From Galbibacter pacificus (GTDB taxonomy: Bacteria > Bacteroidota > Bacteroidia > Flavobacteriales > Flavobacteriaceae), in NCBI RefSeq assembly GCF_029603165.1, contig NZ_JAQSVC010000001.1:806001-870000 (forward strand): a DNA stretch of 64,000 bases. The letters are read 5' to 3'. The translations under genes were made by a program, and so were the position numbers. This document shows, piece by piece, positions 1 through 64,000 of this stretch (the first letter of the stretch is position 1; each line of letters begins with the position of its first letter). The notes beneath the pieces are model-generated. The model was given only the letters and a program-made list of their open reading frames with translations. It was not told where the DNA came from and made no database searches.

Positions 1-1288
1 TATCTGCTCGAAAACTAGAGTTTCTAGCATAATGATGATATTTTAAATCAATGCTTTTCAACCCGAAATCCCAAATATGGAAATTTGTAAAAATGTCGGT
101 ATAGCTTACGCCAAAACCGTATTGATTGGCGGTAAATTTTGAAAGGTCATAATCTGAAGTATAAAATTCTTCTGTAGAAAGATGGCTTTCGTAGGGCGCA
201 AAATAATCTGCCGCTGTTTGGCTGTAATATCGATAGGAAGGATATAGAGTAAATTTTTGGGAAATCTTAATGGGTACTTCCAAGCTTGCGGTATGCGATT
301 GAATTCCCCAATCATCTGTGTAGTAACGGTAATACCCCCTAAGCACAAAAATTTCATTCAGGTAATAGTTGAGACGGCCTCCCACAGCTATTTTGTTCCG
401 GGTATCGGGTAATTGCTCAATGGCATCTGCCAATTGAAAATTCTGTATAAATGAATCCTCAACATCACTAAAATACACGCGTTGAAATGGGGTGGATAAC
501 AAGCCCTGTTGGCGTACCACATCGCCTTCCAGGGACATCTGTAGTTTTTTGGATAGTATTTGTGAAAAACTAAAGCCCAGAGAGTACGAATTCCGTGATT
601 TGTTCCCAAATTCAGAGAATATGGGGTTATAGTCCTGATTCCCTGTAATGGAATAGCTTCTGAAAAGACCATTGGAAAGGCCATCCCCCCCTGCTGCAAA
701 AGGTCTTAATTCGTAGGGATATATAGGTTTCCAGGTGTCCAAATAAACGTTGGCTTTCAAGGTCAACTCGGTATTTTTTTCGTTGAACAACCGGGTATAG
801 CTTCCGCCAAAACCAAAAGAGAAATAGTCATATTCGCTGGAAAGCGAAAGATTGGCCGACCAGATTTTATTCCGATCATCTGAACTATGGCTATAGGAAG
901 CGTTCACATTGGCCCATACATCGCTTGATGAAGCTCCCGAGGAAGCTACAAAAGGATCGGCCTCGCCACTACCGTCAAACGGATTGATATTGCTGGAAGA
1001 AGCAGAGGTGTAAGCCGATACGTTCGCATCTATACTCAGAATGTCGTCCGCATTGAGCGGAATGGAAACCACAATGCTCGGCGCAATGTCGGTAAGCTTT
1101 TCTGTTCCCTTCCCGCCGCTTACGGCAGCATTTTCACCATCCTGAGAATAATAACTGGCCAATACATCTACTTCTGTATTTTCGAGTACCCTCTTTTTAT
1201 AAGTTTTTGTTGAATCTTGGGTTTGCGCGGAAAGCGCTCCACCACAGAAAACACACAATATACTGACTAAGAAAAATTTCATTTTCAT
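1..1288 (-). CDS. DUF3570 outer-membrane protein (3' end outside window)
   Basis: The reading frame is open from the ATG at 1,288 to the window edge (429 codons), starting with a signal peptide that ends near a Ser-Ala-Gln site. The rest alternates short polar turns with aromatic beta strands, as expected for an outer-membrane beta barrel, and matches my memory of the DUF3570 family. It is the last gene of a four-gene operon (thioredoxin, ApbE, DUF4266, DUF3570) that is common in Bacteroidetes and Proteobacteria. Its molecular role is unknown; the context with ApbE suggests a flavin-dependent electron-transfer or redox system at the envelope. Probably only a few residues of the C-terminus are missing. 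Confidence 0.75.
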   Translation of the reverse strand, partial: MKMKFFLVSILCVFCGGALSAQTQDSTKTYKKRVLENTEVDVLASYYSQDGENAAVSGGKGTEKLTDIAPSIVVSIPLNADDILSIDANVSAYTSASSSNINPFDGSGEADPFVASSGASSSDVWANVNASYSHSSDDRNKIWSANLSLSSEYDYFSFGFGGSYTRLFNEKNTELTLKANVYLDTWKPIYPYELRPFAAGGDGLSNGLFRSYSITGNQDYNPIFSEFGNKSRNSYSLGFSFSQILSKKLQMSLEGDVVRQQGLLSTPFQRVYFSDVEDSFIQNFQLADAIEQLPDTRNKIAVGGRLNYYLNEIFVLRGYYRYYTDDWGIQSHTASLEVPIKISQKFTLYPSYRYYSQTAADYFAPYESHLSTEEFYTSDYDLSKFTANQYGFGVSYTDIFTNFHIWDFGLKSIDLKYHHYARNSSFRAD

Positions 1289-1295
1289 CACTTTA

Positions 1296-1508
1296 TTAAT
1301 TACAACCACAACCACCTCCGGTTTTTCCGCCATTGGCTCCAGAAGCAGCTTCACGATACGAATGGAAATTGGTTTCGTAGCGATCTACTTTCTTTGTTCC
1401 CAAGACCATATCAGGATCGTTGATATATACTTTTTCATACTCCTTGACTGCGGTACAGGATGTTATTCCGCCCATAAACACTAAGAGCAATGCGGCTTTT
1501 TTTATCAT
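1296..1508 (-). CDS. DUF4266 small lipoprotein
   Basis: A 70-residue protein with a lipoprotein signal peptide (lipobox Gly-Ile-Thr-Ser-Cys, Cys18) and a Gly/Cys-rich tail ending GGGCGCN. This tail and the size are typical of DUF4266. It overlaps the apbE stop by 4 nt and lies 7 nt before the DUF3570 gene, so translation is probably coupled. The two Cys residues of the tail could bind a metal or accept a cofactor, but no function is established. Confidence 0.8.
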   Translation of the reverse strand: MIKKAALLLVFMGGITSCTAVKEYEKVYINDPDMVLGTKKVDRYETNFHSYREAASGANGGKTGGGCGCN

Positions 1509-2488
1509 TTTGAATCTATTTTAATATTGTTCGAGGTAAAAATATCTCCTTTATCATCGATTACGATACATTCTATGTCAGGCAATTGGTTAATGCGGTC
1601 TATCCCAACATCCTTTCCCATTACGAAAACGGAAGTCGCCAAAGCATCGGCCAATTCTGCTTTCGGGGCAAAAACCGTGGCACTAACGATCCCGGTAGCT
1701 GGATACCCCGTTCGCGGGTCGATGATGTGGGTATAGCGTTTTCCGTTAAAAATCACATACTTTTCATAATTACCGGAAGTAACGACCGCTTCATTATCAA
1801 TTGGCAACAATGCAAAGGCGTTATTTTTGTTCAACGGGTTGGTTATGGCAACTTTCCATTCGCTGCCATCAGGTTGTTGCCCCCAGGTATTCATATCACC
1901 GGAGGCATTGATAATACCTGCAACAACTCCTTTTTTCATCAAAAGCTCCTTTGCCTTATCTGCCGCATAACCCTTGCCGATGGCGCCAAAGCCAATCTTC
2001 ATTCCGGGAAGTTTTAGCAAAACGCTTTGATCTTTAGGGTTTAGTACAATGTTTTTATAACCTACTTTGGCAACCGAAGCTTTGATTTTTTCTTCGGAAG
2101 GCATTTTGGTCATACTCCCGTCAAACTTCCAAAGGGCATCCATCGATGCATACGAAATATCGAAAGCGCCATCTGTCAATTCTGAAATCGACTTTGCCCT
2201 TTTTATAAGCTCAAGCAATTCCGCAGAAACTTTTACCGGTTTTATTCCCGCGTTTTTATTGATTTTGGAAGTCTGTGAATTTGGATCCCAAGAAGATATT
2301 AATTTTTCGATTCGGGAAATTTCAGAAATGGCAAGGTCAATTTCTTCATTTGCTTTTGCCTCATTTTCTGATACCACCGTAATTTCGAAACGGCTGCCCA
2401 TTAATTTGAGCACGCGTTTGTGGATTTCTTGTGAATGTAAATTCACAGAAATTGTGGCGATTATTATGGTGAGAAGGAATTTTTTCAA
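1505..2488 (-). CDS. apbE: FAD:protein FMN transferase (ApbE family)
   Basis: 327 residues, close to the usual length of ApbE. ApbE transfers FMN from FAD to a Thr/Ser of a target protein outside the cytoplasm. An N-terminal signal peptide (about residues 1-19) fits that location. Family motifs are present: GAIGKGYAADKA, NASGDMNTWG, the HIIDPRTGYP segment and the late ADALATSVFV motif that contributes a Mg2+-binding Asp/Thr. The gene follows the thioredoxin gene after 1 nt and overlaps the DUF4266 gene by 4 nt. The flavinylated partner is not obvious in the window; the operon mates DUF4266 and DUF3570 are candidates for a shared pathway. Confidence 0.9.
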   Translation of the reverse strand: MKKFLLTIIIATISVNLHSQEIHKRVLKLMGSRFEITVVSENEAKANEEIDLAISEISRIEKLISSWDPNSQTSKINKNAGIKPVKVSAELLELIKRAKSISELTDGAFDISYASMDALWKFDGSMTKMPSEEKIKASVAKVGYKNIVLNPKDQSVLLKLPGMKIGFGAIGKGYAADKAKELLMKKGVVAGIINASGDMNTWGQQPDGSEWKVAITNPLNKNNAFALLPIDNEAVVTSGNYEKYVIFNGKRYTHIIDPRTGYPATGIVSATVFAPKAELADALATSVFVMGKDVGIDRINQLPDIECIVIDDKGDIFTSNNIKIDSK

Positions 2489-2489
2489 A

Positions 2490-2936
2490 TTATTTCTGAA
2501 AGGAGTTTAAGGTTTTTATGTATTCTTCAGGAGTAGTCTTTTTGTAACCGGTTTTTCCCAACACCGTTCCGCTTTTATCCAAAACAACAACGAGTGGAAA
2601 ATAACCTTCCGGATTATAGGTTTCGGCCAATTTGTTGTTTTTTTCCTGTTGTTCAGCCGCCAACTTATTTTTGCTCCGACGCGGAAAATCAGCTTTGAGC
2701 ATCACAAAATGCTCTTTAGCATAATTTTTAAAGGCATCGGTTGACCATATTTCTTTATCCAGTTTAATACAGGGCGCGCACCAATCTGAACCCTGAAAGA
2801 CCAATACAATAGGTTTGTCTTCGGTTGAAGCGATCTTCTCGGCCTTTTTGAGATCTTTTTGCCATTCCTGGGCATTGGCTACATTCAAGAAGCTCAGCGC
2901 CAAGATCAAAACCATAGCTATTTTTTTTACTGTCAT
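2490..2936 (-). CDS. Secreted thioredoxin-like protein
   Basis: 148 residues with a Sec signal peptide ending near residue 22 (ANA-QE) and a thioredoxin fold containing a redox motif Cys53-Ala-Pro-Cys56 in the context GSDWCAPC. A probable cis-Pro segment follows (GYFPLVVVLD). It is the first gene of the ApbE/DUF4266/DUF3570 operon, so it is likely a periplasmic disulfide reductase serving those proteins, for example keeping the Cys tail of DUF4266 reduced. That last role is inference. Confidence 0.85.
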   Translation of the reverse strand: MTVKKIAMVLILALSFLNVANAQEWQKDLKKAEKIASTEDKPIVLVFQGSDWCAPCIKLDKEIWSTDAFKNYAKEHFVMLKADFPRRSKNKLAAEQQEKNNKLAETYNPEGYFPLVVVLDKSGTVLGKTGYKKTTPEEYIKTLNSFQK

Positions 2937-2978
2937 AGTATTATTTTTTCTTGTATCTTTTTTGGGTTTTTAAAAAAT

Positions 2979-2986
2979 CAAATATA
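2979..2986 (-). promoter_or_regulatory. -7 promoter element of the thioredoxin-apbE operon
   Basis: Read on the minus strand this is TATATTTG, a perfect match to the Bacteroidetes -7 consensus TAnnTTTG, 43 nt before the ATG. No TTG is seen at -33. A response-regulator box (3,022-3,041) lies just upstream in this divergent region, so the promoter may be activator dependent. Confidence 0.5.
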
Positions 2987-3021
2987 TAGGTCTTAATTAA
3001 CACAGCATTGCCGAATTTTAA

Positions 3022-3041
3022 ATCTTAAGCGAATCTTAAGG
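3022..3041 (+). promoter_or_regulatory. Response-regulator operator, copy 1 (divergent region)
   Basis: Direct repeat of ATCTTAAG with an 11-bp period followed by G. The same arrangement occurs at 5,141-5,160 and 6,569-6,588. A -7-like octamer (AACATTTG, 3,073-3,080) begins 32 bp after the box end. The 11-bp spacing is typical of OmpR-family dimer sites. It probably autoregulates the two-component genes and may also act on the divergent thioredoxin operon. Confidence 0.65.
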
Positions 3042-3084
3042 AAAGTAATACCTAAATTTTCAATTTAAAACCAACATTTGTAAA

Positions 3085-3753
3085 ATGAAGATACTTCTCG
3101 TAGAAGACGAACCAGGAATCGCTGATTTCGTCCAGCAAGGTCTGGAAGAAAAGGGCTTTCGTTTAGATGTCGCGGAAGAAGGCGTCAAAGGCCTGGAGTT
3201 GGCGCTTACCGGAGAATATAAGTTACTGCTACTGGACTGGATGCTACCCGGGATCAGCGGTATTGAGATTTGCACCCGGTTCAGGGAAAAATTCAAAAAC
3301 ACACCCATAATTTTTTTGACCGCAAAGGACACGGTAGATGAGACTATTATTGGATTGCAGGCCGGGGCCAATGATTATATAAAAAAGCCGTTCCATTTCA
3401 AGGAATTATTGGAACGGGTGAGGGTACAGTTGCGTAGCGGCCCGCAGGAAGAAAATCAATTACTTTCCGTAGGAAACATTGCGCTTAATAGGGAAACCCA
3501 TCAGGTTTTTAAGAATGATCTGGAAGTACACCTCACGCAAAGGGAATTTGATCTGTTGCAGTATTTGCTTCAAAAAAAGGGGAAAGTCTGTGAACGTATC
3601 GAAATTATACAGCAAGTATGGGATATTTATTTTGACTATGACACCAGTATCATTGATGTTTATATTAATGCCCTGCGGAAAAAACTGGACTTGGGGAAGC
3701 AGGAAAACCATATCCAGACGATTCGGGGTATTGGATACATTGTAAAAGATTAA
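3085..3753 (+). CDS. OmpR-family response regulator (metal/envelope two-component system)
   Basis: 222 residues: receiver domain (about 1-115) with the acidic pair Glu7/Asp8, phospho-acceptor Asp51 and the Lys of DYIKKPF, then a winged-helix OmpR/PhoB DNA-binding domain ending with the GIGYIVKD signature. The sensor kinase gene follows 20 nt later. The direct-repeat box upstream of this gene recurs before the DUF2231 and czcA-like genes, so this regulator very probably activates them. Similar regulators are called CusR/CopR; the signal here is unknown, and the pump motif argues for a divalent cation rather than copper. Confidence 0.9.
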   Translation: MKILLVEDEPGIADFVQQGLEEKGFRLDVAEEGVKGLELALTGEYKLLLLDWMLPGISGIEICTRFREKFKNTPIIFLTAKDTVDETIIGLQAGANDYIKKPFHFKELLERVRVQLRSGPQEENQLLSVGNIALNRETHQVFKNDLEVHLTQREFDLLQYLLQKKGKVCERIEIIQQVWDIYFDYDTSIIDVYINALRKKLDLGKQENHIQTIRGIGYIVKD

Positions 3754-3773
3754 TGAAATACTGATTATTTAAA

Positions 3774-5147
3774 ATGAAGCTTAATTTCAAAAATAGGATT
3801 GCCCTTCATTATATTGTGGCGACAGGGCTGATAATAGCGGTCGTTTTTCTGGGGATTTTTTTTGTGGTGAAAAGCAGCGTTTATGCCAACTTGGATAAAG
3901 ACCTCAATTTTGAAGTACAAAAACATACCCGTGAAATCGCTATAACCAAGGACAGTATCTATTTTTTCAACAAAAAGGAACTGGAAGAACGGGAACATAC
4001 CGAGGTTCAGGTAAACCCGGTATTTGTTCAGCTTTCGGGTAAAGACGGTACACTTTTCGATAAATCCCCCAATTTAAAAGAAAACCAATTAACCACCTCC
4101 GCAGATCAGGAAGCTGGGCAACACTTCAATGCCCTTCTCGCTGATCAACCCCTTCGGCAGGTGCAACTGCCCATCGAAAAAAATGGAGATCTGAAGGGCT
4201 ATGTGGTAGCGGCAATGTCGCTAGAAGGTTCTATCAAGGTAATCAATAATCTTGGCAACACATTACTGATCATCTACCCCATAGTCCTTTTTGGGTTGTT
4301 TTTTATTTCCAGCTTTTTGGCCGGGCGCAGTATTGCCCCTATACGATCTATTATTTCGACCACAAACAACATTACCCGCAACAACCTGAACGAACGGGTC
4401 ATACTACCTCAAAAAAAAGATGAACTGCACGAATTGTCCTCTGCGATCAACGATTTGCTGAACCGAATAGAGAGGACGATTGAGCGTGAACGGCAATTTA
4501 CCTCAGATGCTTCGCACGAGTTGCGCACCCCCTTATCCTCTTTGAGTGGAACTTTGGAGGTTCTCATTCAAAAAGAGCGAAGCCAACTGGAATACGAAAA
4601 GAAAATAGGGTATAGCCTGGGCGTTATCGATACAATGACACAAACGCTAGAGCAGTTATTGACATTAGCTAGAATGGAAACCCCCTCGGAAGTATCATCT
4701 GATGATCTCGAAATCCTCCCCATCTTAATTGATGGGATCCTTTCAAAATACAAAGATAAAATCCTTGAAAAAGGGCTTCGTATTAAAACAGATTTAGATA
4801 ATTCCATCGAATATCAAGTGCCCCGGTATTATGCCAATTTGATCTTGGATAATGCGATTCAGAATGCCATAAAATACTCTGAAGAGGGAGGTAGTATTTT
4901 CATTTCAATACAAAGGAAAAATGATTCCGTTGTGTGTTCCGTCAAGGATGAAGGTATCGGTATTAAGAAAGAGGATATGGATAAAATATTCAATAGTTTT
5001 TACAGATCCGATGCTTTGGCGCATAAACATATTTCCGGGAACGGCCTCGGCCTTTCAATTGCCAAGAAATCTGCCGATGCCATAGGTGCTACCCTTTCCA
5101 TAGAAAGTGAACTTCATAGGGGAACTATCCTTCGCATTACATTTTAA
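3774..5147 (+). CDS. Sensor histidine kinase (HAMP domain)
   Basis: 457 residues. Two membrane segments (about 11-33 and 162-184) enclose a periplasmic sensor region of about 125 residues; a HAMP linker follows, then HisKA with the phosphorylated His248 (SDASHELRTPLS) and an HATPase_c domain with N box (NAIQNAIKYS), G1 (DEGIGI) and G2 (GNGLGLSIAKK). It pairs with the adjacent response regulator. The periplasmic domain has no Cys or His cluster that would show which metal is sensed. The stop codon lies inside the operator copy at 5,141-5,160. Confidence 0.92.
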   Translation: MKLNFKNRIALHYIVATGLIIAVVFLGIFFVVKSSVYANLDKDLNFEVQKHTREIAITKDSIYFFNKKELEEREHTEVQVNPVFVQLSGKDGTLFDKSPNLKENQLTTSADQEAGQHFNALLADQPLRQVQLPIEKNGDLKGYVVAAMSLEGSIKVINNLGNTLLIIYPIVLFGLFFISSFLAGRSIAPIRSIISTTNNITRNNLNERVILPQKKDELHELSSAINDLLNRIERTIERERQFTSDASHELRTPLSSLSGTLEVLIQKERSQLEYEKKIGYSLGVIDTMTQTLEQLLTLARMETPSEVSSDDLEILPILIDGILSKYKDKILEKGLRIKTDLDNSIEYQVPRYYANLILDNAIQNAIKYSEEGGSIFISIQRKNDSVVCSVKDEGIGIKKEDMDKIFNSFYRSDALAHKHISGNGLGLSIAKKSADAIGATLSIESELHRGTILRITF

Positions 5148-5160
5148 GCCAATCTTAAGG
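5141..5160 (+). promoter_or_regulatory. Response-regulator operator, copy 2
   Basis: ATTTTAAG and ATCTTAAG with an 11-bp period, followed by G; it overlaps the stop codon of the kinase gene. The octamer TACCTTTA (5,192-5,199), one base off TAnnTTTG, starts 32 bp after the box end, the same distance as in the other two copies. It is inferred to drive the DUF2231-rubrerythrin pair. Confidence 0.65.
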
Positions 5161-5223
5161 TGCTGCTGACCAAAGGTGTAGGCAATGTCAATACCTTTAC
5201 CTTGAATTTTAAAAACAAACAAA

Positions 5224-5685
5224 ATGTCAGCAGTACACCTTCACGCAATGATCATCCATTTTCCCATCGCGCTATTGATGGTCGGGTTTCTCTCTGAGAT
5301 CATTGCATTGTTTTACAATCAAATCCTTTTTAGGAAAATAGCATTTTACCTCTTACTGCTGGGTGCAGTTGGAGCGATAGCGGCCTATATCAGCGGCGGC
5401 TATGCCGCCGAAGGTATCGAGACCGGAAGGTTGGCCGAGGCGATCGAGGCCCACGAGGAAGCGGCGCTCATAACCCTTTGGCTCGCCATTATTACCGCAA
5501 TCTACCGTGCAGCCCTACTCTTTTTTAAATATGAACGTCCTTGGACCAAATGGGTGGGCATTTTATTGTTTGCCGCATTGGTAGGTTCCATAATAAATAC
5601 GGGAAATAAAGGTGGTGAGCTGGTCTATGAACACGGAGCAGGCCTTGAGCTTAAACTGCCTGAGTTTAATGAAAAAGTACAATAA
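5224..5685 (+). CDS. DUF2231 membrane protein
   Basis: 153 residues with four hydrophobic segments (about 9-29, 38-57, 80-98, 107-125). The N-terminal HLHAMIIHFPIALL pattern with conserved His residues is typical of DUF2231 and related membrane proteins, which may bind haem or metal. Function is unknown. It has its own operator and promoter and is followed 41 nt later by the rubrerythrin lipoprotein gene, so both probably belong to the metal/oxidative stress response of this two-component system. Confidence 0.75.
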   Translation: MSAVHLHAMIIHFPIALLMVGFLSEIIALFYNQILFRKIAFYLLLLGAVGAIAAYISGGYAAEGIETGRLAEAIEAHEEAALITLWLAIITAIYRAALLFFKYERPWTKWVGILLFAALVGSIINTGNKGGELVYEHGAGLELKLPEFNEKVQ

Positions 5686-5726
5686 CATTTAGGGATAGCT
5701 AAAGTTCCCTGACAAAATCTATAATT

Positions 5727-6455
5727 ATGAAAAAATCAGTTAAAATAAGCGTAATGGCAATGGCCTTCTTGGGGGTGCTATTTCAATCGTGCCAAGACCG
5801 GCCCCAAAAAATAGAACTTAGGGATACCACGAAACAAAACAAGGCCCTTCCCGAGCAACAAAACGGTGCAACCGTAACTATTGAGAACAAAAAACTCGAC
5901 CCCAATGGCAAGGCCGCCAAAGACCTACAGGACGGCTATAAGGGGGAAGGAACGGCAATAGCCAAATATCAGGCATACAGTAAAAAGGCCGAAGAAGAAG
6001 GATACCACGGCATTGCACTTCTTTTTAAAGCGGTATCAATGGCAGAGACGGTCCACGCCGGAAACCATCAGACCATTATGGAAATGGAGGGCGTTAAAGT
6101 CCCAGAAGTAAAGCCCGATTACCCCCTTAAAGGCACTAAGGAAAATCTGAAAAACGCCATCGGTGGCGAGAGTTATAAAGCCAAATCAATGTACCCGGGT
6201 TTTATAAAAGATGCAAACGCCGAGGGTAATTATATGGCTCAAATGAGCTTTACCTATGCTTATAATGTGGAAAAAAAACATAGGGATTACTATAAGGCCG
6301 CATTGGCCGATCTGGAAACTGATCATTTAAACTCCTTGGCCAAAGTATATTATATCTGCCCCGTATGCGGAAATACTTACGCAGATAAAGCACCGGAGCG
6401 GTGTGAGATCACGCTCGCAAAAGCGGATACGTTCACTAAAGTGGAAAAACTCTAA
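5727..6455 (+). CDS. Rubrerythrin-like lipoprotein
   Basis: 242 residues. A lipobox near residue 22 (LFQSC) predicts an envelope lipoprotein, which is unusual since most rubrerythrins are cytoplasmic. The ferritin-like diiron helices are recognisable: GEGTAIAKYQAYSKKAEEEG, then ETVHAGNH, later NAEGNY and EKKHRDYY. The C-terminal rubredoxin-like part has one CPVCG knuckle but only a single Cys in the second half (PERCEIT), so the FeS4 site may be incomplete. It may reduce peroxide or handle iron in the periplasm; that is inference from the family and the metal-stress neighbours. Confidence 0.8.
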   Translation: MKKSVKISVMAMAFLGVLFQSCQDRPQKIELRDTTKQNKALPEQQNGATVTIENKKLDPNGKAAKDLQDGYKGEGTAIAKYQAYSKKAEEEGYHGIALLFKAVSMAETVHAGNHQTIMEMEGVKVPEVKPDYPLKGTKENLKNAIGGESYKAKSMYPGFIKDANAEGNYMAQMSFTYAYNVEKKHRDYYKAALADLETDHLNSLAKVYYICPVCGNTYADKAPERCEITLAKADTFTKVEKL

Positions 6456-6486
6456 ATCAACTTTGGTTAGTGTTGATGGTTGAATT

Positions 6487-6526
6487 GCCAAGGTTCTAGG
6501 ATCATTCTCAGGGCTTTGGCTTTTTT
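6487..6526 (+). terminator. Terminator after the DUF2231-rubrerythrin pair
   Basis: Stem GCCAAGG (6,487-6,493) with CTTTGGC (6,514-6,520), one G-U pair, followed by six T. It isolates the pair from the czcA-like promoter downstream. Confidence 0.7.
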
Positions 6527-6568
6527 ATTGGCAGAGATGATAGATTAACTCACATTCCTCACCGTCAT

Positions 6569-6627
6569 ATCTTAAGCCAATCTTAAGGAAGCCAATGTAT
6601 TAACATATAGCAATTCATTTAGATTTG
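6569..6627 (+). promoter_or_regulatory. Operator copy 3 and promoter of the RND pump operon
   Basis: The box at 6,569-6,588 contains ATCTTAAG twice with an 11-bp period. The -7 element TAGATTTG (6,620-6,627) matches TAnnTTTG perfectly and begins 32 bp after the box end. No TTG at -33 is seen, which fits an activator-dependent promoter. Confidence 0.7.
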
Positions 6628-6648
6628 TGATCTCTAAACAACTTCGTT

Positions 6649-9600
6649 ATGCTCGATAAGATTATTAAATTCAGTATTACCCATAAACTGATCATTCTTC
6701 TGTTTACGGCCTTTATTATCGGTTTTGGGGTGTATTCCCTTTCCCAAATCCCCATTGGGGCCGTACCGGATGTGACCAACAACCAAGTTCAGGTGATAAC
6801 CACTTCGCAAAACCTTTCCACCCAGGATATGGAACAGTACATTACCTATCCTGTAGAACTGGAAATGGCCAATTTGCCCGGGGTAAAAGAAATTCGCTCG
6901 GTATCTAAATTTGGCCTGTCGGTGGTTACCATTGTATTTGAGGAAAATCTCGGCACCTACTTACCTCGACAGGTTATCGCCGAAAAAATAAAATCGGCTT
7001 CCGAAAAAATCCCCGATGGATTTGGAAAGCCCCAAATGGGGCCTATTACCACCGGTCTGGGCGAAATCTATCAATATACCTTGGATACCAGGCCCGGTTT
7101 TGAAGACCGTTATTCGGCCGAAGACCTCAGGACTATTCAGGACTGGATCGTAAAAAGACAACTTTCAGGTATTAAGGGGGTCGTAGAAATAAACGCTTGG
7201 GGCGGTTATGTAAAAGAATACGAAGTTGCCATCAACTCCAAAAAACTGAACGCGATGAACATTTCCATATCCGATGTGTTCACGGCCCTTCAGAACAACA
7301 ATAGCGTTGCCGGTGGCGGTTATATAGAAAAAGTAAATCAAGCCTATTTTATCCGTGGTCAGGGACGGGTCACTTCGCTGGACGATATTCGCAACATCGT
7401 AGTTAAAAATGACAACGGCACCCCGGTTTATATCAACAACATAGCCGAGGTGGGTTTTGGACAAGCCACACGCTTTGGTGCAATTACCGCCAACGGGAAA
7501 GGCGAAACTGTGCTTGGTCAGGTAATGATGTTGAAAGGCGCAAATTCCAATCAAGTAATCGAAGCGGTTAAGGCACGAGTAGCTAAGATTGCCGAATCCC
7601 TGCCCGAGGGTGTAGTGATAAAACCTTTCTTGGACCGTAGCGAACTCATTGGCCGTACAACTTTTACAATTGCCGAAAATTTAATCATTGGCTGTCTTAT
7701 CGTGATTTTTGTGGTTGTTCTTTTGCTGGGCAACTTCCGCTCCGGTCTGGTGGTGGCGTCGGTTATTCCGCTCTGTCTGTTGTTTGCGCTTTCCCTGATG
7801 TACATTTTCGGGATAGACGCCAATTTAATGAGCCTGGGGGCGATCGATTTTGGGATCATCATAGATGGCGCGGTAATTATTGTGGAATTTACCGCCTACC
7901 AAATCACCCAAAAACACAAGGAATACGATAATCTTGCAAAACAGGAACTCCGCCATCTAAAAGACCGGGTTACCTTCAATAGTGCTTCCCGGATGATGAA
8001 TTCAGCAATCTTCGGGCAGCTGATTATTCTTATCGTATTTATCCCGATTCTATCCTTGAGCGGCGTCGAGGGCAAGATGTTCAAGCCGATGGCACTTACC
8101 TTCAGCTTTGCGCTCATTGGGGCGATGATTCTATGTCTGACCTATGTGCCGGTAGCTTCCGCTGTATTTTTAAAATCGGAAGAACCTTCTGATAAGAATA
8201 TTTCGGTACGGCTCATCAAGTTTCTGAACCGAAAATATAAACCAGTAATTTACTGGGCACTTCGCAGAAAAAAATTTGTACTGGGGATCGCCGTGCTCTT
8301 GCTTATAATTTCAGGATTTATCTTCAGTAGGATGGGCGGGGAATTTATACCGCAGCTGGATGAAGGGGATTTTGTGATTCAACCCGTTTTAAAAACTGGT
8401 ACCTCCCTGAGCAAAACGATAGAAACCACTACCCGAATGGAAAATATTTTGATCGATAGCTTCCCAGAAGTAGAACAGGTGGTGAGCCGTATAGGCGCGG
8501 CCGAGGTACCTACCGATCCGATGTCTATGGAAGAGAGCGATGTTATTGTATCCCTAAAACCAAAAGATGAATGGGTTACCGCTGAAACAAAAGATGAACT
8601 TGCCGATGAATTTAAAAAGGCACTTTCCGTAATTCCGGGAATGGAAATAGAGTTTACCCAGCCCATAGAAATGCGCTTCAACGAACTCATTACCGGGGTA
8701 CGTGCCGATATCGCCGTAAAGATTTTTGGTGAAAATCTGGATATTCTGAATGCCAAGGCACAAAAGATAAAAAATCTCATCCAAGACGTAAATGGGGCTA
8801 CCGATATCACCGTTGAAAAAATTGTGGGCCTCCCACAGATGAACGTCAATTACAAACGTGATAAAATCGCACGGTATGGATTGAACATTGCAGATTTGAA
8901 CAAAATCGTCACAATGGGGTTTTCGGGGGCAACGATGGGCAGCGTATTTGAAGGTGAAAAACGTTTTGATATGGTGCTGCGGCTTCAAAAGGACAGTCGG
9001 CAGGATATTTCAAATTTAAAGAACCTTTATGTGGACACCCCTTCCGGTGAAAAAGTGCCGCTCAGCGAATTGGCCGACATTACCTACCAAAAAGGGGCGG
9101 CCAAAATCTCACGGGACAATACCCAGCGACGGATTGTGGTGGGTGTAAACGTAAGGGGCAGCGATTTGCAGACCGTGGTCGATAAAATCAAAAAAATCGT
9201 GGATGACAACATTAGCCTACCGCCGGGATATACCGTTACGTATGGCGGACAATTTGAAAATTTACAGAGTGCAACGGCGCGGCTCAAAATTGCGGTACCC
9301 ATAGCTTTGGTGCTTATTTTTATATTGCTATACTTCGCATTTGGGACCATACGGGAAGCATTGATGATTTTTTCGGCCATTCCGCTCGCGGCGGTGGGGG
9401 GCATACTTTTTCTCTGGATCCGTGGAATGCCCTTCAGTATCTCGGCAGGGGTGGGTTTTATCGCATTGTTCGGGATTGCCGTGCTCAACGGAATTGTTCT
9501 CATAGAACATTTTAAAGAGCTGCGCGAAGAAGGAATGAAAAATGACGATAATTTGATCGTGAGCGGTGCCCAAGATCGCTTGCGTGCCGTTTTATTGACC

Positions 9601-10992
9601 GCTAGTGCTGCAGCGTTGGGCTTTCTGCCGATGGCTATTTCAACAGGGGCGGGTGCCGAGGTTCAACGGCCCTTGGCAACCGTTGTGATCGGTGGTTTAA
9701 TTACCTCCACCCTGCTTACCCTGGTTGTATTGCCCGTAATTTATGCCCTGTTCAACAAAGAGAAAAAGGATACGAAAAAAGGGAATGATAATCATCGAAT
9801 CAAGGCTTTGAGCGTAGTGCTTTTGCTGATCGGTTTTTCGGGATATTCTCAAGAGACACAAGTCAAGACCATCGAAAATGTGGAGGAATTGAAGGCGATG
9901 GCATTTGAGAACAACCTGGGACTGAAAGCTTCTTCGCTTCGCGTGGATGAGGCCGATGCGCTTATAGGGAGTGCCTTTGCCTTCGATAAAACAGAGGGTT
10001 ATTTTGGAAAAGACGATAGCAACCGTTCCAACAACAAGGCGCTGAACGTGCTGGGCGTGACCCAAAACTTCAATTTCCCAACGGTTTATTTTGCCCGAAA
10101 AAAGATGAACAAAACCAAATTTCGGCAGGAGCAAAGTACCTACCAACTGCAAAAATTGCGATTGGAACGGGACGTAACCCAAGTGTATTATCAACTTCAA
10201 TATGAAAAGGCGAAAATCGGAGTGTATGAGCAGTTGGACAGTTTGTACCAAAAATTTGCTTATGCAGCAAAAAGAAGGTTTGAACTCGGTGAAAGCAATT
10301 ACCTCGAAAAGATAACCGCCCGGTCCAAACAAAAACAACTGGAAACCCAACTTAAACAGGCCCGGGATGAACTTGATATCTCCCGAGAAAGATTAAAACC
10401 GCTGCTAAATACGGAAGAGGAAATTGTAGTCAAAATACAGCCTTTTCAAAAATTGACCATAAAGAATATGGGGATCGAGGGCAATCCCGGTCTGGATTAT
10501 TATCAGGATCGAAGCGACTACTTTCAGGCCGAAGCCGGGTTGGAGAAACAGCGGCTATTGCCCGATATCAGCTTGACCTATTTTCAATGGAACAATGATG
10601 TGATCAACAGCCCCCTGCAAGGCTATCAAGTAGGTGTTCATATTCCCCTGCTGTTCTTTGGGAATTCTTCAAAAATAAAAGCGGCCAAAATCGCAAAACG
10701 GGCCGCAGCGCAGGAAAGTGCCGATTATAAGGTGCGCTTGAATTCGGAATATAACCAGCTTATTCAGCAAATGAGCAAGCACCAAGAGGCACTTTCGTAT
10801 TACGAAAATGAAGGGAAAGGTCTTTCTGAAGAGATTATTAAGACCGCTACATTAAGTTATAAGAATGGGGAGATCGATTTTTTTGAATACATCCAAAGCC
10901 TTGAAAACTCCTATACGATCATACTTTCTTATTACGAAAACCTTAATGCATATAACCAAATCGTTACCCGCATAAATTACCTAACACTATAA
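6649..10992 (+). CDS. CzcA-type RND heavy-metal efflux pump fused to a TolC-like channel
   Basis: 1,447 residues, about 400 more than a plain CzcA/CusA. Residues 1 to about 1,045 are a full RND permease. In the fourth membrane helix Asp400-Phe-Gly, Asp406-Gly-Ala and Glu413 match the DFG...DGA...E signature of the Zn/Co/Cd (CzcA) class rather than the AIG...DAA motif of Cu/Ag pumps. After a basic linker a hydrophobic stretch (about 1,049-1,063) that resembles a signal peptide leads into an outer-membrane efflux protein domain (about 1,065-1,447) with long coiled coils. Pump and outer-membrane exit duct are therefore one polypeptide, an arrangement known in Bacteroidetes. The adaptor gene follows after 10 nt. 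Confidence 0.92.
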   Translation: MLDKIIKFSITHKLIILLFTAFIIGFGVYSLSQIPIGAVPDVTNNQVQVITTSQNLSTQDMEQYITYPVELEMANLPGVKEIRSVSKFGLSVVTIVFEENLGTYLPRQVIAEKIKSASEKIPDGFGKPQMGPITTGLGEIYQYTLDTRPGFEDRYSAEDLRTIQDWIVKRQLSGIKGVVEINAWGGYVKEYEVAINSKKLNAMNISISDVFTALQNNNSVAGGGYIEKVNQAYFIRGQGRVTSLDDIRNIVVKNDNGTPVYINNIAEVGFGQATRFGAITANGKGETVLGQVMMLKGANSNQVIEAVKARVAKIAESLPEGVVIKPFLDRSELIGRTTFTIAENLIIGCLIVIFVVVLLLGNFRSGLVVASVIPLCLLFALSLMYIFGIDANLMSLGAIDFGIIIDGAVIIVEFTAYQITQKHKEYDNLAKQELRHLKDRVTFNSASRMMNSAIFGQLIILIVFIPILSLSGVEGKMFKPMALTFSFALIGAMILCLTYVPVASAVFLKSEEPSDKNISVRLIKFLNRKYKPVIYWALRRKKFVLGIAVLLLIISGFIFSRMGGEFIPQLDEGDFVIQPVLKTGTSLSKTIETTTRMENILIDSFPEVEQVVSRIGAAEVPTDPMSMEESDVIVSLKPKDEWVTAETKDELADEFKKALSVIPGMEIEFTQPIEMRFNELITGVRADIAVKIFGENLDILNAKAQKIKNLIQDVNGATDITVEKIVGLPQMNVNYKRDKIARYGLNIADLNKIVTMGFSGATMGSVFEGEKRFDMVLRLQKDSRQDISNLKNLYVDTPSGEKVPLSELADITYQKGAAKISRDNTQRRIVVGVNVRGSDLQTVVDKIKKIVDDNISLPPGYTVTYGGQFENLQSATARLKIAVPIALVLIFILLYFAFGTIREALMIFSAIPLAAVGGILFLWIRGMPFSISAGVGFIALFGIAVLNGIVLIEHFKELREEGMKNDDNLIVSGAQDRLRAVLLTASAAALGFLPMAISTGAGAEVQRPLATVVIGGLITSTLLTLVVLPVIYALFNKEKKDTKKGNDNHRIKALSVVLLLIGFSGYSQETQVKTIENVEELKAMAFENNLGLKASSLRVDEADALIGSAFAFDKTEGYFGKDDSNRSNNKALNVLGVTQNFNFPTVYFARKKMNKTKFRQEQSTYQLQKLRLERDVTQVYYQLQYEKAKIGVYEQLDSLYQKFAYAAKRRFELGESNYLEKITARSKQKQLETQLKQARDELDISRERLKPLLNTEEEIVVKIQPFQKLTIKNMGIEGNPGLDYYQDRSDYFQAEAGLEKQRLLPDISLTYFQWNNDVINSPLQGYQVGVHIPLLFFGNSSKIKAAKIAKRAAAQESADYKVRLNSEYNQLIQQMSKHQEALSYYENEGKGLSEEIIKTATLSYKNGEIDFFEYIQSLENSYTIILSYYENLNAYNQIVTRINYLTL

Positions 10993-11002
10993 TCCTGACG
11001 CA

Positions 11003-12172
11003 ATGAAAAAATATATATTTAAATTTATCATTTCCCTTTCTGTATTGATAGTTGCTGTTTCTTGTGGAAATTCCGAAGGAAATTCTAAAGAAACGGGGGG
11101 CAACGGAGCAAAATCCGATTCTACTGCCAATAACGGCGGAACACAAGTAAGCCTTGCACAGTTTGAGGGCAGCGATATGGAACTGGGCAAAATGCAGGAA
11201 AATACCTTTCCTGTAACCGTGGATGCCACGGGGATGATCGATGTCCCGCCCGAGAATAAGGCAATAATAAGTTCGTTTGCAGATGGCTACGTGAAGGAGA
11301 CCCCATTGTTAATAGGTGATCAAGTTAAAAAAGGACAGTTTTTGGTAAGTCTTGAAAATCCCGATTATGTACAAATGCAGCAGGACTATCTGGATGCGAT
11401 GGAGCAGATGAAGTATTTAAAATCGGAATACGACCGTCAAAAAGCCCTCATTGAAGAAAATATCACTTCCGAAAAAAATTACCTTAAAGCGGAAAGCGAG
11501 TATAAGCGAAACCTATCTAAATATCAGTCGATGCGGAAAAAATTACAGATGCTCAATTTGAACCCCAAAGCGGTTGAAAACGGAACTATTTCTTCCGTTA
11601 TACGCATTTACGCCCCTATTGCCGGAAGTATTACCGAAATGAACATCAATAAGGGAATGTATGTTTCGGCTGCCGATGAACTAATGCGGATTATTGATAC
11701 AGATCACCTGCACCTTGAGCTAAATGTTTTTGAAAAAGATGTGATGAAGTTAAAAAAAGGCCAAGAAATACGGTTCAGCATTCCCGAAGCTAGTACCGAT
11801 ACCATTGAGGGCGAAGTACATTTGGTAGGCACGTCTATCAGTGAGGAAAAGAGGACGGTAAAGGTCCACGGTCATTTTAAGGATGAGGATAAAAAGACCC
11901 GTTTTGCCACCGGAATGTTTGTGGAAGCCGAAATCATTACGGACCAAAAAAATGCAAAGGCACTACCCACCCAAAGTATCGTTTCTTTGGATGATACCGA
12001 TTACGTATTGGTTTTACAGAAGAAAACCGATAGCAGTTATGTATTCAAAAGAAGGGAAGTAATGACGGGCAACGCTTTTAATGGCTTTACGATCATCAAA
12101 AACACTTCCGATTTTAAAAATAACGACCAGTTTTTAACAAAAGGGGCATTCCCTTTGATCAAGGAAGAATAG
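11003..12172 (+). CDS. RND periplasmic adaptor (membrane fusion lipoprotein)
   Basis: 389 residues with a lipobox at Cys21 (VAVSC), a barrel-sandwich/lipoyl-like hybrid domain, an alpha-helical hairpin (about 130-190) and beta-barrel domains, as in CusB/CzcB. It should link the inner-membrane pump to its fused channel and complete the efflux complex. The N-terminus after the lipobox is Gly/Asn/Ser-rich and probably a flexible tether. No Met cluster for Cu(I) is obvious, again in line with a divalent-cation pump. Spacing of 10-11 nt on both sides indicates one operon with the pump and VIT1 genes. Confidence 0.9.
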   Translation: MKKYIFKFIISLSVLIVAVSCGNSEGNSKETGGNGAKSDSTANNGGTQVSLAQFEGSDMELGKMQENTFPVTVDATGMIDVPPENKAIISSFADGYVKETPLLIGDQVKKGQFLVSLENPDYVQMQQDYLDAMEQMKYLKSEYDRQKALIEENITSEKNYLKAESEYKRNLSKYQSMRKKLQMLNLNPKAVENGTISSVIRIYAPIAGSITEMNINKGMYVSAADELMRIIDTDHLHLELNVFEKDVMKLKKGQEIRFSIPEASTDTIEGEVHLVGTSISEEKRTVKVHGHFKDEDKKTRFATGMFVEAEIITDQKNAKALPTQSIVSLDDTDYVLVLQKKTDSSYVFKRREVMTGNAFNGFTIIKNTSDFKNNDQFLTKGAFPLIKEE

Positions 12173-12183
12173 ACCCCCCTATT

Positions 12184-12882
12184 ATGAAACACACGAACGA
12201 TGAAAAACATTATGGATCACGAAGCGGGTGGCTGAGGGCAGCCGTATTGGGTGCAAATGACGGCATACTTTCAACAGCGAGTATCGTTATTGGCGTCTCT
12301 GCCGGGAGCGCAACAAAAGAGAATATTGTTCTTGCAGGGATTGCCGGCCTTGTGGCAGGGGCTTTCTCGATGGCCGCAGGAGAGTACGTTTCGGTAAGTT
12401 CACAAAGCGATATAGAAACTGCCGACTTGAAAAGGGAAGAACAGGAATTACGGGAAACTCCCGATGAAGAACTGGAAGAACTGGCTAAAATATACGAAAA
12501 AAGAGGCTTGGATAAGGAACTGTCCAAACAGGTAGCCCACCAGTTAACGGCCCATAATGCTCTGGAAGCACACGCAAGAGACGAACTCGGAATCAATGAG
12601 ATTACCCAAGCCAAACCCCTACAAGCGGCTTTGTCTTCTTGTGGAGCATTTGCTTTTGGTGGCATACTTCCTGTAATAGTGGCCTTGCTTGCCCCTTTGA
12701 ATGGAATGGAATATGTGCAATACCTTTCCGCAACACTTTTCCTAATAGTTTTAGGTACAATTTCCGCTAAAGCCGGTGGTTCTAACGTCAAAAAAGCGGT
12801 TTTGAGAATTACTTTTTGGGGAACTATCGCAATGGGTATGACCGCTTTGATTGGCTATTGGTTTGGTATGAATGTTTTTTAA
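12184..12882 (+). CDS. VIT1/CCC1 family Fe/Mn transporter
   Basis: 232 residues with the VIT1/CCC1 pattern: AVLGANDGILSTASIV in the first helix, AAGEYVSVSSQSD in the second, an acidic cytoplasmic helical domain (about 85-145: DEELEELAKIYEKRG) that binds metal in the family, then three C-terminal helices. It most likely moves iron or manganese out of the cytosol. As third gene of the RND operon it suggests that the system manages more than one transition metal. Confidence 0.88.
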   Translation: MKHTNDEKHYGSRSGWLRAAVLGANDGILSTASIVIGVSAGSATKENIVLAGIAGLVAGAFSMAAGEYVSVSSQSDIETADLKREEQELRETPDEELEELAKIYEKRGLDKELSKQVAHQLTAHNALEAHARDELGINEITQAKPLQAALSSCGAFAFGGILPVIVALLAPLNGMEYVQYLSATLFLIVLGTISAKAGGSNVKKAVLRITFWGTIAMGMTALIGYWFGMNVF

Positions 12883-12963
12883 AAAAGAATTTTACTGTAA
12901 TGTAAGAACACGCACACTTTTAAATGCCCCCAAACTAAAGCTTATCAAAAACCCAGATCAGAT

Positions 12964-13815
12964 TTGAAAAAACTTTTACTCAAGATAATAGATGATTACA
13001 AAAAAGAAATAAGAACCATTGAGCAATCCAACCTAAATGATTTCAGCGTCGTTGAAAAAGGAATCTCGATTTCCAGACAGTATCTTCAAAAATTACGAAT
13101 ATGCGTGAGGGAAAATGAGTTCGGCAATCCACAGGAAGAAATAACATTTTTTAAAAACCACAAACCCTATGTGTATAGCCGTTTGAAATTTTATGCTAAA
13201 CTCTATAATTTTTTGATTAATAGGCCCGCAGGAACCATTAAATCCCAACAGATTTTCATAGATAGTGAGATTAAAAAACTTCAGGAAAGCAATCGCCGCC
13301 ATTTGGACTTTATAAAGTATTATAGGGAGGGATCTACCGTTCTTGATGAATTTTATTTTTTGAGGGGAAAGGACAAAATCAGCTTGGTTTCAGATACATC
13401 CCACTTTTACACCGATGCGGAATTTTCTACAAGCCACGATAACGCCGTTGCCAAAATTATGGCGTATGACCTCTTGGTCAACCACTACATTCAGGAATTG
13501 GAAGATTTAAGGAATCTATCTTATGGAAAACCAAGGAAATTAAACACCTTGGCAAACGGGGACCGGCTAAGCTGGACTGCTTCAAAAACAGACTTGATCG
13601 AATTGATATATGCCTTGCAGGCCTCTGGAGCCATAAAAAGCGGAACGGCAGGGATTAAAGAAATGGCTATGGCTTGTGAAAGTATTTTTGATCTTAATCT
13701 TGGAAATGTGTATCGAACTTTTTTAGAAATACGTGAACGAAAAATTGACCCCACCAAGTTTATTGACAGGCTAAAATCCACGCTTTTACAAAGGATGGAA
13801 GAAACTGACGGTTAA
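12964..13815 (+). CDS. rteC: RteC-domain regulator of ICE transfer
   Basis: 283 residues resembling the RteC family, which in CTnDOT activates excision genes. The start is a TTG at 12,964; the first residues (KKLLLKIIDDYKK) match the usual N-terminus and no ATG is better placed. The middle has aromatic-rich helices (FLINRPAG, EFYFLRGKDK) and the C-terminal third (LIELIYALQASGAIKSG) looks like a winged-helix. Located between metal cargo and the replication/transfer genes. Confidence 0.8.
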   Translation: MKKLLLKIIDDYKKEIRTIEQSNLNDFSVVEKGISISRQYLQKLRICVRENEFGNPQEEITFFKNHKPYVYSRLKFYAKLYNFLINRPAGTIKSQQIFIDSEIKKLQESNRRHLDFIKYYREGSTVLDEFYFLRGKDKISLVSDTSHFYTDAEFSTSHDNAVAKIMAYDLLVNHYIQELEDLRNLSYGKPRKLNTLANGDRLSWTASKTDLIELIYALQASGAIKSGTAGIKEMAMACESIFDLNLGNVYRTFLEIRERKIDPTKFIDRLKSTLLQRMEETDG

Positions 13816-13847
13816 TTTATAGCGACTCTGAAAACGTTAAATTTTCT

Positions 13848-13870
13848 CCCAAGTTGGGTGCGACTTGGGG
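13848..13870 (+). repeat. 23-bp operator/iteron-like repeat, copy 1
   Basis: It contains a CCCAAGTTGGG palindrome followed by a third half-site ACTTGGG. A second copy with 20 of 23 identical bases lies at 13,975-13,997, 127 bp away. Both are upstream of the HTH gene at 14,111, so they may be operators of that protein or iterons. Confidence 0.6.
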
Positions 13871-13974
13871 AAAAATAAAATTAATTTTTTTTAATGGTAT
13901 TTAGTATTGACCTTCCAAAGGTAAACAATCAAATAAAACCAATTTAACACATTGAAAATGAGAATATAAAAACA

Positions 13975-13997
13975 CCCAACTTGGGTGTGACTTGGGA
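13975..13997 (+). repeat. 23-bp operator/iteron-like repeat, copy 2
   Basis: Contains CCCAACTTGGG and a third half-site ACTTGGG. It overlaps a possible -33 TTG (13,992-13,994), and a CAAATTTG octamer (14,019-14,026) could be the matching -7 element, with a slightly long 24-bp spacer. The region 13,816-14,110 otherwise shows no gene. Confidence 0.6.
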
Positions 13998-14110
13998 ATA
14001 AAACCCAATAAACTACCCCAAATTTGTAGAACGAAAGTCAAATCCTGCGAGGGGCTATCAAATTAGTTTAGACTGAGGCGGTAGTCCTTTTCTTTTAAAA
14101 CCGTTCTATT

Positions 14111-14395
14111 ATGCCAACAAGTATCATTACCACAGACGATCTTCGGGAATTCAAAATGGAATTGCTCGATGACATTAAAAAGCTCCTATCCCGACAAGCG
14201 ACCGGCAAACTCAAAAAATACCTCAAATCTTCCGAGGTTATGGATTTACTCCAAGTAAGTCCGGGAACTCTCCAAAACCTTCGCGTCAATGGCACATTGC
14301 CCTACACCAAAGTGGGCGGTATCATTTACTATGATGCCGAGGAAATCCAGAATGTAATGACCGCAAACCGTGTGCAGCACGGACTAAATTCTTAG
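14111..14395 (+). CDS. Helix-turn-helix (excisionase-like) protein
   Basis: 94 residues. After a short helical N-terminus, residues about 38-90 form a MerR/Xis-like winged HTH (KYLKSSEVMDLLQVSPGTL, then TLPYTKVGGIIYYDAEEI). Such proteins are standard in Bacteroidetes ICEs at the start of a replication/excision module. The next gene starts 2 nt after its stop. It is a good candidate for binding the 23-bp repeats upstream. Confidence 0.85.
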   Translation: MPTSIITTDDLREFKMELLDDIKKLLSRQATGKLKKYLKSSEVMDLLQVSPGTLQNLRVNGTLPYTKVGGIIYYDAEEIQNVMTANRVQHGLNS

Positions 14396-14397
14396 CG

Positions 14398-15150
14398 ATG
14401 AATTATATAAAGCTACTCAATGCGGCTTTTGAAAAATTTTTCTTCGATGACCGCTTGAACCCAACCCATATCAGCCTGTATATGGCTCTGTTCCAAGAAT
14501 GGAACAGCAGCCGATTTGCTGATGAGTTTTTTGTGAACCGCCGCGAGCTGATGCGCGTGGCCAAAATAGGTTCCAAATCTACTTATCATCGCTGCATAAC
14601 CGACCTCGATTCTTGGGAGTATCTGATTTATTTCCCATCGAATAATCCGTACAAAGGAAGTAAGATCAAGATGTCCATTATCGGGACAAGTGATGAACCG
14701 GATATGGGACGGTACAATCCCGAATTGGAACAGCTTGCGGAACGGTACCATCCCATACGTGAACCAGTAGTGAACCAGCACCGTCCCACCAACGGACAAG
14801 CTGTGTACCCGCACCGTCCCGTGAGTGGACAAGCATTGGTATCTAATATAAACAATACCAAACAAGTAAACATTAATAAACAACCAAAGGGCAGGCAGGC
14901 CGTTTTAGATTTTTTTATTGAAAAAAGTTTTAATGTTGATGAAGGAAAAAAATTCTTTGCGCATTATGAAGCCAACGATTGGAAAACAAGCGATGGAAAA
15001 ACGATCAGGGATTGGCGAGCTTTAGCTAAAAATTGGATGGATAGAACCGAGTTATTTACCGAAGAAAACAAACCAAACAAAAATGGAGCGTCCCAAAATC
15101 GGGACAACCTCAAAACCACTAAAACCAAGGATTATGGACAACCCCTCTAA
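14398..15150 (+). CDS. Replication/regulatory protein of the ICE (helix-turn-helix)
   Basis: 250 residues. The N-terminal part (about 1-90) resembles winged-helix replication-initiator proteins (LNPTHISLYMALFQEW, FFVNRRELMRVAKIGSKSTY); a low-complexity stretch (about 120-165) and a C-terminal helical part (FFIEKSFNVDEGKKFFAHYE, WRALAKNWMD) similar to DnaD/phage replication proteins follow. Together with the downstream DnaC-like ATPase it looks like an initiator plus helicase-loader pair. The exact role is inferred. Confidence 0.7.
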   Translation: MNYIKLLNAAFEKFFFDDRLNPTHISLYMALFQEWNSSRFADEFFVNRRELMRVAKIGSKSTYHRCITDLDSWEYLIYFPSNNPYKGSKIKMSIIGTSDEPDMGRYNPELEQLAERYHPIREPVVNQHRPTNGQAVYPHRPVSGQALVSNINNTKQVNINKQPKGRQAVLDFFIEKSFNVDEGKKFFAHYEANDWKTSDGKTIRDWRALAKNWMDRTELFTEENKPNKNGASQNRDNLKTTKTKDYGQPL

Positions 15151-15796
15151 AATAACCGAAGGCGGCGTAGAATATTCGCTGGGCAAATTCGACGGGAAAT
15201 GTGTGCTTTACGATTTCCCGAAAATCCTGACTTACCTGAATGCCAAGGGCAAGCTGCTTTTTGGCGAAAAATTCAAAATCTATGAAAAGGACAAGGATAT
15301 TTTACTGAAACTCTGTTCCTACTTCATCAAGGACAAGGAAAACTGCCAAAAATTTCAGATCGATGTTGACAAAGGTATTTTACTTTCGGGCCCAGTAGGG
15401 TGCGGGAAAACCAGTTTATTGAAACTTTTACGCCATTTAGTGCCATTGCAAAGACCTTATGAAATGATCCCCTGCCGAAATGTGGCATTCAGTTTTAATC
15501 ATCTTGGTTTTAAGACCATCGAGGATTATGGAAATACAAAATTTTTCTGTTTTGACGACCTGGGCGTAGAACCTGCCGGAAGGTTCTACGGTAAAGACCT
15601 GAATGTGATGGGTGAAGTCTTACTTTCGAGATATGAACTTTACCTTCAAACCAAGCATAAAATCAAAACTCACGCAACTACAAACCTAAACGCTGAGGAA
15701 CTGGAAGAACGTTACGGAAACCGTGTCCGTAGCCGGATGCGGGAACTGTTTAATTTGATAGCCTTTGATGAAGGGGCTGGGGATAAAAGAAAGTGA
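15134..15796 (+). CDS. DnaC-like ATPase
   Basis: About 220 residues from the ATG at 15,134, which overlaps the preceding gene by 17 nt; an ATG at 15,083 would add 17 residues. The Walker A motif is GPVGCGKTS and Walker B is FFCFDDLGVEP, followed by the sensor-like HATTNLNAEEL and the R-rich end (GNRVRSRMREL) seen in DnaC/IstB helicase loaders. Probably supports replication of the excised ICE. Confidence 0.85.
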   Translation: MDNPSKITEGGVEYSLGKFDGKCVLYDFPKILTYLNAKGKLLFGEKFKIYEKDKDILLKLCSYFIKDKENCQKFQIDVDKGILLSGPVGCGKTSLLKLLRHLVPLQRPYEMIPCRNVAFSFNHLGFKTIEDYGNTKFFCFDDLGVEPAGRFYGKDLNVMGEVLLSRYELYLQTKHKIKTHATTNLNAEELEERYGNRVRSRMRELFNLIAFDEGAGDKRK

Positions 15797-15878
15797 ACTT
15801 AAAATATTTTTTTCAAAGAGTACTTTCTTTGTGCCTGGGCATCTATATACTATTTGGCGGTCAGAGTCGGCGAATTTT

Positions 15879-16085
15879 TTAGCAACAACTTTTGTTTTCT
15901 TGAATTGGCGGACAAGGTACAGTTCCATAAGAGCAATAAACACAACAATCTCCTTCGTTTGGTTTTAGAACCGTTTTACAATTCTCACACTCGTAAAAGA
16001 ATTGACAAGCGTTTGTTGGCATATCTTCTACTTTTTTATGTCCGCAGTTTGGACAAGTAATTTCTGATTTTAATATAATTTCCAT
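15879..16085 (-). CDS. GDCCVxC-domain small protein
   Basis: 68 residues with an N-terminal zinc-ribbon-like pair (CPNCG, CENC) and the signature GDCCVYCSYGTVPCPPIQ. The GDCCVxC family is repeatedly found in mercury-resistance clusters, with selenocysteine replacing one Cys in some members; here all are Cys. It is the last gene of the operon, 12 nt after the oxidoreductase. The role is unknown, perhaps thiol capture of Hg2+. Confidence 0.85.
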   Translation of the reverse strand: MEIILKSEITCPNCGHKKVEDMPTNACQFFYECENCKTVLKPNEGDCCVYCSYGTVPCPPIQENKSCC

Positions 16086-16097
16086 TCAATTTTTTTA

Positions 16098-17444
16098 TTA
16101 TAGCATATGTGGTATGTCCGAAGCCAAAGTTGGATATGAGAAAATCATTGTTCTAATATCATTAACCTTCATCTTTGTTTTTATGGCCATTGCAAAGAGA
16201 TTTATTGTTTCTTCTGTATGTGGTCCGATTAAATGCGCTCCCAAAATTGTTTGAGTTTCTTCGTCAATAATAGTTTTGAACGCATATTCTTCTACATTCA
16301 AACGCTTGGCATTGAACCAATTACCAACCTCCTTATAATTAATTCGAATATTGTAATTCAGCTCTTTCGCTTTCGATTCAGTACATCCAACAGAAGCCAT
16401 AGTTGGTAACGTAAACACCACTGTTGGCATTGGCGGATAACTTATTTCTTTAGAATTGCCTTTAATAATATTTGAAGCAACCGTATGACCTTCCAGAACT
16501 GCAACTGGCGTTAAGGGCAAACCTTCTGAATCTGCAGCATCGCCTGCTGCATAAATATGAGGGTTTGAAGTACTTTGCAAGTATTTGTTCACTGTAACAC
16601 CTTTATTAGTAAAGGCTATGTTCGCTTTGTCTAATTCCAAATCAAATATGGCTGGTGGTCGTCCGGCAGAGTTAAAAACAGCTTCAGCTTCAAAATATGC
16701 TGTTTTCTCTTGAGATTTACCTTTTACTCGATACTGGCTATCCACTTTCTCAATAGCCGTAACATCTGTATTAAGAATGAGTTTTATGCCTAACTCTTTT
16801 GTGGCAGAAACAAGATGTTTTACAATATCCTGTTCAAAATTTTCCAAGGGATTTTCTCTACGATGAACAATAGTGACTTCTGCTCCGCATCGAGCCGCTA
16901 TATGTGCAAACTCAAAAGCGATATATCCACCACCGATGAATACTAAAGATTTTGGCAATTTTGCTAAATTCAAGAAATCGGTACTGGATTTTGCATAATG
17001 ACCACCTTCAAATTCTAAAACCCTTGGCTTGGAACCCGATGCGATTACAATTTTGTTAGCCTTTATTTTGTCTGTTCCAACTTCCAATGTGTTTTCTGAC
17101 AGGAATTTTGCTGAACTATGAAAGGTGTCTATTCCGTTCTTTTTATATCCTTTTTCAATTTTTGGTGGCATTTCATCCACAAAGGATTGTTTAAAGGCCA
17201 TAATGTCCTTCCAATTGACTTTAGGTATGGTATCAATACCATTTCCTTTAAGCCTATTAGCAAAGTCTCGAACTTCCGTAGCGCCTATAATCACTTTTTT
17301 TGGGTCACAACCTCTCAAAGCACAGGTGCCACCATAAGGTAATTCATCCGTTATTCCTACTTTTAGCCCTTTTGAGGCACATTTATTTGCGATGGTCATT
17401 CCTGCCATTCCCGAACCAATTATAAATACATCATATTCTTTCAT
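16098..17444 (-). CDS. MerA-like FAD/NAD(P) disulfide oxidoreductase
   Basis: 448 residues. FAD-binding GSGMAG (10-15), redox-active Cys41/Cys46 in GGTCALRGCDPKK, the NAD(P) motif FIGGGYIAFEF and the GDAAD segment place it in the class I pyridine nucleotide-disulfide reductases. The C-terminus has SYPTLASD where glutathione reductase has HPT, and it lacks both the C-terminal Cys pair and the N-terminal metal-binding domain of classic MerA. Given the merTP gene 1 nt upstream, Hg(II) reduction is the likely job, possibly with the Cys of MerTP or the GDCCVxC protein as metal donors. Another disulfide substrate cannot be excluded. Confidence 0.8.
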   Translation of the reverse strand: MKEYDVFIIGSGMAGMTIANKCASKGLKVGITDELPYGGTCALRGCDPKKVIIGATEVRDFANRLKGNGIDTIPKVNWKDIMAFKQSFVDEMPPKIEKGYKKNGIDTFHSSAKFLSENTLEVGTDKIKANKIVIASGSKPRVLEFEGGHYAKSSTDFLNLAKLPKSLVFIGGGYIAFEFAHIAARCGAEVTIVHRRENPLENFEQDIVKHLVSATKELGIKLILNTDVTAIEKVDSQYRVKGKSQEKTAYFEAEAVFNSAGRPPAIFDLELDKANIAFTNKGVTVNKYLQSTSNPHIYAAGDAADSEGLPLTPVAVLEGHTVASNIIKGNSKEISYPPMPTVVFTLPTMASVGCTESKAKELNYNIRINYKEVGNWFNAKRLNVEEYAFKTIIDEETQTILGAHLIGPHTEETINLFAMAIKTKMKVNDIRTMIFSYPTLASDIPHML

Positions 17445-17445
17445 A

Positions 17446-18048
17446 CTAATTGATTTCTTTTTTGTCGGTTACTTTATAACCTGTTGAGTTAATTGCTTTC
17501 TCGATTTCCGTTTCATTAGATTTGGATTTGTCAAATTCAATGATTGCGTTTCCATTCTCGTAGGACGCTTTTGTATCTACAATTCCGTTTAGTTTATTTA
17601 CTTCGTGTTTGACGTGTTCTTCACAACTGACACAGGTCATTCCGCTGATTGTAAATTCTGTTGTTTTAATATCCGATTTGTCAACTACGATTATTTGCTT
17701 TTCCGTGTTTGGGTAAAAAATTCCTGAATAGTACGGGAAAGCCAACATTATAATTGCAAATGCAGTTACAATTCCTAAAAAGGTTTTTGATTGAATGAAT
17801 TTTGGTTTCTCTTCCGTTTCGCATTCACAGTCAATTTCTTTTTGAGGTTTTAGTTTTTTATACCAAGCAAAAGCAAGAACTAAAATTGTCATTCCAATTA
17901 GATAAGGTCTAAAAGGTTCTATCCAAGAAAATGTTGAAGCAATTCCGCTTGTTCCTGCGATTAGAGCCAATACTGGCGTAATACAACATAATGAAGCTGT
18001 AATTGCAGTTAACAAACCTGCACCAATTAATTTGTTGTCACTTTTCAT
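17446..18048 (-). CDS. merTP: Mercuric transport protein MerTP (fusion)
   Basis: 200 residues. The N-terminal MerT part has membrane helices and the vicinal Cys21-Cys22 pair in the first helix, and a cytoplasmic CEC pair (Cys74, Cys76). A further membrane helix (about 90-110) leads into a C-terminal MerP/HMA domain with GMTC139VSC142. The fused form imports Hg2+ and passes it inward. The start overlaps the arsR stop by 4 nt, so it is translationally coupled. Confidence 0.93.
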   Translation of the reverse strand: MKSDNKLIGAGLLTAITASLCCITPVLALIAGTSGIASTFSWIEPFRPYLIGMTILVLAFAWYKKLKPQKEIDCECETEEKPKFIQSKTFLGIVTAFAIIMLAFPYYSGIFYPNTEKQIIVVDKSDIKTTEFTISGMTCVSCEEHVKHEVNKLNGIVDTKASYENGNAIIEFDKSKSNETEIEKAINSTGYKVTDKKEIN

Positions 18049-18419
18049 ATCGTTTCTAAAATTTTGTTTTTATCAAGTATCTCAAAAAATGGGTTTAGCA
18101 TTTTTTCGTATTCAGCTGTGAGTGAGTAAAAAATCGTTTGGGCTTCTCTATTGGTTTCTAATAGATTTCGGTCTTTCATTTTTCTTAAATGTTGAGAAAT
18201 GGCAGAAATATTCATTCCGAGAATATCGCTTAAATCACAAACGCAAAGTCTTTTTTCCTCAAAGAGTAGATAAAGTATTTTAAGTCTTACACTATTCCCG
18301 ACCAATGAAAGTCCATTCGCTAAATAGTCGAACGATTCATTTAATTCTGAAACCGTGTCTTTGCAACGATTTATTTGTTCAATATCGGCTTGTTGTCTTA
18401 TGCAAGAATTATTTTCCAT
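18045..18419 (-). CDS. ArsR/SmtB metal-responsive repressor of the mercury operon
   Basis: 124 residues from the ATG at 18,419. A start five codons upstream (18,434) would lie inside the promoter spacer, so the inner ATG is chosen. It is a winged-helix protein with the alpha3 metal site Cys59-Val-Cys61-Asp (RLCVCDL) and the recognition helix region NISAISQHLRKMK. Additional N-terminal Cys6 and Cys19 may join the site. In this operon it takes the place of the usual MerR activator. The mRNA would begin within a few bases of the start codon, so it may be leaderless. Confidence 0.88.
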   Translation of the reverse strand: MENNSCIRQQADIEQINRCKDTVSELNESFDYLANGLSLVGNSVRLKILYLLFEEKRLCVCDLSDILGMNISAISQHLRKMKDRNLLETNREAQTIFYSLTAEYEKMLNPFFEILDKNKILETI

Positions 18420-18423
18420 AGCA

Positions 18424-18453
18424 CAAATATACATTTATTTCTTATTTAAGCAA
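18424..18453 (-). promoter_or_regulatory. Promoter of the mercury operon
   Basis: On the minus strand: TTG (18,453-18,451), a 19-bp spacer, then TATATTTG (18,431-18,424), a full Bacteroidetes promoter. The -7 box ends 5 nt before the arsR ATG at 18,419. AT-rich imperfect symmetry in the spacer may hold the ArsR operator. Confidence 0.75.
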
Positions 18454-18554
18454 AAACTAAACTAATGAAGTACAAAAAAAACTTAGATTTTTTAATTTGA
18501 TAGCTTTTGAGTAGGCTGGTGATACAAAAAAGTAAATTTAAGGTGAATGGTTTT

Positions 18555-19232
18555 TCATAAACAGTGTATAGGGTTTATTCGGGTTTTACTACCGGAAGCG
18601 ACAAATACACCTCCATAATTAAAACTATCATCCACTTTAAAATTGGAAACCTTCGTCTCTAAATATTGGTATATTGGTCTGTCCACTTCGCCTTTCCCAA
18701 TCCATTTTACAAAATCGCCCTTCAAACTTGGTTTTTCAAGATACCAGTCCAGAATAACAATTCTACCGTTTGGTTTTAAAATTGAAATCATATTGTCGAT
18801 TATGTTTCGCCATTCGGGCAGCCCAGACAAACCAAGGTCGCAAAAAACGGAATCGATGATAATTCTGTTATCCCGATAATCAAGCCAATTTTGATCAATA
18901 TTTGTGGCGTTGTTCAATTCTGTTTTGACATTTGTCCAACCGTTTTTTTCTATTTTTTGTCTTGCCTTATCAAGCATTCCGCTGGACAGGTCAATGCCGA
19001 TGATTAGTCCTGAATTGTTCAAATATTCGTTGAAATATTTGAAGTTGACCCCTGTTCCGCAGGGCACGTTTAATACGGTCTGTCCATTTTTGAGTTGAAG
19101 TTCTTTGATGGCATAGTTCCTGGCTTTTTTATAATACCAATTTGAGATGTAATCGTAAATGACGGAAAGCTTATCGTAGTAATGAATAGCGTTTTCCTGT
19201 TCTTCCTTTGTTCCGTATATTTGAGTTTCCAT
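18555..19232 (-). CDS. Class I SAM-dependent methyltransferase
   Basis: 225 residues. Motif I is VLNVPCGTGVNF (about 53-64), motif II GIDLSSGMLDKA, and later segments GRIVILDWYLEK and NPIHCL fit a UbiE/Methyltransf_11-like fold. The C-terminus is short. It has few Cys and lacks the conserved Cys of arsenite methyltransferases, so a metalloid substrate is unlikely. It sits upstream of the mercury operon on the same strand but is separated from it by that operon's own promoter. The substrate is unknown. Confidence 0.8.
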   Translation of the reverse strand: METQIYGTKEEQENAIHYYDKLSVIYDYISNWYYKKARNYAIKELQLKNGQTVLNVPCGTGVNFKYFNEYLNNSGLIIGIDLSSGMLDKARQKIEKNGWTNVKTELNNATNIDQNWLDYRDNRIIIDSVFCDLGLSGLPEWRNIIDNMISILKPNGRIVILDWYLEKPSLKGDFVKWIGKGEVDRPIYQYLETKVSNFKVDDSFNYGGVFVASGSKTRINPIHCL

Positions 19233-19375
19233 TATGCTTTTTTACCTGGTGATGAACTTGATGTATAAAAATACTCATTTCTTATTTTTTAGGTCATAAA
19301 TCTGCCTTAGAACTTCTGACAAAAAAACTTTCAATACTTCTCGGATGCTTTTAATTGTTTCGATGAATAAGTCTT

Positions 19376-20023
19376 TCATAATCGTTTATTTGAGTAGTTA
19401 TAGATTCCTTTTAAAATAGCCATCGCCACGGCCTTGACTTTAGAAGGCTGCAAAAAATAGAACCCTTCATCTTCGTTGGTAAGAAATCCAACTTCTACTA
19501 AAACAGCAGGGCGGTAATCAACATTTTCCCGTAGCACCTGAAAATTCGCAAACTTCACGCCCCTACTCTCAAAACCCAATTCTTTTTTAAAATAAGCCTG
19601 CAACAGATAAGCAAGCAAGGTTGAAAGGCCTGAAAACTGAGATTTAGTATTAGCCACATAAACTTCAATGCCTCTTGCGTTAGCATTATCTGAATGATTG
19701 CAATGCAAGGAAATAAATACATCCGTATCTAAAGTATTGGCCAATTTAGTTCGATCCGATAACGAAATAAGCGTGTCGTTATACCGGGTCAAAAAAATAT
19801 TCAATGGTGTTTTTGACTTTTTGTTAAGCCTCAAAACTTCCAGAGCGATGTTCAGTACGACATCCTTTTCTTTAATGCCATTTATTCCGATGGCACCGGA
19901 ATCTTTTCCGCCGTGTCCAACGTCAATAACAATTCGTTTTTGAGGTGCGGTTTCCTGCCCAAAAATGAAGCACATTTTTAGGAGCAAAAAGACAAAACTG
20001 ACGTTTTTGAACACTTTTTTCAT
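19376..20023 (-). CDS. N-acetylmuramoyl-L-alanine amidase (Amidase_3)
   Basis: About 215 residues from the ATG at 20,023, where a signal peptide begins; an upstream ATG at 20,059 would add 12 residues ahead of it. Zinc ligands are visible: His in DVGHGGKDSG, Glu in IKEKDVV, His in ISLHCNHSD, and the catalytic Glu in LVEVGFLTN. It cuts peptidoglycan stem peptides from the glycan. Divergent from and next to the tra operon, it is a plausible wall hydrolase that makes room for the conjugation channel. Confidence 0.9.
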   Translation of the reverse strand: MKKVFKNVSFVFLLLKMCFIFGQETAPQKRIVIDVGHGGKDSGAIGINGIKEKDVVLNIALEVLRLNKKSKTPLNIFLTRYNDTLISLSDRTKLANTLDTDVFISLHCNHSDNANARGIEVYVANTKSQFSGLSTLLAYLLQAYFKKELGFESRGVKFANFQVLRENVDYRPAVLVEVGFLTNEDEGFYFLQPSKVKAVAMAILKGIYNYSNKRL

Positions 20024-20144
20024 TTTCAATTTTCGGGTTATTAACAACTTACCTTCCAAAATCCATAAAATTTGATGTCAAATAATGGCAATGGAATTCA
20101 ATTAATATCAAATAATATTTTATTCACAAAAATTTGATTTTCAA

Positions 20145-20156
20145 GTATTTAAATAC
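20145..20156. promoter_or_regulatory. Palindrome in the amidase-traE divergent region
   Basis: GTATTTAAATAC is a perfect 12-bp palindrome. On the minus strand TATATTTG (20,163-20,156) is a possible -7 element for the amidase; no good partner TTG was found. A control site for the transfer operon is possible. Confidence 0.35.
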
Positions 20157-20212
20157 AAATATATGTACTTTTCCCTTAACGAAAACGAATCAAAAACTTA
20201 AACTGTTCCGTT

Positions 20213-20500
20213 ATGAAAAAATCAATCTACTTGGCAACTTTTCTTTCGTTGCTCTCAACATCGCTTTTTGCACAAATTGGAGGAATCGAAGATTCAGTTG
20301 ACGATGTTTCCAACACCATCAGGACAATTTTTCCAATAATCCTTGGTGTAATATTCCTAATCGGTTTCCTGTTCAACGCGGGACATTTCTTCGGGGAAAA
20401 CGCCGATCTCAAAAAAGGGATTACCCGTGTTCTCGTTTTTGTATTGATTGCAGGAGCTGTGGTCGGCATTTTCACTTACCTAATCGGAATCGTAGTCTAA
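20213..20500 (+). CDS. traE: TraE conjugal transfer protein (DUF4134)
   Basis: 95 residues with a signal peptide or first membrane segment and two further hydrophobic helices (about 36-56 and 70-93). Size, membrane layout and position as first gene of the tra operon match the CTnDOT TraE family (DUF4134), which corresponds to VirB2/VirB3-like inner-membrane parts. A small GC hairpin follows the stop. Confidence 0.88.
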   Translation: MKKSIYLATFLSLLSTSLFAQIGGIEDSVDDVSNTIRTIFPIILGVIFLIGFLFNAGHFFGENADLKKGITRVLVFVLIAGAVVGIFTYLIGIVV

Positions 20501-20525
20501 GCCTCTAAGAGGCATTTTAAAAAAA
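20501..20525 (+). repeat. Intergenic hairpin plus GGCATTTTAAAA motif before traF
   Basis: GCCTCTAAGAGGC folds into a 5-bp hairpin, followed by ATTTTAAAA. Related elements precede traM (25,284-25,313) and traN (26,253-26,275). Confidence 0.4.
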
Positions 20526-20533
20526 TATGTGAT

Positions 20534-20812
20534 ATGAAAAAATTCGAGGTTTATAAAAACATCAGGAAGCGGGCGGTCATTTTCGGGCTGCCCATTTCCC
20601 TGTTTGCCATAATGATGGTTTCTATTCTTGCTTCGCTATTGGTCATCATCTTCTCGTTCAGCTTCGGGATTATCATTGGCGTATTGCTTCTCAATTCAGG
20701 GTTGTATATCGCTTTGACCCGGATAACAAGCAATCCACAGCTTTTCCAGATAGCGAAAGCATTCCCTAAAATCATCAGTAACAAAAGAAACTCCGACATC
20801 GATTATGAATAA
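20534..20812 (+). CDS. traF: TraF conjugal transfer protein (DUF4133)
   Basis: 92 residues; two adjacent hydrophobic helices (about 17-60) with a charged N-terminus (YKNIRKRAVIFGLP), typical of VirB3-like DUF4133/TraF of Bacteroidetes ICEs. Its 3' end overlaps the traG start by 8 nt. Confidence 0.87.
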   Translation: MKKFEVYKNIRKRAVIFGLPISLFAIMMVSILASLLVIIFSFSFGIIIGVLLLNSGLYIALTRITSNPQLFQIAKAFPKIISNKRNSDIDYE

Positions 20813-23207
20813 GATTAACCTTTCGGCATACCGACCCATCGCAGATATTCAGGACAATATCATTTTTGCCAACAATGGCAACGTAGTCTTATGTTACGAA
20901 GGCAATTTGCCCGAGATTTATTCCTTGTCCGAAAAAGATTTTGAGGATATGCACGGGGCTTGGTTTCAGGCTTTGAAGTCATTACCCGTGGGTACGGTAA
21001 TCCATAAACAGGATATTTATTTGAAAAAATCCTACTCTTCGGAACAACTGCCCAGTAAAACCTTTCTGGAAAAGGCGACTCACGACCATTTTAAAGGGCG
21101 CGAATATATGGAACACCGCTGCTTCCTGTTCTTTATCCTGACCAAGAATAAAGCGCTCAACAATCCAAAATATGTCAACCCTTTCCGAAAGGTTTCAAAG
21201 AGTATTATTAGGGAACTCGATGATACCGTGCAACGTTTTATCGGCTCGGTAAGTGATTCGGTTTCCTTTATCAACAATAGCCGTAAAATGGAATTTCTTC
21301 CGCTTGAAGCGAAAGGGATTGAGCAACTGACCAATGGGTATTTCAATGGCTTCAATGAAGGTTTTGATACGGATATTTTACTTGAAAAGAAAAACGTCAA
21401 TATAGGCGAAAATTATTTTGATGCCCTGGCCATCAACAGCGAACTGTGCTTTGGCGAAAGTGTACAGAGCAGCAAGACCAATGAGAAATTCACTTCTGAC
21501 GATTTTGTATTTCATCAAGGGTTTATTGATGGTTTAGGGCTTACGCTAAACGAAAACCACATTGTCAACCAGATCCTGTATCTGGACGATAAACAGAAGT
21601 GGCGCAAGCTACTTGATAAGAAAATCGAGGAACTCAACAAAAGTTCCAACTTCGGTTCGCAGAACAAAGTGGTACTCGGTAAAATCCAGCACATTCTCGA
21701 CCAGATCAATGCGGATGGCAATGCACGGATTATCCGTGGTCATTTGAACATCGTCTATTGGGATAAAAATGCCGCCAACCTAAGCCGCATCGGTTCTAAA
21801 ATCAAGACTGAATTTAAGGAACTGGACATTATTCCCTACTATCCACGAGGCGAGGAACGTAAAAATTATATCCTGAACAGCTACTGCTGTTTTTCTTCAA
21901 ACTTCTCTAACAATGATCTATACGTAACGGATCTGAAACACGCGCTTTGTCTGTTCATCAACAACACCAATTACAAGTCGGATGCTACCGGCATCATATT
22001 CAATGATCGGGAACATAACATTCCAGTTCTCAAAGATGTCTGGGACGAGCGCAAAAAACGAATCAAGGCTCGAAACTTCGCCATTTTTGCACCCACCGGC
22101 GAGGGTAAGTCCTTTTTGGCCAATAACATTTTGCGTCAATATTTTGAAAGTGGCGTTCGCCTGGTCATTATTGACCTCGGCGGTTCTTATACCAAGTTTG
22201 CCAAACTCTATCCTGAAAAATACACCGTGCTCAGATACGAGAGCGGAAAAAATCTGGGCATCAACCCATTTTACATCAGCGATACAAATGATCTGACACC
22301 AGAACGGCTCGAAGATTTATCGGTCTTCCTGTTTGAACTCTTTGCCTCGGATCTGAAAGTGACCAAGGCGCAATCCGTCTCGATCAAAAAAATACTGCGC
22401 CATTATTATGATAGCATTTCAGAAAACCACTCCTTGGATGGTTTTTACCATTTTATCGAGCGCAACCAAAAAGACCTTTTAGGTCAGCTCAAAATCCATC
22501 CTGACTACTTCAATGTTACGGGCTTTTTGCACGTAATGTCGGAGTATGTTGGCGATGGTCTATACAGCTTCCTCTTTGAAGTGAGCGAAGACCAAACCTA
22601 TAAAATCGAGGATAAACGTTTGATCGTTTTTGAGCTGGACGAAGTCAAGGACAATAAGGAAATCCTGTCCGTAATGTTGAAGCTGATTAAGTCCGCCATC
22701 CAACGAACCATTTGGAAGAACCGTGCGGAAAAGGGGATCATCCTGTTCGATGAGTTTGCCAAGCAGTTGAAATTTGAAAACGTACTGGAAAGTGTGGAAT
22801 TTTATTATCAGGCCATCCGAAAACAGAACGGGGCTATTGGGATCATACTTCAATCCATCAATCAACTTCCAAATAATTCAACTTCGGCAAGTATCCTGGA
22901 AAATACACAGGTTATCTACAGCCTGAACAACGAGAAAGGTTATGCAGAATTGGTCAAAAGGCTCAATCTATCCAGCCACGACCTGAACCAGTTGAAATCC
23001 ATCAAGAACAATCTTTCCGGGCCACGCAAGTATACCGAAATGTTCATCAAAATCGGAAAGGAAAGCAACGTTTTCCGTCTCGAAGTTCCCAAAGAAGTTT
23101 ATGCAGCTTATCTAACTGATGGACAGGAAAACGAAGAAATTATGAAGCTCTATGGGCAGCATCAGGATATGGAAAAAGCAATAATTCAATTCACTTCTAA
23201 AACATAA
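20805..23207 (+). CDS. traG: TraG conjugation ATPase (VirB4-like)
   Basis: 800 residues, normal length. The N-terminal half is the TraG_N/VirB4 domain; Walker A is APTGEGKSF (about residue 430), Walker B-like segments are RLIVFELDE and GIILFDEFAKQL, and GAIGIILQSINQL fits the later ATPase motifs. It powers assembly of the type IV secretion channel at the inner membrane. It is the best family marker for CTnDOT-like elements in this window. Confidence 0.95.
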   Translation: MNKINLSAYRPIADIQDNIIFANNGNVVLCYEGNLPEIYSLSEKDFEDMHGAWFQALKSLPVGTVIHKQDIYLKKSYSSEQLPSKTFLEKATHDHFKGREYMEHRCFLFFILTKNKALNNPKYVNPFRKVSKSIIRELDDTVQRFIGSVSDSVSFINNSRKMEFLPLEAKGIEQLTNGYFNGFNEGFDTDILLEKKNVNIGENYFDALAINSELCFGESVQSSKTNEKFTSDDFVFHQGFIDGLGLTLNENHIVNQILYLDDKQKWRKLLDKKIEELNKSSNFGSQNKVVLGKIQHILDQINADGNARIIRGHLNIVYWDKNAANLSRIGSKIKTEFKELDIIPYYPRGEERKNYILNSYCCFSSNFSNNDLYVTDLKHALCLFINNTNYKSDATGIIFNDREHNIPVLKDVWDERKKRIKARNFAIFAPTGEGKSFLANNILRQYFESGVRLVIIDLGGSYTKFAKLYPEKYTVLRYESGKNLGINPFYISDTNDLTPERLEDLSVFLFELFASDLKVTKAQSVSIKKILRHYYDSISENHSLDGFYHFIERNQKDLLGQLKIHPDYFNVTGFLHVMSEYVGDGLYSFLFEVSEDQTYKIEDKRLIVFELDEVKDNKEILSVMLKLIKSAIQRTIWKNRAEKGIILFDEFAKQLKFENVLESVEFYYQAIRKQNGAIGIILQSINQLPNNSTSASILENTQVIYSLNNEKGYAELVKRLNLSSHDLNQLKSIKNNLSGPRKYTEMFIKIGKESNVFRLEVPKEVYAAYLTDGQENEEIMKLYGQHQDMEKAIIQFTSKT

Positions 23208-23211
23208 TATT

Positions 23212-23799
23212 ATGAAGACAAAAATCAAAACAATCTTGTTCGGACTAATCTTTACGGTTGCTTTTTTATCGCCCGGCGGTGCTACCGCCCAAGGGATGCC
23301 TGTTTATGACAACACAAATTTTATCAGCCTTGTCAAATCTCTCGTGGAATCTGCCAAACAGACATCAAACCTTGTGAAGACCGTGAAATTTCTAAAAACC
23401 CAGAAAGAGAATCTTGAAAAGGTCAACAATGTGGTCAAGCAGTTAAAAGCTGTTCGGGAAATAGGCCGGAACAATCAGCGCCTGATCAACGTGATGCAAA
23501 ATGATTTAAGTGATATTCTTGACAGTCCTTACATCAAACCCGATGAAGTGGCAAGGGTATCGGAATCGTTTAGTGCCATTGTAGAAAATTCCTTGGACAC
23601 AATGGACTTTATCGACCAGATCTTGTCCAGCGATTACCTAAAAATGAGCGATGCCGACCGTGCTGATATCCTTAAAGAGAAAGAAGAGGAATCTAAAAAT
23701 ATGGTTTCGGAAATCACATTAAAAACCAAACGCTATCGCGACATCATTTCCTTCAGGAAAATGCAAGATAAAATCAATAATAGGGAAACAGGATATTAA
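23212..23799 (+). CDS. traI: TraI-like conjugal transfer protein
   Basis: 195 residues with a signal peptide ending near residue 26 (GGATAQG), then long amphipathic helices rich in Lys/Glu/Gln (about 40-95 and 150-190). Such a secreted helical protein between TraG and TraJ corresponds to TraI of Bacteroidetes elements, probably VirB5-like. The symbol rests on position and shape. Confidence 0.7.
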   Translation: MKTKIKTILFGLIFTVAFLSPGGATAQGMPVYDNTNFISLVKSLVESAKQTSNLVKTVKFLKTQKENLEKVNNVVKQLKAVREIGRNNQRLINVMQNDLSDILDSPYIKPDEVARVSESFSAIVENSLDTMDFIDQILSSDYLKMSDADRADILKEKEEESKNMVSEITLKTKRYRDIISFRKMQDKINNRETGY

Positions 23800-23801
23800 T
23801 T

Positions 23802-24644
23802 ATGACCTCGGCAATAATCTTAGGGATAGGTTTGGAATACGTCGATACCGTTTTCCAGACCATACAGAACAGCAGCTTCTCGCAATATACCATTGCGGGA
23901 ATGAAAACGCTTGCGGTACTGTTTTTTCTGATCAATATCCTCAAAAAATACAATGAGGGTGTTGCGGATCAGGGTGGTTATACCTGGGGGTTGAGCCCGG
24001 GGGAATTGATCAAAAACTTTGCGGTCGTGCTTCTGGTCATTTTTTCAACACAGGTACTGGGATTTTTTGATGGTATCTTGGTGGCCATAGAAGGACAATA
24101 TCGGGGAACTGCTCCGGCTTTGTTGCCCTTGCAGATGCAGGATATTCCCATTGAGGAAGAGGTAAATATTATAAAAGCAGCCCAGGCCGCAATGTCTTTG
24201 CTTTATGAAGCTTTGGTAACACCACTTTTCGGTTTTAAGATATTTGCCTTCGTCGTGAGTACAATATTATGGATTCTCGATTTATTCATTTACCCATTAT
24301 TCCTTGCGGAACGTTTCTTCTTGTTGGGGATATTGCAGGCATTCTTCCCTTTGGTCATAAGCCTTGCCGTTTTTGAAAAGTTCCGTTCGCTCGCCTATAA
24401 CTTTTTCAAATTGTACGCTGCGGTTTATATGCTGGTACCTGCGTTCTTTCTGGTCAATGTATTCGTCAATGCGCTTTATACCGAGATAAATACCAATTTC
24501 TGGACAAATTTGTTCGGAACCGATGTGGGCAGCGGCTTTTTTGCTCCGGTAGTACAGCTTGGTTCGGTCGGTTTTATCGTCTTTCTAAAATTCAAACTGT
24601 ACCGACGCGCGACCTCATTTACCCTAAAATTATTTACTGCCTAA
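23802..24644 (+). CDS. traJ: TraJ conjugal transfer membrane protein (VirB6-like)
   Basis: 280 residues with several membrane helices (about 30-48, 65-85, 130-200, 212-232) and the GGYTWGLSPGEL loop. Position between TraI and TraK and the multi-pass layout fit TraJ, the polytopic inner-membrane channel part. It starts 2 nt after traI. Confidence 0.88.
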   Translation: MTSAIILGIGLEYVDTVFQTIQNSSFSQYTIAGMKTLAVLFFLINILKKYNEGVADQGGYTWGLSPGELIKNFAVVLLVIFSTQVLGFFDGILVAIEGQYRGTAPALLPLQMQDIPIEEEVNIIKAAQAAMSLLYEALVTPLFGFKIFAFVVSTILWILDLFIYPLFLAERFFLLGILQAFFPLVISLAVFEKFRSLAYNFFKLYAAVYMLVPAFFLVNVFVNALYTEINTNFWTNLFGTDVGSGFFAPVVQLGSVGFIVFLKFKLYRRATSFTLKLFTA

Positions 24645-24655
24645 AACCCATTCAA

Positions 24656-25270
24656 ATGAAAACACCTTATAAAAATATTTACGCAGTCCTTAGAATTAAT
24701 CGGTTCATCGTCTTGGCCGTTGTCATTTGCTCCGTTTTGTCCAGTTTCTTTGCCGTTTGGATGGTATTCAACATCAATAAAAAAGTCCTGAACAATGCCT
24801 TTGCGATCAATACCGATGGAAGTATTATTCCCCTAAAACTCGTTACCCAAAAGGAAAACTTTAAGGTGGAAGCCTTGGCCCATTTGGAACTGTTCCACAA
24901 TTACTTCTACAACATTGATGCAAGCAATTATGAAAAGAACTTGGAAAAGGCACTTTGGTTGGGTAACAGTTCCGTGGACAATCTCTATCGCCAAAAGAAG
25001 GCCGATGGTGTCTATAATCGGCTCTTGCAGTATTCTCTTGTTCAGAAAGTGCTTAGCATTGATTCCCAAATCGAAGAAAAGAACGGGGCTTACACCTTCA
25101 GAACGGTTACCGTTTTTGAGATCAACAGGGGATCGATTGTCGATACCTATGAGCTGGTTTCCACCGGAAACCTTATTGCCGTTGATCGGAATTTCCCCAA
25201 CAATCCCCACGGGTTATTGATTACCAGCTATTTTGAAAAATCCCTTAAAAAAATAAACGATGAAAATTGA
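24656..25270 (+). CDS. traK: TraK conjugal transfer protein (VirB8-like)
   Basis: 204 residues; one N-terminal membrane helix (about 16-38) then a periplasmic NTF2-like domain (ALAHLELFHNYFYNID, LEKALWLG, GLLITSYFEK). These features match Bacteroidetes TraK. The short TraL gene that often follows is not visible: the space before traM holds only a hairpin. Confidence 0.9.
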   Translation: MKTPYKNIYAVLRINRFIVLAVVICSVLSSFFAVWMVFNINKKVLNNAFAINTDGSIIPLKLVTQKENFKVEALAHLELFHNYFYNIDASNYEKNLEKALWLGNSSVDNLYRQKKADGVYNRLLQYSLVQKVLSIDSQIEEKNGAYTFRTVTVFEINRGSIVDTYELVSTGNLIAVDRNFPNNPHGLLITSYFEKSLKKINDEN

Positions 25271-25283
25271 AAACCCATAACCT

Positions 25284-25313
25284 GACCGACGGTCTGCGGG
25301 TAGGTATTTAAAA
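25284..25313 (+). repeat. Intergenic hairpin plus GGTATTTAAAA motif before traM
   Basis: GACCGACGGTC folds into a short hairpin and is followed by GGTATTTAAAA, like the elements before traF and traN. Confidence 0.35.
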
Positions 25314-25322
25314 CCAATGATT

Positions 25323-26252
25323 ATGAAGATAGAAAAGAACAAAATAGTATTTGCGGCCGTCTTGGCGGTAATATTCATTTTCCTGATCTCCTATTCTATT
25401 ATGGTAATGGGCGATGATGAAAGCGAAAATGAAAGCCTCAAAGAAACATCGGTTCCTGCATTGGAAGAAGATCAAAAGGAATACGATTCCAAACTGGATG
25501 CCATCAATGACTTGAAGGAAGTGCGTGAAACCAATGCACCGAGCATCTACGATGAAAAGTTGATTGATTCTGCGGGCTTCTACGATCCGGGTTTACCTGA
25601 ACGTGAAAAAGAACGCATAGTGGATAGTATCTACTCCGCTGGGAAAATCGAGTATTCCAAAAAAAGTTATCGGAATATTGGTGTTAAGAAAACTGTTACC
25701 AAGGTCGCAAAAGTAGTTGACTCCGCAGCAATAAAGGCCGAACAAAAAATTGCGGCTAAGGAAATGGGGTTGGAACACCAGTTATTCTTTGCCTCTGATC
25801 CAAAGGAAAGTGCTGTTTCCGTTTCCGGCACAACGGATGCAGTAATTTATGCGGTCGTGGATGGCGACCAAGTGGTCAAGGCAAATTCACGCTTGCGGAT
25901 GCGCCTGACCAAAGCCGCTACCGTTAATAACAAACGGATTTCAAAAAATACTCCAATTTATGGTTTTATCAGTTTCCAGCCGAATCGTGTATTGATTGAA
26001 ATTGAAAACATTCAACATCATCCCACAAAACTGAAAGCATTCGATCTACAGGACGGTAGTAATGGCATCTATGTGGAAAACAACTTTCGTGCAGAGGTCA
26101 CCAATGAGGTTGTCGGCGATATGGTGGACGACCTTAATATTGTCGGTGTACCACAAGTAAGCGGTTTCAAAAAGATCTTTCAACGCAACCACCGGAACGT
26201 AAAAGTTACCGTACTCAACAATTACAGACTAATCCTAAAACCTAAATTATGA
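25323..26252 (+). CDS. traM: TraM conjugal transfer protein (VirB10-like)
   Basis: About 309 residues. One membrane helix (about 9-30) is followed by an acidic, charged periplasmic linker and a C-terminal domain (about 150-309) with PIYGFISFQPNRVLIEIENI and DLQDGSNGIYV, typical of conjugative transposon TraM. It should span the periplasm as the VirB10-like scaffold. An ATG two codons upstream (25,317) is an alternative start. Shorter than the 400-plus residues of CTnDOT TraM, mainly in the linker. Confidence 0.88.
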   Translation: MKIEKNKIVFAAVLAVIFIFLISYSIMVMGDDESENESLKETSVPALEEDQKEYDSKLDAINDLKEVRETNAPSIYDEKLIDSAGFYDPGLPEREKERIVDSIYSAGKIEYSKKSYRNIGVKKTVTKVAKVVDSAAIKAEQKIAAKEMGLEHQLFFASDPKESAVSVSGTTDAVIYAVVDGDQVVKANSRLRMRLTKAATVNNKRISKNTPIYGFISFQPNRVLIEIENIQHHPTKLKAFDLQDGSNGIYVENNFRAEVTNEVVGDMVDDLNIVGVPQVSGFKKIFQRNHRNVKVTVLNNYRLILKPKL

Positions 26253-26275
26253 GCCTATAATGGGCATTTAAAAAA
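26253..26275 (+). repeat. Intergenic hairpin plus GGCATTTAAAA motif before traN
   Basis: GCCTATAATGGGC (weak 3-5 bp stem) followed by ATTTAAAAAA; third member of a family found between tra genes. Confidence 0.35.
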
Positions 26276-26283
26276 TCATTCCT

Positions 26284-27117
26284 ATGAAAAATCTTATTTT
26301 TATCTCAACATTTTTATGTGGCACAGCCTTCGCAAAAGCGCAAACACCTATCACACTCGATACGATTTATGCGAATGACCAAAAGAACGTAGCCTTGTTC
26401 TTCCCTGAACCCATACGTCAGGGGATTACAGGATCTGATAATTTTGTATTTACCTACAATCGCGAGAAAGAACAATATTTTGGATTGCTTCAGGCAAAGC
26501 CGGGAAAGGAAAGTAATCTTCTGGTGGTCAACAGAAATGGTTCAGTTTTTTCGTATATTGTAAGGTATAAGAAACAGCTTGATAGACTGAATTATTTTAT
26601 ACCGAAGTCTAAAAGCATCGGTAATGAAAAGCCCATTGTTGCTGATTCGACAAAAGTAGATGTGTTTAAGAAGGAGTTGGGAAATGAGGTCTATTATTAC
26701 CAAAAATTCTGTTCCTATCTAATTGATCGAAAGCAACGGATTGGCCGGATAAAAAAGCGGAACGAGGGCATCGTTTTAAGTGTTGAAAACATAGTTTTCG
26801 ACAAGGATGAATTGTATTTCGTGATCCAGATTGAAAATAAATCGACCTTGGATTACGATCTGAATTTCTTAAAATTATCGGTAGAGACGAGACAAAAGGG
26901 TAAAAAGAAATCATTGCAAAGTCTTTATCAAGAGCCTATTTTTAAATATAATCTGCCCACCAAAGTAGTTGAAAATGAAACCGTTAGATTGGTTTACGTG
27001 CTGCCAAAATTTTCGATAAGCAATGACCGCAGGGCGGTTTTAGAGATCAACGAAAAGAACGGGGAAAGGTACTTAAAATTAAAAATATCGCATAGATTTA
27101 TCAATAACCCAAATTAA
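26284..27117 (+). CDS. traN: TraN conjugal transfer protein (VirB9-like)
   Basis: 277 residues with a signal peptide ending near residue 19 (FAKAQT), and beta-rich domains typical of DUF4138/TraN: ITLDTIYANDQKNVALFFP near the N-terminus and DELYFVIQIENKSTLDYD in the C-terminal half. It is the outer-membrane-side partner of TraM in the channel core. It starts 31 nt after traM. Confidence 0.9.
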   Translation: MKNLIFISTFLCGTAFAKAQTPITLDTIYANDQKNVALFFPEPIRQGITGSDNFVFTYNREKEQYFGLLQAKPGKESNLLVVNRNGSVFSYIVRYKKQLDRLNYFIPKSKSIGNEKPIVADSTKVDVFKKELGNEVYYYQKFCSYLIDRKQRIGRIKKRNEGIVLSVENIVFDKDELYFVIQIENKSTLDYDLNFLKLSVETRQKGKKKSLQSLYQEPIFKYNLPTKVVENETVRLVYVLPKFSISNDRRAVLEINEKNGERYLKLKISHRFINNPN

Positions 27118-27124
27118 GATCGTT

Positions 27125-27490
27125 ATGAAAAGAATAGCCATTTTTTCGTTAGTAGCACTTTTTCTGTCCTGTGCCGGGAAACAAGACCTTTCGCCGAGCG
27201 AAACTTCAAAAATCGTGGTGGAAAGTTTCTACAATAAAGATAATACCACCCTAAAAAAACATACCACCCCCGAAGGTTACAATGGCCTTAAATCGATACA
27301 AGATTTAATGGCAGCAGGCAAATCAGGGGATTCCAATTTTAAAGTGCTGGAAGAAACTGCCGATGGTAAGACCGCTTGGGTAAGGTTTACAACCTCTTAT
27401 GAGGAAAATCCTGAATTGTTCAAGCTTCTAAAGGTAGATGGTCAATGGAAGGTTACGCAGCAAGGGCCAAGGGAAAAAGGACCTTTTTGA
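27125..27490 (+). CDS. DUF4878-like lipoprotein
   Basis: 121 residues with lipobox LFLSC (Cys16) and an NTF2/SnoaL-like fold: a helical start (SETSKIVVESFYNKD), then WVRFTTSYEENP and the closing DGQWKVTQQG. It follows traN by 7 nt and marks the end of the transfer operon before the defence island. Similar lipoproteins occur in conjugation loci; a role in surface exclusion or channel support is possible but unproven. Confidence 0.7.
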   Translation: MKRIAIFSLVALFLSCAGKQDLSPSETSKIVVESFYNKDNTTLKKHTTPEGYNGLKSIQDLMAAGKSGDSNFKVLEETADGKTAWVRFTTSYEENPELFKLLKVDGQWKVTQQGPREKGPF

Positions 27491-27495
27491 AATAG

Positions 27496-28284
27496 TTACA
27501 TTCTGGGGATAAACGCTTCTTTCAACCATTGAAAAGCAGTTTTTTGATCGTAGTTAATTTCAGGTCGTAGCAAACCTTCCATATCGCCTTCAAAAGCTGC
27601 ATCATTTTCTTTAGCTTCCATATTTTGGAGAAATTCTCTTTGGGAAGGGACTTTGCCAACGGAAAATTCCATATATTCCCTGAAGCACTTGATAATTTCA
27701 TCAATGTTGATATCCTTATGTTGTCTGGAATAATCCAGGTCGAACAGATCCCTTCCTTTACTTCGCTGATAAAGCGCCCTCAACTTCGTGCCCAAAAGTT
27801 CATTGATTTTATATGTTTTAATATCAGCTCTCCCCGAAAACCAAGGGTTCGCCATTTCAAAAGGGAAATCTACCCAATCGAGTACGTTGAAGTGTTCTTT
27901 ACAATTAATCTCTAACTTGAGCCGGCGACGTTCATTTTCATATTCTGAATTAAAACGATATAAGGCCTTTGCTCCGTGCCCCCTCACTTGTGTGCGCCTA
28001 TCTTCTTCAAAAAAGGTAATGACCTCGCCTATGCGCTTCATAATGGGTTTGATAGGACCTTCCTTAACCTGAACAAGGTCGATATCTTCGGAATACCTTG
28101 GAGCGGGGTTGAGATATAGTTTATGTAAGGCTGTACCACCACGGAAAGCAAGGTTTTCCCTCAGAAAATCGTCTGCAAAAATTGCTACCAATGTGCGGCT
28201 TATGATCAAATCCTGCTCAACTTGTGCAAATTCTTTCCACGGTGCATATTCCCGCCATTGGGCTATATAGGGTCTTGAAATCAT
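27496..28284 (-). CDS. abiEii: AbiEii/AbiGii toxin (nucleotidyltransferase)
   Basis: 262 residues from the ATG at 28,284, which overlaps the antitoxin stop as ATGA; a longer reading from 28,323 is less likely. The nucleotidyltransferase signature is clear: FRGGTALHKLY (Gly49-Gly50) and SEDIDL with Asp67 and Asp69, followed by a Lys-containing GTKLRALYQRSKGRDLFDL segment of the AbiEii family. These toxins add nucleotides to tRNA or otherwise stop growth during phage infection. Convergent with the tra operon. Confidence 0.92.
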   Translation of the reverse strand: MISRPYIAQWREYAPWKEFAQVEQDLIISRTLVAIFADDFLRENLAFRGGTALHKLYLNPAPRYSEDIDLVQVKEGPIKPIMKRIGEVITFFEEDRRTQVRGHGAKALYRFNSEYENERRRLKLEINCKEHFNVLDWVDFPFEMANPWFSGRADIKTYKINELLGTKLRALYQRSKGRDLFDLDYSRQHKDINIDEIIKCFREYMEFSVGKVPSQREFLQNMEAKENDAAFEGDMEGLLRPEINYDQKTAFQWLKEAFIPRM

Positions 28285-29069
28285 AGGTCGCCTTCTAATT
28301 TTAGATTGATGTCCACTTTCCATTTATTATCCACCGAACCAGGTCGTTGTTGGTTGGTCGGCTTCAATAAAACCGGATGTATTTTTTGATTTTCCAAATG
28401 TTGAAAAATTAAATTTGACAAACGGTTCTCTTGATCTATTTCATCCAATAAAAAACCCAGTCGTTGGAGTGTGGCTTTATTGCCATACCAACTCAATAAA
28501 TCTTCAAGGTCTTTTTGTGTAACTTCTTCCAACAGTTCTTCAATGGTGGATAGCATTCGGTTCAGCCCCCCCAATTTATTCTGATAATGTACCAGATCGG
28601 CCAAGGTCAGAGAGGGACTCGAAATTTGATAAGTTCCGGCATCCGATTTTCTTTTAAGGATATTTTTTTCCGGCCAAGCGGAAGTCGTCAAAAAACGGAT
28701 ATCAATTGTCGATTTTTGAATATCCAAAAGTTTGGGAGAAGATGTCATCACATAATCGCGTTGGGCTTGTTGATGGCTTGCGCCGTAAACTTTGGCCGCG
28801 CTGTAAAAACCCAAATAATACTTACGGTCTAAATAATCGAAAAGTTTATCAATGTAGAGGCTTATGGGAAGTTTTCCAAAATTGGAATATCTGGGGGTAA
28901 GAATAAGGTAGAAGCCTTTTCTTAGATTAATGACTTTGTTCCTTTCGATCAAATGTGCCAATTCCAGCCAAATTGCATTTTTGCTCTTTGTGCTCTGTTG
29001 TATCAGTTCGTCTAAAGAAAAAGAATATTCTTCCATAGACAGCAATTTATTGATATATTCTGACACCAT
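28281..29069 (-). CDS. abiEi: AbiEi-family antitoxin
   Basis: 262 residues. An N-terminal winged helix (SLDELIQQSTKSKNAIWLEL, NLRKGFYLI) fits the AbiEi regulatory domain; YYLGFYSAAKVYGASHQ and the strand-rich middle match the C-terminal antitoxin domain. It should repress its own promoter and neutralise AbiEii. Translation of the toxin is coupled through a 4-nt overlap. The 179-bp divergent region to the SIR2 gene (29,070-29,248) is very AT-rich. Confidence 0.88.
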   Translation of the reverse strand: MVSEYINKLLSMEEYSFSLDELIQQSTKSKNAIWLELAHLIERNKVINLRKGFYLILTPRYSNFGKLPISLYIDKLFDYLDRKYYLGFYSAAKVYGASHQQAQRDYVMTSSPKLLDIQKSTIDIRFLTTSAWPEKNILKRKSDAGTYQISSPSLTLADLVHYQNKLGGLNRMLSTIEELLEEVTQKDLEDLLSWYGNKATLQRLGFLLDEIDQENRLSNLIFQHLENQKIHPVLLKPTNQQRPGSVDNKWKVDINLKLEGDL

Positions 29070-29248
29070 AACTTTAGTAATTATTAGAGCAATATATGCT
29101 TTTTAGACATAAAACTAAAATAAATACTATAAAATTTATACTTATTCATAAAATCTAAAATTGGGTTTATTTCAAACAAACTTGAAAAGTTGGAAGCAAA
29201 TTCTAAAAGTTTGTTAAATTTACTCAAAAACAGAAATCAATCAACAAT

Positions 29249-30472
29249 ATGGATAATTATCACGATCCTATTAAACATATTAAGTTTTTACGCCAAACAT
29301 TATCCCAAGATAAAAAACCAATAGGCTATTTTATATCTGCTGGTTGTCCTCTAGCGGTGAAATTGCCGAAAGAGCAATGGCCTTTAATCCCAGATGTAGC
29401 CGGATTGACCCAATTTCTAAGTTCGGAACTATCATCAAAAACAGATGTCAAAAATGATTATGATAAACTTTTAGATGAAATAAGTTTAGCTCAAAAAAGT
29501 ATTAAAAATATTGAAGATATTTTGAGTTTTATAAGAGGTTTGAAAGATGTTTCGGTTGGTAACAGCGTTAGAGGTTTTAGCAATGAAGAGCTTATCAAAC
29601 TCGAAAGCGAAATTTGCACGAAAATCGTAAGTAAATTGGATGTGGAATTACCAAATAAAGAATCCCCATATCATAAACTTGCAAAATGGATATCAATAGA
29701 TCGTGAGAAACCTGTCGAGGTATTTACAACGAATTACGATTTGTTAATGGAACAAGCCTTTGAGGACTTATCCATACCCTATTTTGATGGTTTTGTCGGT
29801 TCAAGACAGTCATTTTTTGACTTGAGATCAGTTGAAGACGATTTAATACCAAATCATTGGACACGTCTTTGGAAAATTCACGGCTCTATTAATTGGTTTC
29901 AAAAGAAAAATCATCAGGTATTCAGGTCAAGCAGAACTAAAGAAATAGACGCTTCACAGCTAATTTACCCATCCCATCTCAAATATGACCAAAGTAGAAA
30001 AATGCCTTTTTTGGCTTTGATGGATCAACTTTCTCGCTTTTTGAGAAAACCTAACGCATTACTTATTATCTCAGGTTATTCTTTTAACGACGAGCATATA
30101 AATGATTGCATTTTAGGTTCACTAAGAGCGAACCCAAATAGTATGGTAATTTCGATGTTATTCGGCTCTTTAACTGAGAAAAATAAAGAAAATGATTCAA
30201 CGACTGAAAAGTACCCTAAAGGTGTGGATGCTGCATTAAACAGAGGCAATCTTGCTATATGGGCTAAAGACGAAGCGATAATTGGTACGGTTAGAGGCAA
30301 GTGGAAATTAGGAGCCTTATTGGAAGATGAGGATAATTTAGCTAATTGTCTGTCTAAAAGGGATGACGAAGAAGCAGCTCTTTGCGATTTAGATCTTGGT
30401 GATTTTTCAAAAATGGGGGATTTCCTTCAAGCTTTAATCGGATATAATCAAACTCTTTTGGATGAAAAATAA
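29249..30472 (+). CDS. SIR2-family NADase of a SIR2-HerA defence system
   Basis: 407 residues. SIR2 features: GYFISAGCP near residue 30, FTTNYDLLME with Asn162 and Asp164, and KIHGSINWF with His211 as likely catalytic base, then SGYSFNDEHI. It belongs to SIR2_2-type proteins. In known SIR2-HerA (Nezha) systems the SIR2 part depletes NAD+ when a phage is sensed. The stop overlaps the herA start by 11 nt. A TTG with a 21-bp spacer to AAAGTTTG in the 5' region is a possible promoter. Confidence 0.9.
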   Translation: MDNYHDPIKHIKFLRQTLSQDKKPIGYFISAGCPLAVKLPKEQWPLIPDVAGLTQFLSSELSSKTDVKNDYDKLLDEISLAQKSIKNIEDILSFIRGLKDVSVGNSVRGFSNEELIKLESEICTKIVSKLDVELPNKESPYHKLAKWISIDREKPVEVFTTNYDLLMEQAFEDLSIPYFDGFVGSRQSFFDLRSVEDDLIPNHWTRLWKIHGSINWFQKKNHQVFRSSRTKEIDASQLIYPSHLKYDQSRKMPFLALMDQLSRFLRKPNALLIISGYSFNDEHINDCILGSLRANPNSMVISMLFGSLTEKNKENDSTTEKYPKGVDAALNRGNLAIWAKDEAIIGTVRGKWKLGALLEDEDNLANCLSKRDDEEAALCDLDLGDFSKMGDFLQALIGYNQTLLDEK

Positions 30473-32327
30473 CTCTACTTATCTTGGTTCCGTACAAGAC
30501 GTTAGTGGCACTACCATTAGAATAGCAATGGTCAACGATTCACTATCTGGTTTGACATATGTAAATGGTGAAGGTTACAAAATTGGACAAATTGGAAGTT
30601 TTGTTAAAATTCCAATTGGATACAATTTTTTGTTTGGAATTATTACTCAGGTCGGCGCAAGCGCAGCACCAGAAAACGACCAACCTTATGGAAATAGATG
30701 GATAACTGTACAACTGGTTGGGGAAGGACATCGATCTGGTGAATTTCAAAGAGGGATTTCTCAATATCCAACAATTAGTGATGAAGTGCATTTAGTATCT
30801 GAAGTAGACCTAAAACGAATCTATGGACAACCAGACAAACCATACTTTGTAAATATTGGACATATTGCGGGAGCCGAATCTATTCCAGCTTTGGTGGATG
30901 TAAATAGGTTAATTACGAGACATTCGGCAGTAGTTGGAACAACTGGTTCAGGAAAGTCAACGACAGTTGCAAGTCTGTTAAATGCGCTATCCGATTCTGA
31001 GAAATATCCATCATCACGAATTTTGGTGTTTGACATACACGGAGAGTATGGACAAGCTCTAAAAGATCGAGCGAATATTTTTAAAATTAACGCTGACAAA
31101 AGCGAAGGAAGTCAAGAAAAAGAATTGGTTATTCCCTTTTGGGCCTTAAATTTTGAAGAATTATGTGATATCAGTTTTGGAAAATTTGCTGCCGAAAAAG
31201 ATCAAAATGTAATTCTAGAAAGAATTCAGCAAGCTAAGTTGAAAAGTTTGGAAAAACATCCTAAAACCGGAATCGACATAGATAACCTTAGTATTGATTC
31301 TCCCATACCATTTAGCTTGAATCATCTATGGTATGACCTTTATACCGAAACGCTAGGAAAGTTCTATCCGGACAAGGATGGAACGATTATGGAAAATCTT
31401 GCTTTTGAAACTGATGAAAATGGAGATAAGATATTAGGTGATCCAGTTCGGGGTATTCCTCCTATTTTTAAAAAAATAAATACCTCCAAAGCAAATGGTG
31501 ATCGAGTTCAATACTTGCCTGAAACCCCTTTAAATAATAGCCAACAGTTACATTCATTAGGTTCAAAGTTGAGAATTCCAAGGTATGATTTTATTTTCAA
31601 ACCTGGGGATTGGACTCCAAAAAAGGATGGATTTATAGAAGAAGATTTAGATTCCCTGATAAAAGGTTGGATAGGAAGCGACAAGCCAATTACTATTTTG
31701 GATTTATCAGGTGTTCCAATAACTATTTTAAATACAATTATCGGAGTTTTACTGCGTATAGTTTATGAAGGCTTATTCTGGGCAAGAAACCTCTCGCAAG
31801 GAGGCAAGGAACGTCCATTGCTTTTGGTAATGGAAGAAGCTCACAATTATTTAAACTTTGAAGGTAGCGCGTTATCGATTGTGCAAAAAATTGTAAAGGA
31901 GGGTAGGAAATATGGGATAGGCTCAATGATAGTTAGTCAAAGACCGTCTGAAATAAATTCTACAATTCTTTCACAATGTGGTACATTCTTTGCTCTCCGA
32001 TTGGCGAACTCTACTGATCGCGCACACATAACAAGTGCTGTCACAGATAATCTGGAGGGTCTTACAAGTATGCTCCCAATATTAAAAACGGGAGAAGCTA
32101 TAATCTTAGGGGAATCGGTAAAGCTTCCTATGAGATCGCTTATCAAAGCTCCACCGAAGGATAAAAGACCTGATAGTCAAGATCCGATCGTATTCGATAT
32201 TGTTGATACAGAAGAATCTTTAATGCCTGGGGGTTGGGGCAACAAAATGGAAGAAAGCCCTAACTACGAAGAATTTATTGAGGCCTGGAGGTCTCAAAAT
32301 CCTAAAATTAGTAAAATTATCAAATAA
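30462..32327 (+). CDS. herA: HerA-like DNA translocase/ATPase (SIR2 partner)
   Basis: 621 residues. An N-terminal HAS-barrel (about 1-120), Walker A GTTGSGKST (159-167) and Walker B LLLVMEEAHNYL (about 450-461) followed by QRPSEI and the arginine-finger-like ANSTDRAH define HerA/DUF87. HerA forms hexamers, and in SIR2-HerA complexes it organises and controls the SIR2 subunits. The overlap with the SIR2 gene and the identical orientation support one complex. Confidence 0.92.
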   Translation: MKNNSTYLGSVQDVSGTTIRIAMVNDSLSGLTYVNGEGYKIGQIGSFVKIPIGYNFLFGIITQVGASAAPENDQPYGNRWITVQLVGEGHRSGEFQRGISQYPTISDEVHLVSEVDLKRIYGQPDKPYFVNIGHIAGAESIPALVDVNRLITRHSAVVGTTGSGKSTTVASLLNALSDSEKYPSSRILVFDIHGEYGQALKDRANIFKINADKSEGSQEKELVIPFWALNFEELCDISFGKFAAEKDQNVILERIQQAKLKSLEKHPKTGIDIDNLSIDSPIPFSLNHLWYDLYTETLGKFYPDKDGTIMENLAFETDENGDKILGDPVRGIPPIFKKINTSKANGDRVQYLPETPLNNSQQLHSLGSKLRIPRYDFIFKPGDWTPKKDGFIEEDLDSLIKGWIGSDKPITILDLSGVPITILNTIIGVLLRIVYEGLFWARNLSQGGKERPLLLVMEEAHNYLNFEGSALSIVQKIVKEGRKYGIGSMIVSQRPSEINSTILSQCGTFFALRLANSTDRAHITSAVTDNLEGLTSMLPILKTGEAIILGESVKLPMRSLIKAPPKDKRPDSQDPIVFDIVDTEESLMPGGWGNKMEESPNYEEFIEAWRSQNPKISKIIK

Positions 32328-32333
32328 AGTATT

Positions 32334-32543
32334 ATGAATAGAAAACCAGTAAAATCATCAAACATAGCATCTATTGGCTATGACGACAATTCATCCACAT
32401 TAGAAATAGAATTTAAAAACGGCACGGTCTATCAATATTTTGACCTTCCAGAAAGAGAATATAAAGGGCTTATTGGTGCTGAATCCCACGGAACATATTT
32501 AGCCCAAAGTATCAAAGGAAGGTACAGGTACTCTAAAGTTTAA
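32334..32543 (+). CDS. KTSC-domain protein in the defence operon
   Basis: 69 residues forming a single KTSC domain: SSNIASIGYDDNS, EIEFKNG, and the conserved YxY motif Tyr33-Gln-Tyr35 (VYQYFDLP), ending GRYRYSKV. KTSC is named after the C-terminus of some lysyl-tRNA synthetases and has been proposed to bind RNA; its function is unknown. Here it is 6 nt after herA and 5 nt before a nuclease gene, so it is very probably co-expressed with both. Confidence 0.88.
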   Translation: MNRKPVKSSNIASIGYDDNSSTLEIEFKNGTVYQYFDLPEREYKGLIGAESHGTYLAQSIKGRYRYSKV

Positions 32544-32548
32544 GCAAA

Positions 32549-33586
32549 ATGATAAGACTCAATCAACAACTGAAACGAGTTGAAGTAAAGGAGTTTGAAA
32601 TTGAGAATCAAATAGTCTTTAATTATTTTGATAATCTTCCCGTGTCTGATCGTGATGAAAAATTATTAAAAGCTATTTATATTGGTGTCCTCGCACTTAT
32701 GGAAGATCGACTATCCGCATTTTTATCGAAAACATCAAATGAACTGGGTACTGAACTGGAGAGTTTGAAGATGATTTTTGAAATGAAAAAGGAACTTTTC
32801 TACAAATCGGCAATAAAAGGAAATTTGGCTGAGGATGAAGTCGCGGAATTTCTAAATCAGTACTTTAAGGATAAGCGGTTAAAAGACAAAGCCTACTTAA
32901 CTGGAAATGTACAAGGTAAAATTAACCGAAATAAAACTGGTGATATAGTCTGCGAAATAGAAGGGAATGAAGACTTAAAGATTGTTATTGAGTGCAAGTT
33001 TGATAAGAGTATCAAATTTGGAGATATAGAATCAAAAGAAATTTTTACTCGTAGAACCGATACAGCCTGGAGTCAATTAATAGAAGCTCAAGCAAATAGG
33101 GATTCAAAGGTTAGCCTTATCGTATTTGATATTTCTCTCGTGGATAACTCAATTCTTAAAGCATTTGAAAATGTGGGCTATATTCCCTCTATTGGTTTTA
33201 TCGCCATAATCGATTCCCAAAAAGGAGATTATTCAAATTTGGCAATAGCTTATATGTTGGCAAGGGATATAGTCTTAAATGCCAAGGATGTTAAAGTCGA
33301 TAAGAATATTTTAGCTATTCTGGTAAATCGAATTATTAAGGACATAAATGAAATATCCCTAGTTAAAAATCTAGTTGAGAATAATATTGAGAATAATAAA
33401 ACAATTTTAAAACAAATTAAGAAATCTATGTTGTTATTAGATTTCAACCAACAGTATCTAAATAAATTTTTAGAAGATGGAACTTTGGATAAAAATGATC
33501 TGTTGGATTTTTATATGGGTGAAGATGTGAAGGACAAATATAAAATTATTGAAAAGGAAATTAATGAAAATTTTAATTTATCCTAA
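32549..33586 (+). CDS. Putative PD-(D/E)XK nuclease, fourth gene of the SIR2-HerA operon
   Basis: 345 residues without a family I can name. Residues about 90-160 contain a restriction-endonuclease-like core: Glu97/Glu100 in a helix, GDIVCEI with Asp132, and IVIECKF with Glu148-Cys-Lys150, which follows the D-x(n)-E-x-K pattern; an acidic FGDIESKEIF segment follows. The N-terminal 85 residues are helical, and the C-terminal 100 residues are Asn/Lys-rich helices. Its stop ends immediately next to the convergent mobC stop. It could cut DNA or RNA once HerA/SIR2 is activated, or be a separate effector. Confidence 0.7.
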   Translation: MIRLNQQLKRVEVKEFEIENQIVFNYFDNLPVSDRDEKLLKAIYIGVLALMEDRLSAFLSKTSNELGTELESLKMIFEMKKELFYKSAIKGNLAEDEVAEFLNQYFKDKRLKDKAYLTGNVQGKINRNKTGDIVCEIEGNEDLKIVIECKFDKSIKFGDIESKEIFTRRTDTAWSQLIEAQANRDSKVSLIVFDISLVDNSILKAFENVGYIPSIGFIAIIDSQKGDYSNLAIAYMLARDIVLNAKDVKVDKNILAILVNRIIKDINEISLVKNLVENNIENNKTILKQIKKSMLLLDFNQQYLNKFLEDGTLDKNDLLDFYMGEDVKDKYKIIEKEINENFNLS

Positions 33587-35167
33587 TTATTCAAATATTG
33601 ACCTAGCCTCCTCATAAACCTTTTTAAAATTATCCTCTAAATCCACCTGAGAAAACTGGTTGGCTTCTTCCGGCAGCTCTCTTTGAATATTCTGCAATTT
33701 AAATTGCACCTTTTTGTCTTTCCCATCGGCATAAGTGATAAACTCGCCCTGCTTCAAGCGAAAGAAAACATCTGCCCTAATTTTCGGGATTTCCTTTTCT
33801 CCGGTGGTTATTCGGGTATCAAAATCCAAGTTATGGCCACGACTCACGCTTTTGGTCGGATCCTTAATAATTTCAAAAAAGCGTTCATAATATTTTGCGG
33901 TGTCCGGATCGTTGACCTTACCGAAAAACTGGTAGGAAAGGTTGCTCAATATCGCTTTGCTTGCCTTGTCGCCGTACATCATATCATTCTGTATCTTGTC
34001 CTGCATCACGTAGATGGTGGCAATATCATAACTCCGCAGCGTGGCCGGAATACGGTGCATATTTAGTAAGCGTATAGTCGGCGCTTCTTCCATCAACAGG
34101 AAAGAAGGTTTGGAATTCCGCACACTCATTTGTTTGGTGATCGTATGGATAATGGTTGCAATAACAGGCGAATAAGAAGTTTCAAATTTGGGATTGTTTA
34201 CCACCGAAATCACAGTTGGATTTTCAGAACTATTTATATTGAGTGGCACTTCATCCGCAGATAAGGTCATAAAGATGCGTTGGGTGCTGATTCTTTTTAG
34301 CGCATTGGCCAAGGTGCTTTTTACCCCGGCGGTCTGCCGTTCCGAGTCCTTACCGCTAATAAAGGCATCTGCCATTGCCCGTGATGTCGTATTGGTTTCC
34401 AAAAACTGGATTAGGCTGTTCGTATCCAAATATTGATAAATGGCAATCAGATGGGGAAGGGTACAGAATTTTGGGTACGAGGTTTTAAGTTTCCAAATCA
34501 GACCACCGATCAAGCCTTCGGCAGCATCGTTGAAAAATTTGGTCGTTCCCGAAGTGCCGGATTCCCGTTGCTCCAATAGATTTTCGATCAACACCCTTGA
34601 AACCTCGTTTACGCTTTCCTCGTTCTCTAAATACCGTGGGGCAATAGGATTTACCCTATGGATGATTTTGTCAAAGGAAATGACCTTAAACGGGATATCG
34701 TTATCCTTGAAAAGCGGATACGCCATTTCCGTCAGTTCAAAATCCTTGTAGTCGTGAATAATTCCGCAGAAACCTTCTTTCTGGAAATGTCTTAGAAATC
34801 CATATACCACACTTTCGGTCTTTCCGCTTCCGGCCGAACCTATGATGGAAGCACCTCGCTTTACATTTTCCAATATAAAACTTCCCTTGCTTGTTGGAAA
34901 ACTTACACGATACTTGCTCTCGGCACTTTTTGGCTCGTCCGTTTTATGCAAAAAAACGTACAGTCCGGTATTGATTAGCATCAGCGGGCAAACCAGAACC
35001 AATGATATCGAAATTAAGTCACTAACGCTAGATAGGTAAAACACCAAAACCCCGAGCAAAACCACGTTTAATATAAAAGCAAAACGCGTCAATCTGTACC
35101 CCATATAAAATAGCGTGCTTATTAAGCCAATAATTAACAGTATCGTTGTAAGATTATCCAGTTGCAT
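33587..35167 (-). CDS. mobC: MobC type IV coupling protein (VirD4-like)
   Basis: 526 residues. Membrane helices in the first 75 residues, Walker A GSAGSGKTE (110-118), Walker B SFLLMEEAPTI, and TLRSYDIATIYVMQDKIQ typical of TraG/VirD4 coupling proteins. It delivers the relaxase-DNA complex to the type IV channel. The gene follows mobB by 9 nt. Confidence 0.92.
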   Translation of the reverse strand: MQLDNLTTILLIIGLISTLFYMGYRLTRFAFILNVVLLGVLVFYLSSVSDLISISLVLVCPLMLINTGLYVFLHKTDEPKSAESKYRVSFPTSKGSFILENVKRGASIIGSAGSGKTESVVYGFLRHFQKEGFCGIIHDYKDFELTEMAYPLFKDNDIPFKVISFDKIIHRVNPIAPRYLENEESVNEVSRVLIENLLEQRESGTSGTTKFFNDAAEGLIGGLIWKLKTSYPKFCTLPHLIAIYQYLDTNSLIQFLETNTTSRAMADAFISGKDSERQTAGVKSTLANALKRISTQRIFMTLSADEVPLNINSSENPTVISVVNNPKFETSYSPVIATIIHTITKQMSVRNSKPSFLLMEEAPTIRLLNMHRIPATLRSYDIATIYVMQDKIQNDMMYGDKASKAILSNLSYQFFGKVNDPDTAKYYERFFEIIKDPTKSVSRGHNLDFDTRITTGEKEIPKIRADVFFRLKQGEFITYADGKDKKVQFKLQNIQRELPEEANQFSQVDLEDNFKKVYEEARSIFE

Positions 35168-35176
35168 AACAAAGAT

Positions 35177-36208
35177 TTAGATTCCGATGGAACTTGATTT
35201 GATGGCCACGTCCAAACCTTTGCGCAGCTTGTTGAAAACTTTTAGGGCAAGCTGTGCCTGATTGGTCGGGATGCTGGGCATTATCGGGATGCCCGTTTCC
35301 CGCATCAGTCTAAAAGCGATTGCCTTTTCATTGGTGGGCAATTTCATCAAGGAAGCAAAATAAATTTTCGGGTTCTTGATGAAATTTTTTCGCGCCTTAT
35401 ATGTTTCCGCAAAGTTCCGCTGATAGCCAAAAGTCTTATCAAAGGTATTTTCTGCATTTTCAAAAAATCGATCCCGGTCAAAGCCCCGTTTGACATTCTT
35501 GCCGTTCATCTCAACATCGGAAGCCTTGTATTTGCTCCCGGGCGAAAGGCTGAACGAATTGGATGCATCCTTGCGGCTCACGATAATATGGATATGGCTT
35601 TGGCTTCCGGCCTTTGGCATTCCCTGGACAATCCTTTTCCCATCCTGTTGATGTGGGGCTTGTTTTTCTAATTTTGCGATTTCCCGTTCCCGATTCCCAA
35701 TACTTCCTTCCATCGAGCCGGTTTCAATACTTCGGATCTCATTTCTTAGCTGAAGTATTTTGGTGGCAAAGGGTTGGTTTTCCCTGATCTTTCTGTCCGT
35801 TCCCTTAAAGGTTCGTTGATGTTCGATTTTAGCATAATATTTAATGTCATTGATAGACACAGGTTGCCCATTGATCTCACGGTTGAACGATGCCACATAA
35901 TCCTTCATCAGCTCACGGGTGTACTTTTTCAGATCTTCACTGCTGTTCTGTAACCGGTTCAGTTCGTACTTCGACGGACTGACCGTGATCGAATAAAATT
36001 TCGGTTCGGTCTTTTTCAGTTTGGCACCATTCCCGTCAATATCCTTTACCACTTCTTCCGCTGAAAATTCATCCCCATATTGGTTGAAAAAATGTTCCAT
36101 ATCCTCCTGCTCCAGACCTTGGTTTTCCTTCTCCAGATAGCCCACAAAATCGGCTGAACTTTGGGAATAGTTCCCGCCCAATTTTTGAGGTGTGATCGTG
36201 ATGTACAT
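35177..36208 (-). CDS. mobB: MobB relaxase (DUF5712-type)
   Basis: 343 residues. The metal-binding motif SHIHIIVSRKD (His205, His207) and an upstream YAKIEHQR segment (Glu129-His130) mark a relaxase, although the catalytic Tyr cannot be assigned with confidence. It resembles the DUF5712 relaxases of Bacteroidetes ICEs. It should nick oriT, probably in the non-coding region near 36,601-36,860. Confidence 0.88.
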   Translation of the reverse strand: MYITITPQKLGGNYSQSSADFVGYLEKENQGLEQEDMEHFFNQYGDEFSAEEVVKDIDGNGAKLKKTEPKFYSITVSPSKYELNRLQNSSEDLKKYTRELMKDYVASFNREINGQPVSINDIKYYAKIEHQRTFKGTDRKIRENQPFATKILQLRNEIRSIETGSMEGSIGNREREIAKLEKQAPHQQDGKRIVQGMPKAGSQSHIHIIVSRKDASNSFSLSPGSKYKASDVEMNGKNVKRGFDRDRFFENAENTFDKTFGYQRNFAETYKARKNFIKNPKIYFASLMKLPTNEKAIAFRLMRETGIPIMPSIPTNQAQLALKVFNKLRKGLDVAIKSSSIGI

Positions 36209-36219
36209 AGTTCAAAAAT

Positions 36220-36600
36220 TTATAGTTCGTTGTTGTGGTTTTGCTTTTCCTGAAATCTTACTTTCGGCTTTTCTTCCACAAATTTCTTCTCCAAGATCAA
36301 GGGTTTCTTTTTGGGTTCTTCGGTCTGGAAAAGGGATTCGATCATCGCCACGGTGGGTCTGGTCTGGGTCTTTTCCATATCCCGCATTATGGCGATTACC
36401 GCATTGATACGTTTCTTTAGATTGGCCTCGATCGTCCTTCCGGTCGGGCCCAGTTTTTCCCGTGGGGATATCTCGTTGTAGTGGAAAAAATCGAGCATCG
36501 TGGCCATTGCCTCGGTGTGCGATTTGAAGTGTGTTCTTGAAAATTGCTGGAAACGCTTGGCGGTTTCCTTTTTGAACCTAATGCCGATAAATGAGTCCAT
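36220..36600 (-). CDS. BfmA/BtgA mobilisation accessory protein
   Basis: 126 residues. A ribbon-helix-helix-like start (FIGIRFKKETAKRFQQFSRT, then HTEAMATMLDFF) and a conserved TGRTIEANLKKRINAVIAIM segment identify the BfmA/BtgA family, which binds oriT and assists the relaxase. Two GATTTG-type palindromes directly upstream are candidate binding sites. The gene is first of the mobA-mobB-mobC operon. Confidence 0.88.
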   Translation of the reverse strand: MDSFIGIRFKKETAKRFQQFSRTHFKSHTEAMATMLDFFHYNEISPREKLGPTGRTIEANLKKRINAVIAIMRDMEKTQTRPTVAMIESLFQTEEPKKKPLILEKKFVEEKPKVRFQEKQNHNNEL

Positions 36601-36608
36601 AATTCGCC

Positions 36609-36664
36609 GATTTGTCGCAAATCCTTCCCTAAAAATGGGCGCTCACAGGGCATTTGTCGCAAAT
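36609..36664. repeat. Pair of ATTTGTCGCAAAT palindromes upstream of bfmA
   Basis: ATTTGTCGCAAAT occurs at 36,610-36,622 (flanked by G and C to give GATTTG-TCG-CAAATC) and at 36,652-36,664, 42 bp apart. The first lies within 10 bp of the bfmA start. Likely an autoregulatory operator and/or part of oriT. Confidence 0.6.
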
Positions 36665-36719
36665 TGTAGAAATCTAAATAATCGGCTAATTTTTAAGTAT
36701 TTAAAAATCAGTTGATTAC

Positions 36720-36830
36720 CAAGGAATAGGAGTGCTTAACATCGCATCGCGTGTTACCCTCTTGCTACTCCTTTTCGTTCGCCACAGGCGAACAAAAATT
36801 TCGTACAATTTGGCTAAAAGCCAATTGCCA
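36720..36830. other. Candidate origin of transfer (oriT)
   Basis: Non-coding DNA beside the relaxase operon with a cluster of inverted repeats: AGGAGT...ACTCCT enclosing TAACA...TGTTA (36,728-36,771), GTTCGCC-ACA-GGCGAAC (36,777-36,793) and TTGGCT-AAA-AGCCAA (36,810-36,824). Such clusters next to mob genes commonly mark oriT. The nick site cannot be assigned by eye. The rest of 36,831-37,030 shows no gene. Confidence 0.5.
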
Positions 36831-37050
36831 ATTTCAGGGAAAAGATTTCCCGTTATGTAATTTTTCGATGGGCAGGGTTATCGGCGAAAGTCAAAAAATG
36901 GATACCCCTGCGTAAAGTTAAATGCTGAATTTCAGCGGAATAAAGATAGGTATTTTTCAACTTATGGGATATAATTTTCTTAAAAAAATAGCTTCTGTTT
37001 TTAGAAAAAGTATTAAATTTAAACAGTAGACCTTTCAAGGTCTAAAGGAC

Positions 37051-37086
37051 AAAGGGAAAATTCAGGTAACAGCGAATTTTCCCTTT
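37051..37086 (-). terminator. Strong hairpin, probable terminator
   Basis: A perfect 13-bp stem (37,051-37,063 with 37,074-37,086) and a 10-nt loop, AT-rich toward the ends with a short T/A run on both sides. It lies downstream of the minus-strand genes ending at 37,146 and could also stop transcription from the oriT side. A short AGACC...GGTCT hairpin (about 37,028-37,042) precedes it. Confidence 0.65.
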
Positions 37087-37145
37087 TTAGTTATTATATG
37101 TACCCCTGAAACTTCAAAGGTATTTCCATTCCTATTTAGACAATT

Positions 37146-37343
37146 TCAAATATTAAATACATAGGTATAACTGTATAAATTCCTTAGTGCTTCTTCCTCG
37201 ATCATCACATCAAAATTGGTGCAATGTTCTTTGGCAAACTTCCGGATATCATCGCCAAATTTTTGTTCAACGTCTTTTTTGGAACTTTCCAAAAGGCGTG
37301 CTTGGGTTTCCCCGTTCAGGTCTGAAAAATTTAGATAGATCAT
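37146..37343 (-). CDS. Small conserved-type ICE protein, unknown function
   Basis: 65 residues, acidic and helical (TQARLLESSKKDVEQKFGDD), ending LYSYTYVFNI. It lies 23 nt downstream of the DUF6876-type gene on the same strand, before a strong hairpin. No domain is recognised. The reading frame, composition and operon position support a real gene. Confidence 0.55.
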   Translation of the reverse strand: MIYLNFSDLNGETQARLLESSKKDVEQKFGDDIRKFAKEHCTNFDVMIEEEALRNLYSYTYVFNI

Positions 37344-37366
37344 AATTTTTTAGGTTTATGAATGGG

Positions 37367-37792
37367 TCAATATTCGCTTGGCAACATCAGCGTATTATCC
37401 ACAAAAAACAACCGCAGTTCATCCAATGGAAAATCGGTAACTCGATAGCCGTGTTTTCCAAAAATGTTCCCGTTTCCATCGCTGTACGTTATCTCGGCTT
37501 CGTACCCAGAATGATCCTGTTTCTCCTTAGGCAACCGTTTGAAGTCTATGGTTATAAAATAGCTTTTGTCCATTAAGGTTTTGGCAAATGCGGAAGTGTC
37601 CGTAATGAGCCAAAAACATTCAGCAGCTTCCGCCAAATATTTCAGTCCGTTGGTGTAACGGGTTCTTAACAATGGGATTTGAAACACGGTTTCCGAACCG
37701 TGAAAATATTGCAATCCCGCTTTGATTTCGTTAACTTGTGCTTTACTCATCGGTAAATATTTGTTTTGGTATTCGTGAATCTTCGATTTCAT
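37367..37792 (-). CDS. DUF6876-like protein
   Basis: 141 residues with the pattern AGLQYFHGSETVFQIPLL, then TNGLKYLAEAAECFWLITD and YSDGNGNIF, matching my memory of DUF6876, a family common in Bacteroidetes mobile elements. Function unknown. It lies downstream of ssb but is separated from it by a terminator. Confidence 0.65.
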   Translation of the reverse strand: MKSKIHEYQNKYLPMSKAQVNEIKAGLQYFHGSETVFQIPLLRTRYTNGLKYLAEAAECFWLITDTSAFAKTLMDKSYFITIDFKRLPKEKQDHSGYEAEITYSDGNGNIFGKHGYRVTDFPLDELRLFFVDNTLMLPSEY

Positions 37793-37823
37793 TTTGATTT
37801 CTATTTATGGAGTTAATAATGAA

Positions 37824-37859
37824 AAAGAGGGCGTGACTTTCGACCGTAACGCCCTCTTT
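37824..37859 (-). terminator. Terminator after ssb
   Basis: Stem AAAGAGGGCGT (37,824-37,834) with ACGCCCTCTTT (37,849-37,859), 14-nt loop. On the minus strand it ends in a T run, just after the ssb stop at 37,869. Confidence 0.85.
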
Positions 37860-37868
37860 AATTTTAAA

Positions 37869-38225
37869 TTAATCGGCTGAATTATTGCCGTTCTTAGTTC
37901 CCAACAAAAGGATTTCGTTGGCTTCTACTTCGGTAACGTACCTTTTGATACCGTCCTTGTCCTCGTAGCTTCGGGATTTCAATTTTCCGGTTACCCCGAT
38001 TTCCTTGCCCTTTCCGGCATATTTCTCGATGATTTCGGCAGTTTTGCCCCAAGCTACTACGGTATGCCATTCGGTATTTTGTGTTTTCTCGCCATTGGTG
38101 TTTTTATAAAACTCGTTTGTGGCAAGTGAAAAACGGGCTACCTTTTTACCGCTTTCAAGGTTCGTAATGGTTGGCTCCTGTCCAACGTTTCCGATTAACT
38201 GTACGTGATTTTTTAAAGTACTCAT
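37869..38225 (-). CDS. ssb: Single-stranded DNA-binding protein
   Basis: 118 residues with the OB-fold pattern of bacterial SSB: NHVQLIGNVGQEP, ARFSLATNEFY, TEWHTVVAWGKTAEIIEKY and KGKEIGVTGKLKSRSYED. The acidic C-terminal tip (DIPF-type) of housekeeping SSB is absent; it ends in GTKNGNNSAD, as usual for mobile-element SSBs. It probably protects the transferred or replicating ICE strand. Confidence 0.92.
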   Translation of the reverse strand: MSTLKNHVQLIGNVGQEPTITNLESGKKVARFSLATNEFYKNTNGEKTQNTEWHTVVAWGKTAEIIEKYAGKGKEIGVTGKLKSRSYEDKDGIKRYVTEVEANEILLLGTKNGNNSAD

Positions 38226-38235
38226 AATAAAAGAT

Positions 38236-38409
38236 TTAAAGATTAATTAAAATGCTACCCGAACCATTCAGATAGTTTACGTTTATATTTTTTTGAAGTG
38301 ATTTACTTATTATATCCAGAGCGTTTTCCTTTTTTGTTTTTTTTAGTCCCGCTTCCTTTTTGATGTTTTTGTAAGATTTCATACTATTCAGTTTAGATTT
38401 ACTTCCCAT
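38236..38409 (-). CDS. Small Lys-rich protein upstream of ssb
   Basis: A 57-residue frame from ATG at 38,409, ending 10 nt before the ssb start. The N-terminal half is basic (SKSKLNSMKSYKNIKKEAG), and the C-terminal half reads NVNYLNGSGSILINL. No family is recognised. The tight spacing to ssb and lack of competing frames suggest a genuine small gene, but codon evidence is thin. Confidence 0.45.
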   Translation of the reverse strand: MGSKSKLNSMKSYKNIKKEAGLKKTKKENALDIISKSLQKNINVNYLNGSGSILINL

Positions 38410-38455
38410 AGAGCCGTCCGCTGTTACCTTTTTTTTGTTGCTGATACATTTTCAA

Positions 38456-38524
38456 TAGTTGGAATTAATAAGGAGTTATAAAAGGGAGGCACGACCGGTT
38501 ATGCACTCCGTTTAACTTCCAACT
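38456..38524 (+). ncRNA. Possible small structured element before repeat copy A
   Basis: AGTTGGAA (38,457-38,464) pairs with TTCCAACT (38,517-38,524), and inside it GGAGT with ACTCC, giving a long imperfect stem with internal loop. Another stem, ATAGGAA...TTCCTAT, lies just before copy A (about 38,610-38,645). Transcription is not shown. Confidence 0.35.
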
Positions 38525-38647
38525 GTTGGTATTTTGCTTACAAAAAAAGGGTAGGGACAGCGGCGGTGCGGGAGTAGGTCTAAATGCCTTTTGTGAAGTA
38601 CGAAACCATAGGAAGCGGGACTAAATGATAAATGGAATTCCTATCAG

Positions 38648-38856
38648 GCGGACTTAACTTTAAAGATGTAGATTGGGAATGAAGTGTTCCTGCCGTTTTT
38701 CAGGCAGGGTTTAACGTAATGGAAATCGGAATCTTTAAAGTTGTGTTCAAGACCTTTGCAGGGAAGCTCTTTGCCCGGAATGTAGCCCTTCGGCTAAGTT
38801 CAGGACAGGCTTTTTCGCGCGATGGAGCGGCAATGTGCTGACCGGGTTATGAAAAC
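38648..38856 (+). ncRNA. Structured repeat RNA, copy A
   Basis: Stem P1: 38,650-38,667 with 38,731-38,748 (17 of 18 positions pair, including G-U, with a conserved U-U mismatch). Stem P2: CCTGCC (38,689-38,694) with GGCAGG (38,703-38,708). The second half holds the conserved boxes CAAGACCTTTG, AAGCTCTTTGCCCGGAATG and TGCTGACCGGG...ATGAAAA, in which CCCGG can pair with CCGGG. Copies B, C and D share these boxes. No frame is conserved between copies. Confidence 0.7.
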
Positions 38857-38885
38857 GTATTATCCTCTTTAAGTAGGATTTAAGA

Positions 38886-39084
38886 CGGACTTGACTTCAA
38901 AGCTGTAGATGGGAATGGAGTGTTCCTGCGTATTTCAGCAGGAATAGTGCAATGGGAATCGAAAGCTTTGGAGTTGTGTCCAAGACGTATGTAGTGAAGC
39001 TCTTTGCCCGAAATGAAGTGGTTGCCTGCTTTTTCAGCAGGCGAGCGTGGAATGTAGGGGAATGTGCTGAGCGGGTCATGAAAA
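38886..39084 (+). ncRNA. Structured repeat RNA, copy B
   Basis: P1: 38,887-38,904 with 38,964-38,981 (17 of 18 pairs). P2: TTCCTGC (38,923-38,929) with GCAGGAA (38,938-38,944). An inner hairpin GCCTGC...GCAGGC near 39,023-39,042 is stronger than in the other copies. Separated from copy A by a linker with an ATCCT...AGGAT hairpin that recurs between copies C and D. Confidence 0.7.
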
Positions 39085-39133
39085 TTTAATTCCGGACGTA
39101 TTTCCTATATACAGCTTGTGCGCAGTTTTTATA

Positions 39134-39688
39134 TTATTTTCCTATATAATTAAGATAATCTGATTTATAAAACTGTTCTTTTTCACCAAGAAACTTATTT
39201 TTGGTAAGTACATATTTACCTTCATTTAAATGGACATATCCTATTGGATAAGGATTGAAATTTTTTAAAAATAATTCTGAAATATATTCCGAACTGTTTT
39301 CATCATCAATGAAGATAATTCTATCAATAACATAGCTTTCAAATATTGATTTAATATTTTCTCTTAAAATGGAAAACAGTTCTATTTCTGAGATTGAATT
39401 TTCTTTAAAACGCCTGAAGTTAATTATTGTTTTTTTGGTTTTGATATGGTGAGTTACTTGACAGAAACCTAAAATGGTCTGGTTTGACTCCCAATAGAAA
39501 TATTTATTTTCAAATTTAGATTTATCTTGATTGGTTCTTTTCAAAATATTGAACATTAAACAACTTACCCCCATATCTTTAATTCTATCATCTTTTAAGA
39601 AGCTATTTATTAATGTTATGGAGTCTAGTATTCGGATTTTTCGATTTTGATTTATCTCTCCTAAATTATTCATTGTTATATTTGTCAT
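39134..39688 (-). CDS. Unknown cargo protein (possibly GNAT-like)
   Basis: 184 residues. The middle (YFYWESNQTILGFCQVTHH, then IINFRRFKEN) and the end (NFNPYPIGYVHLNEGKYVL) have the strand-helix rhythm of an acyltransferase-like fold, but no acetyl-CoA loop is evident. It is AT-rich, and stands between repeat copy B and the dapB-like gene on the same strand. No confident family. Confidence 0.5.
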   Translation of the reverse strand: MTNITMNNLGEINQNRKIRILDSITLINSFLKDDRIKDMGVSCLMFNILKRTNQDKSKFENKYFYWESNQTILGFCQVTHHIKTKKTIINFRRFKENSISEIELFSILRENIKSIFESYVIDRIIFIDDENSSEYISELFLKNFNPYPIGYVHLNEGKYVLTKNKFLGEKEQFYKSDYLNYIGK

Positions 39689-39766
39689 TTTACTCGTTTT
39701 TTAAGTTAATTATTAAGTAATTGGACATTTATTTCTTCAAAGAACTTTTTTATGCAATTCTGTTTT

Positions 39767-40567
39767 TTAAAAGTCCATTATACTATCCAATCCTCTTCGC
39801 AAGCCCTTAAATGTTCCAATTTTTTCGATTGCCAAAAGTCCGCCTTTTACGTACGGAACTGCACTTGCTCCCGAATCGTGTCTTATCGATAGTTTTTCGT
39901 CTTTAAGACCGAATATTGTTTCTATGGAAATAACGTGTCCTGGAAGCCTGACCGAATGGATTTGAACGTCATTTAAATTTGCCCCGCGACTTGATTTATC
40001 GCCAATCAATTCATCTTCTGTCACAAATTTGTTGGGTTTTTGAACTTTTGAAAGTCGATGAGCCAATTCTCTTGCTGTTCCACTTGGTGCATCAATTTTA
40101 TCCTCGTGAGTGTAATCAATAATCTCAAAATTGGGAATATATTTTGCCGCCATTTCCGAAAATTTTTGAAGTAGTACAACCGTAATTGCAAAATTACCAA
40201 CCGCTAAAACAGAAGTTTTGTTTTCATTGGCGACCTTCTCAATTTCCGAATAATCTTTTTCGGTCAATCCCGAAGTTCCAACAACAACTTTTTTCCCTTT
40301 TTTTAGAGAAGTAAGAATATTTTTCTTGGCAACGTCTGGTTTCGTGTAATCCACTAGAACATCAAAATCAGTTTCATCTAATGCAGTTTCAATGTTTTCA
40401 TAAATTGGAATATTTGTTGAACCTAAATCGAGAATTTCAGCTAAGTTTTCTCCTTTATGACTTCTAGAAAGTGCTCCAACAAGCTCCATCTTTTCGTGGT
40501 TAAAAACCCCTTTGCTCAATGCAGAACCTGCCCAACCTGTTCCGCCTGCTATAAATACTTTTATCAT
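39767..40567 (-). CDS. DapB-like dihydrodipicolinate reductase paralogue
   Basis: 266 residues resembling DapB (NAD(P)H-dependent 4-hydroxy-tetrahydrodipicolinate reductase of lysine/DAP synthesis): nucleotide loop AGGTGWAGSAL, VVGTSGLTEKD, and KIDAPSGTARELAH. In the active-site stretch the usual EAHHxxK is DYTHEDK: Thr153 replaces the catalytic His, His154 and Lys157 remain. The start overlaps the preceding gene by 4 nt. As ICE cargo with MarR and a small membrane protein it may act on another substrate. A housekeeping dapB is expected elsewhere. Confidence 0.8.
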   Translation of the reverse strand: MIKVFIAGGTGWAGSALSKGVFNHEKMELVGALSRSHKGENLAEILDLGSTNIPIYENIETALDETDFDVLVDYTKPDVAKKNILTSLKKGKKVVVGTSGLTEKDYSEIEKVANENKTSVLAVGNFAITVVLLQKFSEMAAKYIPNFEIIDYTHEDKIDAPSGTARELAHRLSKVQKPNKFVTEDELIGDKSSRGANLNDVQIHSVRLPGHVISIETIFGLKDEKLSIRHDSGASAVPYVKGGLLAIEKIGTFKGLRRGLDSIMDF

Positions 40568-40806
40568 AATGTTTGTGTTTTATTATTACTGTTATTTTTG
40601 AATTTTTTTAAATGGTAAATGTGTATGATGCAGAAAATAATACCTGCAATGATTAACGGACTTGATTTTAGAAACAGGCCGTAGATAATGTAGAAAAAAC
40701 TTGAAATGAGATGCCATAAACGAAATTGCCCCATTTCTTTCTTGGTAATTACGAAAAACCCTGTCCTAATTGCCAAATACCCTAAAATTTCAGTTATCCA
40801 AATCAT
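40564..40806 (-). CDS. Small membrane protein (CBU_0592-like)
   Basis: 80 residues with three hydrophobic segments (about 3-20, 31-45, 48-66) and a basic tail, similar in shape to the CBU_0592-type small membrane proteins. It overlaps marR upstream and the dapB-like gene downstream by 4 nt each, so the three form one translationally coupled unit. Role unknown; a partner for small-molecule transport is possible. Confidence 0.6.
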   Translation of the reverse strand: MIWITEILGYLAIRTGFFVITKKEMGQFRLWHLISSFFYIIYGLFLKSSPLIIAGIIFCIIHIYHLKKFKNNSNNKTQTL

Positions 40807-41282
40807 AGTTCTTTTACATTTTCTATTGTTCTTTCGTTATAATTTTTGTCAGCTACTAATTTTTCAAATTCAGTAAGTTCTTGCATAAAGTTAGGACTGT
40901 TTTCAATCAGTTCTTTTGTTGTTTCGATGCAAGCATCCCAATGTTTATGTAAATTTGGAAGTTTGTTTTTCGATTTTTCGGATAATTCTAAAAGCTGCTT
41001 TCGTGAATCGTTTTTATCCGTTTTGGTCTCGATGTAATTCTTTTTCTTCATTTTGTTGATGATTTTCACGCAAGCAGGATGCGACATTCTTAATTCTTGT
41101 GAGATTTCCGTAATTGTCAAGGAATTATGTTTTTCCAAAAGAAGGAAAATTAAATGCCAATTAGGTTCAATATTAAGTCCTGCGTTTTTGTAGTAGTCTC
41201 TTGTGCTGTATAATAGTTCATCACTTAAACGCTTTATTCTACTGTTCAATCCTGCATACCCGATTTGTTGTAAAAAGTCCAT
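40803..41282 (-). CDS. MarR-family transcriptional regulator
   Basis: 159 residues with the MarR winged helix (about 55-120): LTITEISQELRMSHPACVKIINKMKKK then the wing TDKNDSRKQLLELS, flanked by dimerisation helices. It is the first gene of the marR-membrane protein-dapB-like unit and probably controls it in response to a small ligand. Confidence 0.88.
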   Translation of the reverse strand: MDFLQQIGYAGLNSRIKRLSDELLYSTRDYYKNAGLNIEPNWHLIFLLLEKHNSLTITEISQELRMSHPACVKIINKMKKKNYIETKTDKNDSRKQLLELSEKSKNKLPNLHKHWDACIETTKELIENSPNFMQELTEFEKLVADKNYNERTIENVKEL

Positions 41283-41427
41283 ATCTTAATTATTTGTAAC
41301 TGGTTACGTAAATATTTGATTTTATGAAAATTTTAATAGGAAGTAGTTCGGTCAAATTGCATTACAACTTGTTATATATTGTTATTATGCTGTTTCTTAG
41401 TTAAATCCACTTCTACAAATTAGTAAA

Positions 41428-41610
41428 GCGGACTTGATTCACGATTTTGGCTCTGGAATGAAGTGTTCCTTCCCAGCGCAGCGGGAAGGGTTAGCGGAAT
41501 GGAAAGCTGAAATTGGGGATTGTGTCCAAGACCTTTGTAGGAAAGCTCTTTGCCCGGAATGCAGCTTTTCGCGGAATGGAGCGGCAATGTGCTGACCGGC
41601 TTATGAAAAC
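41428..41610 (+). ncRNA. Structured repeat RNA, copy C
   Basis: P1: 41,430-41,452 with 41,505-41,527, where 21 of 23 positions pair although much of the stem sequence differs from copies A, B and D. P2: CCTTCCC (41,468-41,474) with GGGAAGG (41,483-41,489). The second half is nearly identical to copy A (CAAGACCTTTGTAGG, GCTCTTTGCCCGGAATG, TGCTGACCGGC). This copy gives the best covariation evidence. Confidence 0.72.
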
Positions 41611-41637
41611 GGATTATCCTTTGAAGTAGGATTAAAA

Positions 41638-41860
41638 GCGGACTTGACTTCAAAGATGTAGGTGGGAATGTCTGTACTGAGTTTAATCGAAGTAGAGTTT
41701 GGCTGCTTCCCGATTTTTCCTGGGAACAAGCGGGCAAGTGAAATGGAAATCGGAAGCTTTGGGGTCGTGTCCAAGACCTTTGTAATGAAGCGCTTTTCCC
41801 GGAATGCAGCTTTTTCTGCGGAAGGTAGGGGAATGGGCTGAGTGGGATTGCAAAGCTAAC
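41638..41860 (+). ncRNA. Structured repeat RNA, copy D
   Basis: P1: 41,640-41,655 with 41,757-41,772 (15 of 16 positions pair). The P2 region is enlarged by an insertion of about 30 nt (41,671-41,703) and ends in TTCCC...GGGAA. The closing part is more diverged (TTTTCCCGGAATG, GGCTGAGTGGG). It follows copy C after a linker with an ATCCT...AGGAT hairpin, the same arrangement as A and B. Confidence 0.65.
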
Positions 41861-41895
41861 TTTCCAAATAAATTCTTTTGCTCAGAATAAAAAAA

Positions 41896-41916
41896 ATCCA
41901 GTTTAAGGTACTGGAT
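41896..41916 (-). terminator. Terminator after the DUF932 gene
   Basis: ATCCAGT (41,896-41,902) pairs with ACTGGAT (41,910-41,916); on the minus strand a run of eight T follows. It lies 16 nt past the DUF932 stop codon. Confidence 0.85.
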
Positions 41917-41931
41917 AAACCTATTATGACA

Positions 41932-42768
41932 TTAAGCCATTTCATAAACGGCATCGAACAGTTTTTTGTCCAAGCGTTCCTGTTGTGAAAAGCTTTTTTT
42001 CAATGTATTGTGAAGCATTTGATTGAAAGCATTATAGCCTATCCACAAATTAGGTTTTTCATCAAGTAACAACGCTTCGTTATCCAGAATTTCAAGTACT
42101 TCCCGGGATTTCTTTGAAGGATCATTGTTCTTATCGCTACATTCGTACCGGAACAATTTCGTGCTTTCCAGAATTTCTTTTACAAATTCCTTGGTGTTGA
42201 TGATTTCAAATTCCCTCATTCTGTCGAACTTCTTGGTAATGGTGTAAAATTCATTATCCAAGAACTTATCGAACAGATTGTTCAACCTTGGCATTATCAG
42301 GTCGGTATTGTTCTTACTATGCTTGATGGAAAACTCAATTTCCGCTTGTGAAACGTGTAGGCCATTGGAGCATACTTCCCTATAAAAGCCAAAATGTCCA
42401 GAAGTTTTCTCGCTACCATCATAGGAATTCTTAAACCGCAGCATCGGCAGTATCAGGTCTTTTTCATTCTTTACCGAAAATTGGCTGTTATCATCAATGA
42501 TAAAGTCGGTAATGAAAGACCTATCATTCCTGTTGATTGTCCGCTTCTGATAATTCAGTCTGGCATCGGTCAACATTTCTTCGGCCTTTTTGAAGAAAAG
42601 TTCGTTCGGTACGTGGCCGTAGCTGTTCGATACCACGTTGACAATTTTGCCATTCGAAATTATGGCATTTTCAAGTCCCCTTCGGGATTCCATCTGGGTC
42701 AGGATTTTCAAGGATTTCATTTCTGATGGAACGAAGATTTCATCCTGCTGTAAATTTGATAAATACAT
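41932..42768 (-). CDS. DUF932 protein
   Basis: 278 residues with the DUF932 pattern (phage/plasmid-like TIGR03299-related): VPNELFFKKAEEML, LRFKNSYDGSEKTSGHFGFYREVCSNGL, and NLWIGYNAFNQMLHN near the end. The family is common on plasmids and ICEs, with unknown function; members sit near recombination or anti-restriction genes. Flanked by its own terminator and by the structured region 42,830-42,960. Confidence 0.82.
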   Translation of the reverse strand: MYLSNLQQDEIFVPSEMKSLKILTQMESRRGLENAIISNGKIVNVVSNSYGHVPNELFFKKAEEMLTDARLNYQKRTINRNDRSFITDFIIDDNSQFSVKNEKDLILPMLRFKNSYDGSEKTSGHFGFYREVCSNGLHVSQAEIEFSIKHSKNNTDLIMPRLNNLFDKFLDNEFYTITKKFDRMREFEIINTKEFVKEILESTKLFRYECSDKNNDPSKKSREVLEILDNEALLLDEKPNLWIGYNAFNQMLHNTLKKSFSQQERLDKKLFDAVYEMA

Positions 42769-42969
42769 AACATTTGATTTTAGTTAAACAATTAATATTT
42801 AAGCTAGAACCAAACGGAAGATAAAATCTCAGCTCAAAAGGAAACGGAATAAATAGCGAGTGCGGGAGCGGCTTTATGCCGTAAGCTTTTGATGGGAGTA
42901 TTTTACGAGTTTACCTTTGCGCATATATTGATTGAATATTATAACTCCCTTTTTAAGGAAAAAAGAAAA

Positions 42970-42988
42970 CCTACTCTTGGGGAGTAGG
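42970..42988 (-). terminator. Terminator after the coiled-coil ICE protein
   Basis: CCTACTC (42,970-42,976) pairs with GAGTAGG (42,982-42,988), loop of 5; the minus strand continues into a T-rich stretch. The stretch 42,769-42,969 upstream of the DUF932 gene contains no frame I would call, only a GC-rich GTGCGGGAG segment also found near 38,566. Confidence 0.75.
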
Positions 42989-43016
42989 CTTCCTGTTTTA
43001 AGGATTTGAAGTTACC

Positions 43017-43424
43017 TTAGAGTTCAAATTTTACAATCTGTTCCTCAATTTCGGATTTTCGTTCCTCCAAAGTGGACTGTAAGTGAGTTGTAACCAATTT
43101 GATAAGGTTCGTATTGGTCGTTTTAAATTCCAAATTGTGGGAATCCCGGATGTAAAATGAAGCTGAATCCCCTTGGTTATAGTTGAACTTTGTCAACTCG
43201 CTCAAGGTCTGGTTCAACCGTTCCCGTTGGGTGGCCAATCCTCTCAGTTTCTCGAAATTTTGGATCCGGTCATCCAAACTGATGGTAGCTTTTTTCGATG
43301 CTACCGCTTTTTCTGTTGAAGCAGCTTTTCCAATGGCTTCATCGGTCAGCTTTTTCTGTACTTCCTTTTTAACGGATGCATTTTCCTTTTTTGCAGTTCC
43401 GTTTTGTTTTACTGTTGTTGCCAT
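43017..43424 (-). CDS. Lys-rich helical ICE protein, unknown function
   Basis: About 135 residues from the ATG at 43,424; a longer frame from 43,514 would run through a structured non-coding region and is rejected. The N-terminal 50 residues are Lys/Ala/Glu-rich and low complexity, followed by a coiled-coil-like helix (RIQNFEKLRGLATQRERLNQ) and DSASFYIRDSHNLEFKTTN. Proteins of this form occur in Bacteroidetes ICEs beside the integrase; no function is known. Confidence 0.65.
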   Translation of the reverse strand: MATTVKQNGTAKKENASVKKEVQKKLTDEAIGKAASTEKAVASKKATISLDDRIQNFEKLRGLATQRERLNQTLSELTKFNYNQGDSASFYIRDSHNLEFKTTNTNLIKLVTTHLQSTLEERKSEIEEQIVKFEL

Positions 43425-43490
43425 AATTAAAATTTTTAAGTTAAACATTATTTTAAATCGTTTTGGCAGCTTGTAAGGCAACGAGCAATA

Positions 43491-43628
43491 CCAAAACAGG
43501 GCATTAACAGCCACAGGGAGGAAGGGGCAAGGTATGAGCGGTTATTTTTCGCAGAAAAATGTTCGGCATCCCGAAGGGCTTGACCTTGACCAAGCGATGG
43601 GATGTGGCTACATTTGCCCACTGTTTGG
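43491..43628 (+). ncRNA. Candidate structured RNA or DNA element
   Basis: CCAAAACAGGGC (43,491-43,502) pairs with GCCC-A-CTGTTTGG (43,616-43,628) with two single-base bulges, and AGCCACA (43,509-43,515) with TGTGGCT (43,603-43,609). Inside are ATTTTT-CGCAG-AAAAAT and CCC-GAA-GGG hairpins, with CATCCC/GGGATG as an alternative pairing. It fills most of the gap 43,425-43,776. The transcribed strand cannot be told. Confidence 0.5.
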
Positions 43629-43776
43629 TTTTGGTTGCCTCAGCTGACCGAAAAATAAAATAACTTAGTGTTAAAATTTATGGCTCAATACAAAACCCAA
43701 ATCTGCAAGGGATTATTAGACGAAAAAAAAAGAGTGCCGACTGGATTAGAACCTAAAAGGTGTTTTCCAAATCAAA

Positions 43777-45030
43777 TTATTGATAGTGCACCCTTGTTTC
43801 GGCCTTGTCCGTGGTGTTTAATTTACTACGCAACGAACGCATATCAGATGACACTTTTTGTTCGATGACCCTGGCGTAGATTTGCGTTGTGGAAAGCTTT
43901 GTATGACCGAGTAATTTTGAAACGGTCTCAATGGGCACGCCATTGGAAAGCGTAACCGTAGTAGCAAACGTGTGCCTTGCCGCGTGGAACGTAAGCTTCT
44001 TATTGATTTTTAGGATAGCAACTACTTCCTTCAAATATTTATTGATTTTTTGATTAGAAAATACCGGCAGCAATTTTTCGCTTTTGTTTTCAGTTCCCTG
44101 GTCATACTTTTTCAGGATGTCAAGGGCTTTATCCAAAAGCGGTATTTTTACCGCTTCATCGTTCTTTTCCCTTTTTGTGAATATCCAGTAATCCCCATCG
44201 ATGCCGCGTACAATATGGTCGTCGCAAAGCAACTTCACGTCGATATAGGACAGACCCGTATAACAGGCAAAAACAAAAACGTCCCTTGTTTTTTGGTGCA
44301 TCCCTTTTGAAAGCTGACTGGATTCCAGAACTTCAAGTTCCGATTGGGACAGAAATGCTCGCTGGTGTTTTGTGAACTTTAGCGAGAACCTCACAAAGGG
44401 GTCTTTTTCGATCCACTCCAACCGAAGGGCAAGGTTCATCATCTTTTTCAAGCGTTCCAAATGTTTCATAACCCCATTGTTCTTTAGGGGCTGGGAGCGG
44501 TTTATGGATTTTCCGTTACGTAGGAACTGTTCAAAGTCAATGATGAATTTATAGGATAATTGTTTAAGGAAAACATCGTTGGTCTTTAGTTTGTGCTTCA
44601 AATACCGTTTGATATAGCGTTCCGTAGTGAAGTAATTTTTCAAGGTGCCGGGCTTGAGTACCGAAACCATATTCTTATTATGGTAGGAAACCAGTTCAAG
44701 CAGCGTTTTGTGCTGTTCATCTTCTCCGAGATACCGGGCCTTGATGGCCTGGGCGGTAACATATTTGGATTCGCCCAAAAGCTGTTTGTGGCAATCCAAC
44801 AAATCGGAATACACTTGGTCAAGGTAAACATTTAGTGCCTTGCCGTCGGAAGTCCTTAGTGTTGACCTTTTGGAACGGGTATCCCAATAGGTAACCGATG
44901 TGGATCGTTTTAAACTGATCTCGGCACGTTTTCCATCGACCGTGATACGGGCATAAATAGGTGCAAAATCATCTTTTGCTTTGGCCATACTCAGCCAAAA
45001 ATGAATGGTAAAAGTCTTTGAAGTCTGCAT
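43777..45030 (-). CDS. int: Tyrosine integrase of the ICE
   Basis: About 417 residues from the ATG at 45,030; a frame from 45,075 adds 15 unlikely residues. The N-terminal arm-binding and core-binding SAM-like domain (to about 200) is followed by the catalytic domain: TGLSYIDVKLL, HAARHTFATT (His-x-x-Arg), LLGHTKLSTTQIYARV (His and nucleophile Tyr). The first catalytic Arg position is Ser (TGLS), as in IntDOT of Bacteroides elements. It catalyses integration at and excision from the neighbouring tRNA-Pro. Confidence 0.93.
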   Translation of the reverse strand: MQTSKTFTIHFWLSMAKAKDDFAPIYARITVDGKRAEISLKRSTSVTYWDTRSKRSTLRTSDGKALNVYLDQVYSDLLDCHKQLLGESKYVTAQAIKARYLGEDEQHKTLLELVSYHNKNMVSVLKPGTLKNYFTTERYIKRYLKHKLKTNDVFLKQLSYKFIIDFEQFLRNGKSINRSQPLKNNGVMKHLERLKKMMNLALRLEWIEKDPFVRFSLKFTKHQRAFLSQSELEVLESSQLSKGMHQKTRDVFVFACYTGLSYIDVKLLCDDHIVRGIDGDYWIFTKREKNDEAVKIPLLDKALDILKKYDQGTENKSEKLLPVFSNQKINKYLKEVVAILKINKKLTFHAARHTFATTVTLSNGVPIETVSKLLGHTKLSTTQIYARVIEQKVSSDMRSLRSKLNTTDKAETRVHYQ

Positions 45031-45124
45031 AAACTCTCGCTTTAAGTGAATAATCGATTTGTTTACGAAAGTCAAATCGCTGCGAAAGTCAAGTCTATTG
45101 AATTACCAATGTAGTGAAAATTCT

Positions 45125-45154
45125 GGTAACAATTTAGGTAACCGAATAGGTAAC
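45125..45154. repeat. Three GGTAAC repeats with 12-bp period (possible integrase arm sites)
   Basis: GGTAAC occurs at 45,125, 45,137 and 45,149, exactly 12 bp apart, between the integrase start and the tRNA. A second direct repeat, CGAAAGTCAA, occurs at 45,066-45,075 and 45,083-45,092. These are in the expected place for integrase or excisionase binding. Confidence 0.5.
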
Positions 45155-45175
45155 CTTTGAATTGATATTAAAGCC

Positions 45176-45258
45176 AATCTTATGATTTCAAGAAAAATAA
45201 AAACCCTTGATTTTCATAAGATTAGCTATATTTTGGTGTCTGTTGACACCGTAATTGT
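45176..45258. other. Candidate ICE right end region (attR side)
   Basis: It holds an imperfect inverted repeat AATCTTATGA...TCATAAGATT (about 45,176-45,230) and a perfect GGTGTC-TGTT-GACACC hairpin (about 45,236-45,251) just outside the tRNA 3' end. The element/chromosome border should be within or next to the tRNA 3' end. The hairpin could also end the tRNA transcript. Confidence 0.5.
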
Positions 45259-45332
45259 CGGGGTGGCAGGATTCGAACCTGCGACCTCCGCGTCCCAAAC
45301 GCGGCGCGATAACCGGGCTACGCTACACCCCG
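45259..45332 (-). tRNA. tRNA-Pro (anticodon TGG)
   Basis: 74 nt. Acceptor stem CGGGGTG/CACCCCG, D arm, anticodon stem CCGCG-TTTGGGA-CGCGG with anticodon TGG, and T arm GCAGG-TTCGAAT-CCTGC are all present. No CCA is encoded. It is intact next to the ICE and is the likely integration target. Confidence 0.97.
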
Positions 45333-45393
45333 TGAGTAAAGTTCAAAAAAATACTTTGTAGAAATTATATTTCTGATGCCTACAAAGCGGGCA

Positions 45394-45401
45394 CAAAAGT
45401 A
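45394..45401 (-). promoter_or_regulatory. -7 element, probable tRNA-Pro promoter
   Basis: On the minus strand TACTTTTG matches TAnnTTTG, 62 nt before the tRNA 5' end. A -33 TTG at usual spacing is not clear. Confidence 0.4.
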
Positions 45402-45499
45402 TTATTCTTTTTTCAAATTAACATGTAAATTTAATTTTTTTTCAAAAAAATGTTTTTTAACGATTATTTATGATTGGTATTCAGTTAATTATGCTTTTT

Positions 45500-45516
45500 T
45501 GTGTAACTGTTACACA
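45500..45516. promoter_or_regulatory. 17-bp perfect palindrome upstream of the sugar dehydrogenase gene
   Basis: TGTGTAAC-T-GTTACACA ends 17 bp before the ATG at 45,534. Its position would block transcription or translation initiation, so it looks like a repressor operator; the regulator is not in the window. The rest of 45,333-45,533 is AT-rich and shows no gene. Confidence 0.6.
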
Positions 45517-45533
45517 ACCAAAATAAGATTGCT

Positions 45534-46649
45534 ATGAAACATAAAATTCTTTTAATCCTGATAGTTATAATTCAGTTTTCCTGTGCTCAGGACGATAAAA
45601 CTATTACAGTTCCCGAAGAAATCACTTATACCCTTGAAACTGTTGTAAGCGATATAAACATACCATGGGGCATGGCCTTTCTGCCAGACGGGAAATTACT
45701 TGTTACCGAAAAATCAGGAAAACTATATTTAGTAGAAAACGGCAATAAAACTGAAATTTCTCATAATCTTACTGTTTATGATAGGGGACAGGGCGGACTT
45801 ATGGACGTGAAGTTGCATCCCGACTACAAAAACAACGGCTGGATTTATTTTTCTTATGCAAGCGATGAAGGCGATGGCAGTGGAGGCAATACCGCCATTG
45901 CACGTGCTAAATTAAATGGAAATGCTTTAACTGGCACAGAAGTGCTTTACATGGCAGAACCAAATACCACCAAGGGACAGCATTTTGGTTCGAGAATAGA
46001 ATTTGATGATAATGGCTACCTTTATTTTTCCATTGGTGAGCGTGGCGAACGAGACGTGAACCCGCAGGACATTACCCGTGATGGAGGAAAAATTTACCGC
46101 TTGTACGATGATGGAAGAATACCTGAAGATAATCCGTTTATAGATTCCACAAATGCCAAAAAAGCAATTTATAGTTATGGGCACCGTAATCCACAAGGAA
46201 TGCTTAAACACTACCAAACAGGAGATATTTGGGTGCATGAACACGGTCCGCAGGGTGGCGATGAAATCAATGTCATTAAAAAAGGTGCCAATTATGGCTG
46301 GCCCGTAATTAGCTACGGAGAGAATTACGACGGCACTTCTTTTACCGATATTACCGAAAAAGAGGGCATGGAACAGCCACTCCATTACTGGGTGCCTTCC
46401 ATAGCACCAAGCGGGATGGCTTTTGTTACTTCTGATGTCTACCCGGGGTGGAAGGGCAGTTTAATGGTGGGGTCTCTTAAATTTGGCTATTTGGAACGTA
46501 TGGTCATAGAAGGGAATGCCGTTACAAAACGCGAAAAACTGGTTGAAGGAGAAGGCCGTATGCGTAATGTAAAACAAGGCCCGGATGGTTATTTGTATTT
46601 GGGCATAGAGGGAAGCGGTATCGTAAAGATTGTTCCTGAAAAAAAATAA
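45534..46649 (+). CDS. PQQ-dependent sugar dehydrogenase-like lipoprotein
   Basis: 371 residues with a lipobox FSC (Cys17) and a six-bladed propeller of the GSDH/YliI family: INIPWGMAFLPDGKLLVTEK, GQGGLMDVKLHPDY, RNPQGMLKH, HEHGPQGGDEINVI and YGWPVISYG. The conserved His of HEHGPQGGDE fits the active site. It probably oxidises aldoses in the periplasm with PQQ as cofactor. First chromosomal gene after the tRNA; a 17-bp palindrome covers its 5' region. Confidence 0.9.
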   Translation: MKHKILLILIVIIQFSCAQDDKTITVPEEITYTLETVVSDINIPWGMAFLPDGKLLVTEKSGKLYLVENGNKTEISHNLTVYDRGQGGLMDVKLHPDYKNNGWIYFSYASDEGDGSGGNTAIARAKLNGNALTGTEVLYMAEPNTTKGQHFGSRIEFDDNGYLYFSIGERGERDVNPQDITRDGGKIYRLYDDGRIPEDNPFIDSTNAKKAIYSYGHRNPQGMLKHYQTGDIWVHEHGPQGGDEINVIKKGANYGWPVISYGENYDGTSFTDITEKEGMEQPLHYWVPSIAPSGMAFVTSDVYPGWKGSLMVGSLKFGYLERMVIEGNAVTKREKLVEGEGRMRNVKQGPDGYLYLGIEGSGIVKIVPEKK

Positions 46650-46826
46650 TGTAATTTTATGGGTTTTTATCGTACTAAGTTGTCTATACCATTTGGTATG
46701 GGTGTTAAAATGCTATTTATTTACATAAACTTGATAATGTAGCACAGTATATAAATTGATAACTATAGTACTTTTGTAATATAAACTTAGGGCAATTTCA
46801 TATTAAGATATAATAAAGACCAGAAA

Positions 46827-48020
46827 ATGAAAGAAATAACAAACAAAAAGGCATTATTGGCGCTTGCAATCGGTGGATTTGGTATTGGAATGACCGAGTT
46901 TGTTATCATGGGTATATTACCCGATGTGGCTACCGCATTGAATATTTCCATTCCACAAGCGGGACATTTTATATCGGCATATGCACTTGGCGTTGTGGTT
47001 GGGGCACCCCTATTAACAAGTATCGGCAATAAATGGGCTCCTCATAAAATGTTATTGTACCTCATGGGATGGTTTACGGTATTCAACACATTATCTGCGT
47101 TTGCAGATAGTTATTACCTGCTGTTGGTTTCCCGGTTTCTATCAGGCTTACCGCACGGTGCTTTCTTTGGTATTGGCGCTGTGGTGGCTGGAAAATTGGC
47201 TCAGGAAGGAAAATCGGCAAAAGCCATTGCTACCATGTTTTCTGGGTTAACGGTAGCCAATGTAATTGGTGTTCCGCTGGGGACATATGTTGGGCATCAC
47301 TTTCACTGGAGTATTTCTTTTATGATCGTGGGTATAATAGGGATATTGACCATGCTCAGCATCTATTTTTGGATGCCCGAAATTGAAAAAACTCCCAATA
47401 AGGGAATTAAAAACGAATTTAAACTATTTAAAAGAATAGATTTTTTAGGGCTCATATTGCTTACTACCATCGGGACCGGAGGCTTTTTTGCGTGGTACAG
47501 TTACATTGCTCCCCTTATCACCGATGTTGCTGGATTAAGCGATAACATTGTTAGTTATGCCATGATTATTGCTGGTTTGGGCATGGTTGTGGGGAATTTT
47601 CTGGGAGCAAAGTTGGCCGAAATCTATTCGCCGCTCAAAGCGGTAATTATAAGCTTGGCGGTAATGGTCACGGTATTGCTTATCAATAACTTTGTTGCTT
47701 CAAGCGGATATGTGGTTTTGGTTATGACCTTTATCATCGGGATGATTGCCTTTACTGTGTCTACGCCTATCCAAATGGCAGTTATCAATAGTGCCAAGGG
47801 TTCCGAAATGTTGGGGTCTTCGGCCAACCAAAGTGCGTTCAATATGGGAAATGCATCCGGGGCCTATTTGGCAGGGCTGCCCATTGCATATGGTTTTGGG
47901 TTTACTTCGGCAAGCGTTGTCGGGGCCGCAATGGCATGTAGCGGTGTGGCATTGGCTATTGCTATTTACATGTTTAAAAAACAAAAACAGGCAAAAAGGC
48001 AAATGGCCTTCCAACATTAA
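46827..48020 (+). CDS. MFS transporter (AraJ/YdhP-like)
   Basis: 397 residues with 12 predicted membrane helices and DHA1-type motifs: GGFGIGMTEFVIMGILPDVA in helix 1, GAPLLTSIGNKW between helices 2 and 3, SGLPHGAFFGIGAVVAGKLA in helix 4. This pattern matches the AraJ/YdhP/PbuE group exporting sugars, purines or drugs. A TACTTTTG octamer (-7-like) lies about 50 bp upstream, and an ATACCA-TT-TGGTAT inverted repeat near 46,687-46,700 may be an operator. Substrate not predictable. Confidence 0.9.
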   Translation: MKEITNKKALLALAIGGFGIGMTEFVIMGILPDVATALNISIPQAGHFISAYALGVVVGAPLLTSIGNKWAPHKMLLYLMGWFTVFNTLSAFADSYYLLLVSRFLSGLPHGAFFGIGAVVAGKLAQEGKSAKAIATMFSGLTVANVIGVPLGTYVGHHFHWSISFMIVGIIGILTMLSIYFWMPEIEKTPNKGIKNEFKLFKRIDFLGLILLTTIGTGGFFAWYSYIAPLITDVAGLSDNIVSYAMIIAGLGMVVGNFLGAKLAEIYSPLKAVIISLAVMVTVLLINNFVASSGYVVLVMTFIIGMIAFTVSTPIQMAVINSAKGSEMLGSSANQSAFNMGNASGAYLAGLPIAYGFGFTSASVVGAAMACSGVALAIAIYMFKKQKQAKRQMAFQH

Positions 48021-48250
48021 AAACGGCATACTTCTTTTTTTAAGTTGAATATCAATTATATTTGATAAAGAGCAGTAAGTTTAAACTTCCTAAATTATCC
48101 TTATTTTCTTTTCTTTTGAAGACAGTATTACTTCAATAACCTAAAAAATCTTCAATGTAGTATTGTATTTCCGTCTTAACTAATTATAAAAAAAAGCTTC
48201 ATTTTTTTGCAAATTCTGTAAATTGCAGGCGTAAATAACATACCTCATTA

Positions 48251-51200
48251 ATGATGAAGCAAGTAAATCAGTATAAACCTAAGAATAAAGTAAGAATAGT
48301 AACCGCCGCTTCCCTTTTCGATGGACATGATGCGGCCATCAATGTAATGAGGCGCATTATCCAGTCTACAGGGGTAGAGGTTATTCATTTAGGGCACGAC
48401 AGGAGCGTTGAAGAAGTGGTAAACACAGCCATTCAGGAAGATGTAAATGCCATTGCGCTTACTTCGTACCAAGGGGGGCATAACGAGTATTTTAAATACA
48501 TGCACGATTTACTTGAAGAACGGGGTGCTTCACATATTAAAATTTTCGGTGGCGGTGGCGGCGTTATTCTTCCGCAGGAAATAAAAGAGTTGATGGATTA
48601 TGGAATTTCCCGAATTTATTCACCAGACGATGGTCGTGAAATGGGCTTGCAGGGAATGATTAACGATTTGGTTGAAAGTGCCGATTTTCCCATTACCACT
48701 TTAAAAAAGCAAAAAAACATACAGCGGGATCTTTCAGAAAAAAACAGCAATACCATTGCCCGTTTTATTTCTTTGGCTGAAAATAACCATGACGAATTTT
48801 TAAAACTTTTTGCTGAAGCAAATTCAGAAAACAGCAACATCCCGGTCTTGGGAATTACAGGAACCGGTGGATCTGGAAAAAGTAGTTTGGTCGATGAAGT
48901 GGTACGTCGTTTTTTAAACGATTTTGAAGATAAAACCATTGGCATTATTTCCGTAGACCCTTCCAAACGAAAAACCGGCGGTGCATTGTTGGGCGACCGC
49001 ATTAGGATGAATGCCATTAACAATTCGCGGGTGTACATGCGCAGTCTGGCCACAAGGCAATCCAATTTGGCCCTGTCCAAACACGTGGCAGAGGCCGTAG
49101 AGGTACTAAAGGCCGCCAAGTACGACTTGATTATCCTGGAAACTTCGGGGATTGGGCAAAGCGATACAGAGATTTTAGACCACTCAGATGTTTCCTTGTA
49201 TGTAATGACGCCCGAATTTGGTGCCGCAACCCAACTGGAAAAAATCGATATGCTCGATTTTGCCGACTTGGTTGCCATAAATAAATTTGATAAACGTGGA
49301 GCCCTGGATGCATTGCGCGATGTAAAAAAACAATACCAGCGCAATCACGGTATGTGGGACGCCAAACCAGATGATCTTCCCGTGTTTGGTACCATTGCCG
49401 CACAGTTTAACGATCCGGGAATGAATACGCTATACAGGAGCATAATGGACACAATTGCCCAAAAAACGGCAGCCAACCTTGCTTCTAGTTTCGAAATTTC
49501 TTCTGAAATGAGCGAGAAGGTATTTGTAATCCCACCAAACAGAACACGGTACTTATCTGAAATTGCAGAGAACAACCGTGCCTATGATAAAAAAGCAGAA
49601 GAACAGGCCGGGGTTGCCCAAAAACTGTATGGGGTTTACCAAACTATTTGTAGTGTTGCCGATGCAGAAATTAAACTATCAAAATATGGGCTTGATGTAG
49701 ACGATATAAGTTTAACTTCAGCAAAAAACAAAGATTTCCTAAAACTATTATTGGCCGAGTTCGACCGTGTTAAATTAAATTTGGATCCGCACCATTGGGA
49801 GACCATCACGAATTGGAACGAAATGGTATCTACATACAAAGAGCCTATTTATAGTTTTAAGGTACGCGATAAAGAAATTAAGATTGAAACCCATACCGAG
49901 TCCCTTTCGCACACACAAATCCCCAAAGTGGCATTGCCTAAATACAAGGCTTGGGGCGATATTTTACATTGGGTGTTGCAGGAAAACGTTCCCGGGGCAT
50001 TTCCTTACGCTTCGGGGCTGTACCCGTTTAAGAGAACCGGCGAAGACCCAACCCGGATGTTTGCGGGAGAAGGCGGCCCGGAGCGTACCAACAGACGTTT
50101 TCATTATGTAAGTTTGGGCATGCCGGCCAAACGTTTATCAACAGCCTTTGATTCGGTTACCCTTTACGGTAACGATCCTGGCCACCGCCCCGATATTTAC
50201 GGGAAAATAGGTAATGCAGGGGTTTCTATCTGCTGTTTGGATGATGCCAAAAAATTGTATTCCGGTTTTAATTTAGCCGACCCGATGACCTCGGTGAGTA
50301 TGACCATTAATGGCCCCGCACCAATGCTCCTTGGTTTTTTTATGAATGCCGCAATCGATCAGCAATGCGAAATCTATATCAAGGAAAAGGGGCTGGAAAA
50401 AGAAGTAGAAGCAAAAATTGAGTCTATTTATAAAGAAAAGGGAACCGAACGGCCTAAATATCATAGCTTTTCACGTGCCGAAGGTGCCAAGGAAGAAGGA
50501 CTTCCGGAAGGTAACAATGGCCTCGGACTTATGCTTTTGGGCGTAACCGGAGATATGGTCCTGCCAAAAGAAACCTATAAAGAAATTAAACAAAAAACAA
50601 TCGCACAGGTACGCGGAACCGTACAAGCAGATATTTTAAAAGAAGACCAGGCGCAAAACACCTGCATTTTTTCAACCGAATTTGCCCTGAGGCTCATGGG
50701 CGATGTTCAGGAATATTTTATCAAAGAGAACGTTCGTAATTTTTATTCGGTTTCCATATCCGGCTATCATATTGCAGAAGCAGGCGCAAACCCCATTACA
50801 CAATTGGCATTTACCCTGGCAAACGGCTTTACGTATGTGGAGTATTATTTAAGCAGGGGGATGGACATTAATAAATTCGGTCCAAACCTTTCTTTCTTTT
50901 TCTCCAATGGTGTCGATCCCGAATATGCCGTTATTGGCCGTGTGGCAAGAAAAATATGGGCCAAGGCACTTAAAGAAAAGTACGGTGCCAATGCCCGTTC
51001 GCAAATGTTAAAGTACCATATTCAAACCTCGGGCCGTTCCCTGCATGCACAGGAAATAGATTTTAACGATATCCGTACAACATTACAGGCATTGTATGCC
51101 ATTTACGATAATTGTAACTCGTTGCATACCAATGCTTACGACGAGGCCATTACAACCCCCACAGAAGATTCTGTGCGCCGTGCCATGGCAATTCAGCTTA

Positions 51201-51712
51201 TCATTAACAAAGAACTGGGATTGGCAAAGAACGAAAACCCCATTCAGGGAAGTTTTATCATCGAAGAATTAACCAATTTGGTCGAGGAGGCCGTATTGGC
51301 AGAATTCGACAGGATAACAGAACGTGGCGGCGTTCTGGGCGCTATGGAAACCATGTACCAACGCTCCAAAATTCAAGAAGAAAGCCTGTATTACGAAACC
51401 TTAAAACATACGGGCGAATATCCAATAATTGGGGTAAATACCTTTTTAAGCAGTAAAGGCTCTCCCACAATTATTCCTTCGGAAGTAATCCGCGCTACCG
51501 AAACCGAAAAACAACTACAAATAGGCACGCTGGAAAGATTGCACAAAACATACAAAACTGAAGCAAATGAAGCTATAGCAAAGGTAAAAGAAGCCGCAAT
51601 TCATAATAAAAACATATTCGAAGCATTAATGAATGCCACCAAGGTTTGTTCATTAGGGCAGATTACCCAGGCCTTGTTTGAAGTTGGCGGGCAGTACCGG
51701 AGAAATATGTAA
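48251..51712 (+). CDS. icmF: Fused isobutyryl-CoA mutase IcmF
   Basis: 1,153 residues with the IcmF domain order: N-terminal B12-binding domain (about 15-150, [11 protein letters not shown] with the cobalt-ligand His, GGGGGV loop), MeaB-like GTPase chaperone (about 195-420, Walker [10 protein letters not shown] at about 202-210), and the TIM-barrel acyl-CoA mutase (about 580-1,100: [19 protein letters not shown]). It interconverts isobutyryl- and butyryl-CoA (and related pairs) with adenosylcobalamin. Monocistronic, with about 230 bp of AT-rich DNA upstream that holds an AAGTTTAAACTT palindrome (48,077-48,088). Confidence 0.94.
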
Positions 51713-51827
51713 CCGTATAGCGTAGGCTTGCCAAAATATATGGAATGCTTTTCAATTATAAAATTTTAACCAAAAAGTTGGCTGTTTCTTCTTCAAAGTT
51801 CGAAATTTGTAGGGAAAAATAGTAACA

Positions 51828-53333
51828 ATGATAAAATCGGCAGTTGCAAAACCAATAACCGTACACAATATGTGCCTTTCGGTAAAAGGGCATATCCTTT
51901 TGGAAGACATAAACCTTAAAATAAATGCGGGCGGGGCCTTGGCCATTACCGGAGGATCAGGGAGTGGAAAAACCTCGTTGGCAAAACTAATATCGGGAAA
52001 GATAAAACCCTCAAAAGGTGTTTTGGAAAATACCAATAAAACGGTATTTGTTACCCAGCAAGATCAGTTTAGCCAACTTTCGGGTTTGGCCAGTACCTAT
52101 TACAGTAAAAGGTACGAGTTTCATGAATACGAAAAACAATTGGGCGTCAAGGCCTATTTAGAACAGCTAAACAAAACATTTAACTATACCAGTGCCCCTA
52201 TAGAAGATATCCCGTTGCTTAAAGCGTTTAATGTGATCCATTTGCTGGACAGGAACCTCATGCAGTTAAGCAATGGCGAACGTAAAAGGCTTCAATTGGT
52301 ATCGGCATTTTTTCAACGTCCGGAAGTATTGTTAATGGATCAGCCCTTTACGGGTCTGGACGTAGCCTCAAGAGCGCATTTATCGGCATACTTAGAGACC
52401 ATTTCCAAAAGCGGTATAAGCATTATAGTTATTTGTGGGGTTCGAGAGGTCCCCGACTTTTTTACACAGGTTCTGGTCCTTGAAAACGGTAAGGCAATAA
52501 AGACCGGGATCCCTTCAGAAATAAAAAAAATAAAACTTCCTTCAAAAAAAATAAATAGAACGATCGAGGTAGATAATTTGCTAAAAACACATGCCGAAAC
52601 ATACCAGACCATTATTAAAATGAAAGATGTTTGCGTAAGCATGAAAGGAAAAGGCATCTTGAAAAATATCAACTGGGAAGTCAAACCGGGCGATTGCTGG
52701 GCTTTATTGGGGCATAATGGTGCCGGGAAATCCACATTGCTAAGTTTGGTAACGGCCGATAACCCACAGGGGTACAATAACGATCTGGTATTGTTTGACA
52801 AACAACGGGGCAGTGGGGAAAGTATTTGGGACATTAAAAAGAACATAGGTTTTCTCTCTCCAGAACTGCACCTGTATTTTATGCGGGGCAAAGGCGTATT
52901 AAACAGCGTCCCCGGCATCTCTACACAGGCCGAAACATACAGTACGCTTACCTGTATGGATGCAATTATATCCGGGTTCAACGATGAGGTCGGCACGGTT
53001 TCCGTTCCAACCGGTCACCAAAAGGAGCTTGCCCTGCAATGGCTTGCATTGGTCGGCCTGTTACACTTAAAAGAGGTTTTGTTTATCCATGCTTCATTAG
53101 GAGAGCAAAGGGTGCTGTTGTTGTTAAGGGCATTAATTAAAAGCCCGGCTTTATTAATTCTGGACGAACCATGTCAGGGAATGGATGCCAGTCAAATTTT
53201 ATACTTTAAACAGTTGCTGGACCACATATGCACTTCAAAGCACATTACTTTGGTATACGTTTCGCACAAAAAAGAAGAAATACCCAATTGTGTTACAAAG
53301 GTATTAACGTTAAGCAAGGGGCGGGTAATTTAA
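51828..53333 (+). CDS. Double ABC ATPase (ModF/PhrA-like)
   Basis: 501 residues with two ABC modules: Walker A GGSGSGKTS (about 41-49) with signature LSNGERKRLQL, and GHNGAGKST (about 295-303) with a reduced second signature HASLGEQRVLLLLRAL, Walker B LLILDEPC. No membrane partner is adjacent. This architecture matches ModF, annotated as molybdate-related or photorepair ATPase, whose true role is unclear. A TTG-N21-GAAATTTG promoter-like pair lies just upstream (about 51,778-51,809). Confidence 0.85.
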   Translation: MIKSAVAKPITVHNMCLSVKGHILLEDINLKINAGGALAITGGSGSGKTSLAKLISGKIKPSKGVLENTNKTVFVTQQDQFSQLSGLASTYYSKRYEFHEYEKQLGVKAYLEQLNKTFNYTSAPIEDIPLLKAFNVIHLLDRNLMQLSNGERKRLQLVSAFFQRPEVLLMDQPFTGLDVASRAHLSAYLETISKSGISIIVICGVREVPDFFTQVLVLENGKAIKTGIPSEIKKIKLPSKKINRTIEVDNLLKTHAETYQTIIKMKDVCVSMKGKGILKNINWEVKPGDCWALLGHNGAGKSTLLSLVTADNPQGYNNDLVLFDKQRGSGESIWDIKKNIGFLSPELHLYFMRGKGVLNSVPGISTQAETYSTLTCMDAIISGFNDEVGTVSVPTGHQKELALQWLALVGLLHLKEVLFIHASLGEQRVLLLLRALIKSPALLILDEPCQGMDASQILYFKQLLDHICTSKHITLVYVSHKKEEIPNCVTKVLTLSKGRVI

Positions 53334-53406
53334 AATAAAACAGGGAGAAGCATTCATTTTTAAGTAGTAATGGGCAAAAAGCGTGAAGTCTAGGAATAGG
53401 GGAACC

Positions 53407-53835
53407 TTAATTCTTATTACTAATACTTAATGCCCATTTATTTTGTAAATGCCCAAATTTGGTAACTTCTTTGCGCAATGTAGACAAAAATTCTTTACCA
53501 TGGCCATGATTAGCCTCCAATTTTTCACAATAATGCAATAAAGCATTGGTTGTTCTCTTTATGGAAGAGAGGGATTCTAGCTTTACATTGGGGTCTGGCG
53601 TGGCTTCTGCCATTGCAATTTTGGGGGCCAGGCCAAGCGAGGCCATTACCAGTTTATCCGAAAACTGATCGGCCATATATTTAGAACGGTGCAGATCCAG
53701 AACCGATTTGTCGCCTCTCAGGTATTCAACAATCTGCCTGCTAAGCTTAAAAATATAAAGCGCTTTTTTGTATACCGGTAATTTGGTTACATTGCGCCTC
53801 CTGTAATGGTAGCGTTGGTAATGTTTTTTCATCAT
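53407..53835 (-). CDS. Helical protein of unknown function
   Basis: 142 residues, basic N-terminus (KKHYQRYHYRRRN) followed by helices (VYKKALYIFKLSRQIVEYL, MADQFSDKLVMASLGLAP). The pattern is reminiscent of the four-helix-bundle family related to 23S rRNA intervening-sequence proteins, but I cannot confirm it. It stands alone between the ABC ATPase and the divergent Lrp-type regulator. Confidence 0.55.
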   Translation of the reverse strand: MMKKHYQRYHYRRRNVTKLPVYKKALYIFKLSRQIVEYLRGDKSVLDLHRSKYMADQFSDKLVMASLGLAPKIAMAEATPDPNVKLESLSSIKRTTNALLHYCEKLEANHGHGKEFLSTLRKEVTKFGHLQNKWALSISNKN

Positions 53836-53946
53836 AGCTTCTTTTGTTCAAATTTACTACGGAAAACAAAAACATTAATTTCGGTTTTAAAGTATAAATT
53901 GTATTTTGCATTATAAATTAAAGGATTAATAGTTAATTTATTTAAA

Positions 53947-54390
53947 ATGAAAATAGACGAGCTTAACTGGACGATTTTAAGGCTTTTACAGCAAAATGCA
54001 CGCTTCACCAATGCCGAAATCGGTAGGAAAATAGGACTCTCGTCCCCTGCGGTTGCAGAGCGTATAAAAAAGTTGGAAGACGTGGGCGTTATCAGTGGTT
54101 ATAAGGCAGAGGTAAACCACATACAAACCGGTTATCAGTTAAAGGCATTTGTAACCTTAAAGGCCTTTATGGGCAAATTAAAGCCCTTTCTCGATAAGGT
54201 TAAAGAATACAAAGAGGTACTTAACTGTTACCGCATTACCGGAAACGAAAACCTCGTAATGGAAGTTGTGCTGTATGATCAATTTCATTTAGAGGAGTTT
54301 ATAGATAGGCTCATAACCTATGGAGAAGTCCGCACCTCCATTGTTTTGTCCAACGTAATAGAAAACAACCCCATAGGAAAAAACCGTTAG
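53947..54390 (+). CDS. Lrp/AsnC-family transcriptional regulator
   Basis: 147 residues. The N-terminal HTH (LNWTILRLLQQNARFTNAEI, GLSSPAVAERIKKLED) and C-terminal RAM ligand-binding domain (FVTLKAFMGKLK...CYRITGNENLVMEV) are complete. It senses amino acids or related metabolites. Its target is not obvious in the window. Confidence 0.92.
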   Translation: MKIDELNWTILRLLQQNARFTNAEIGRKIGLSSPAVAERIKKLEDVGVISGYKAEVNHIQTGYQLKAFVTLKAFMGKLKPFLDKVKEYKEVLNCYRITGNENLVMEVVLYDQFHLEEFIDRLITYGEVRTSIVLSNVIENNPIGKNR

Positions 54391-54427
54391 GTCAAACAAT
54401 ACCATCTCCATTAAATTCCCCTAAAAG

Positions 54428-54991
54428 CTACAGCTTGCTTAATTTTAAATATCCAATATGTAAAGCATCTTCCTCGGTATGGTCTGTTTTGGTATATTTT
54501 AGGCTAAAATTCTTTTTAAAAACCTCCGGTAGCATGTCCTCGATATTATAAATATCGTCAACATCAACGCCATATTTATCGTCAACGTGAGAAACGGCCC
54601 CTTCAAAACTGCAATGTTTATAAAAAGTAGTGTTTTTGGCCTTTTTAATAGCTGCTGCCTTTGTGGGGGTTATCGCTAGGGTTTTATAATGGTATTCTTC
54701 AAATTCGTTTTCCTTATATCCGCCAAGGTTAATAAAAAACAACTGTTCTTCTGCGGTTGCCTTTTCTTCTCTTTTTTCAATCTCGACCAGGTAATTGTCA
54801 ACAACATTTACTTCCCTCCAGGCATCAATGTGCATATGCCCTTTTGCTTCTGGCCAAAAAGCGTTCATGTGCGGCACCAGCTCTTTTAAAGAAGTGCCAA
54901 TGCCAAAAAAAATGTCATGTTGCTCGGTAAACCTTCCCTCGGGCTTACAGCCAAGCATGACCATATACAATTTATATGCAGGTCTATCCAT
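54428..54991 (-). CDS. DUF1543 protein
   Basis: 187 residues: YKLYMVMLGCKPEGRFTEQH near the start, HMHIDAWREV in the middle and LFFINLGGYKENEFEEYHYK, as in DUF1543. The two repeats of the family (about 2-60 and 82-130) can be traced. Function unknown. Monocistronic, convergent with the Lrp gene. Confidence 0.85.
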   Translation of the reverse strand: MDRPAYKLYMVMLGCKPEGRFTEQHDIFFGIGTSLKELVPHMNAFWPEAKGHMHIDAWREVNVVDNYLVEIEKREEKATAEEQLFFINLGGYKENEFEEYHYKTLAITPTKAAAIKKAKNTTFYKHCSFEGAVSHVDDKYGVDVDDIYNIEDMLPEVFKKNFSLKYTKTDHTEEDALHIGYLKLSKL

Positions 54992-55183
54992 ATATGTTTG
55001 TTTAAGGCTTCAAAGATATTGTATTTTTAAACTAATAAAAGAATTAAAGGCATGTACATATACAGTTGACCCCTTATTTTTTAGCCTTTGACAAAAAGTT
55101 TAGAGACGTTCGTTGTTAAATAACCTTTTTTATCAATAAATTTAGGGACATATTTTGGCTAGATTATTGATGGCAATACAGTT

Positions 55184-56569
55184 ATGAAAAAAACACTTTT
55201 ATTTCTTTTTATAAGTACCATAGCATTTTCACAAACAAGAGAGCCCAAAGCGGGCGAGCTTATAGATTTTGTTCCCATTACTGCTTCGTTAGACACCTAT
55301 GCTGTTTACCTTCCCGTTAATTATACCCCAGAAAAGCAATGGCCGGTAATAATGGTTTTCGACGCTTCCGGCAGGGGCAAACTGGCCGTTTCCCGTTTCC
55401 GGGAAGCCGCCAATAAGTACGGTTATATAATTGCAGGTTCAAATGGAATAAAAAACGGCACCTATCAAGAAAACCTAAACATTGCCCGTTCTTTTTACAG
55501 CCAAGTTTTAGACAATTACAGCGTGGACCAAGATGCCATTTACCTTGCCGGTTTTTCCGGCGGCGCGCGTTTGGCAACAACCATAGCAGTTATATCCAAG
55601 CACGTAAAGGGCGTTATTGCCTGTGGTGCGGCATTTGCCAATAACGATGCCTACATACCTAAAAAGAACAGTTTTTTATTTGCGGGCATTGTGGGCGACG
55701 AAGATTTTAATTACCGGGAAATGACCAACTCTGAAGATTACCTCGACAAATTAAAGTTCGATGTAGACCTGCTGGTATTTTCCGGCGGTCATGTTTGGCC
55801 TCCCGAAAACTATATTACCAAAGCCGTCCGCGTCATGTCGTTAAAGTCCATGACCCGCAATATTATCCCTAGAGACGAAAGCGCGATTTCCAAGTACTTT
55901 TCAGAAGATATGCAGTTCAACAAAGAATTAATAAACAAAGGAGCCATGTTGGTAGCATACAACGATATACAGGATATCATGAAAAACTACAGGTTTTATG
56001 TAGAAAAAGATACTATGAAAGACAGGCGGAAGGAAATAAAAAGAAGCAAGCTTTTTAGGTCCCAAAGAAACGATCAGTATTATATAAACGATGTAGAGTC
56101 TGCTTTTTATATGGATTATATGACCTACCTGCCCAGCGATATCAATTCGGGCGAGCTCGAATCCCTGGCCTATTGGGAAGATGAAATTAATACACTCAAT
56201 AAAGAGTATGTCAATTCGGCCAACCTGCAAAAACAAAAAATGGGCAAAAGGGTACTAAGCTTTCTAAATGTTCTCCCTACCGAACTTGAAGAAAAATACA
56301 ACGAAAACAATGGCCTGGACAACCTATTGTACATCAATATTTTTAAAACACTGGCCAACCCAAAAGATTATAGCGCTTACATAACCGTAATGCGCTATAC
56401 GGTAACAAAAGGAGAGTATGGCATGGCACTTTATTATCTGGAAAAAATGCTGGACAATGGCTTTAAAGATACCGAAAGGCTTAACAACGAAGATGGCATA
56501 GCCCTTTTGCGCATCCAGCCCGAGTACAACGAGCTCTTGGATTCTTTTGGGCTCAAAACCATGTACTAA
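55184..56569 (+). CDS. Secreted alpha/beta-hydrolase-like protein with helical C-terminal domain
   Basis: 461 residues with a signal peptide (about 1-16). The N-terminal 215 residues resemble esterase/PHB-depolymerase-like hydrolases: PVIMVFDASGRG, and the nucleophile elbow AGFSGGARLA with Ser in G-F-S-G-G, a possible Asp in GDEDFNY, and His in GGHVWPP. The C-terminal half is helical and may contain TPR-like repeats (LYYLEKMLDNGFKDTERL). Substrate unknown. Confidence 0.75.
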   Translation: MKKTLLFLFISTIAFSQTREPKAGELIDFVPITASLDTYAVYLPVNYTPEKQWPVIMVFDASGRGKLAVSRFREAANKYGYIIAGSNGIKNGTYQENLNIARSFYSQVLDNYSVDQDAIYLAGFSGGARLATTIAVISKHVKGVIACGAAFANNDAYIPKKNSFLFAGIVGDEDFNYREMTNSEDYLDKLKFDVDLLVFSGGHVWPPENYITKAVRVMSLKSMTRNIIPRDESAISKYFSEDMQFNKELINKGAMLVAYNDIQDIMKNYRFYVEKDTMKDRRKEIKRSKLFRSQRNDQYYINDVESAFYMDYMTYLPSDINSGELESLAYWEDEINTLNKEYVNSANLQKQKMGKRVLSFLNVLPTELEEKYNENNGLDNLLYINIFKTLANPKDYSAYITVMRYTVTKGEYGMALYYLEKMLDNGFKDTERLNNEDGIALLRIQPEYNELLDSFGLKTMY

Positions 56570-56609
56570 TTGTTTTTTAATTAAATAGTTAAACAGCCAA
56601 ACCAAAGCC

Positions 56610-57344
56610 ATGAAAAAGAAAATCGACCGTTTTTCTACAGCTGCCAATTTATATCTTAAGTACCGCCCGGTCTTTCCCAAAAAATTCCTTACAGAAATCT
56701 GTAACCTTGCAAACGGGCATGGCAATGCACTGGATGTAGGTACCGGGAACGGTCAAGTGGCCATGGTTTTAAGCACATTCTTTAAAAATGTAGAAGCCAT
56801 AGACATCAGTAAAGAACAATTAAACAATGCCGTTAAAAAAAGCAACATCCATTACCATGTCTCACGGGCAGAACAAACATCTTTTTCAAGCCATCAGTTT
56901 AATATAATTACAGTGGGGCAGGCCTTTCATTGGTTCGATTTTAATGCCTTTTATAAAGAAGCGGCACGTATTATAAAACCAGGGGGCATATTGGCAATAT
57001 TTGGCTATGGTTTAATAGAGGGTACCCCGATTTTCAATCAAAAAATAAAAGCGTTCTACCAAAAAACAGAACCCTATTGGGACCCCGAGCGTGCCTATAT
57101 CGATGCCCAATATAAAAATATAGATTTCCCGTATACAGATATAGCACTTTCAAAACCATATTATATAGAAGTAACCTGGACGGCCGCTCAATTAAAAGGA
57201 TATTTAAATAGCTGGTCGGCAATCAAGAAAATAAAGAAAGACAATCCGGTAGATGCCTTTATCAAAGAGATAACAGCTGCACCTACCGAAAAGCTTACTT
57301 TAAAATTCCCGGTTTTTTATAGAATAGCCCGTATTGGCCAATAA
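56610..57344 (+). CDS. SAM-dependent methyltransferase
   Basis: 244 residues; motif I ALDVGTGNGQVAMVL (about 36-50), motif II EAIDISKEQL, motif IV ITVGQAFHWFD, then RIIKPGGILAIFGYG, as in Methyltransf_11 family members related to yeast TMT1/Crg1-like enzymes. It starts 41 nt after the esterase-like gene. Substrate unknown. Confidence 0.88.
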   Translation: MKKKIDRFSTAANLYLKYRPVFPKKFLTEICNLANGHGNALDVGTGNGQVAMVLSTFFKNVEAIDISKEQLNNAVKKSNIHYHVSRAEQTSFSSHQFNIITVGQAFHWFDFNAFYKEAARIIKPGGILAIFGYGLIEGTPIFNQKIKAFYQKTEPYWDPERAYIDAQYKNIDFPYTDIALSKPYYIEVTWTAAQLKGYLNSWSAIKKIKKDNPVDAFIKEITAAPTEKLTLKFPVFYRIARIGQ

Positions 57345-57366
57345 TAGGCACGGGTTGGCATACAAG

Positions 57367-58596
57367 CTATTGGCCAACAATGGCATTTTTTTCTTCAACA
57401 GTCCTGGTAATGGTCTTTCTAAGGTACACGACCAACAAAGATCCAAGCACACCTAGAAAAATCATAACATACCATGTAAACTCAAATCCCAGCGCATCTA
57501 TTAATTGCAGTCCCGAGTTGTGCCCAAAAATATGCGAAACAGAAAAGGCAATACTGTACAAGGCCAGGTATTCCCCTTGGTTGCCCCTCTTGGCCCTGTT
57601 TAGCGCAAAGGCATTAGAGAACGGGAATACCAGCATTTCGCCAAAGCTCATTAAAGCCATCCCTATAATTAAAATACCAATCCAAGAAGTCATGTTTAAA
57701 ACCATAAAGCTTATTATGGTAAGCAAAAAGCCTATCAACACGCTCGAAAGGGGCGTTAAAAACTTTTCTTCAAAATACTTGACCAACGGCATTTCAAATA
57801 CAAAGATCAAAAGACCGTTAAGCCCGAGCAAAATACCAATTTCACTTTCGGTCAACCTAAATAGCTCCTTATAAAAAATCGGGATCGTAGAAAAGTATTG
57901 TAAAAATATAAACCCAAACAATACCATTGCAACAAAAAACACCCAATAAGGAATATCGCTGTAAACAGATTCTGGCGAGTCGTTCTTTGCCGCGTCCAAA
58001 ACCCGTGCTTTCTTGGGGTTTAAAACATTTAGCAACAATACCCCGGCTAAAAGGCAGGTAATGCCATCCACCCAAAACAAACCATTATAGCTAAGCTTTG
58101 TAATTATAAGCCCACCTATGGCCGGGCCTGCCGAAAAACCAAGGTTAATGGCCAAACGTATAAGCGTAACAGACCGTGTTTTGTTCTGTGGCTTGCTATA
58201 AGCACTCAAAGCAACAAATACGGCCGGCCTAAACATATCGGCCGCAAGCATAACCACAAAAATACCAAAGCAAATGCCCCAAAAAGACTGCAAAAATTGT
58301 AGGCCAATAAAACAAAAGGCCGATAGGACAAGGCTTAGCGCCATAACCCTGTAATACCCTATCTTATCCGTAAACTTACCGCCCAGCCAAGAACCCACAA
58401 CAGACCCCAGCCCGAACGAAGACATTATCCAACCCACGTCGCTCAACGTAAAATGAAGCTTTTGGGTCAAGTACAAGGACAAAAAGGGAATTACCATCGT
58501 GCCCGCTCGGTTTATCAATGTTATTAAAGAGAGCCACCAAACTTCTCTGGAAAGCCCTTGAAAAGACGAAATATACCCTAAGTATAATTTTCTCAT
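57367..58596 (-). CDS. MFS transporter (multidrug-type) with probable attenuator
   Basis: 409 residues with 12 membrane helices. INRAGTMVIPFLSLYLTQ in helix 1, GWLGGKFTDKIGYYRVM (motif A) between helices 2 and 3, and the RLAINLGFSAGPAIGGL segment place it in the DHA1-like drug-export MFS group. The 5' region holds a terminator-type hairpin (58,634-58,664) and a short frame (58,689-58,769), which together suggest attenuation control. Export of a toxic small molecule or antibiotic is inferred. Confidence 0.88.
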   Translation of the reverse strand: MRKLYLGYISSFQGLSREVWWLSLITLINRAGTMVIPFLSLYLTQKLHFTLSDVGWIMSSFGLGSVVGSWLGGKFTDKIGYYRVMALSLVLSAFCFIGLQFLQSFWGICFGIFVVMLAADMFRPAVFVALSAYSKPQNKTRSVTLIRLAINLGFSAGPAIGGLIITKLSYNGLFWVDGITCLLAGVLLLNVLNPKKARVLDAAKNDSPESVYSDIPYWVFFVAMVLFGFIFLQYFSTIPIFYKELFRLTESEIGILLGLNGLLIFVFEMPLVKYFEEKFLTPLSSVLIGFLLTIISFMVLNMTSWIGILIIGMALMSFGEMLVFPFSNAFALNRAKRGNQGEYLALYSIAFSVSHIFGHNSGLQLIDALGFEFTWYVMIFLGVLGSLLVVYLRKTITRTVEEKNAIVGQ

Positions 58597-58633
58597 TACT
58601 GAATTGTTTTTTGATTGATGAATATTTAAATAA

Positions 58634-58664
58634 AAAAGCCCGACGTTTTTGGTGTCGGGCTTTT
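58634..58664 (-). terminator. Terminator/attenuator in the MFS 5' leader
   Basis: AAAAGCCCGAC (58,634-58,644) pairs perfectly with GTCGGGCTTTT (58,654-58,664); on the minus strand it ends in six T. It sits 38 nt upstream of the MFS start in a region between divergent genes, where a plain end-of-gene terminator is not expected. Confidence 0.75.
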
Positions 58665-58688
58665 ATATATGTTTATGCATGTAACATA

Positions 58689-58769
58689 TTATGTCATATA
58701 AAAGCACCAACAGCTATACAGTTGCTTCACCACATTGGTTTTGTTACATGAAATAATACGTTCCATCAT
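58689..58769 (-). CDS. Putative 26-residue leader peptide of the MFS gene
   Basis: Frame starting with two Met codons at 58,769 and ending TAA at 58,689. It ends with SCWCFYMT, a run of rare Cys, Trp, Phe, Tyr and Met codons that would make the ribosome slow if charged tRNAs are scarce or if a drug binds the ribosome. The coding DNA can form an AGC-AAC/GTT-GCT-type hairpin, and the terminator follows 24 nt after the stop. A TTG-N18-TAGATTTT promoter-like pair lies upstream (about 58,802-58,832). Confidence 0.5.
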   Translation of the reverse strand: MMERIISCNKTNVVKQLYSCWCFYMT

Positions 58770-58888
58770 TTTTTCTTTGATTTATACAAACAAAGCTAAA
58801 TAAAAAATCTATAAGTTGTATTTTTGAATCAATAAAATTCTGGCATTTTTATTTGTGCAAAAAGAAAACGGCCATAAAACATTGGTAT

Positions 58889-59551
58889 ATGCAACATATC
58901 TATAAAACTTTTTTAACCTTCATTATCCTGTTCAGTGCTTGCAAAAGCGATAAACGCTATCACGATAACAATACAGATAAAAAAGCCCTAGCCGATAAAA
59001 AAACAGGAAGTACGGTAAGCGGAATAAAAAAATTTCAAAAAGAATTAAATGAAGAATATGCCAACCCCGAAGAGTCCCCACTTACGCAAGAAGACCGGGA
59101 ATCCTTCAACGGACTCGATTTTTTCCCAATAGATACGACATACCGTGTAGTGGCACGGTTCGAGCGCACCCCCGACCAAGAACCCTTTTTAATGCCCACC
59201 ACTACCAGCAGAACCTCAGAAGAGGTATTGTACGGTATCGTGCATTTCATGCTTCACCAAAAAGAATTTAAGCTAAACGTCTACCAAAGTACCCAGTTAA
59301 GAGAAACCCAGGAATATAAAGATTATCTTTTCCTCCCGTTCTCAGACAAAACCAACGGAGAAGAAACCTATGGGGGCGGTAGGTACATGGACCTACGCAT
59401 TCCCGAGGGCAATACCATTGTATTAGATTTTAACAAAGCATACAACCCCTATTGTGCCTACAATAAAAAGTATTCATGCCCAATCGTGCCCAAAGAAAAC
59501 ACCTTAAATTATGCCGTAAGGGCAGGGGTTAAAAAGTTTAAAAAGCCATAA
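58889..59551 (+). CDS. DUF1684 lipoprotein
   Basis: 220 residues from the ATG at 58,889, where a lipoprotein signal peptide begins (lipobox FSAC); a TTG start at 58,853 is possible but would precede the signal. The DUF1684 pattern is clear: EESPLTQEDRESFNGLDFFP, EVLYGIVHF, LPFSDKTNGEETYGGGRYMD, and FNKAYNPYCAYNKKYSCPI near the end. The family is of unknown function; the late Cys pair and Gly-Gly-Gly-Arg-Tyr loop are conserved. Confidence 0.88.
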   Translation: MQHIYKTFLTFIILFSACKSDKRYHDNNTDKKALADKKTGSTVSGIKKFQKELNEEYANPEESPLTQEDRESFNGLDFFPIDTTYRVVARFERTPDQEPFLMPTTTSRTSEEVLYGIVHFMLHQKEFKLNVYQSTQLRETQEYKDYLFLPFSDKTNGEETYGGGRYMDLRIPEGNTIVLDFNKAYNPYCAYNKKYSCPIVPKENTLNYAVRAGVKKFKKP

Positions 59552-59715
59552 AAATGGCAAATGTTCTTTAATACAAGGCCATCTATATATAATTATAAAA
59601 TCACAGCTCCCAATGGCCATTGCAAGCAATACGGTTAAAAAAACCTTATGGAAATTACTTAAGTTGAAGAAAACCTTGGTATCTTCATTTTCAAGAAATT
59701 AAAAACCTTAAACAG

Positions 59716-60285
59716 ATGAAACATAATCTAAACAAGATGATGAGCCTGGATTTTTATGTATCGTCTTTAAATGAAGAAGAATACAAAAAAATAAGCCCAT
59801 TACTAAGGCAAACAAGCAAAACAGCAAAACTACCATTGGTAAGCTGGGGTCTTCAGAATGAATACAATAAAAATGAAGCGTCCATGATCCAGCAAGAAGA
59901 AGATATAAAGCAATTACGGCAACTGGCAAAAAAATTTAACTGGAAGAACAATCTCGAAGCAATCCTGCAAAACAACATATATGAAGCTTTGGTAGTAACT
60001 ACGCTCCAAAAAGAAATAATATGGCTTAATAAAGGTTTTTTTCCCATGACTGGCTATAGCCAGAAAGAAGCCATAAATAAAACCCCCGCTTTTTTACAAG
60101 GGCCAAAAACCCTAACAACCACAAAAAACAGAATACATAAAAAACTTCAAGAACAAAAACCCTTTAAGGCTGTTATAACAAACTATAAAAAAGACAAAAC
60201 AACCTATAAATGCCAATTGCACATATTCCCATTGCGGGCCCATAAAGTAACACACTTTTTAGCACTGGAAAAACAGGTAGTATAA
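59716..60285 (+). CDS. PAS-domain protein (LOV-like without photoactive Cys)
   Basis: 189 residues. A helical N-terminus (about 1-75) precedes one PAS domain (about 80-185): YEALVVTTLQKEIIWLNKGF, MTGYSQKEAINKTPAFLQGP, CQLHIFPLR. FLQGP resembles the LOV signature NCRFLQG, but the Cys position is Pro, so a flavin photoadduct cannot form. No output domain is attached. It may be a redox or ligand sensor or a partner protein. Confidence 0.75.
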   Translation: MKHNLNKMMSLDFYVSSLNEEEYKKISPLLRQTSKTAKLPLVSWGLQNEYNKNEASMIQQEEDIKQLRQLAKKFNWKNNLEAILQNNIYEALVVTTLQKEIIWLNKGFFPMTGYSQKEAINKTPAFLQGPKTLTTTKNRIHKKLQEQKPFKAVITNYKKDKTTYKCQLHIFPLRAHKVTHFLALEKQVV

Positions 60286-60405
60286 CCATAGACAAACCTA
60301 TAAAAGAAATCAAGGTTACCATTTTTAAAGCCACCTCCCTATTACCATTACCCAAAACAACAAAATGCACAACCCCACATTCATTATATCAGCGTTCCAC
60401 ATTCT

Positions 60406-60428
60406 TGCAAGGTTTCCAAAACCTTGTA
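60406..60428. repeat. REP-like palindrome
   Basis: CAAGGTTT (60,408-60,415) pairs with AAACCTTG (60,419-60,426), extended by G-U and T-A at the ends. A related CCTTGCAGG occurs near 60,478. The gap 60,286-60,938 otherwise shows only AT-rich DNA and the terminator below. Confidence 0.5.
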
Positions 60429-60778
60429 GGTATTATGTAATAGAAAAAATACATACCTAGAAGTTCAAAAAAAAGACCTTGCAGGAGTTTCGGTTGTTAT
60501 AATAATAAAAAAGGAACCCCTTTATCTTTTTAATGAAGTCTTTGCAACCCTTCCCTTTAGTTTATACCTGTTAAAATCAAGGTTTTACCGGCATTGTTTC
60601 TTTTGGCAAGCCATAGATAAATACCTTATAATATATGCAAAGCATTAATAAGCAATAACAGCAACAAAAAATGCAGTGGGTATCCATAAATAATAAAGAA
60701 AGCACGTTCAATTAGTATTGGAGTACATTCAAAAAGTATATTGTCATAAAAAGGAAATATAACTAAAGCACATAGCGC

Positions 60779-60828
60779 AAAAAAAAGCCTAGCGGAGCCA
60801 CCGCTAGGCCTTGTAACCCTAAGGTTAC
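60779..60828 (-). terminator. Terminator of the PII-Amt-porin cluster
   Basis: Stem GCCTAGCGG (60,787-60,795) with CCGCTAGGC (60,801-60,809), 5-nt loop, preceded on the + strand by eight A, so the minus-strand transcript ends in eight U. A second hairpin GTAACC-CTAA-GGTTAC (60,813-60,828) stands before it. Confidence 0.92.
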
Positions 60829-60938
60829 TACTTAGAACGAGTAAACGGCTAATTATAAATTTCTTTTCAACCCATACTATGGGTAGTATTCATTTTGGTT
60901 AGGCCAGGTACAAACCAAATTGAACTTTTGTTGGTTAA

Positions 60939-62000
60939 TTAAAAAGAATAAACAGCCGCTACTAAAAACGATGCCAAACTTCCCGTAGGTTCATCATCAC
61001 CATCTAGGAAAATATCTTCTGAAGCACTGTCGAATCTAAGCTCAGGTTTAAAAGTTAGGTCATTAATAGAGTAGTTTCCAGTTAGTGTAAACTCAAAAAC
61101 ATCTGCATCTTGGTCTGGAGCCAGCCCAAATACGCCAACACCACCATCAAATTCCTTAAAGTACTCACCACGTAGCCCTATAGAGAATTTTTCAGAGGTA
61201 GTCATTTGTGGGTAAAGGGCAAAGCCATAAAAACCAGAATCATCAGTAGTATTATAAGTGGTATTAATACCAAGGTAAAAAGCATCGGTTAAATCAAATC
61301 CGCCTGTATAGTCAATCTGGAAAGTTTCTCCCGGCAGACCTGTTTGGGCACCGTAAAGAAGATTTAAATACTGACCTTTATACCCCAGTTGCGCACCAGC
61401 AGTATAACTTCCGTCAAGATTGATCTCGGTAAAATCGGTACTGTTCATAACAGCCAACATTAAAGAAAAATCTTCAGACAAAGTAAAGTCTGCTTTCAAG
61501 CCAGTATGAGAGAAAGGCCCGTAAGAAAACATATAAGAGGTAGAATAGTTAAAGTTACCAACGGGAGAAATTACCTCATACCCTAAAAAGGTATTAAAGT
61601 TACCCATGGTAAGCCTTACTTTCTCGCTTACGTTCCAGTATACGTACAATTGGTTTACAATATTGGCAGATCCAGTCGATAAAAACACGGCATCTTCTCC
61701 ACGGGGGCCAAAAACAAGGTCGGCAACAAAGCCTACCTTTTCGCCTTCGTAACTTGCAATTAAATTGGCCATCCCCAAAGAAAACCCGCTCCTGTTTGCA
61801 AAAGAGGTTGGGGGGGTATTAAAGTTCCCATCTTCATCGGCTTCATTGGTTCCCGTTAAATTGGTTTTCCAATATACGTCCGCAGAACCGCTAAAGTTAA
61901 ATTTTTTGTCTTCTTCCTGGGCAAAAGCACCTAAACTAGTTAATGAAATAGCTAGGAAAAATATATTTTTTACGACATTTGTTGTTGTAATCGCTTTCAT
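60939..62000 (-). CDS. Outer-membrane beta-barrel porin next to amt
   Basis: 353 residues with a signal peptide ending ASFA-type (GAFAQ, about residue 27) and a beta-barrel sequence to the C-terminal Phe (AAVYSF), like the BBP2/OmpL-type porins. Aromatic girdle residues and alternating strands run throughout. Its position after glnB-amt suggests passage of nitrogen compounds, or control by nitrogen status. A hairpin in the amt-porin gap may adjust its expression. Confidence 0.82.
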   Translation of the reverse strand: MKAITTTNVVKNIFFLAISLTSLGAFAQEEDKKFNFSGSADVYWKTNLTGTNEADEDGNFNTPPTSFANRSGFSLGMANLIASYEGEKVGFVADLVFGPRGEDAVFLSTGSANIVNQLYVYWNVSEKVRLTMGNFNTFLGYEVISPVGNFNYSTSYMFSYGPFSHTGLKADFTLSEDFSLMLAVMNSTDFTEINLDGSYTAGAQLGYKGQYLNLLYGAQTGLPGETFQIDYTGGFDLTDAFYLGINTTYNTTDDSGFYGFALYPQMTTSEKFSIGLRGEYFKEFDGGVGVFGLAPDQDADVFEFTLTGNYSINDLTFKPELRFDSASEDIFLDGDDEPTGSLASFLVAAVYSF

Positions 62001-62081
62001 AATAATAAAAGTTAATTTGTTGTTTGGTTTAATTAGAATTGGTCAAATAAACAGTCGTTAATTTTTTATGATCGGGTTACC

Positions 62082-62114
62082 GAACGGAGCGTACCGCCAA
62101 ATACCGCTCCGTTC
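62082..62114 (+). terminator. Hairpin in the amt-porin gap
   Basis: GAACGGAGCG (62,082-62,091) pairs with CGCTCCGTTC (62,105-62,114), followed by TTTTT on the + strand. As an intrinsic terminator it faces + although the genes are on the minus strand; on the minus strand it has no U run and may act as an RNA processing or stability element. Confidence 0.6.
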
Positions 62115-62141
62115 TTTTTACCCTTGTTTAATAAAAACTAA

Positions 62142-63371
62142 CTAACGATCTATGGTAAAGTCAGGATAAGCAGCACCATCGTGCTCATGCATATCCAATC
62201 CTTCAATCTCTTCTTCTTTGGTAACCCTTAGCCCCATTGTCTTTTTAAGAATAAAAAGAACAATAAAGGAAGTTATCAGTGCCCATGCGCCAATAGCAAT
62301 AACCCCGATGGCCTGAACACCAAGTTGTGCAAATCCGCCACCATTAATCAAGCCACCGTCTATGGCAAAAACGCCAACCAATAAAGTTCCCAGCGCTCCG
62401 CATACACCATGTACAGATACCGCACCAACAGGGTCGTCTATTTTAAGTTTCTTGTCGATAAACTCAATAGAGAACACCACTGTAAGTCCGCATATCACGC
62501 CAATAATAGCTGCACTTAAAGGAGAAACGGCAGCACAGCCCGCGGTAATACCCACAAGTCCGGCCAAGGCACCATTTAATGTCATGGACACCTCTGGTTT
62601 TCCGTAACGCACCCAAGTAAGGAACAGGGCCGTAATTGCACCGGCGGCGGCAGCAAGATTGGTGGTTATAATAATACCAGCCACGTTAAAGGCGCTATCG
62701 CCGCTAATGGCAAGCTCGGAACCACCGTTAAAACCAAACCAGCCCAACCAAAGGATGAACACACCCAATGCGCCGTACATCATGTTATGGCCGGGAATGG
62801 CATTCGATTTTCCTTCGGTATACTTTCCAATTCTAGGCCCTACCAGTGCAGCGCCAACCAATGCGGCCCATCCACCTACAGAGTGTACCACGGTAGACCC
62901 TGCAAAGTCAATAAACCCTAAAGATGTTAACCATCCGTCTCCTTGCCATACCCAATGCCCGGATATGGGATAAATAAATATGGTCATGACCAAGGAGAAA
63001 ATTACATATGTAGAAAACTTTGTTCTTTCGGCTACGGCCCCGGAAACTATGGTAGCGGCCGTGGCGCAAAATACTGTTTGAAAGAACAAGTTGTGCATGT
63101 CTTCCCGTACACTATAAAATAGGGAGGGAGAACCTATAAAGCTTCCAATGGATTCCCCGTACATTATTGTGTAACCGATAATCCAAAAACCCAACGAACC
63201 TACAATAAGGTCCACAAAGTTTTTCATTACTATATTGATAACATTTTTAGATCTGGTAAACCCAGACTCAACAAGGGTAAAACCTGCTTGCATAAAAAAT
63301 ACGAGTATCCCCGCAATTAATATCCACATCAAGTCTAAAACCGCATTTGTTTCAATGACGTTTGTTTCCAT
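62142..63371 (-). CDS. amt: Ammonium transporter Amt
   Basis: 409 residues with 11 membrane helices. Amt motifs: DFAGSTVVHSVGGWAALVGA containing the first pore His, WLGWFGFNGGS, and DDPVGAVSVHGVCGALGTL with the second pore His. A cytoplasmic tail (MTKEEEIEGLDMHEHDG region) can bind PII. The PII gene lies 28 nt upstream on the same strand. Confidence 0.96.
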   Translation of the reverse strand: METNVIETNAVLDLMWILIAGILVFFMQAGFTLVESGFTRSKNVINIVMKNFVDLIVGSLGFWIIGYTIMYGESIGSFIGSPSLFYSVREDMHNLFFQTVFCATAATIVSGAVAERTKFSTYVIFSLVMTIFIYPISGHWVWQGDGWLTSLGFIDFAGSTVVHSVGGWAALVGAALVGPRIGKYTEGKSNAIPGHNMMYGALGVFILWLGWFGFNGGSELAISGDSAFNVAGIIITTNLAAAAGAITALFLTWVRYGKPEVSMTLNGALAGLVGITAGCAAVSPLSAAIIGVICGLTVVFSIEFIDKKLKIDDPVGAVSVHGVCGALGTLLVGVFAIDGGLINGGGFAQLGVQAIGVIAIGAWALITSFIVLFILKKTMGLRVTKEEEIEGLDMHEHDGAAYPDFTIDR

Positions 63372-63399
63372 AAAATGATTTTTAAGTTAGTTTAGTTGA

Positions 63400-63738
63400 T
63401 TATTTCAATGATTCTTTGCCTTTTTCTCTCGTTCTAATGCGATAGGCTTCTTCTACAGGAGATACAAATATTTTTCCGTCGCCAACATTTCCTGAATATG
63501 CCGACTTAAGGATAGCTTCAATCGTGCGTTCTTCAAATTCATCAGAAACAATGATTGATAAATAGCGTCTTTGGATGTCTGCGGTACTGTAACTCACGCC
63601 ACGATATACATGGCCTTTTTTCTCGTTACCTACTCCCGTAACATCCCAGTAACTAAAAAAGTTTACTTCTACTTGATGCAATGCGTCCCGCACGTCATCA
63701 AATTTTGATTTACGAATAATGGCTTCAATTTTTTTCAT
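63400..63738 (-). CDS. glnK: PII nitrogen regulator (GlnB/GlnK)
   Basis: 112 residues. The T-loop (about 37-55) has Tyr50 in the position of the uridylylated Tyr, and the C-terminal GDGKIFVSPVEEAYRIRT matches the ATP/2-oxoglutarate-binding B and C loops. The N-terminal SYWDVTGVGNEKKG differs from the enterobacterial form as is common in Bacteroidetes. Linked to amt it should block the transporter when nitrogen is plentiful. First gene of the glnK-amt-porin set. The 63,739-64,000 stretch upstream holds a TAGTTTTA near -7 (63,766-63,759) and no gene. Confidence 0.95.
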   Translation of the reverse strand: MKKIEAIIRKSKFDDVRDALHQVEVNFFSYWDVTGVGNEKKGHVYRGVSYSTADIQRRYLSIIVSDEFEERTIEAILKSAYSGNVGDGKIFVSPVEEAYRIRTREKGKESLK

Positions 63739-64000
63739 ATTTAAATGATTTGTTTGCCTAAAACTATATTAAAAAATTGTTAACATAAAAAAAAATGGGG
63801 GTATATCCGTAATTTTTATTGAATTATTAAATTAACCCCCCTAAAAATTATGGGTAAGTATAATAAAAGGAATTATTTTAAATTTTTTCTTCTGAAGTTT
63901 TTTAGTTTTTGATAAAAAAGAAAGAGGAAGGCTTTTTTAATTTCATGGAAATCCGGCAAAATAGTGCACAGGTATGCACAACATTTTATATGAAGAAAAT

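Follow-up and report, generated by a model that had tools for sequence, protein, structure and literature searches.

A structured repeat family beside the predicted oriT of mobile elements of Bacteroidota, possibly acting on the transferred strand

The window analysed here, a stretch of 64,000 nucleotides from Galbibacter pacificus, carries conjugative genes and cargo that all lie, from 33587 to 45075, on the minus strand (Table 1). Among these genes, as announced by the first-pass annotation that described them as running the other way, four copies (A-D) of a repeat were recovered, all on the + strand and spanning 38648-41845. This raises the question of what a repeat oriented against all its neighbours could do, and whether it would act as an RNA or as single-stranded DNA (ssDNA).

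Table 1. Features of the conjugative region of the window (positions in the window)
Feature	Position	Strand	Match or remark
Type IV coupling protein	33587..35167	-	Pfam TrwB_AAD_bind 1.1e-15
MobB family relaxase	35177..36208	-	NCBIfam NF041495 1.8e-122
BfmA/BtgA family mobilization protein ("MobA" in locus counts)	36220..36600	-	NCBIfam NF041200 6.7e-26
Putative oriT	36738..36767	+	Hairpin AACATCGC-ATC-GCG-TGTT, then ACCCTCTTGCTA
DUF6876 gene, between ssb and oriT	37367..37792	-	Pfam PF21781 2.7e-31
ssb of conjugative element	37869..38225	-	Pfam SSB 3.6e-34
D1 (type 1), between ssb and copy A	38226..38647	+	alifold, 31 rows
Copy A	38648..38845	+	P1 arms 38650-38667 / 38731-38748; cmsearch R1 151.9 bits; seed row of R1
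Copy B	38885..39074	+	P1 arms 38887-38904 / 38964-38981; cmsearch R1 137.3 bits; seed row of R1
Variable cargo between copies B and C	39134..41282	-	Four genes
Copy C	41428..41599	+	P1 arms 41430-41452 / 41505-41527; cmsearch R1 194.6 bits; seed row of R1
Copy D	41638..41845	+	P1 arms 41640-41655 / 41757-41772; cmsearch R1 112.8 bits; outside seed
DUF932 gene, beyond copy D	41932..42768	-	Pfam PF06067 1.4e-14
Tyrosine integrase	43777..45075	-	Pfam Phage_integrase 4.4e-17; adjoins tRNA
tRNA	45258-45332	-	Rfam match; beside tyrosine integrase

The repeats are a family and not four copies in one place. Two further copies are found on another contig of the same genome (locus L032), and a search with a covariance model, proposed earlier as a check, detects the family in 115 of 397 sampled genomes of the window's family. 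The repeats are located in ICEs, and the family is widespread and strongly conserved in the mobile DNA of marine-type Bacteroidota. At gathering score, the only match of Rfam 15 in the whole window is a tRNA; weak matches (E up to 5) do not overlap the repeats, and 8 related loci give no match at E up to 0.5. A known Rfam RNA is ruled out by this lack of strong or weak match at the repeats, which agrees with the initial statement that no described family of this form is known. No copies were found on plasmids or phages either: distant blastn of copy C gave no match among 72,556 plasmids and 50,697 phages, and viral contigs had no match to the exact repeat pattern. A search of open-licence literature, judged from titles and the start of abstracts, found no such element described for Bacteroidota.

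A recount of the P1 stem returned the pairing first reported (17/18 in A, 17/18 in B, 21/23 in C and 15/16 in D), including the T-T mismatch common to the four copies at position 5 and the series A-T, G-T, G-T and G-C at position 7 of A to D. The proposed covariation also holds for the family, compensatory changes being above shuffled in all three alignments. Among 124 distinct copies (out of 135, from 78 loci, in an alignment fitted to the model), 92.0% of cells are paired versus 82.7% with the 3' letters shuffled and 30.5-54.7% with the partners slid, and both partners vary at 30 of the 37 pairs (17.8 on average after shuffling). The MAFFT seed alignment of 20 rows, which is not structure-fitted, has 93.4% paired and 15 pairs changing on both sides (86.0% and 9.0 after shuffling); 41 later copies have 89.2% and 26 (shuffled 77.8% and 17.5). 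Chance or misaligned repeats are ruled out by the slid and shuffled controls. The unpaired boxes of the repeat are highly conserved. A coding sequence is ruled out by mixed lengths modulo 3 (45/44/35) and by the lack of a shared open frame, the best one being open in at most 29 of the 124 copies; the earlier remark that no frame is conserved therefore stands.

In the same 124 copies, 543 of the 4404 cells are G-T and 49 are A-C. Since G-T is far above A-C, the folding strand is the + strand of the window, as had been deduced from the four copies. This strand-biased wobble also argues strongly against a double-stranded protein-binding site (partition site, replication terminator or regulator target) whose fold would be only apparent. 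Dimeric proteins can bind inverted repeats and the intergenic position before operons would suit a regulator, but neither the wobble bias nor compensatory change with a free stem sequence is expected of a duplex site, which makes this explanation very improbable.

The gap between ssb and the repeats is a second covarying structure, D1, on the same strand as the repeats. The alifold of type 1 (31 rows) has 119 pairs, 31 of them changing on both sides, and the D1 of the window includes a 16-nt perfect inverted repeat (38342-38357 / 38610-38625). With both RNA and DNA parameters, the D1 strand is more stable than its complement in 31/31 rows of type 1 and 25/25 rows of type 2.

On the other side of ssb, CCTCTTGC lies about 157-199 nt before MobA in 68/68 loci examined, with an oriT-like hairpin directly 5' of the conserved motif in all 68. 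The predicted nick of the window follows CTCTTG, at about 36764/36765. The hairpin pairs of the 68 loci, fitted for the best Watson-Crick register, are Watson-Crick in 476/476 cases; this all-Watson-Crick oriT hairpin was counted against reading the wobble-rich repeat as ssDNA. The same geometry, with the hairpin immediately before a conserved motif, is described for MOBP oriTs (PMC3772185). By analogy with it, the T-strand would be the + strand and the leading side would extend to the right; according to PMC11541004, the relaxase usually lies on the lagging side. When loci with exactly one oriT motif are considered, 105/105 copies are on the same strand as the oriT and 103 are on its 3', presumably leading, side. 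Judging from these sequences, the repeats would have a fixed orientation relative to the predicted nick, as for an sso.

The link to ssb is also very constant. Of the 69 ssb loci, 68 have a copy that lies 391-542 nt upstream of the gene, and the copies are opposite in orientation to ssb in 122/122 cases in these 69 loci and in 36/36 cases in a second locus set. Among 397 genomes, 92 have both the repeat and a MobB relaxase, 23 the repeat only, 18 the relaxase only and 264 neither (odds ratio 59). Nine loci (13 copies) have no ssb, oriT or MobA within the fetched stretch, and the neighbouring stretches of six of them (L160-L164, L167) are also devoid of all three, which counts against an element of the transferred strand. 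For copies lying away from ssb, the neighbouring gene in the direction of ssb is antisense to the repeat in 29 of 38 cases and sense in 9; this count weakens the idea that the element simply serves each cargo gene as a promoter.

The association with oriT extends to mobilizable elements. A similarity search with an oriT region brought in 20 loci. The oriT motif is present in 19 of them, and 8 of these 19 carry the module (D1 and/or repeat), which lies in all 8 cases on the same strand as oriT and 3' of it. In six of these 8, neither ssb nor relaxase gives a match, and L047, L169 and L201 likewise have oriT and module without such matches. As the module is kept beside oriT in helper-dependent elements, a role in cis fits better than a role in trans. 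The 11 other oriT sites have no detectable module, which counts against an element of the transferred strand.

The structure, strand and position of the module and its linkage to ssb and oriT are thus observed. Its location on the predicted entering strand near oriT makes it a probable start site, used before the DNA becomes double-stranded. D1 and the repeats could therefore be a cis-acting element of the T-strand, comparable to Frpo, ssi or sso, where primer or RNA synthesis starts on entering ssDNA, a reading which has about an even chance of being correct and which would imply the predicted T-strand polarity, ssDNA as active form and an initiation function. After nicking at the oriT of an ICE or of a mobilizable element, the 5' end of the + strand would be the first to reach the recipient; D1 and the repeats would enter early and fold, and the folded strand could be recognised by the host RNA polymerase, a primase or a protein of the element. 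RNA synthesis would then start leftwards, back towards oriT, and this RNA would prime the complementary strand. In ICEs, the same RNA could double as an early mRNA for ssb and some cargo. Tandem and cargo-flanking copies would give redundancy, as well as homologous stretches for cargo exchange.

The F plasmid offers a point of comparison. It carries two direct repeats of ~540 nt, 90% identical, the first ending 21 nt before ssb and the second 20 nt ahead of a hypothetical gene, after which comes a DUF932 gene; this pair coincides with the positions described for Frpo2 and Frpo1 in F (PMC9849209). For each of them, the template strand of ssb gives the better fold, whether RNA or DNA parameters are used. 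Their G-T pairs amount to 18/194 and 20/196 in RNA-parameter folds and to 6/185 and 11/193 in DNA-parameter folds, these single-sequence folds not being like-for-like with the consensus P1. As described for Frpo/ssi of F and ColIb-P9, the repeats studied here are non-coding direct repeats of the putative leading region, with one copy upstream of ssb, except in ssb-less elements; the template strand folds better than its complement, and the neighbouring genes include those of SSB and DUF932. However, length and architecture differ (here a two-hairpin repeat plus D1), the module is also found in mobilizable elements without ssb, and the phylum is another one. Furthermore, blastn of the two F blocks against the 78 loci gave no similarity beyond chance (best E 0.48). 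The sso1 of ICEBs1 is described as orientation-specific, located downstream of oriT and forming stem-loops on the single strand (PMC4595007). By this description, the module resembles an sso, from which it differs by its several copies.

The sites attC of integrons are folded single-strand sites in one orientation, with cargo between them. Likewise, the repeats could be recombination borders, cargo being gained or lost between direct copies either by a recombinase acting on folded strands, in an integron-like way, or by homologous recombination. At one ICE site, variable cargo, including defence genes, is indeed found between direct copies, and similarity stops near the repeat ends. The cargo of the window encodes a 184-aa unknown protein, a DapB-like protein, an 80-aa unknown protein (outside the domain scan) and a MarR-type regulator. 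The label Wadjet for the cargo of L037 was dropped, three of its proteins having no PADLOC match and the two of them scanned in Pfam none there. Unlike attC, the repeats also occur in tandem without intervening cargo (L033, L126, L145) and beside oriT in mobilizable elements, and their stem sequences change while pairs are kept, which suggests that the fold has a role. Border function is therefore unlikely, and the swapping of cargo could be a side effect, a possibility discussed for Frpo1/Frpo2 (PMC9849209).

The first-pass annotation had proposed an RNA read from the + strand. The + fold is borne out; transcription from + is not established, because + is also the predicted ssDNA strand and because the module stays with oriT in several mobilizable elements lacking ssb and relaxase matches. 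A structured non-coding + RNA made of D1 and the repeats, produced from the non-transferred strand and serving transfer or establishment (it might, for instance, belong to the relaxosome as an RNA component, or regulate the element), is possible though doubtful. It would account for the highly conserved unpaired boxes, for the 17.4% wobble of P1 and for the large gap between RNA and DNA stability: in 119 copies, P1 has a median helix energy of -14.5 kcal/mol with RNA versus -2.5 with DNA parameters, and P3 one of -4.5 versus +1.2. A P1 so rich in wobble and weak as DNA counts against an ssDNA form. G-U pairs are kept in at least 90% of rows in D1, at 6 pairs of type 2 (25 rows) and 4 of type 1 (31 rows). 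For 40 of the 119 copies, the repeat strand beats its complement in 40/40 cases with RNA parameters and in 36/40 with DNA parameters, by a small margin as DNA (medians -22.4 versus -19.6), and its DNA z-score is no better (-2.16 versus -2.60). Wobble is nevertheless not accepted as proof of RNA, since the Frpo repeats of F also carry G-T pairs, though fewer, together with extra stability of the template strand. SGI1 provides a precedent: it depends on a small RNA whose gene adjoins oriT (PMC9299015). This sgm-sRNA is, like the module, a structured element beside the oriT of an integrated mobile element, but it is transcribed from mapped promoters according to the same source.

Promoter scans bring little to this question, since the full consensus is not enriched before control genes. 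TTG-N17-23-TAnnTTTG occurs on the repeat strand within 200 nt upstream of 6/124 copies, a scarcity of Bacteroidota promoter matches that would weigh against RNA, but the same consensus is powerless in controls (222 gene upstreams: 4 in gene direction, shuffled 5, and 38 in reverse direction). TAnnTTTG alone is found at 70 of these 222 (shuffled 52), in 4/66 ssb-repeat gaps on the repeat strand (shuffled about 26) and in 0/66 in ssb direction (shuffled about 15), these gaps being of only two types. Similarity among 35 copies breaks off near the repeat's 5' end, so that a shared promoter is not visible. A scan of 40 repeats and 56 rows of D1 for folded -35/-10 boxes showed no excess, and it also misses the Frpo boxes of F; no general excess of T-strand folding was seen on the leading side of 18 oriTs. 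The presence of the module beside oriT where the relaxase must come from a helper also favours cis over trans. That D1 and the repeats (about 600 nt and more) constitute a new class of large structured RNA of transferred-strand sequence, belonging to the machinery by which conjugative and mobilizable elements of Bacteroidota are transferred or established, is a tentative proposal and rather improbable.

Expression of first genes and second-strand synthesis from ssDNA are described for enterobacterial plasmids (PMC9849209, PMC11541004), and the same problem at the ssDNA stage for a Bacillus ICE (PMC4595007). If D1 and the repeats are indeed a T-strand start site, 115 of the 397 genomes sampled in the window's family would hold a sequence-defined element of this type, often with a predicted oriT beside it. 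A mechanism starting on ssDNA could then be tested in a second phylum, and a model search could locate leading regions and their cargo.

The window holds four copies of one element (38648-41845), all on the + strand, as the first-pass annotation had reported; a recount of the paired positions in stem P1 agrees exactly with its figures, and a search of Rfam gave no match, in line with its not placing the element in any described family. The copies fit a two-hairpin model in which P1 (about 18-23 pairs, base GGAC/GTCC) surrounds P2, and a conserved linker, GTCCAAGA...TTTGTA, runs from this hairpin to P3. In both hairpins, GGAATG-type boxes stand opposite each other across an internal loop, and 100 of 124 distinct copies contain at least four boxes of the looser pattern RNAATG (N not C). 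Some repeats contain an insert, CCCTTCG...CTCAGGACAGG (copy A, at 38786-38809, and copies in L043, L048 and L034, L-numbers being loci fetched from other places or genomes), resembling a small mobile palindrome of its own.

Features of the repeat-bearing region (window positions unless a locus is named)
Feature	Position	Strand	Remark
Repeat copy A	38648-38845	+	
Repeat copy B	38885-39074	+	
Repeat copy C	41428-41599	+	
Repeat copy D	41638-41845	+	
D1 (ssb-repeat gap), type 1	38226-38647		folds on the repeat's strand
D1, further example	L035 9727-10228	-	
Short open frame upstream of ssb, inside D1	38236-38409	-	57 codons; MGSKSK..MKSYKNIKKEA..KKENALDIISKS
DapB-like gene, ICE cargo near MarR-type regulator	39767-40567	-	NCBIfam dapB over cut-off
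Putative oriT of MobB/BfmA elements	36738-36767		hairpin with co-changing arms, then CCTCTTGC

The structure of the repeat is under selection, on the + strand. In an alignment of 135 copies (124 distinct, 78 loci) fitted to R1, a covariance model of 20 seed copies and 37 pairs, 92.0% of the cells are paired against 82.7% after shuffling, and both-sided changes occur in 30 of the 37 pairs against 17.8; sliding by 1-3 columns lowers pairing to 30.5-54.7%. The unfitted seed alignment agrees (93.4% paired, 15 pairs with both-sided change), as do 41 later copies (89.2%, 26 pairs). Among 4404 cells, 543 are G-T and only 49 A-C. R1 matches 115 of 397 genomes of Flavobacteriaceae and 10 of 395 in a sample of the phylum. 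Of the latter ten, eight are Flavobacteriaceae, the window genome with its six copies among them. An exact-pattern scan of named genomes gave 29 stretches with the repeat, including Maribacter, Winogradskyella, Leeuwenhoekiella, Aequorivita, Gillisia, Arenibacter and one Membranihabitans.

The repeats are carried by an ICE encoding a MobB family relaxase, a BfmA/BtgA mobilization protein (BfmA or MobA), a coupling protein, SSB, DUF6876 and DUF932, whose tyrosine integrase adjoins a tRNA. The 69 ssb-containing loci have 122 copies, every one on the strand opposite to ssb and 120 upstream of it, the other two being weak copies of L109; a copy is found 391-542 nt upstream of ssb in 68 of these loci, the exception being L118 (2302 nt). 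In the same way, 36/36 copies of a second locus set are opposite to ssb. These locus counts overstate independence, since the 78 loci were selected for having the repeat and some are near-identical (e.g., L104, L106 and L107).

The genes between repeats vary: those of the window are a DapB-like gene, a regulator of the MarR type and two unknowns. Cargo of other loci includes AbiEi/AbiEii, a type IIG restriction enzyme and PDC-S28 and PDC-S49 candidates; of ten cargo proteins scanned with PADLOC, five matched and five did not. Defence cargo adjoins or separates the repeats in L042, L035, L036 and L038, and this cargo site is a possible exchange hotspot. Genes next to a copy run antisense to it in 96/105 cases on the ssb side and in 72/105 on the other side. 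As 67 of these 96 genes sit at the ssb distance and the remaining 38 ssb-side cases comprise 29 antisense and 9 sense, the antisense rule is loose for internal cargo.

The stretch from ssb to the closest repeat also folds on the repeat's strand. This second domain, D1, which the first-pass annotation does not mention, has two types: type 1 (31 rows, one being the window) with 119 pairs and both-sided changes in 31, and type 2 (25 rows) with 142 pairs and both-sided changes in 28. The + strand, predicted to be the transferred one, folds more stably than its complement in 31/31 and 25/25 rows, respectively, with RNA and DNA parameters alike. A related short open frame in the direction of ssb is found in 31/31 type 1 rows; its version in L169, a locus without ssb, looks diverged on visual inspection.

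A conserved block between DUF6876 and BfmA, the putative oriT, is made of a short hairpin with covarying arms and then CCTCTTGC; it is present in all 68 loci that have sufficient flank and a single BfmA match longer than 80 residues. In MOBP oriTs, the nick motif ATCCTG has an inverted repeat directly on its 5' side, and after cleavage the relaxase remains on the 5' end of the nicked strand (PMC3772185). Since the block matches this geometry, we infer that the + strand of the window would be the transferred strand, so that ssb and the repeats would be leading and the relaxase lagging, its usual place (PMC11541004). When 14 of the 78 loci, with none or two motifs, are left out, 64 loci with a single motif remain; in these, the oriT strand carries 105/105 copies, 103 of them on the predicted leading side. 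In L034, a second oriT motif (3196-3505, - strand) has a partial repeat 5' of it and may be left over from another mobilizable element.

The D1/repeat module goes with oriT, not only with ssb. L047, L169 (which begins at a contig end) and L201 have oriT, BfmA, D1 and the repeat, with no match to ssb or the MobB relaxase, and L044 has the relaxase without ssb. An oriT-region query matched 67/299 genomes; among 20 hand-picked places, one of which (L254) had a repeat already listed by the R1 search, 19 contain the motif. Eight of these (L250, L251, L252, L254, L255, L256, L259 and L265) have D1 and/or the repeat, always on the oriT strand and its 3' side, and six of the eight lack ssb and relaxase matches; no module was detected at the other 11 oriT sites, a weak match in L268 (E 0.04, 5.6 kb away) being scored as none. 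Across 397 genomes, 92 have both repeat and MobB relaxase, 23 the repeat only, 18 the relaxase only and 264 neither. Nine orphan loci (L041, L122, L148, L152, L157, L158, L159, L200 and L215; 13 copies) have no ssb, oriT or MobA in the fetched stretch, nor were these found in neighbouring stretches (L160-L164, L167) fetched for six of the nine. L157 and the ssb locus L156 are on one contig, and parts of D1 persist in L122, L159 and L215.

The first-pass annotation had proposed a structured RNA read from the + strand; its covarying stems and folding strand stand, and the RNA identity is rated less likely than action as single-stranded DNA. Action as RNA would fit the wobble pairs of P1 (17.4% in 119 copies) and the energies of P1 (median -14.5 kcal/mol as RNA, -2.5 as DNA) and P3 (-4.5 and +1.2), which neglect non-standard pairs in the GGAATG loops. 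It would also fit the oriT hairpin, bound to work as DNA, having 476/476 Watson-Crick pairs in the best-fitting register, and the small margin by which DNA parameters favour the repeat strand over its complement (36/40 copies). The non-standard pairs may stabilise the DNA form, by analogy with (GGAAT)n duplexes. The module is linked to oriT in elements needing a helper, which favours single-stranded DNA because a helper could provide an RNA acting in trans but could not provide the entering strand with a start site.

As a second point in favour of single-stranded DNA, a pair of F plasmid repeats also folds better on the template strand, with G-T pairs (9-10% in RNA-parameter folds, 3-6% in DNA-parameter folds). 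These are two direct repeats of about 540 nt with 90% identity; the first stops 21 nt short of ssb, the second 20 nt short of a hypothetical gene that precedes DUF932. The template strand reaches -270 and -288 kcal/mol against -250 and -249 for the complement with RNA parameters, and -140 and -147 against -129 and -132 with DNA parameters. Their positions are those described for Frpo2 and Frpo1 (Frpo being the single-stranded promoter of enterobacterial plasmids); once these were deleted, according to the same paper, the genes that follow them showed no significant early expression (PMC9849209). The F leading region (L270, NC_002483 50000-68000) encodes SSB, ParB-like and DUF932 proteins, SSB and DUF932 being common to it and the ICE region. 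Promoter scans of the repeat and D1 have little power, as judged from controls; in control regions, TTG-N17-23-TAnnTTTG reads away from the gene in 38/222 cases and towards it in 4/222. Single-stranded DNA is, in our estimate, the likelier form of action, with about an even chance of being right.

With single-stranded DNA as the acting form, the + strand would enter the recipient, D1 and the repeats would fold, and RNA synthesis could begin there, heading towards oriT; this RNA would serve both to prime the second strand and as early mRNA of ssb. In ICEBs1, a single-strand origin (sso) is located downstream of oriT (PMC4595007); both transcription and primer RNA are named in the Frpo paper's title, as cited in PMC11541004. 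Because only priming makes sense for mobilizable elements without ssb, priming would be the common denominator of the ICEs and these mobilizable elements.
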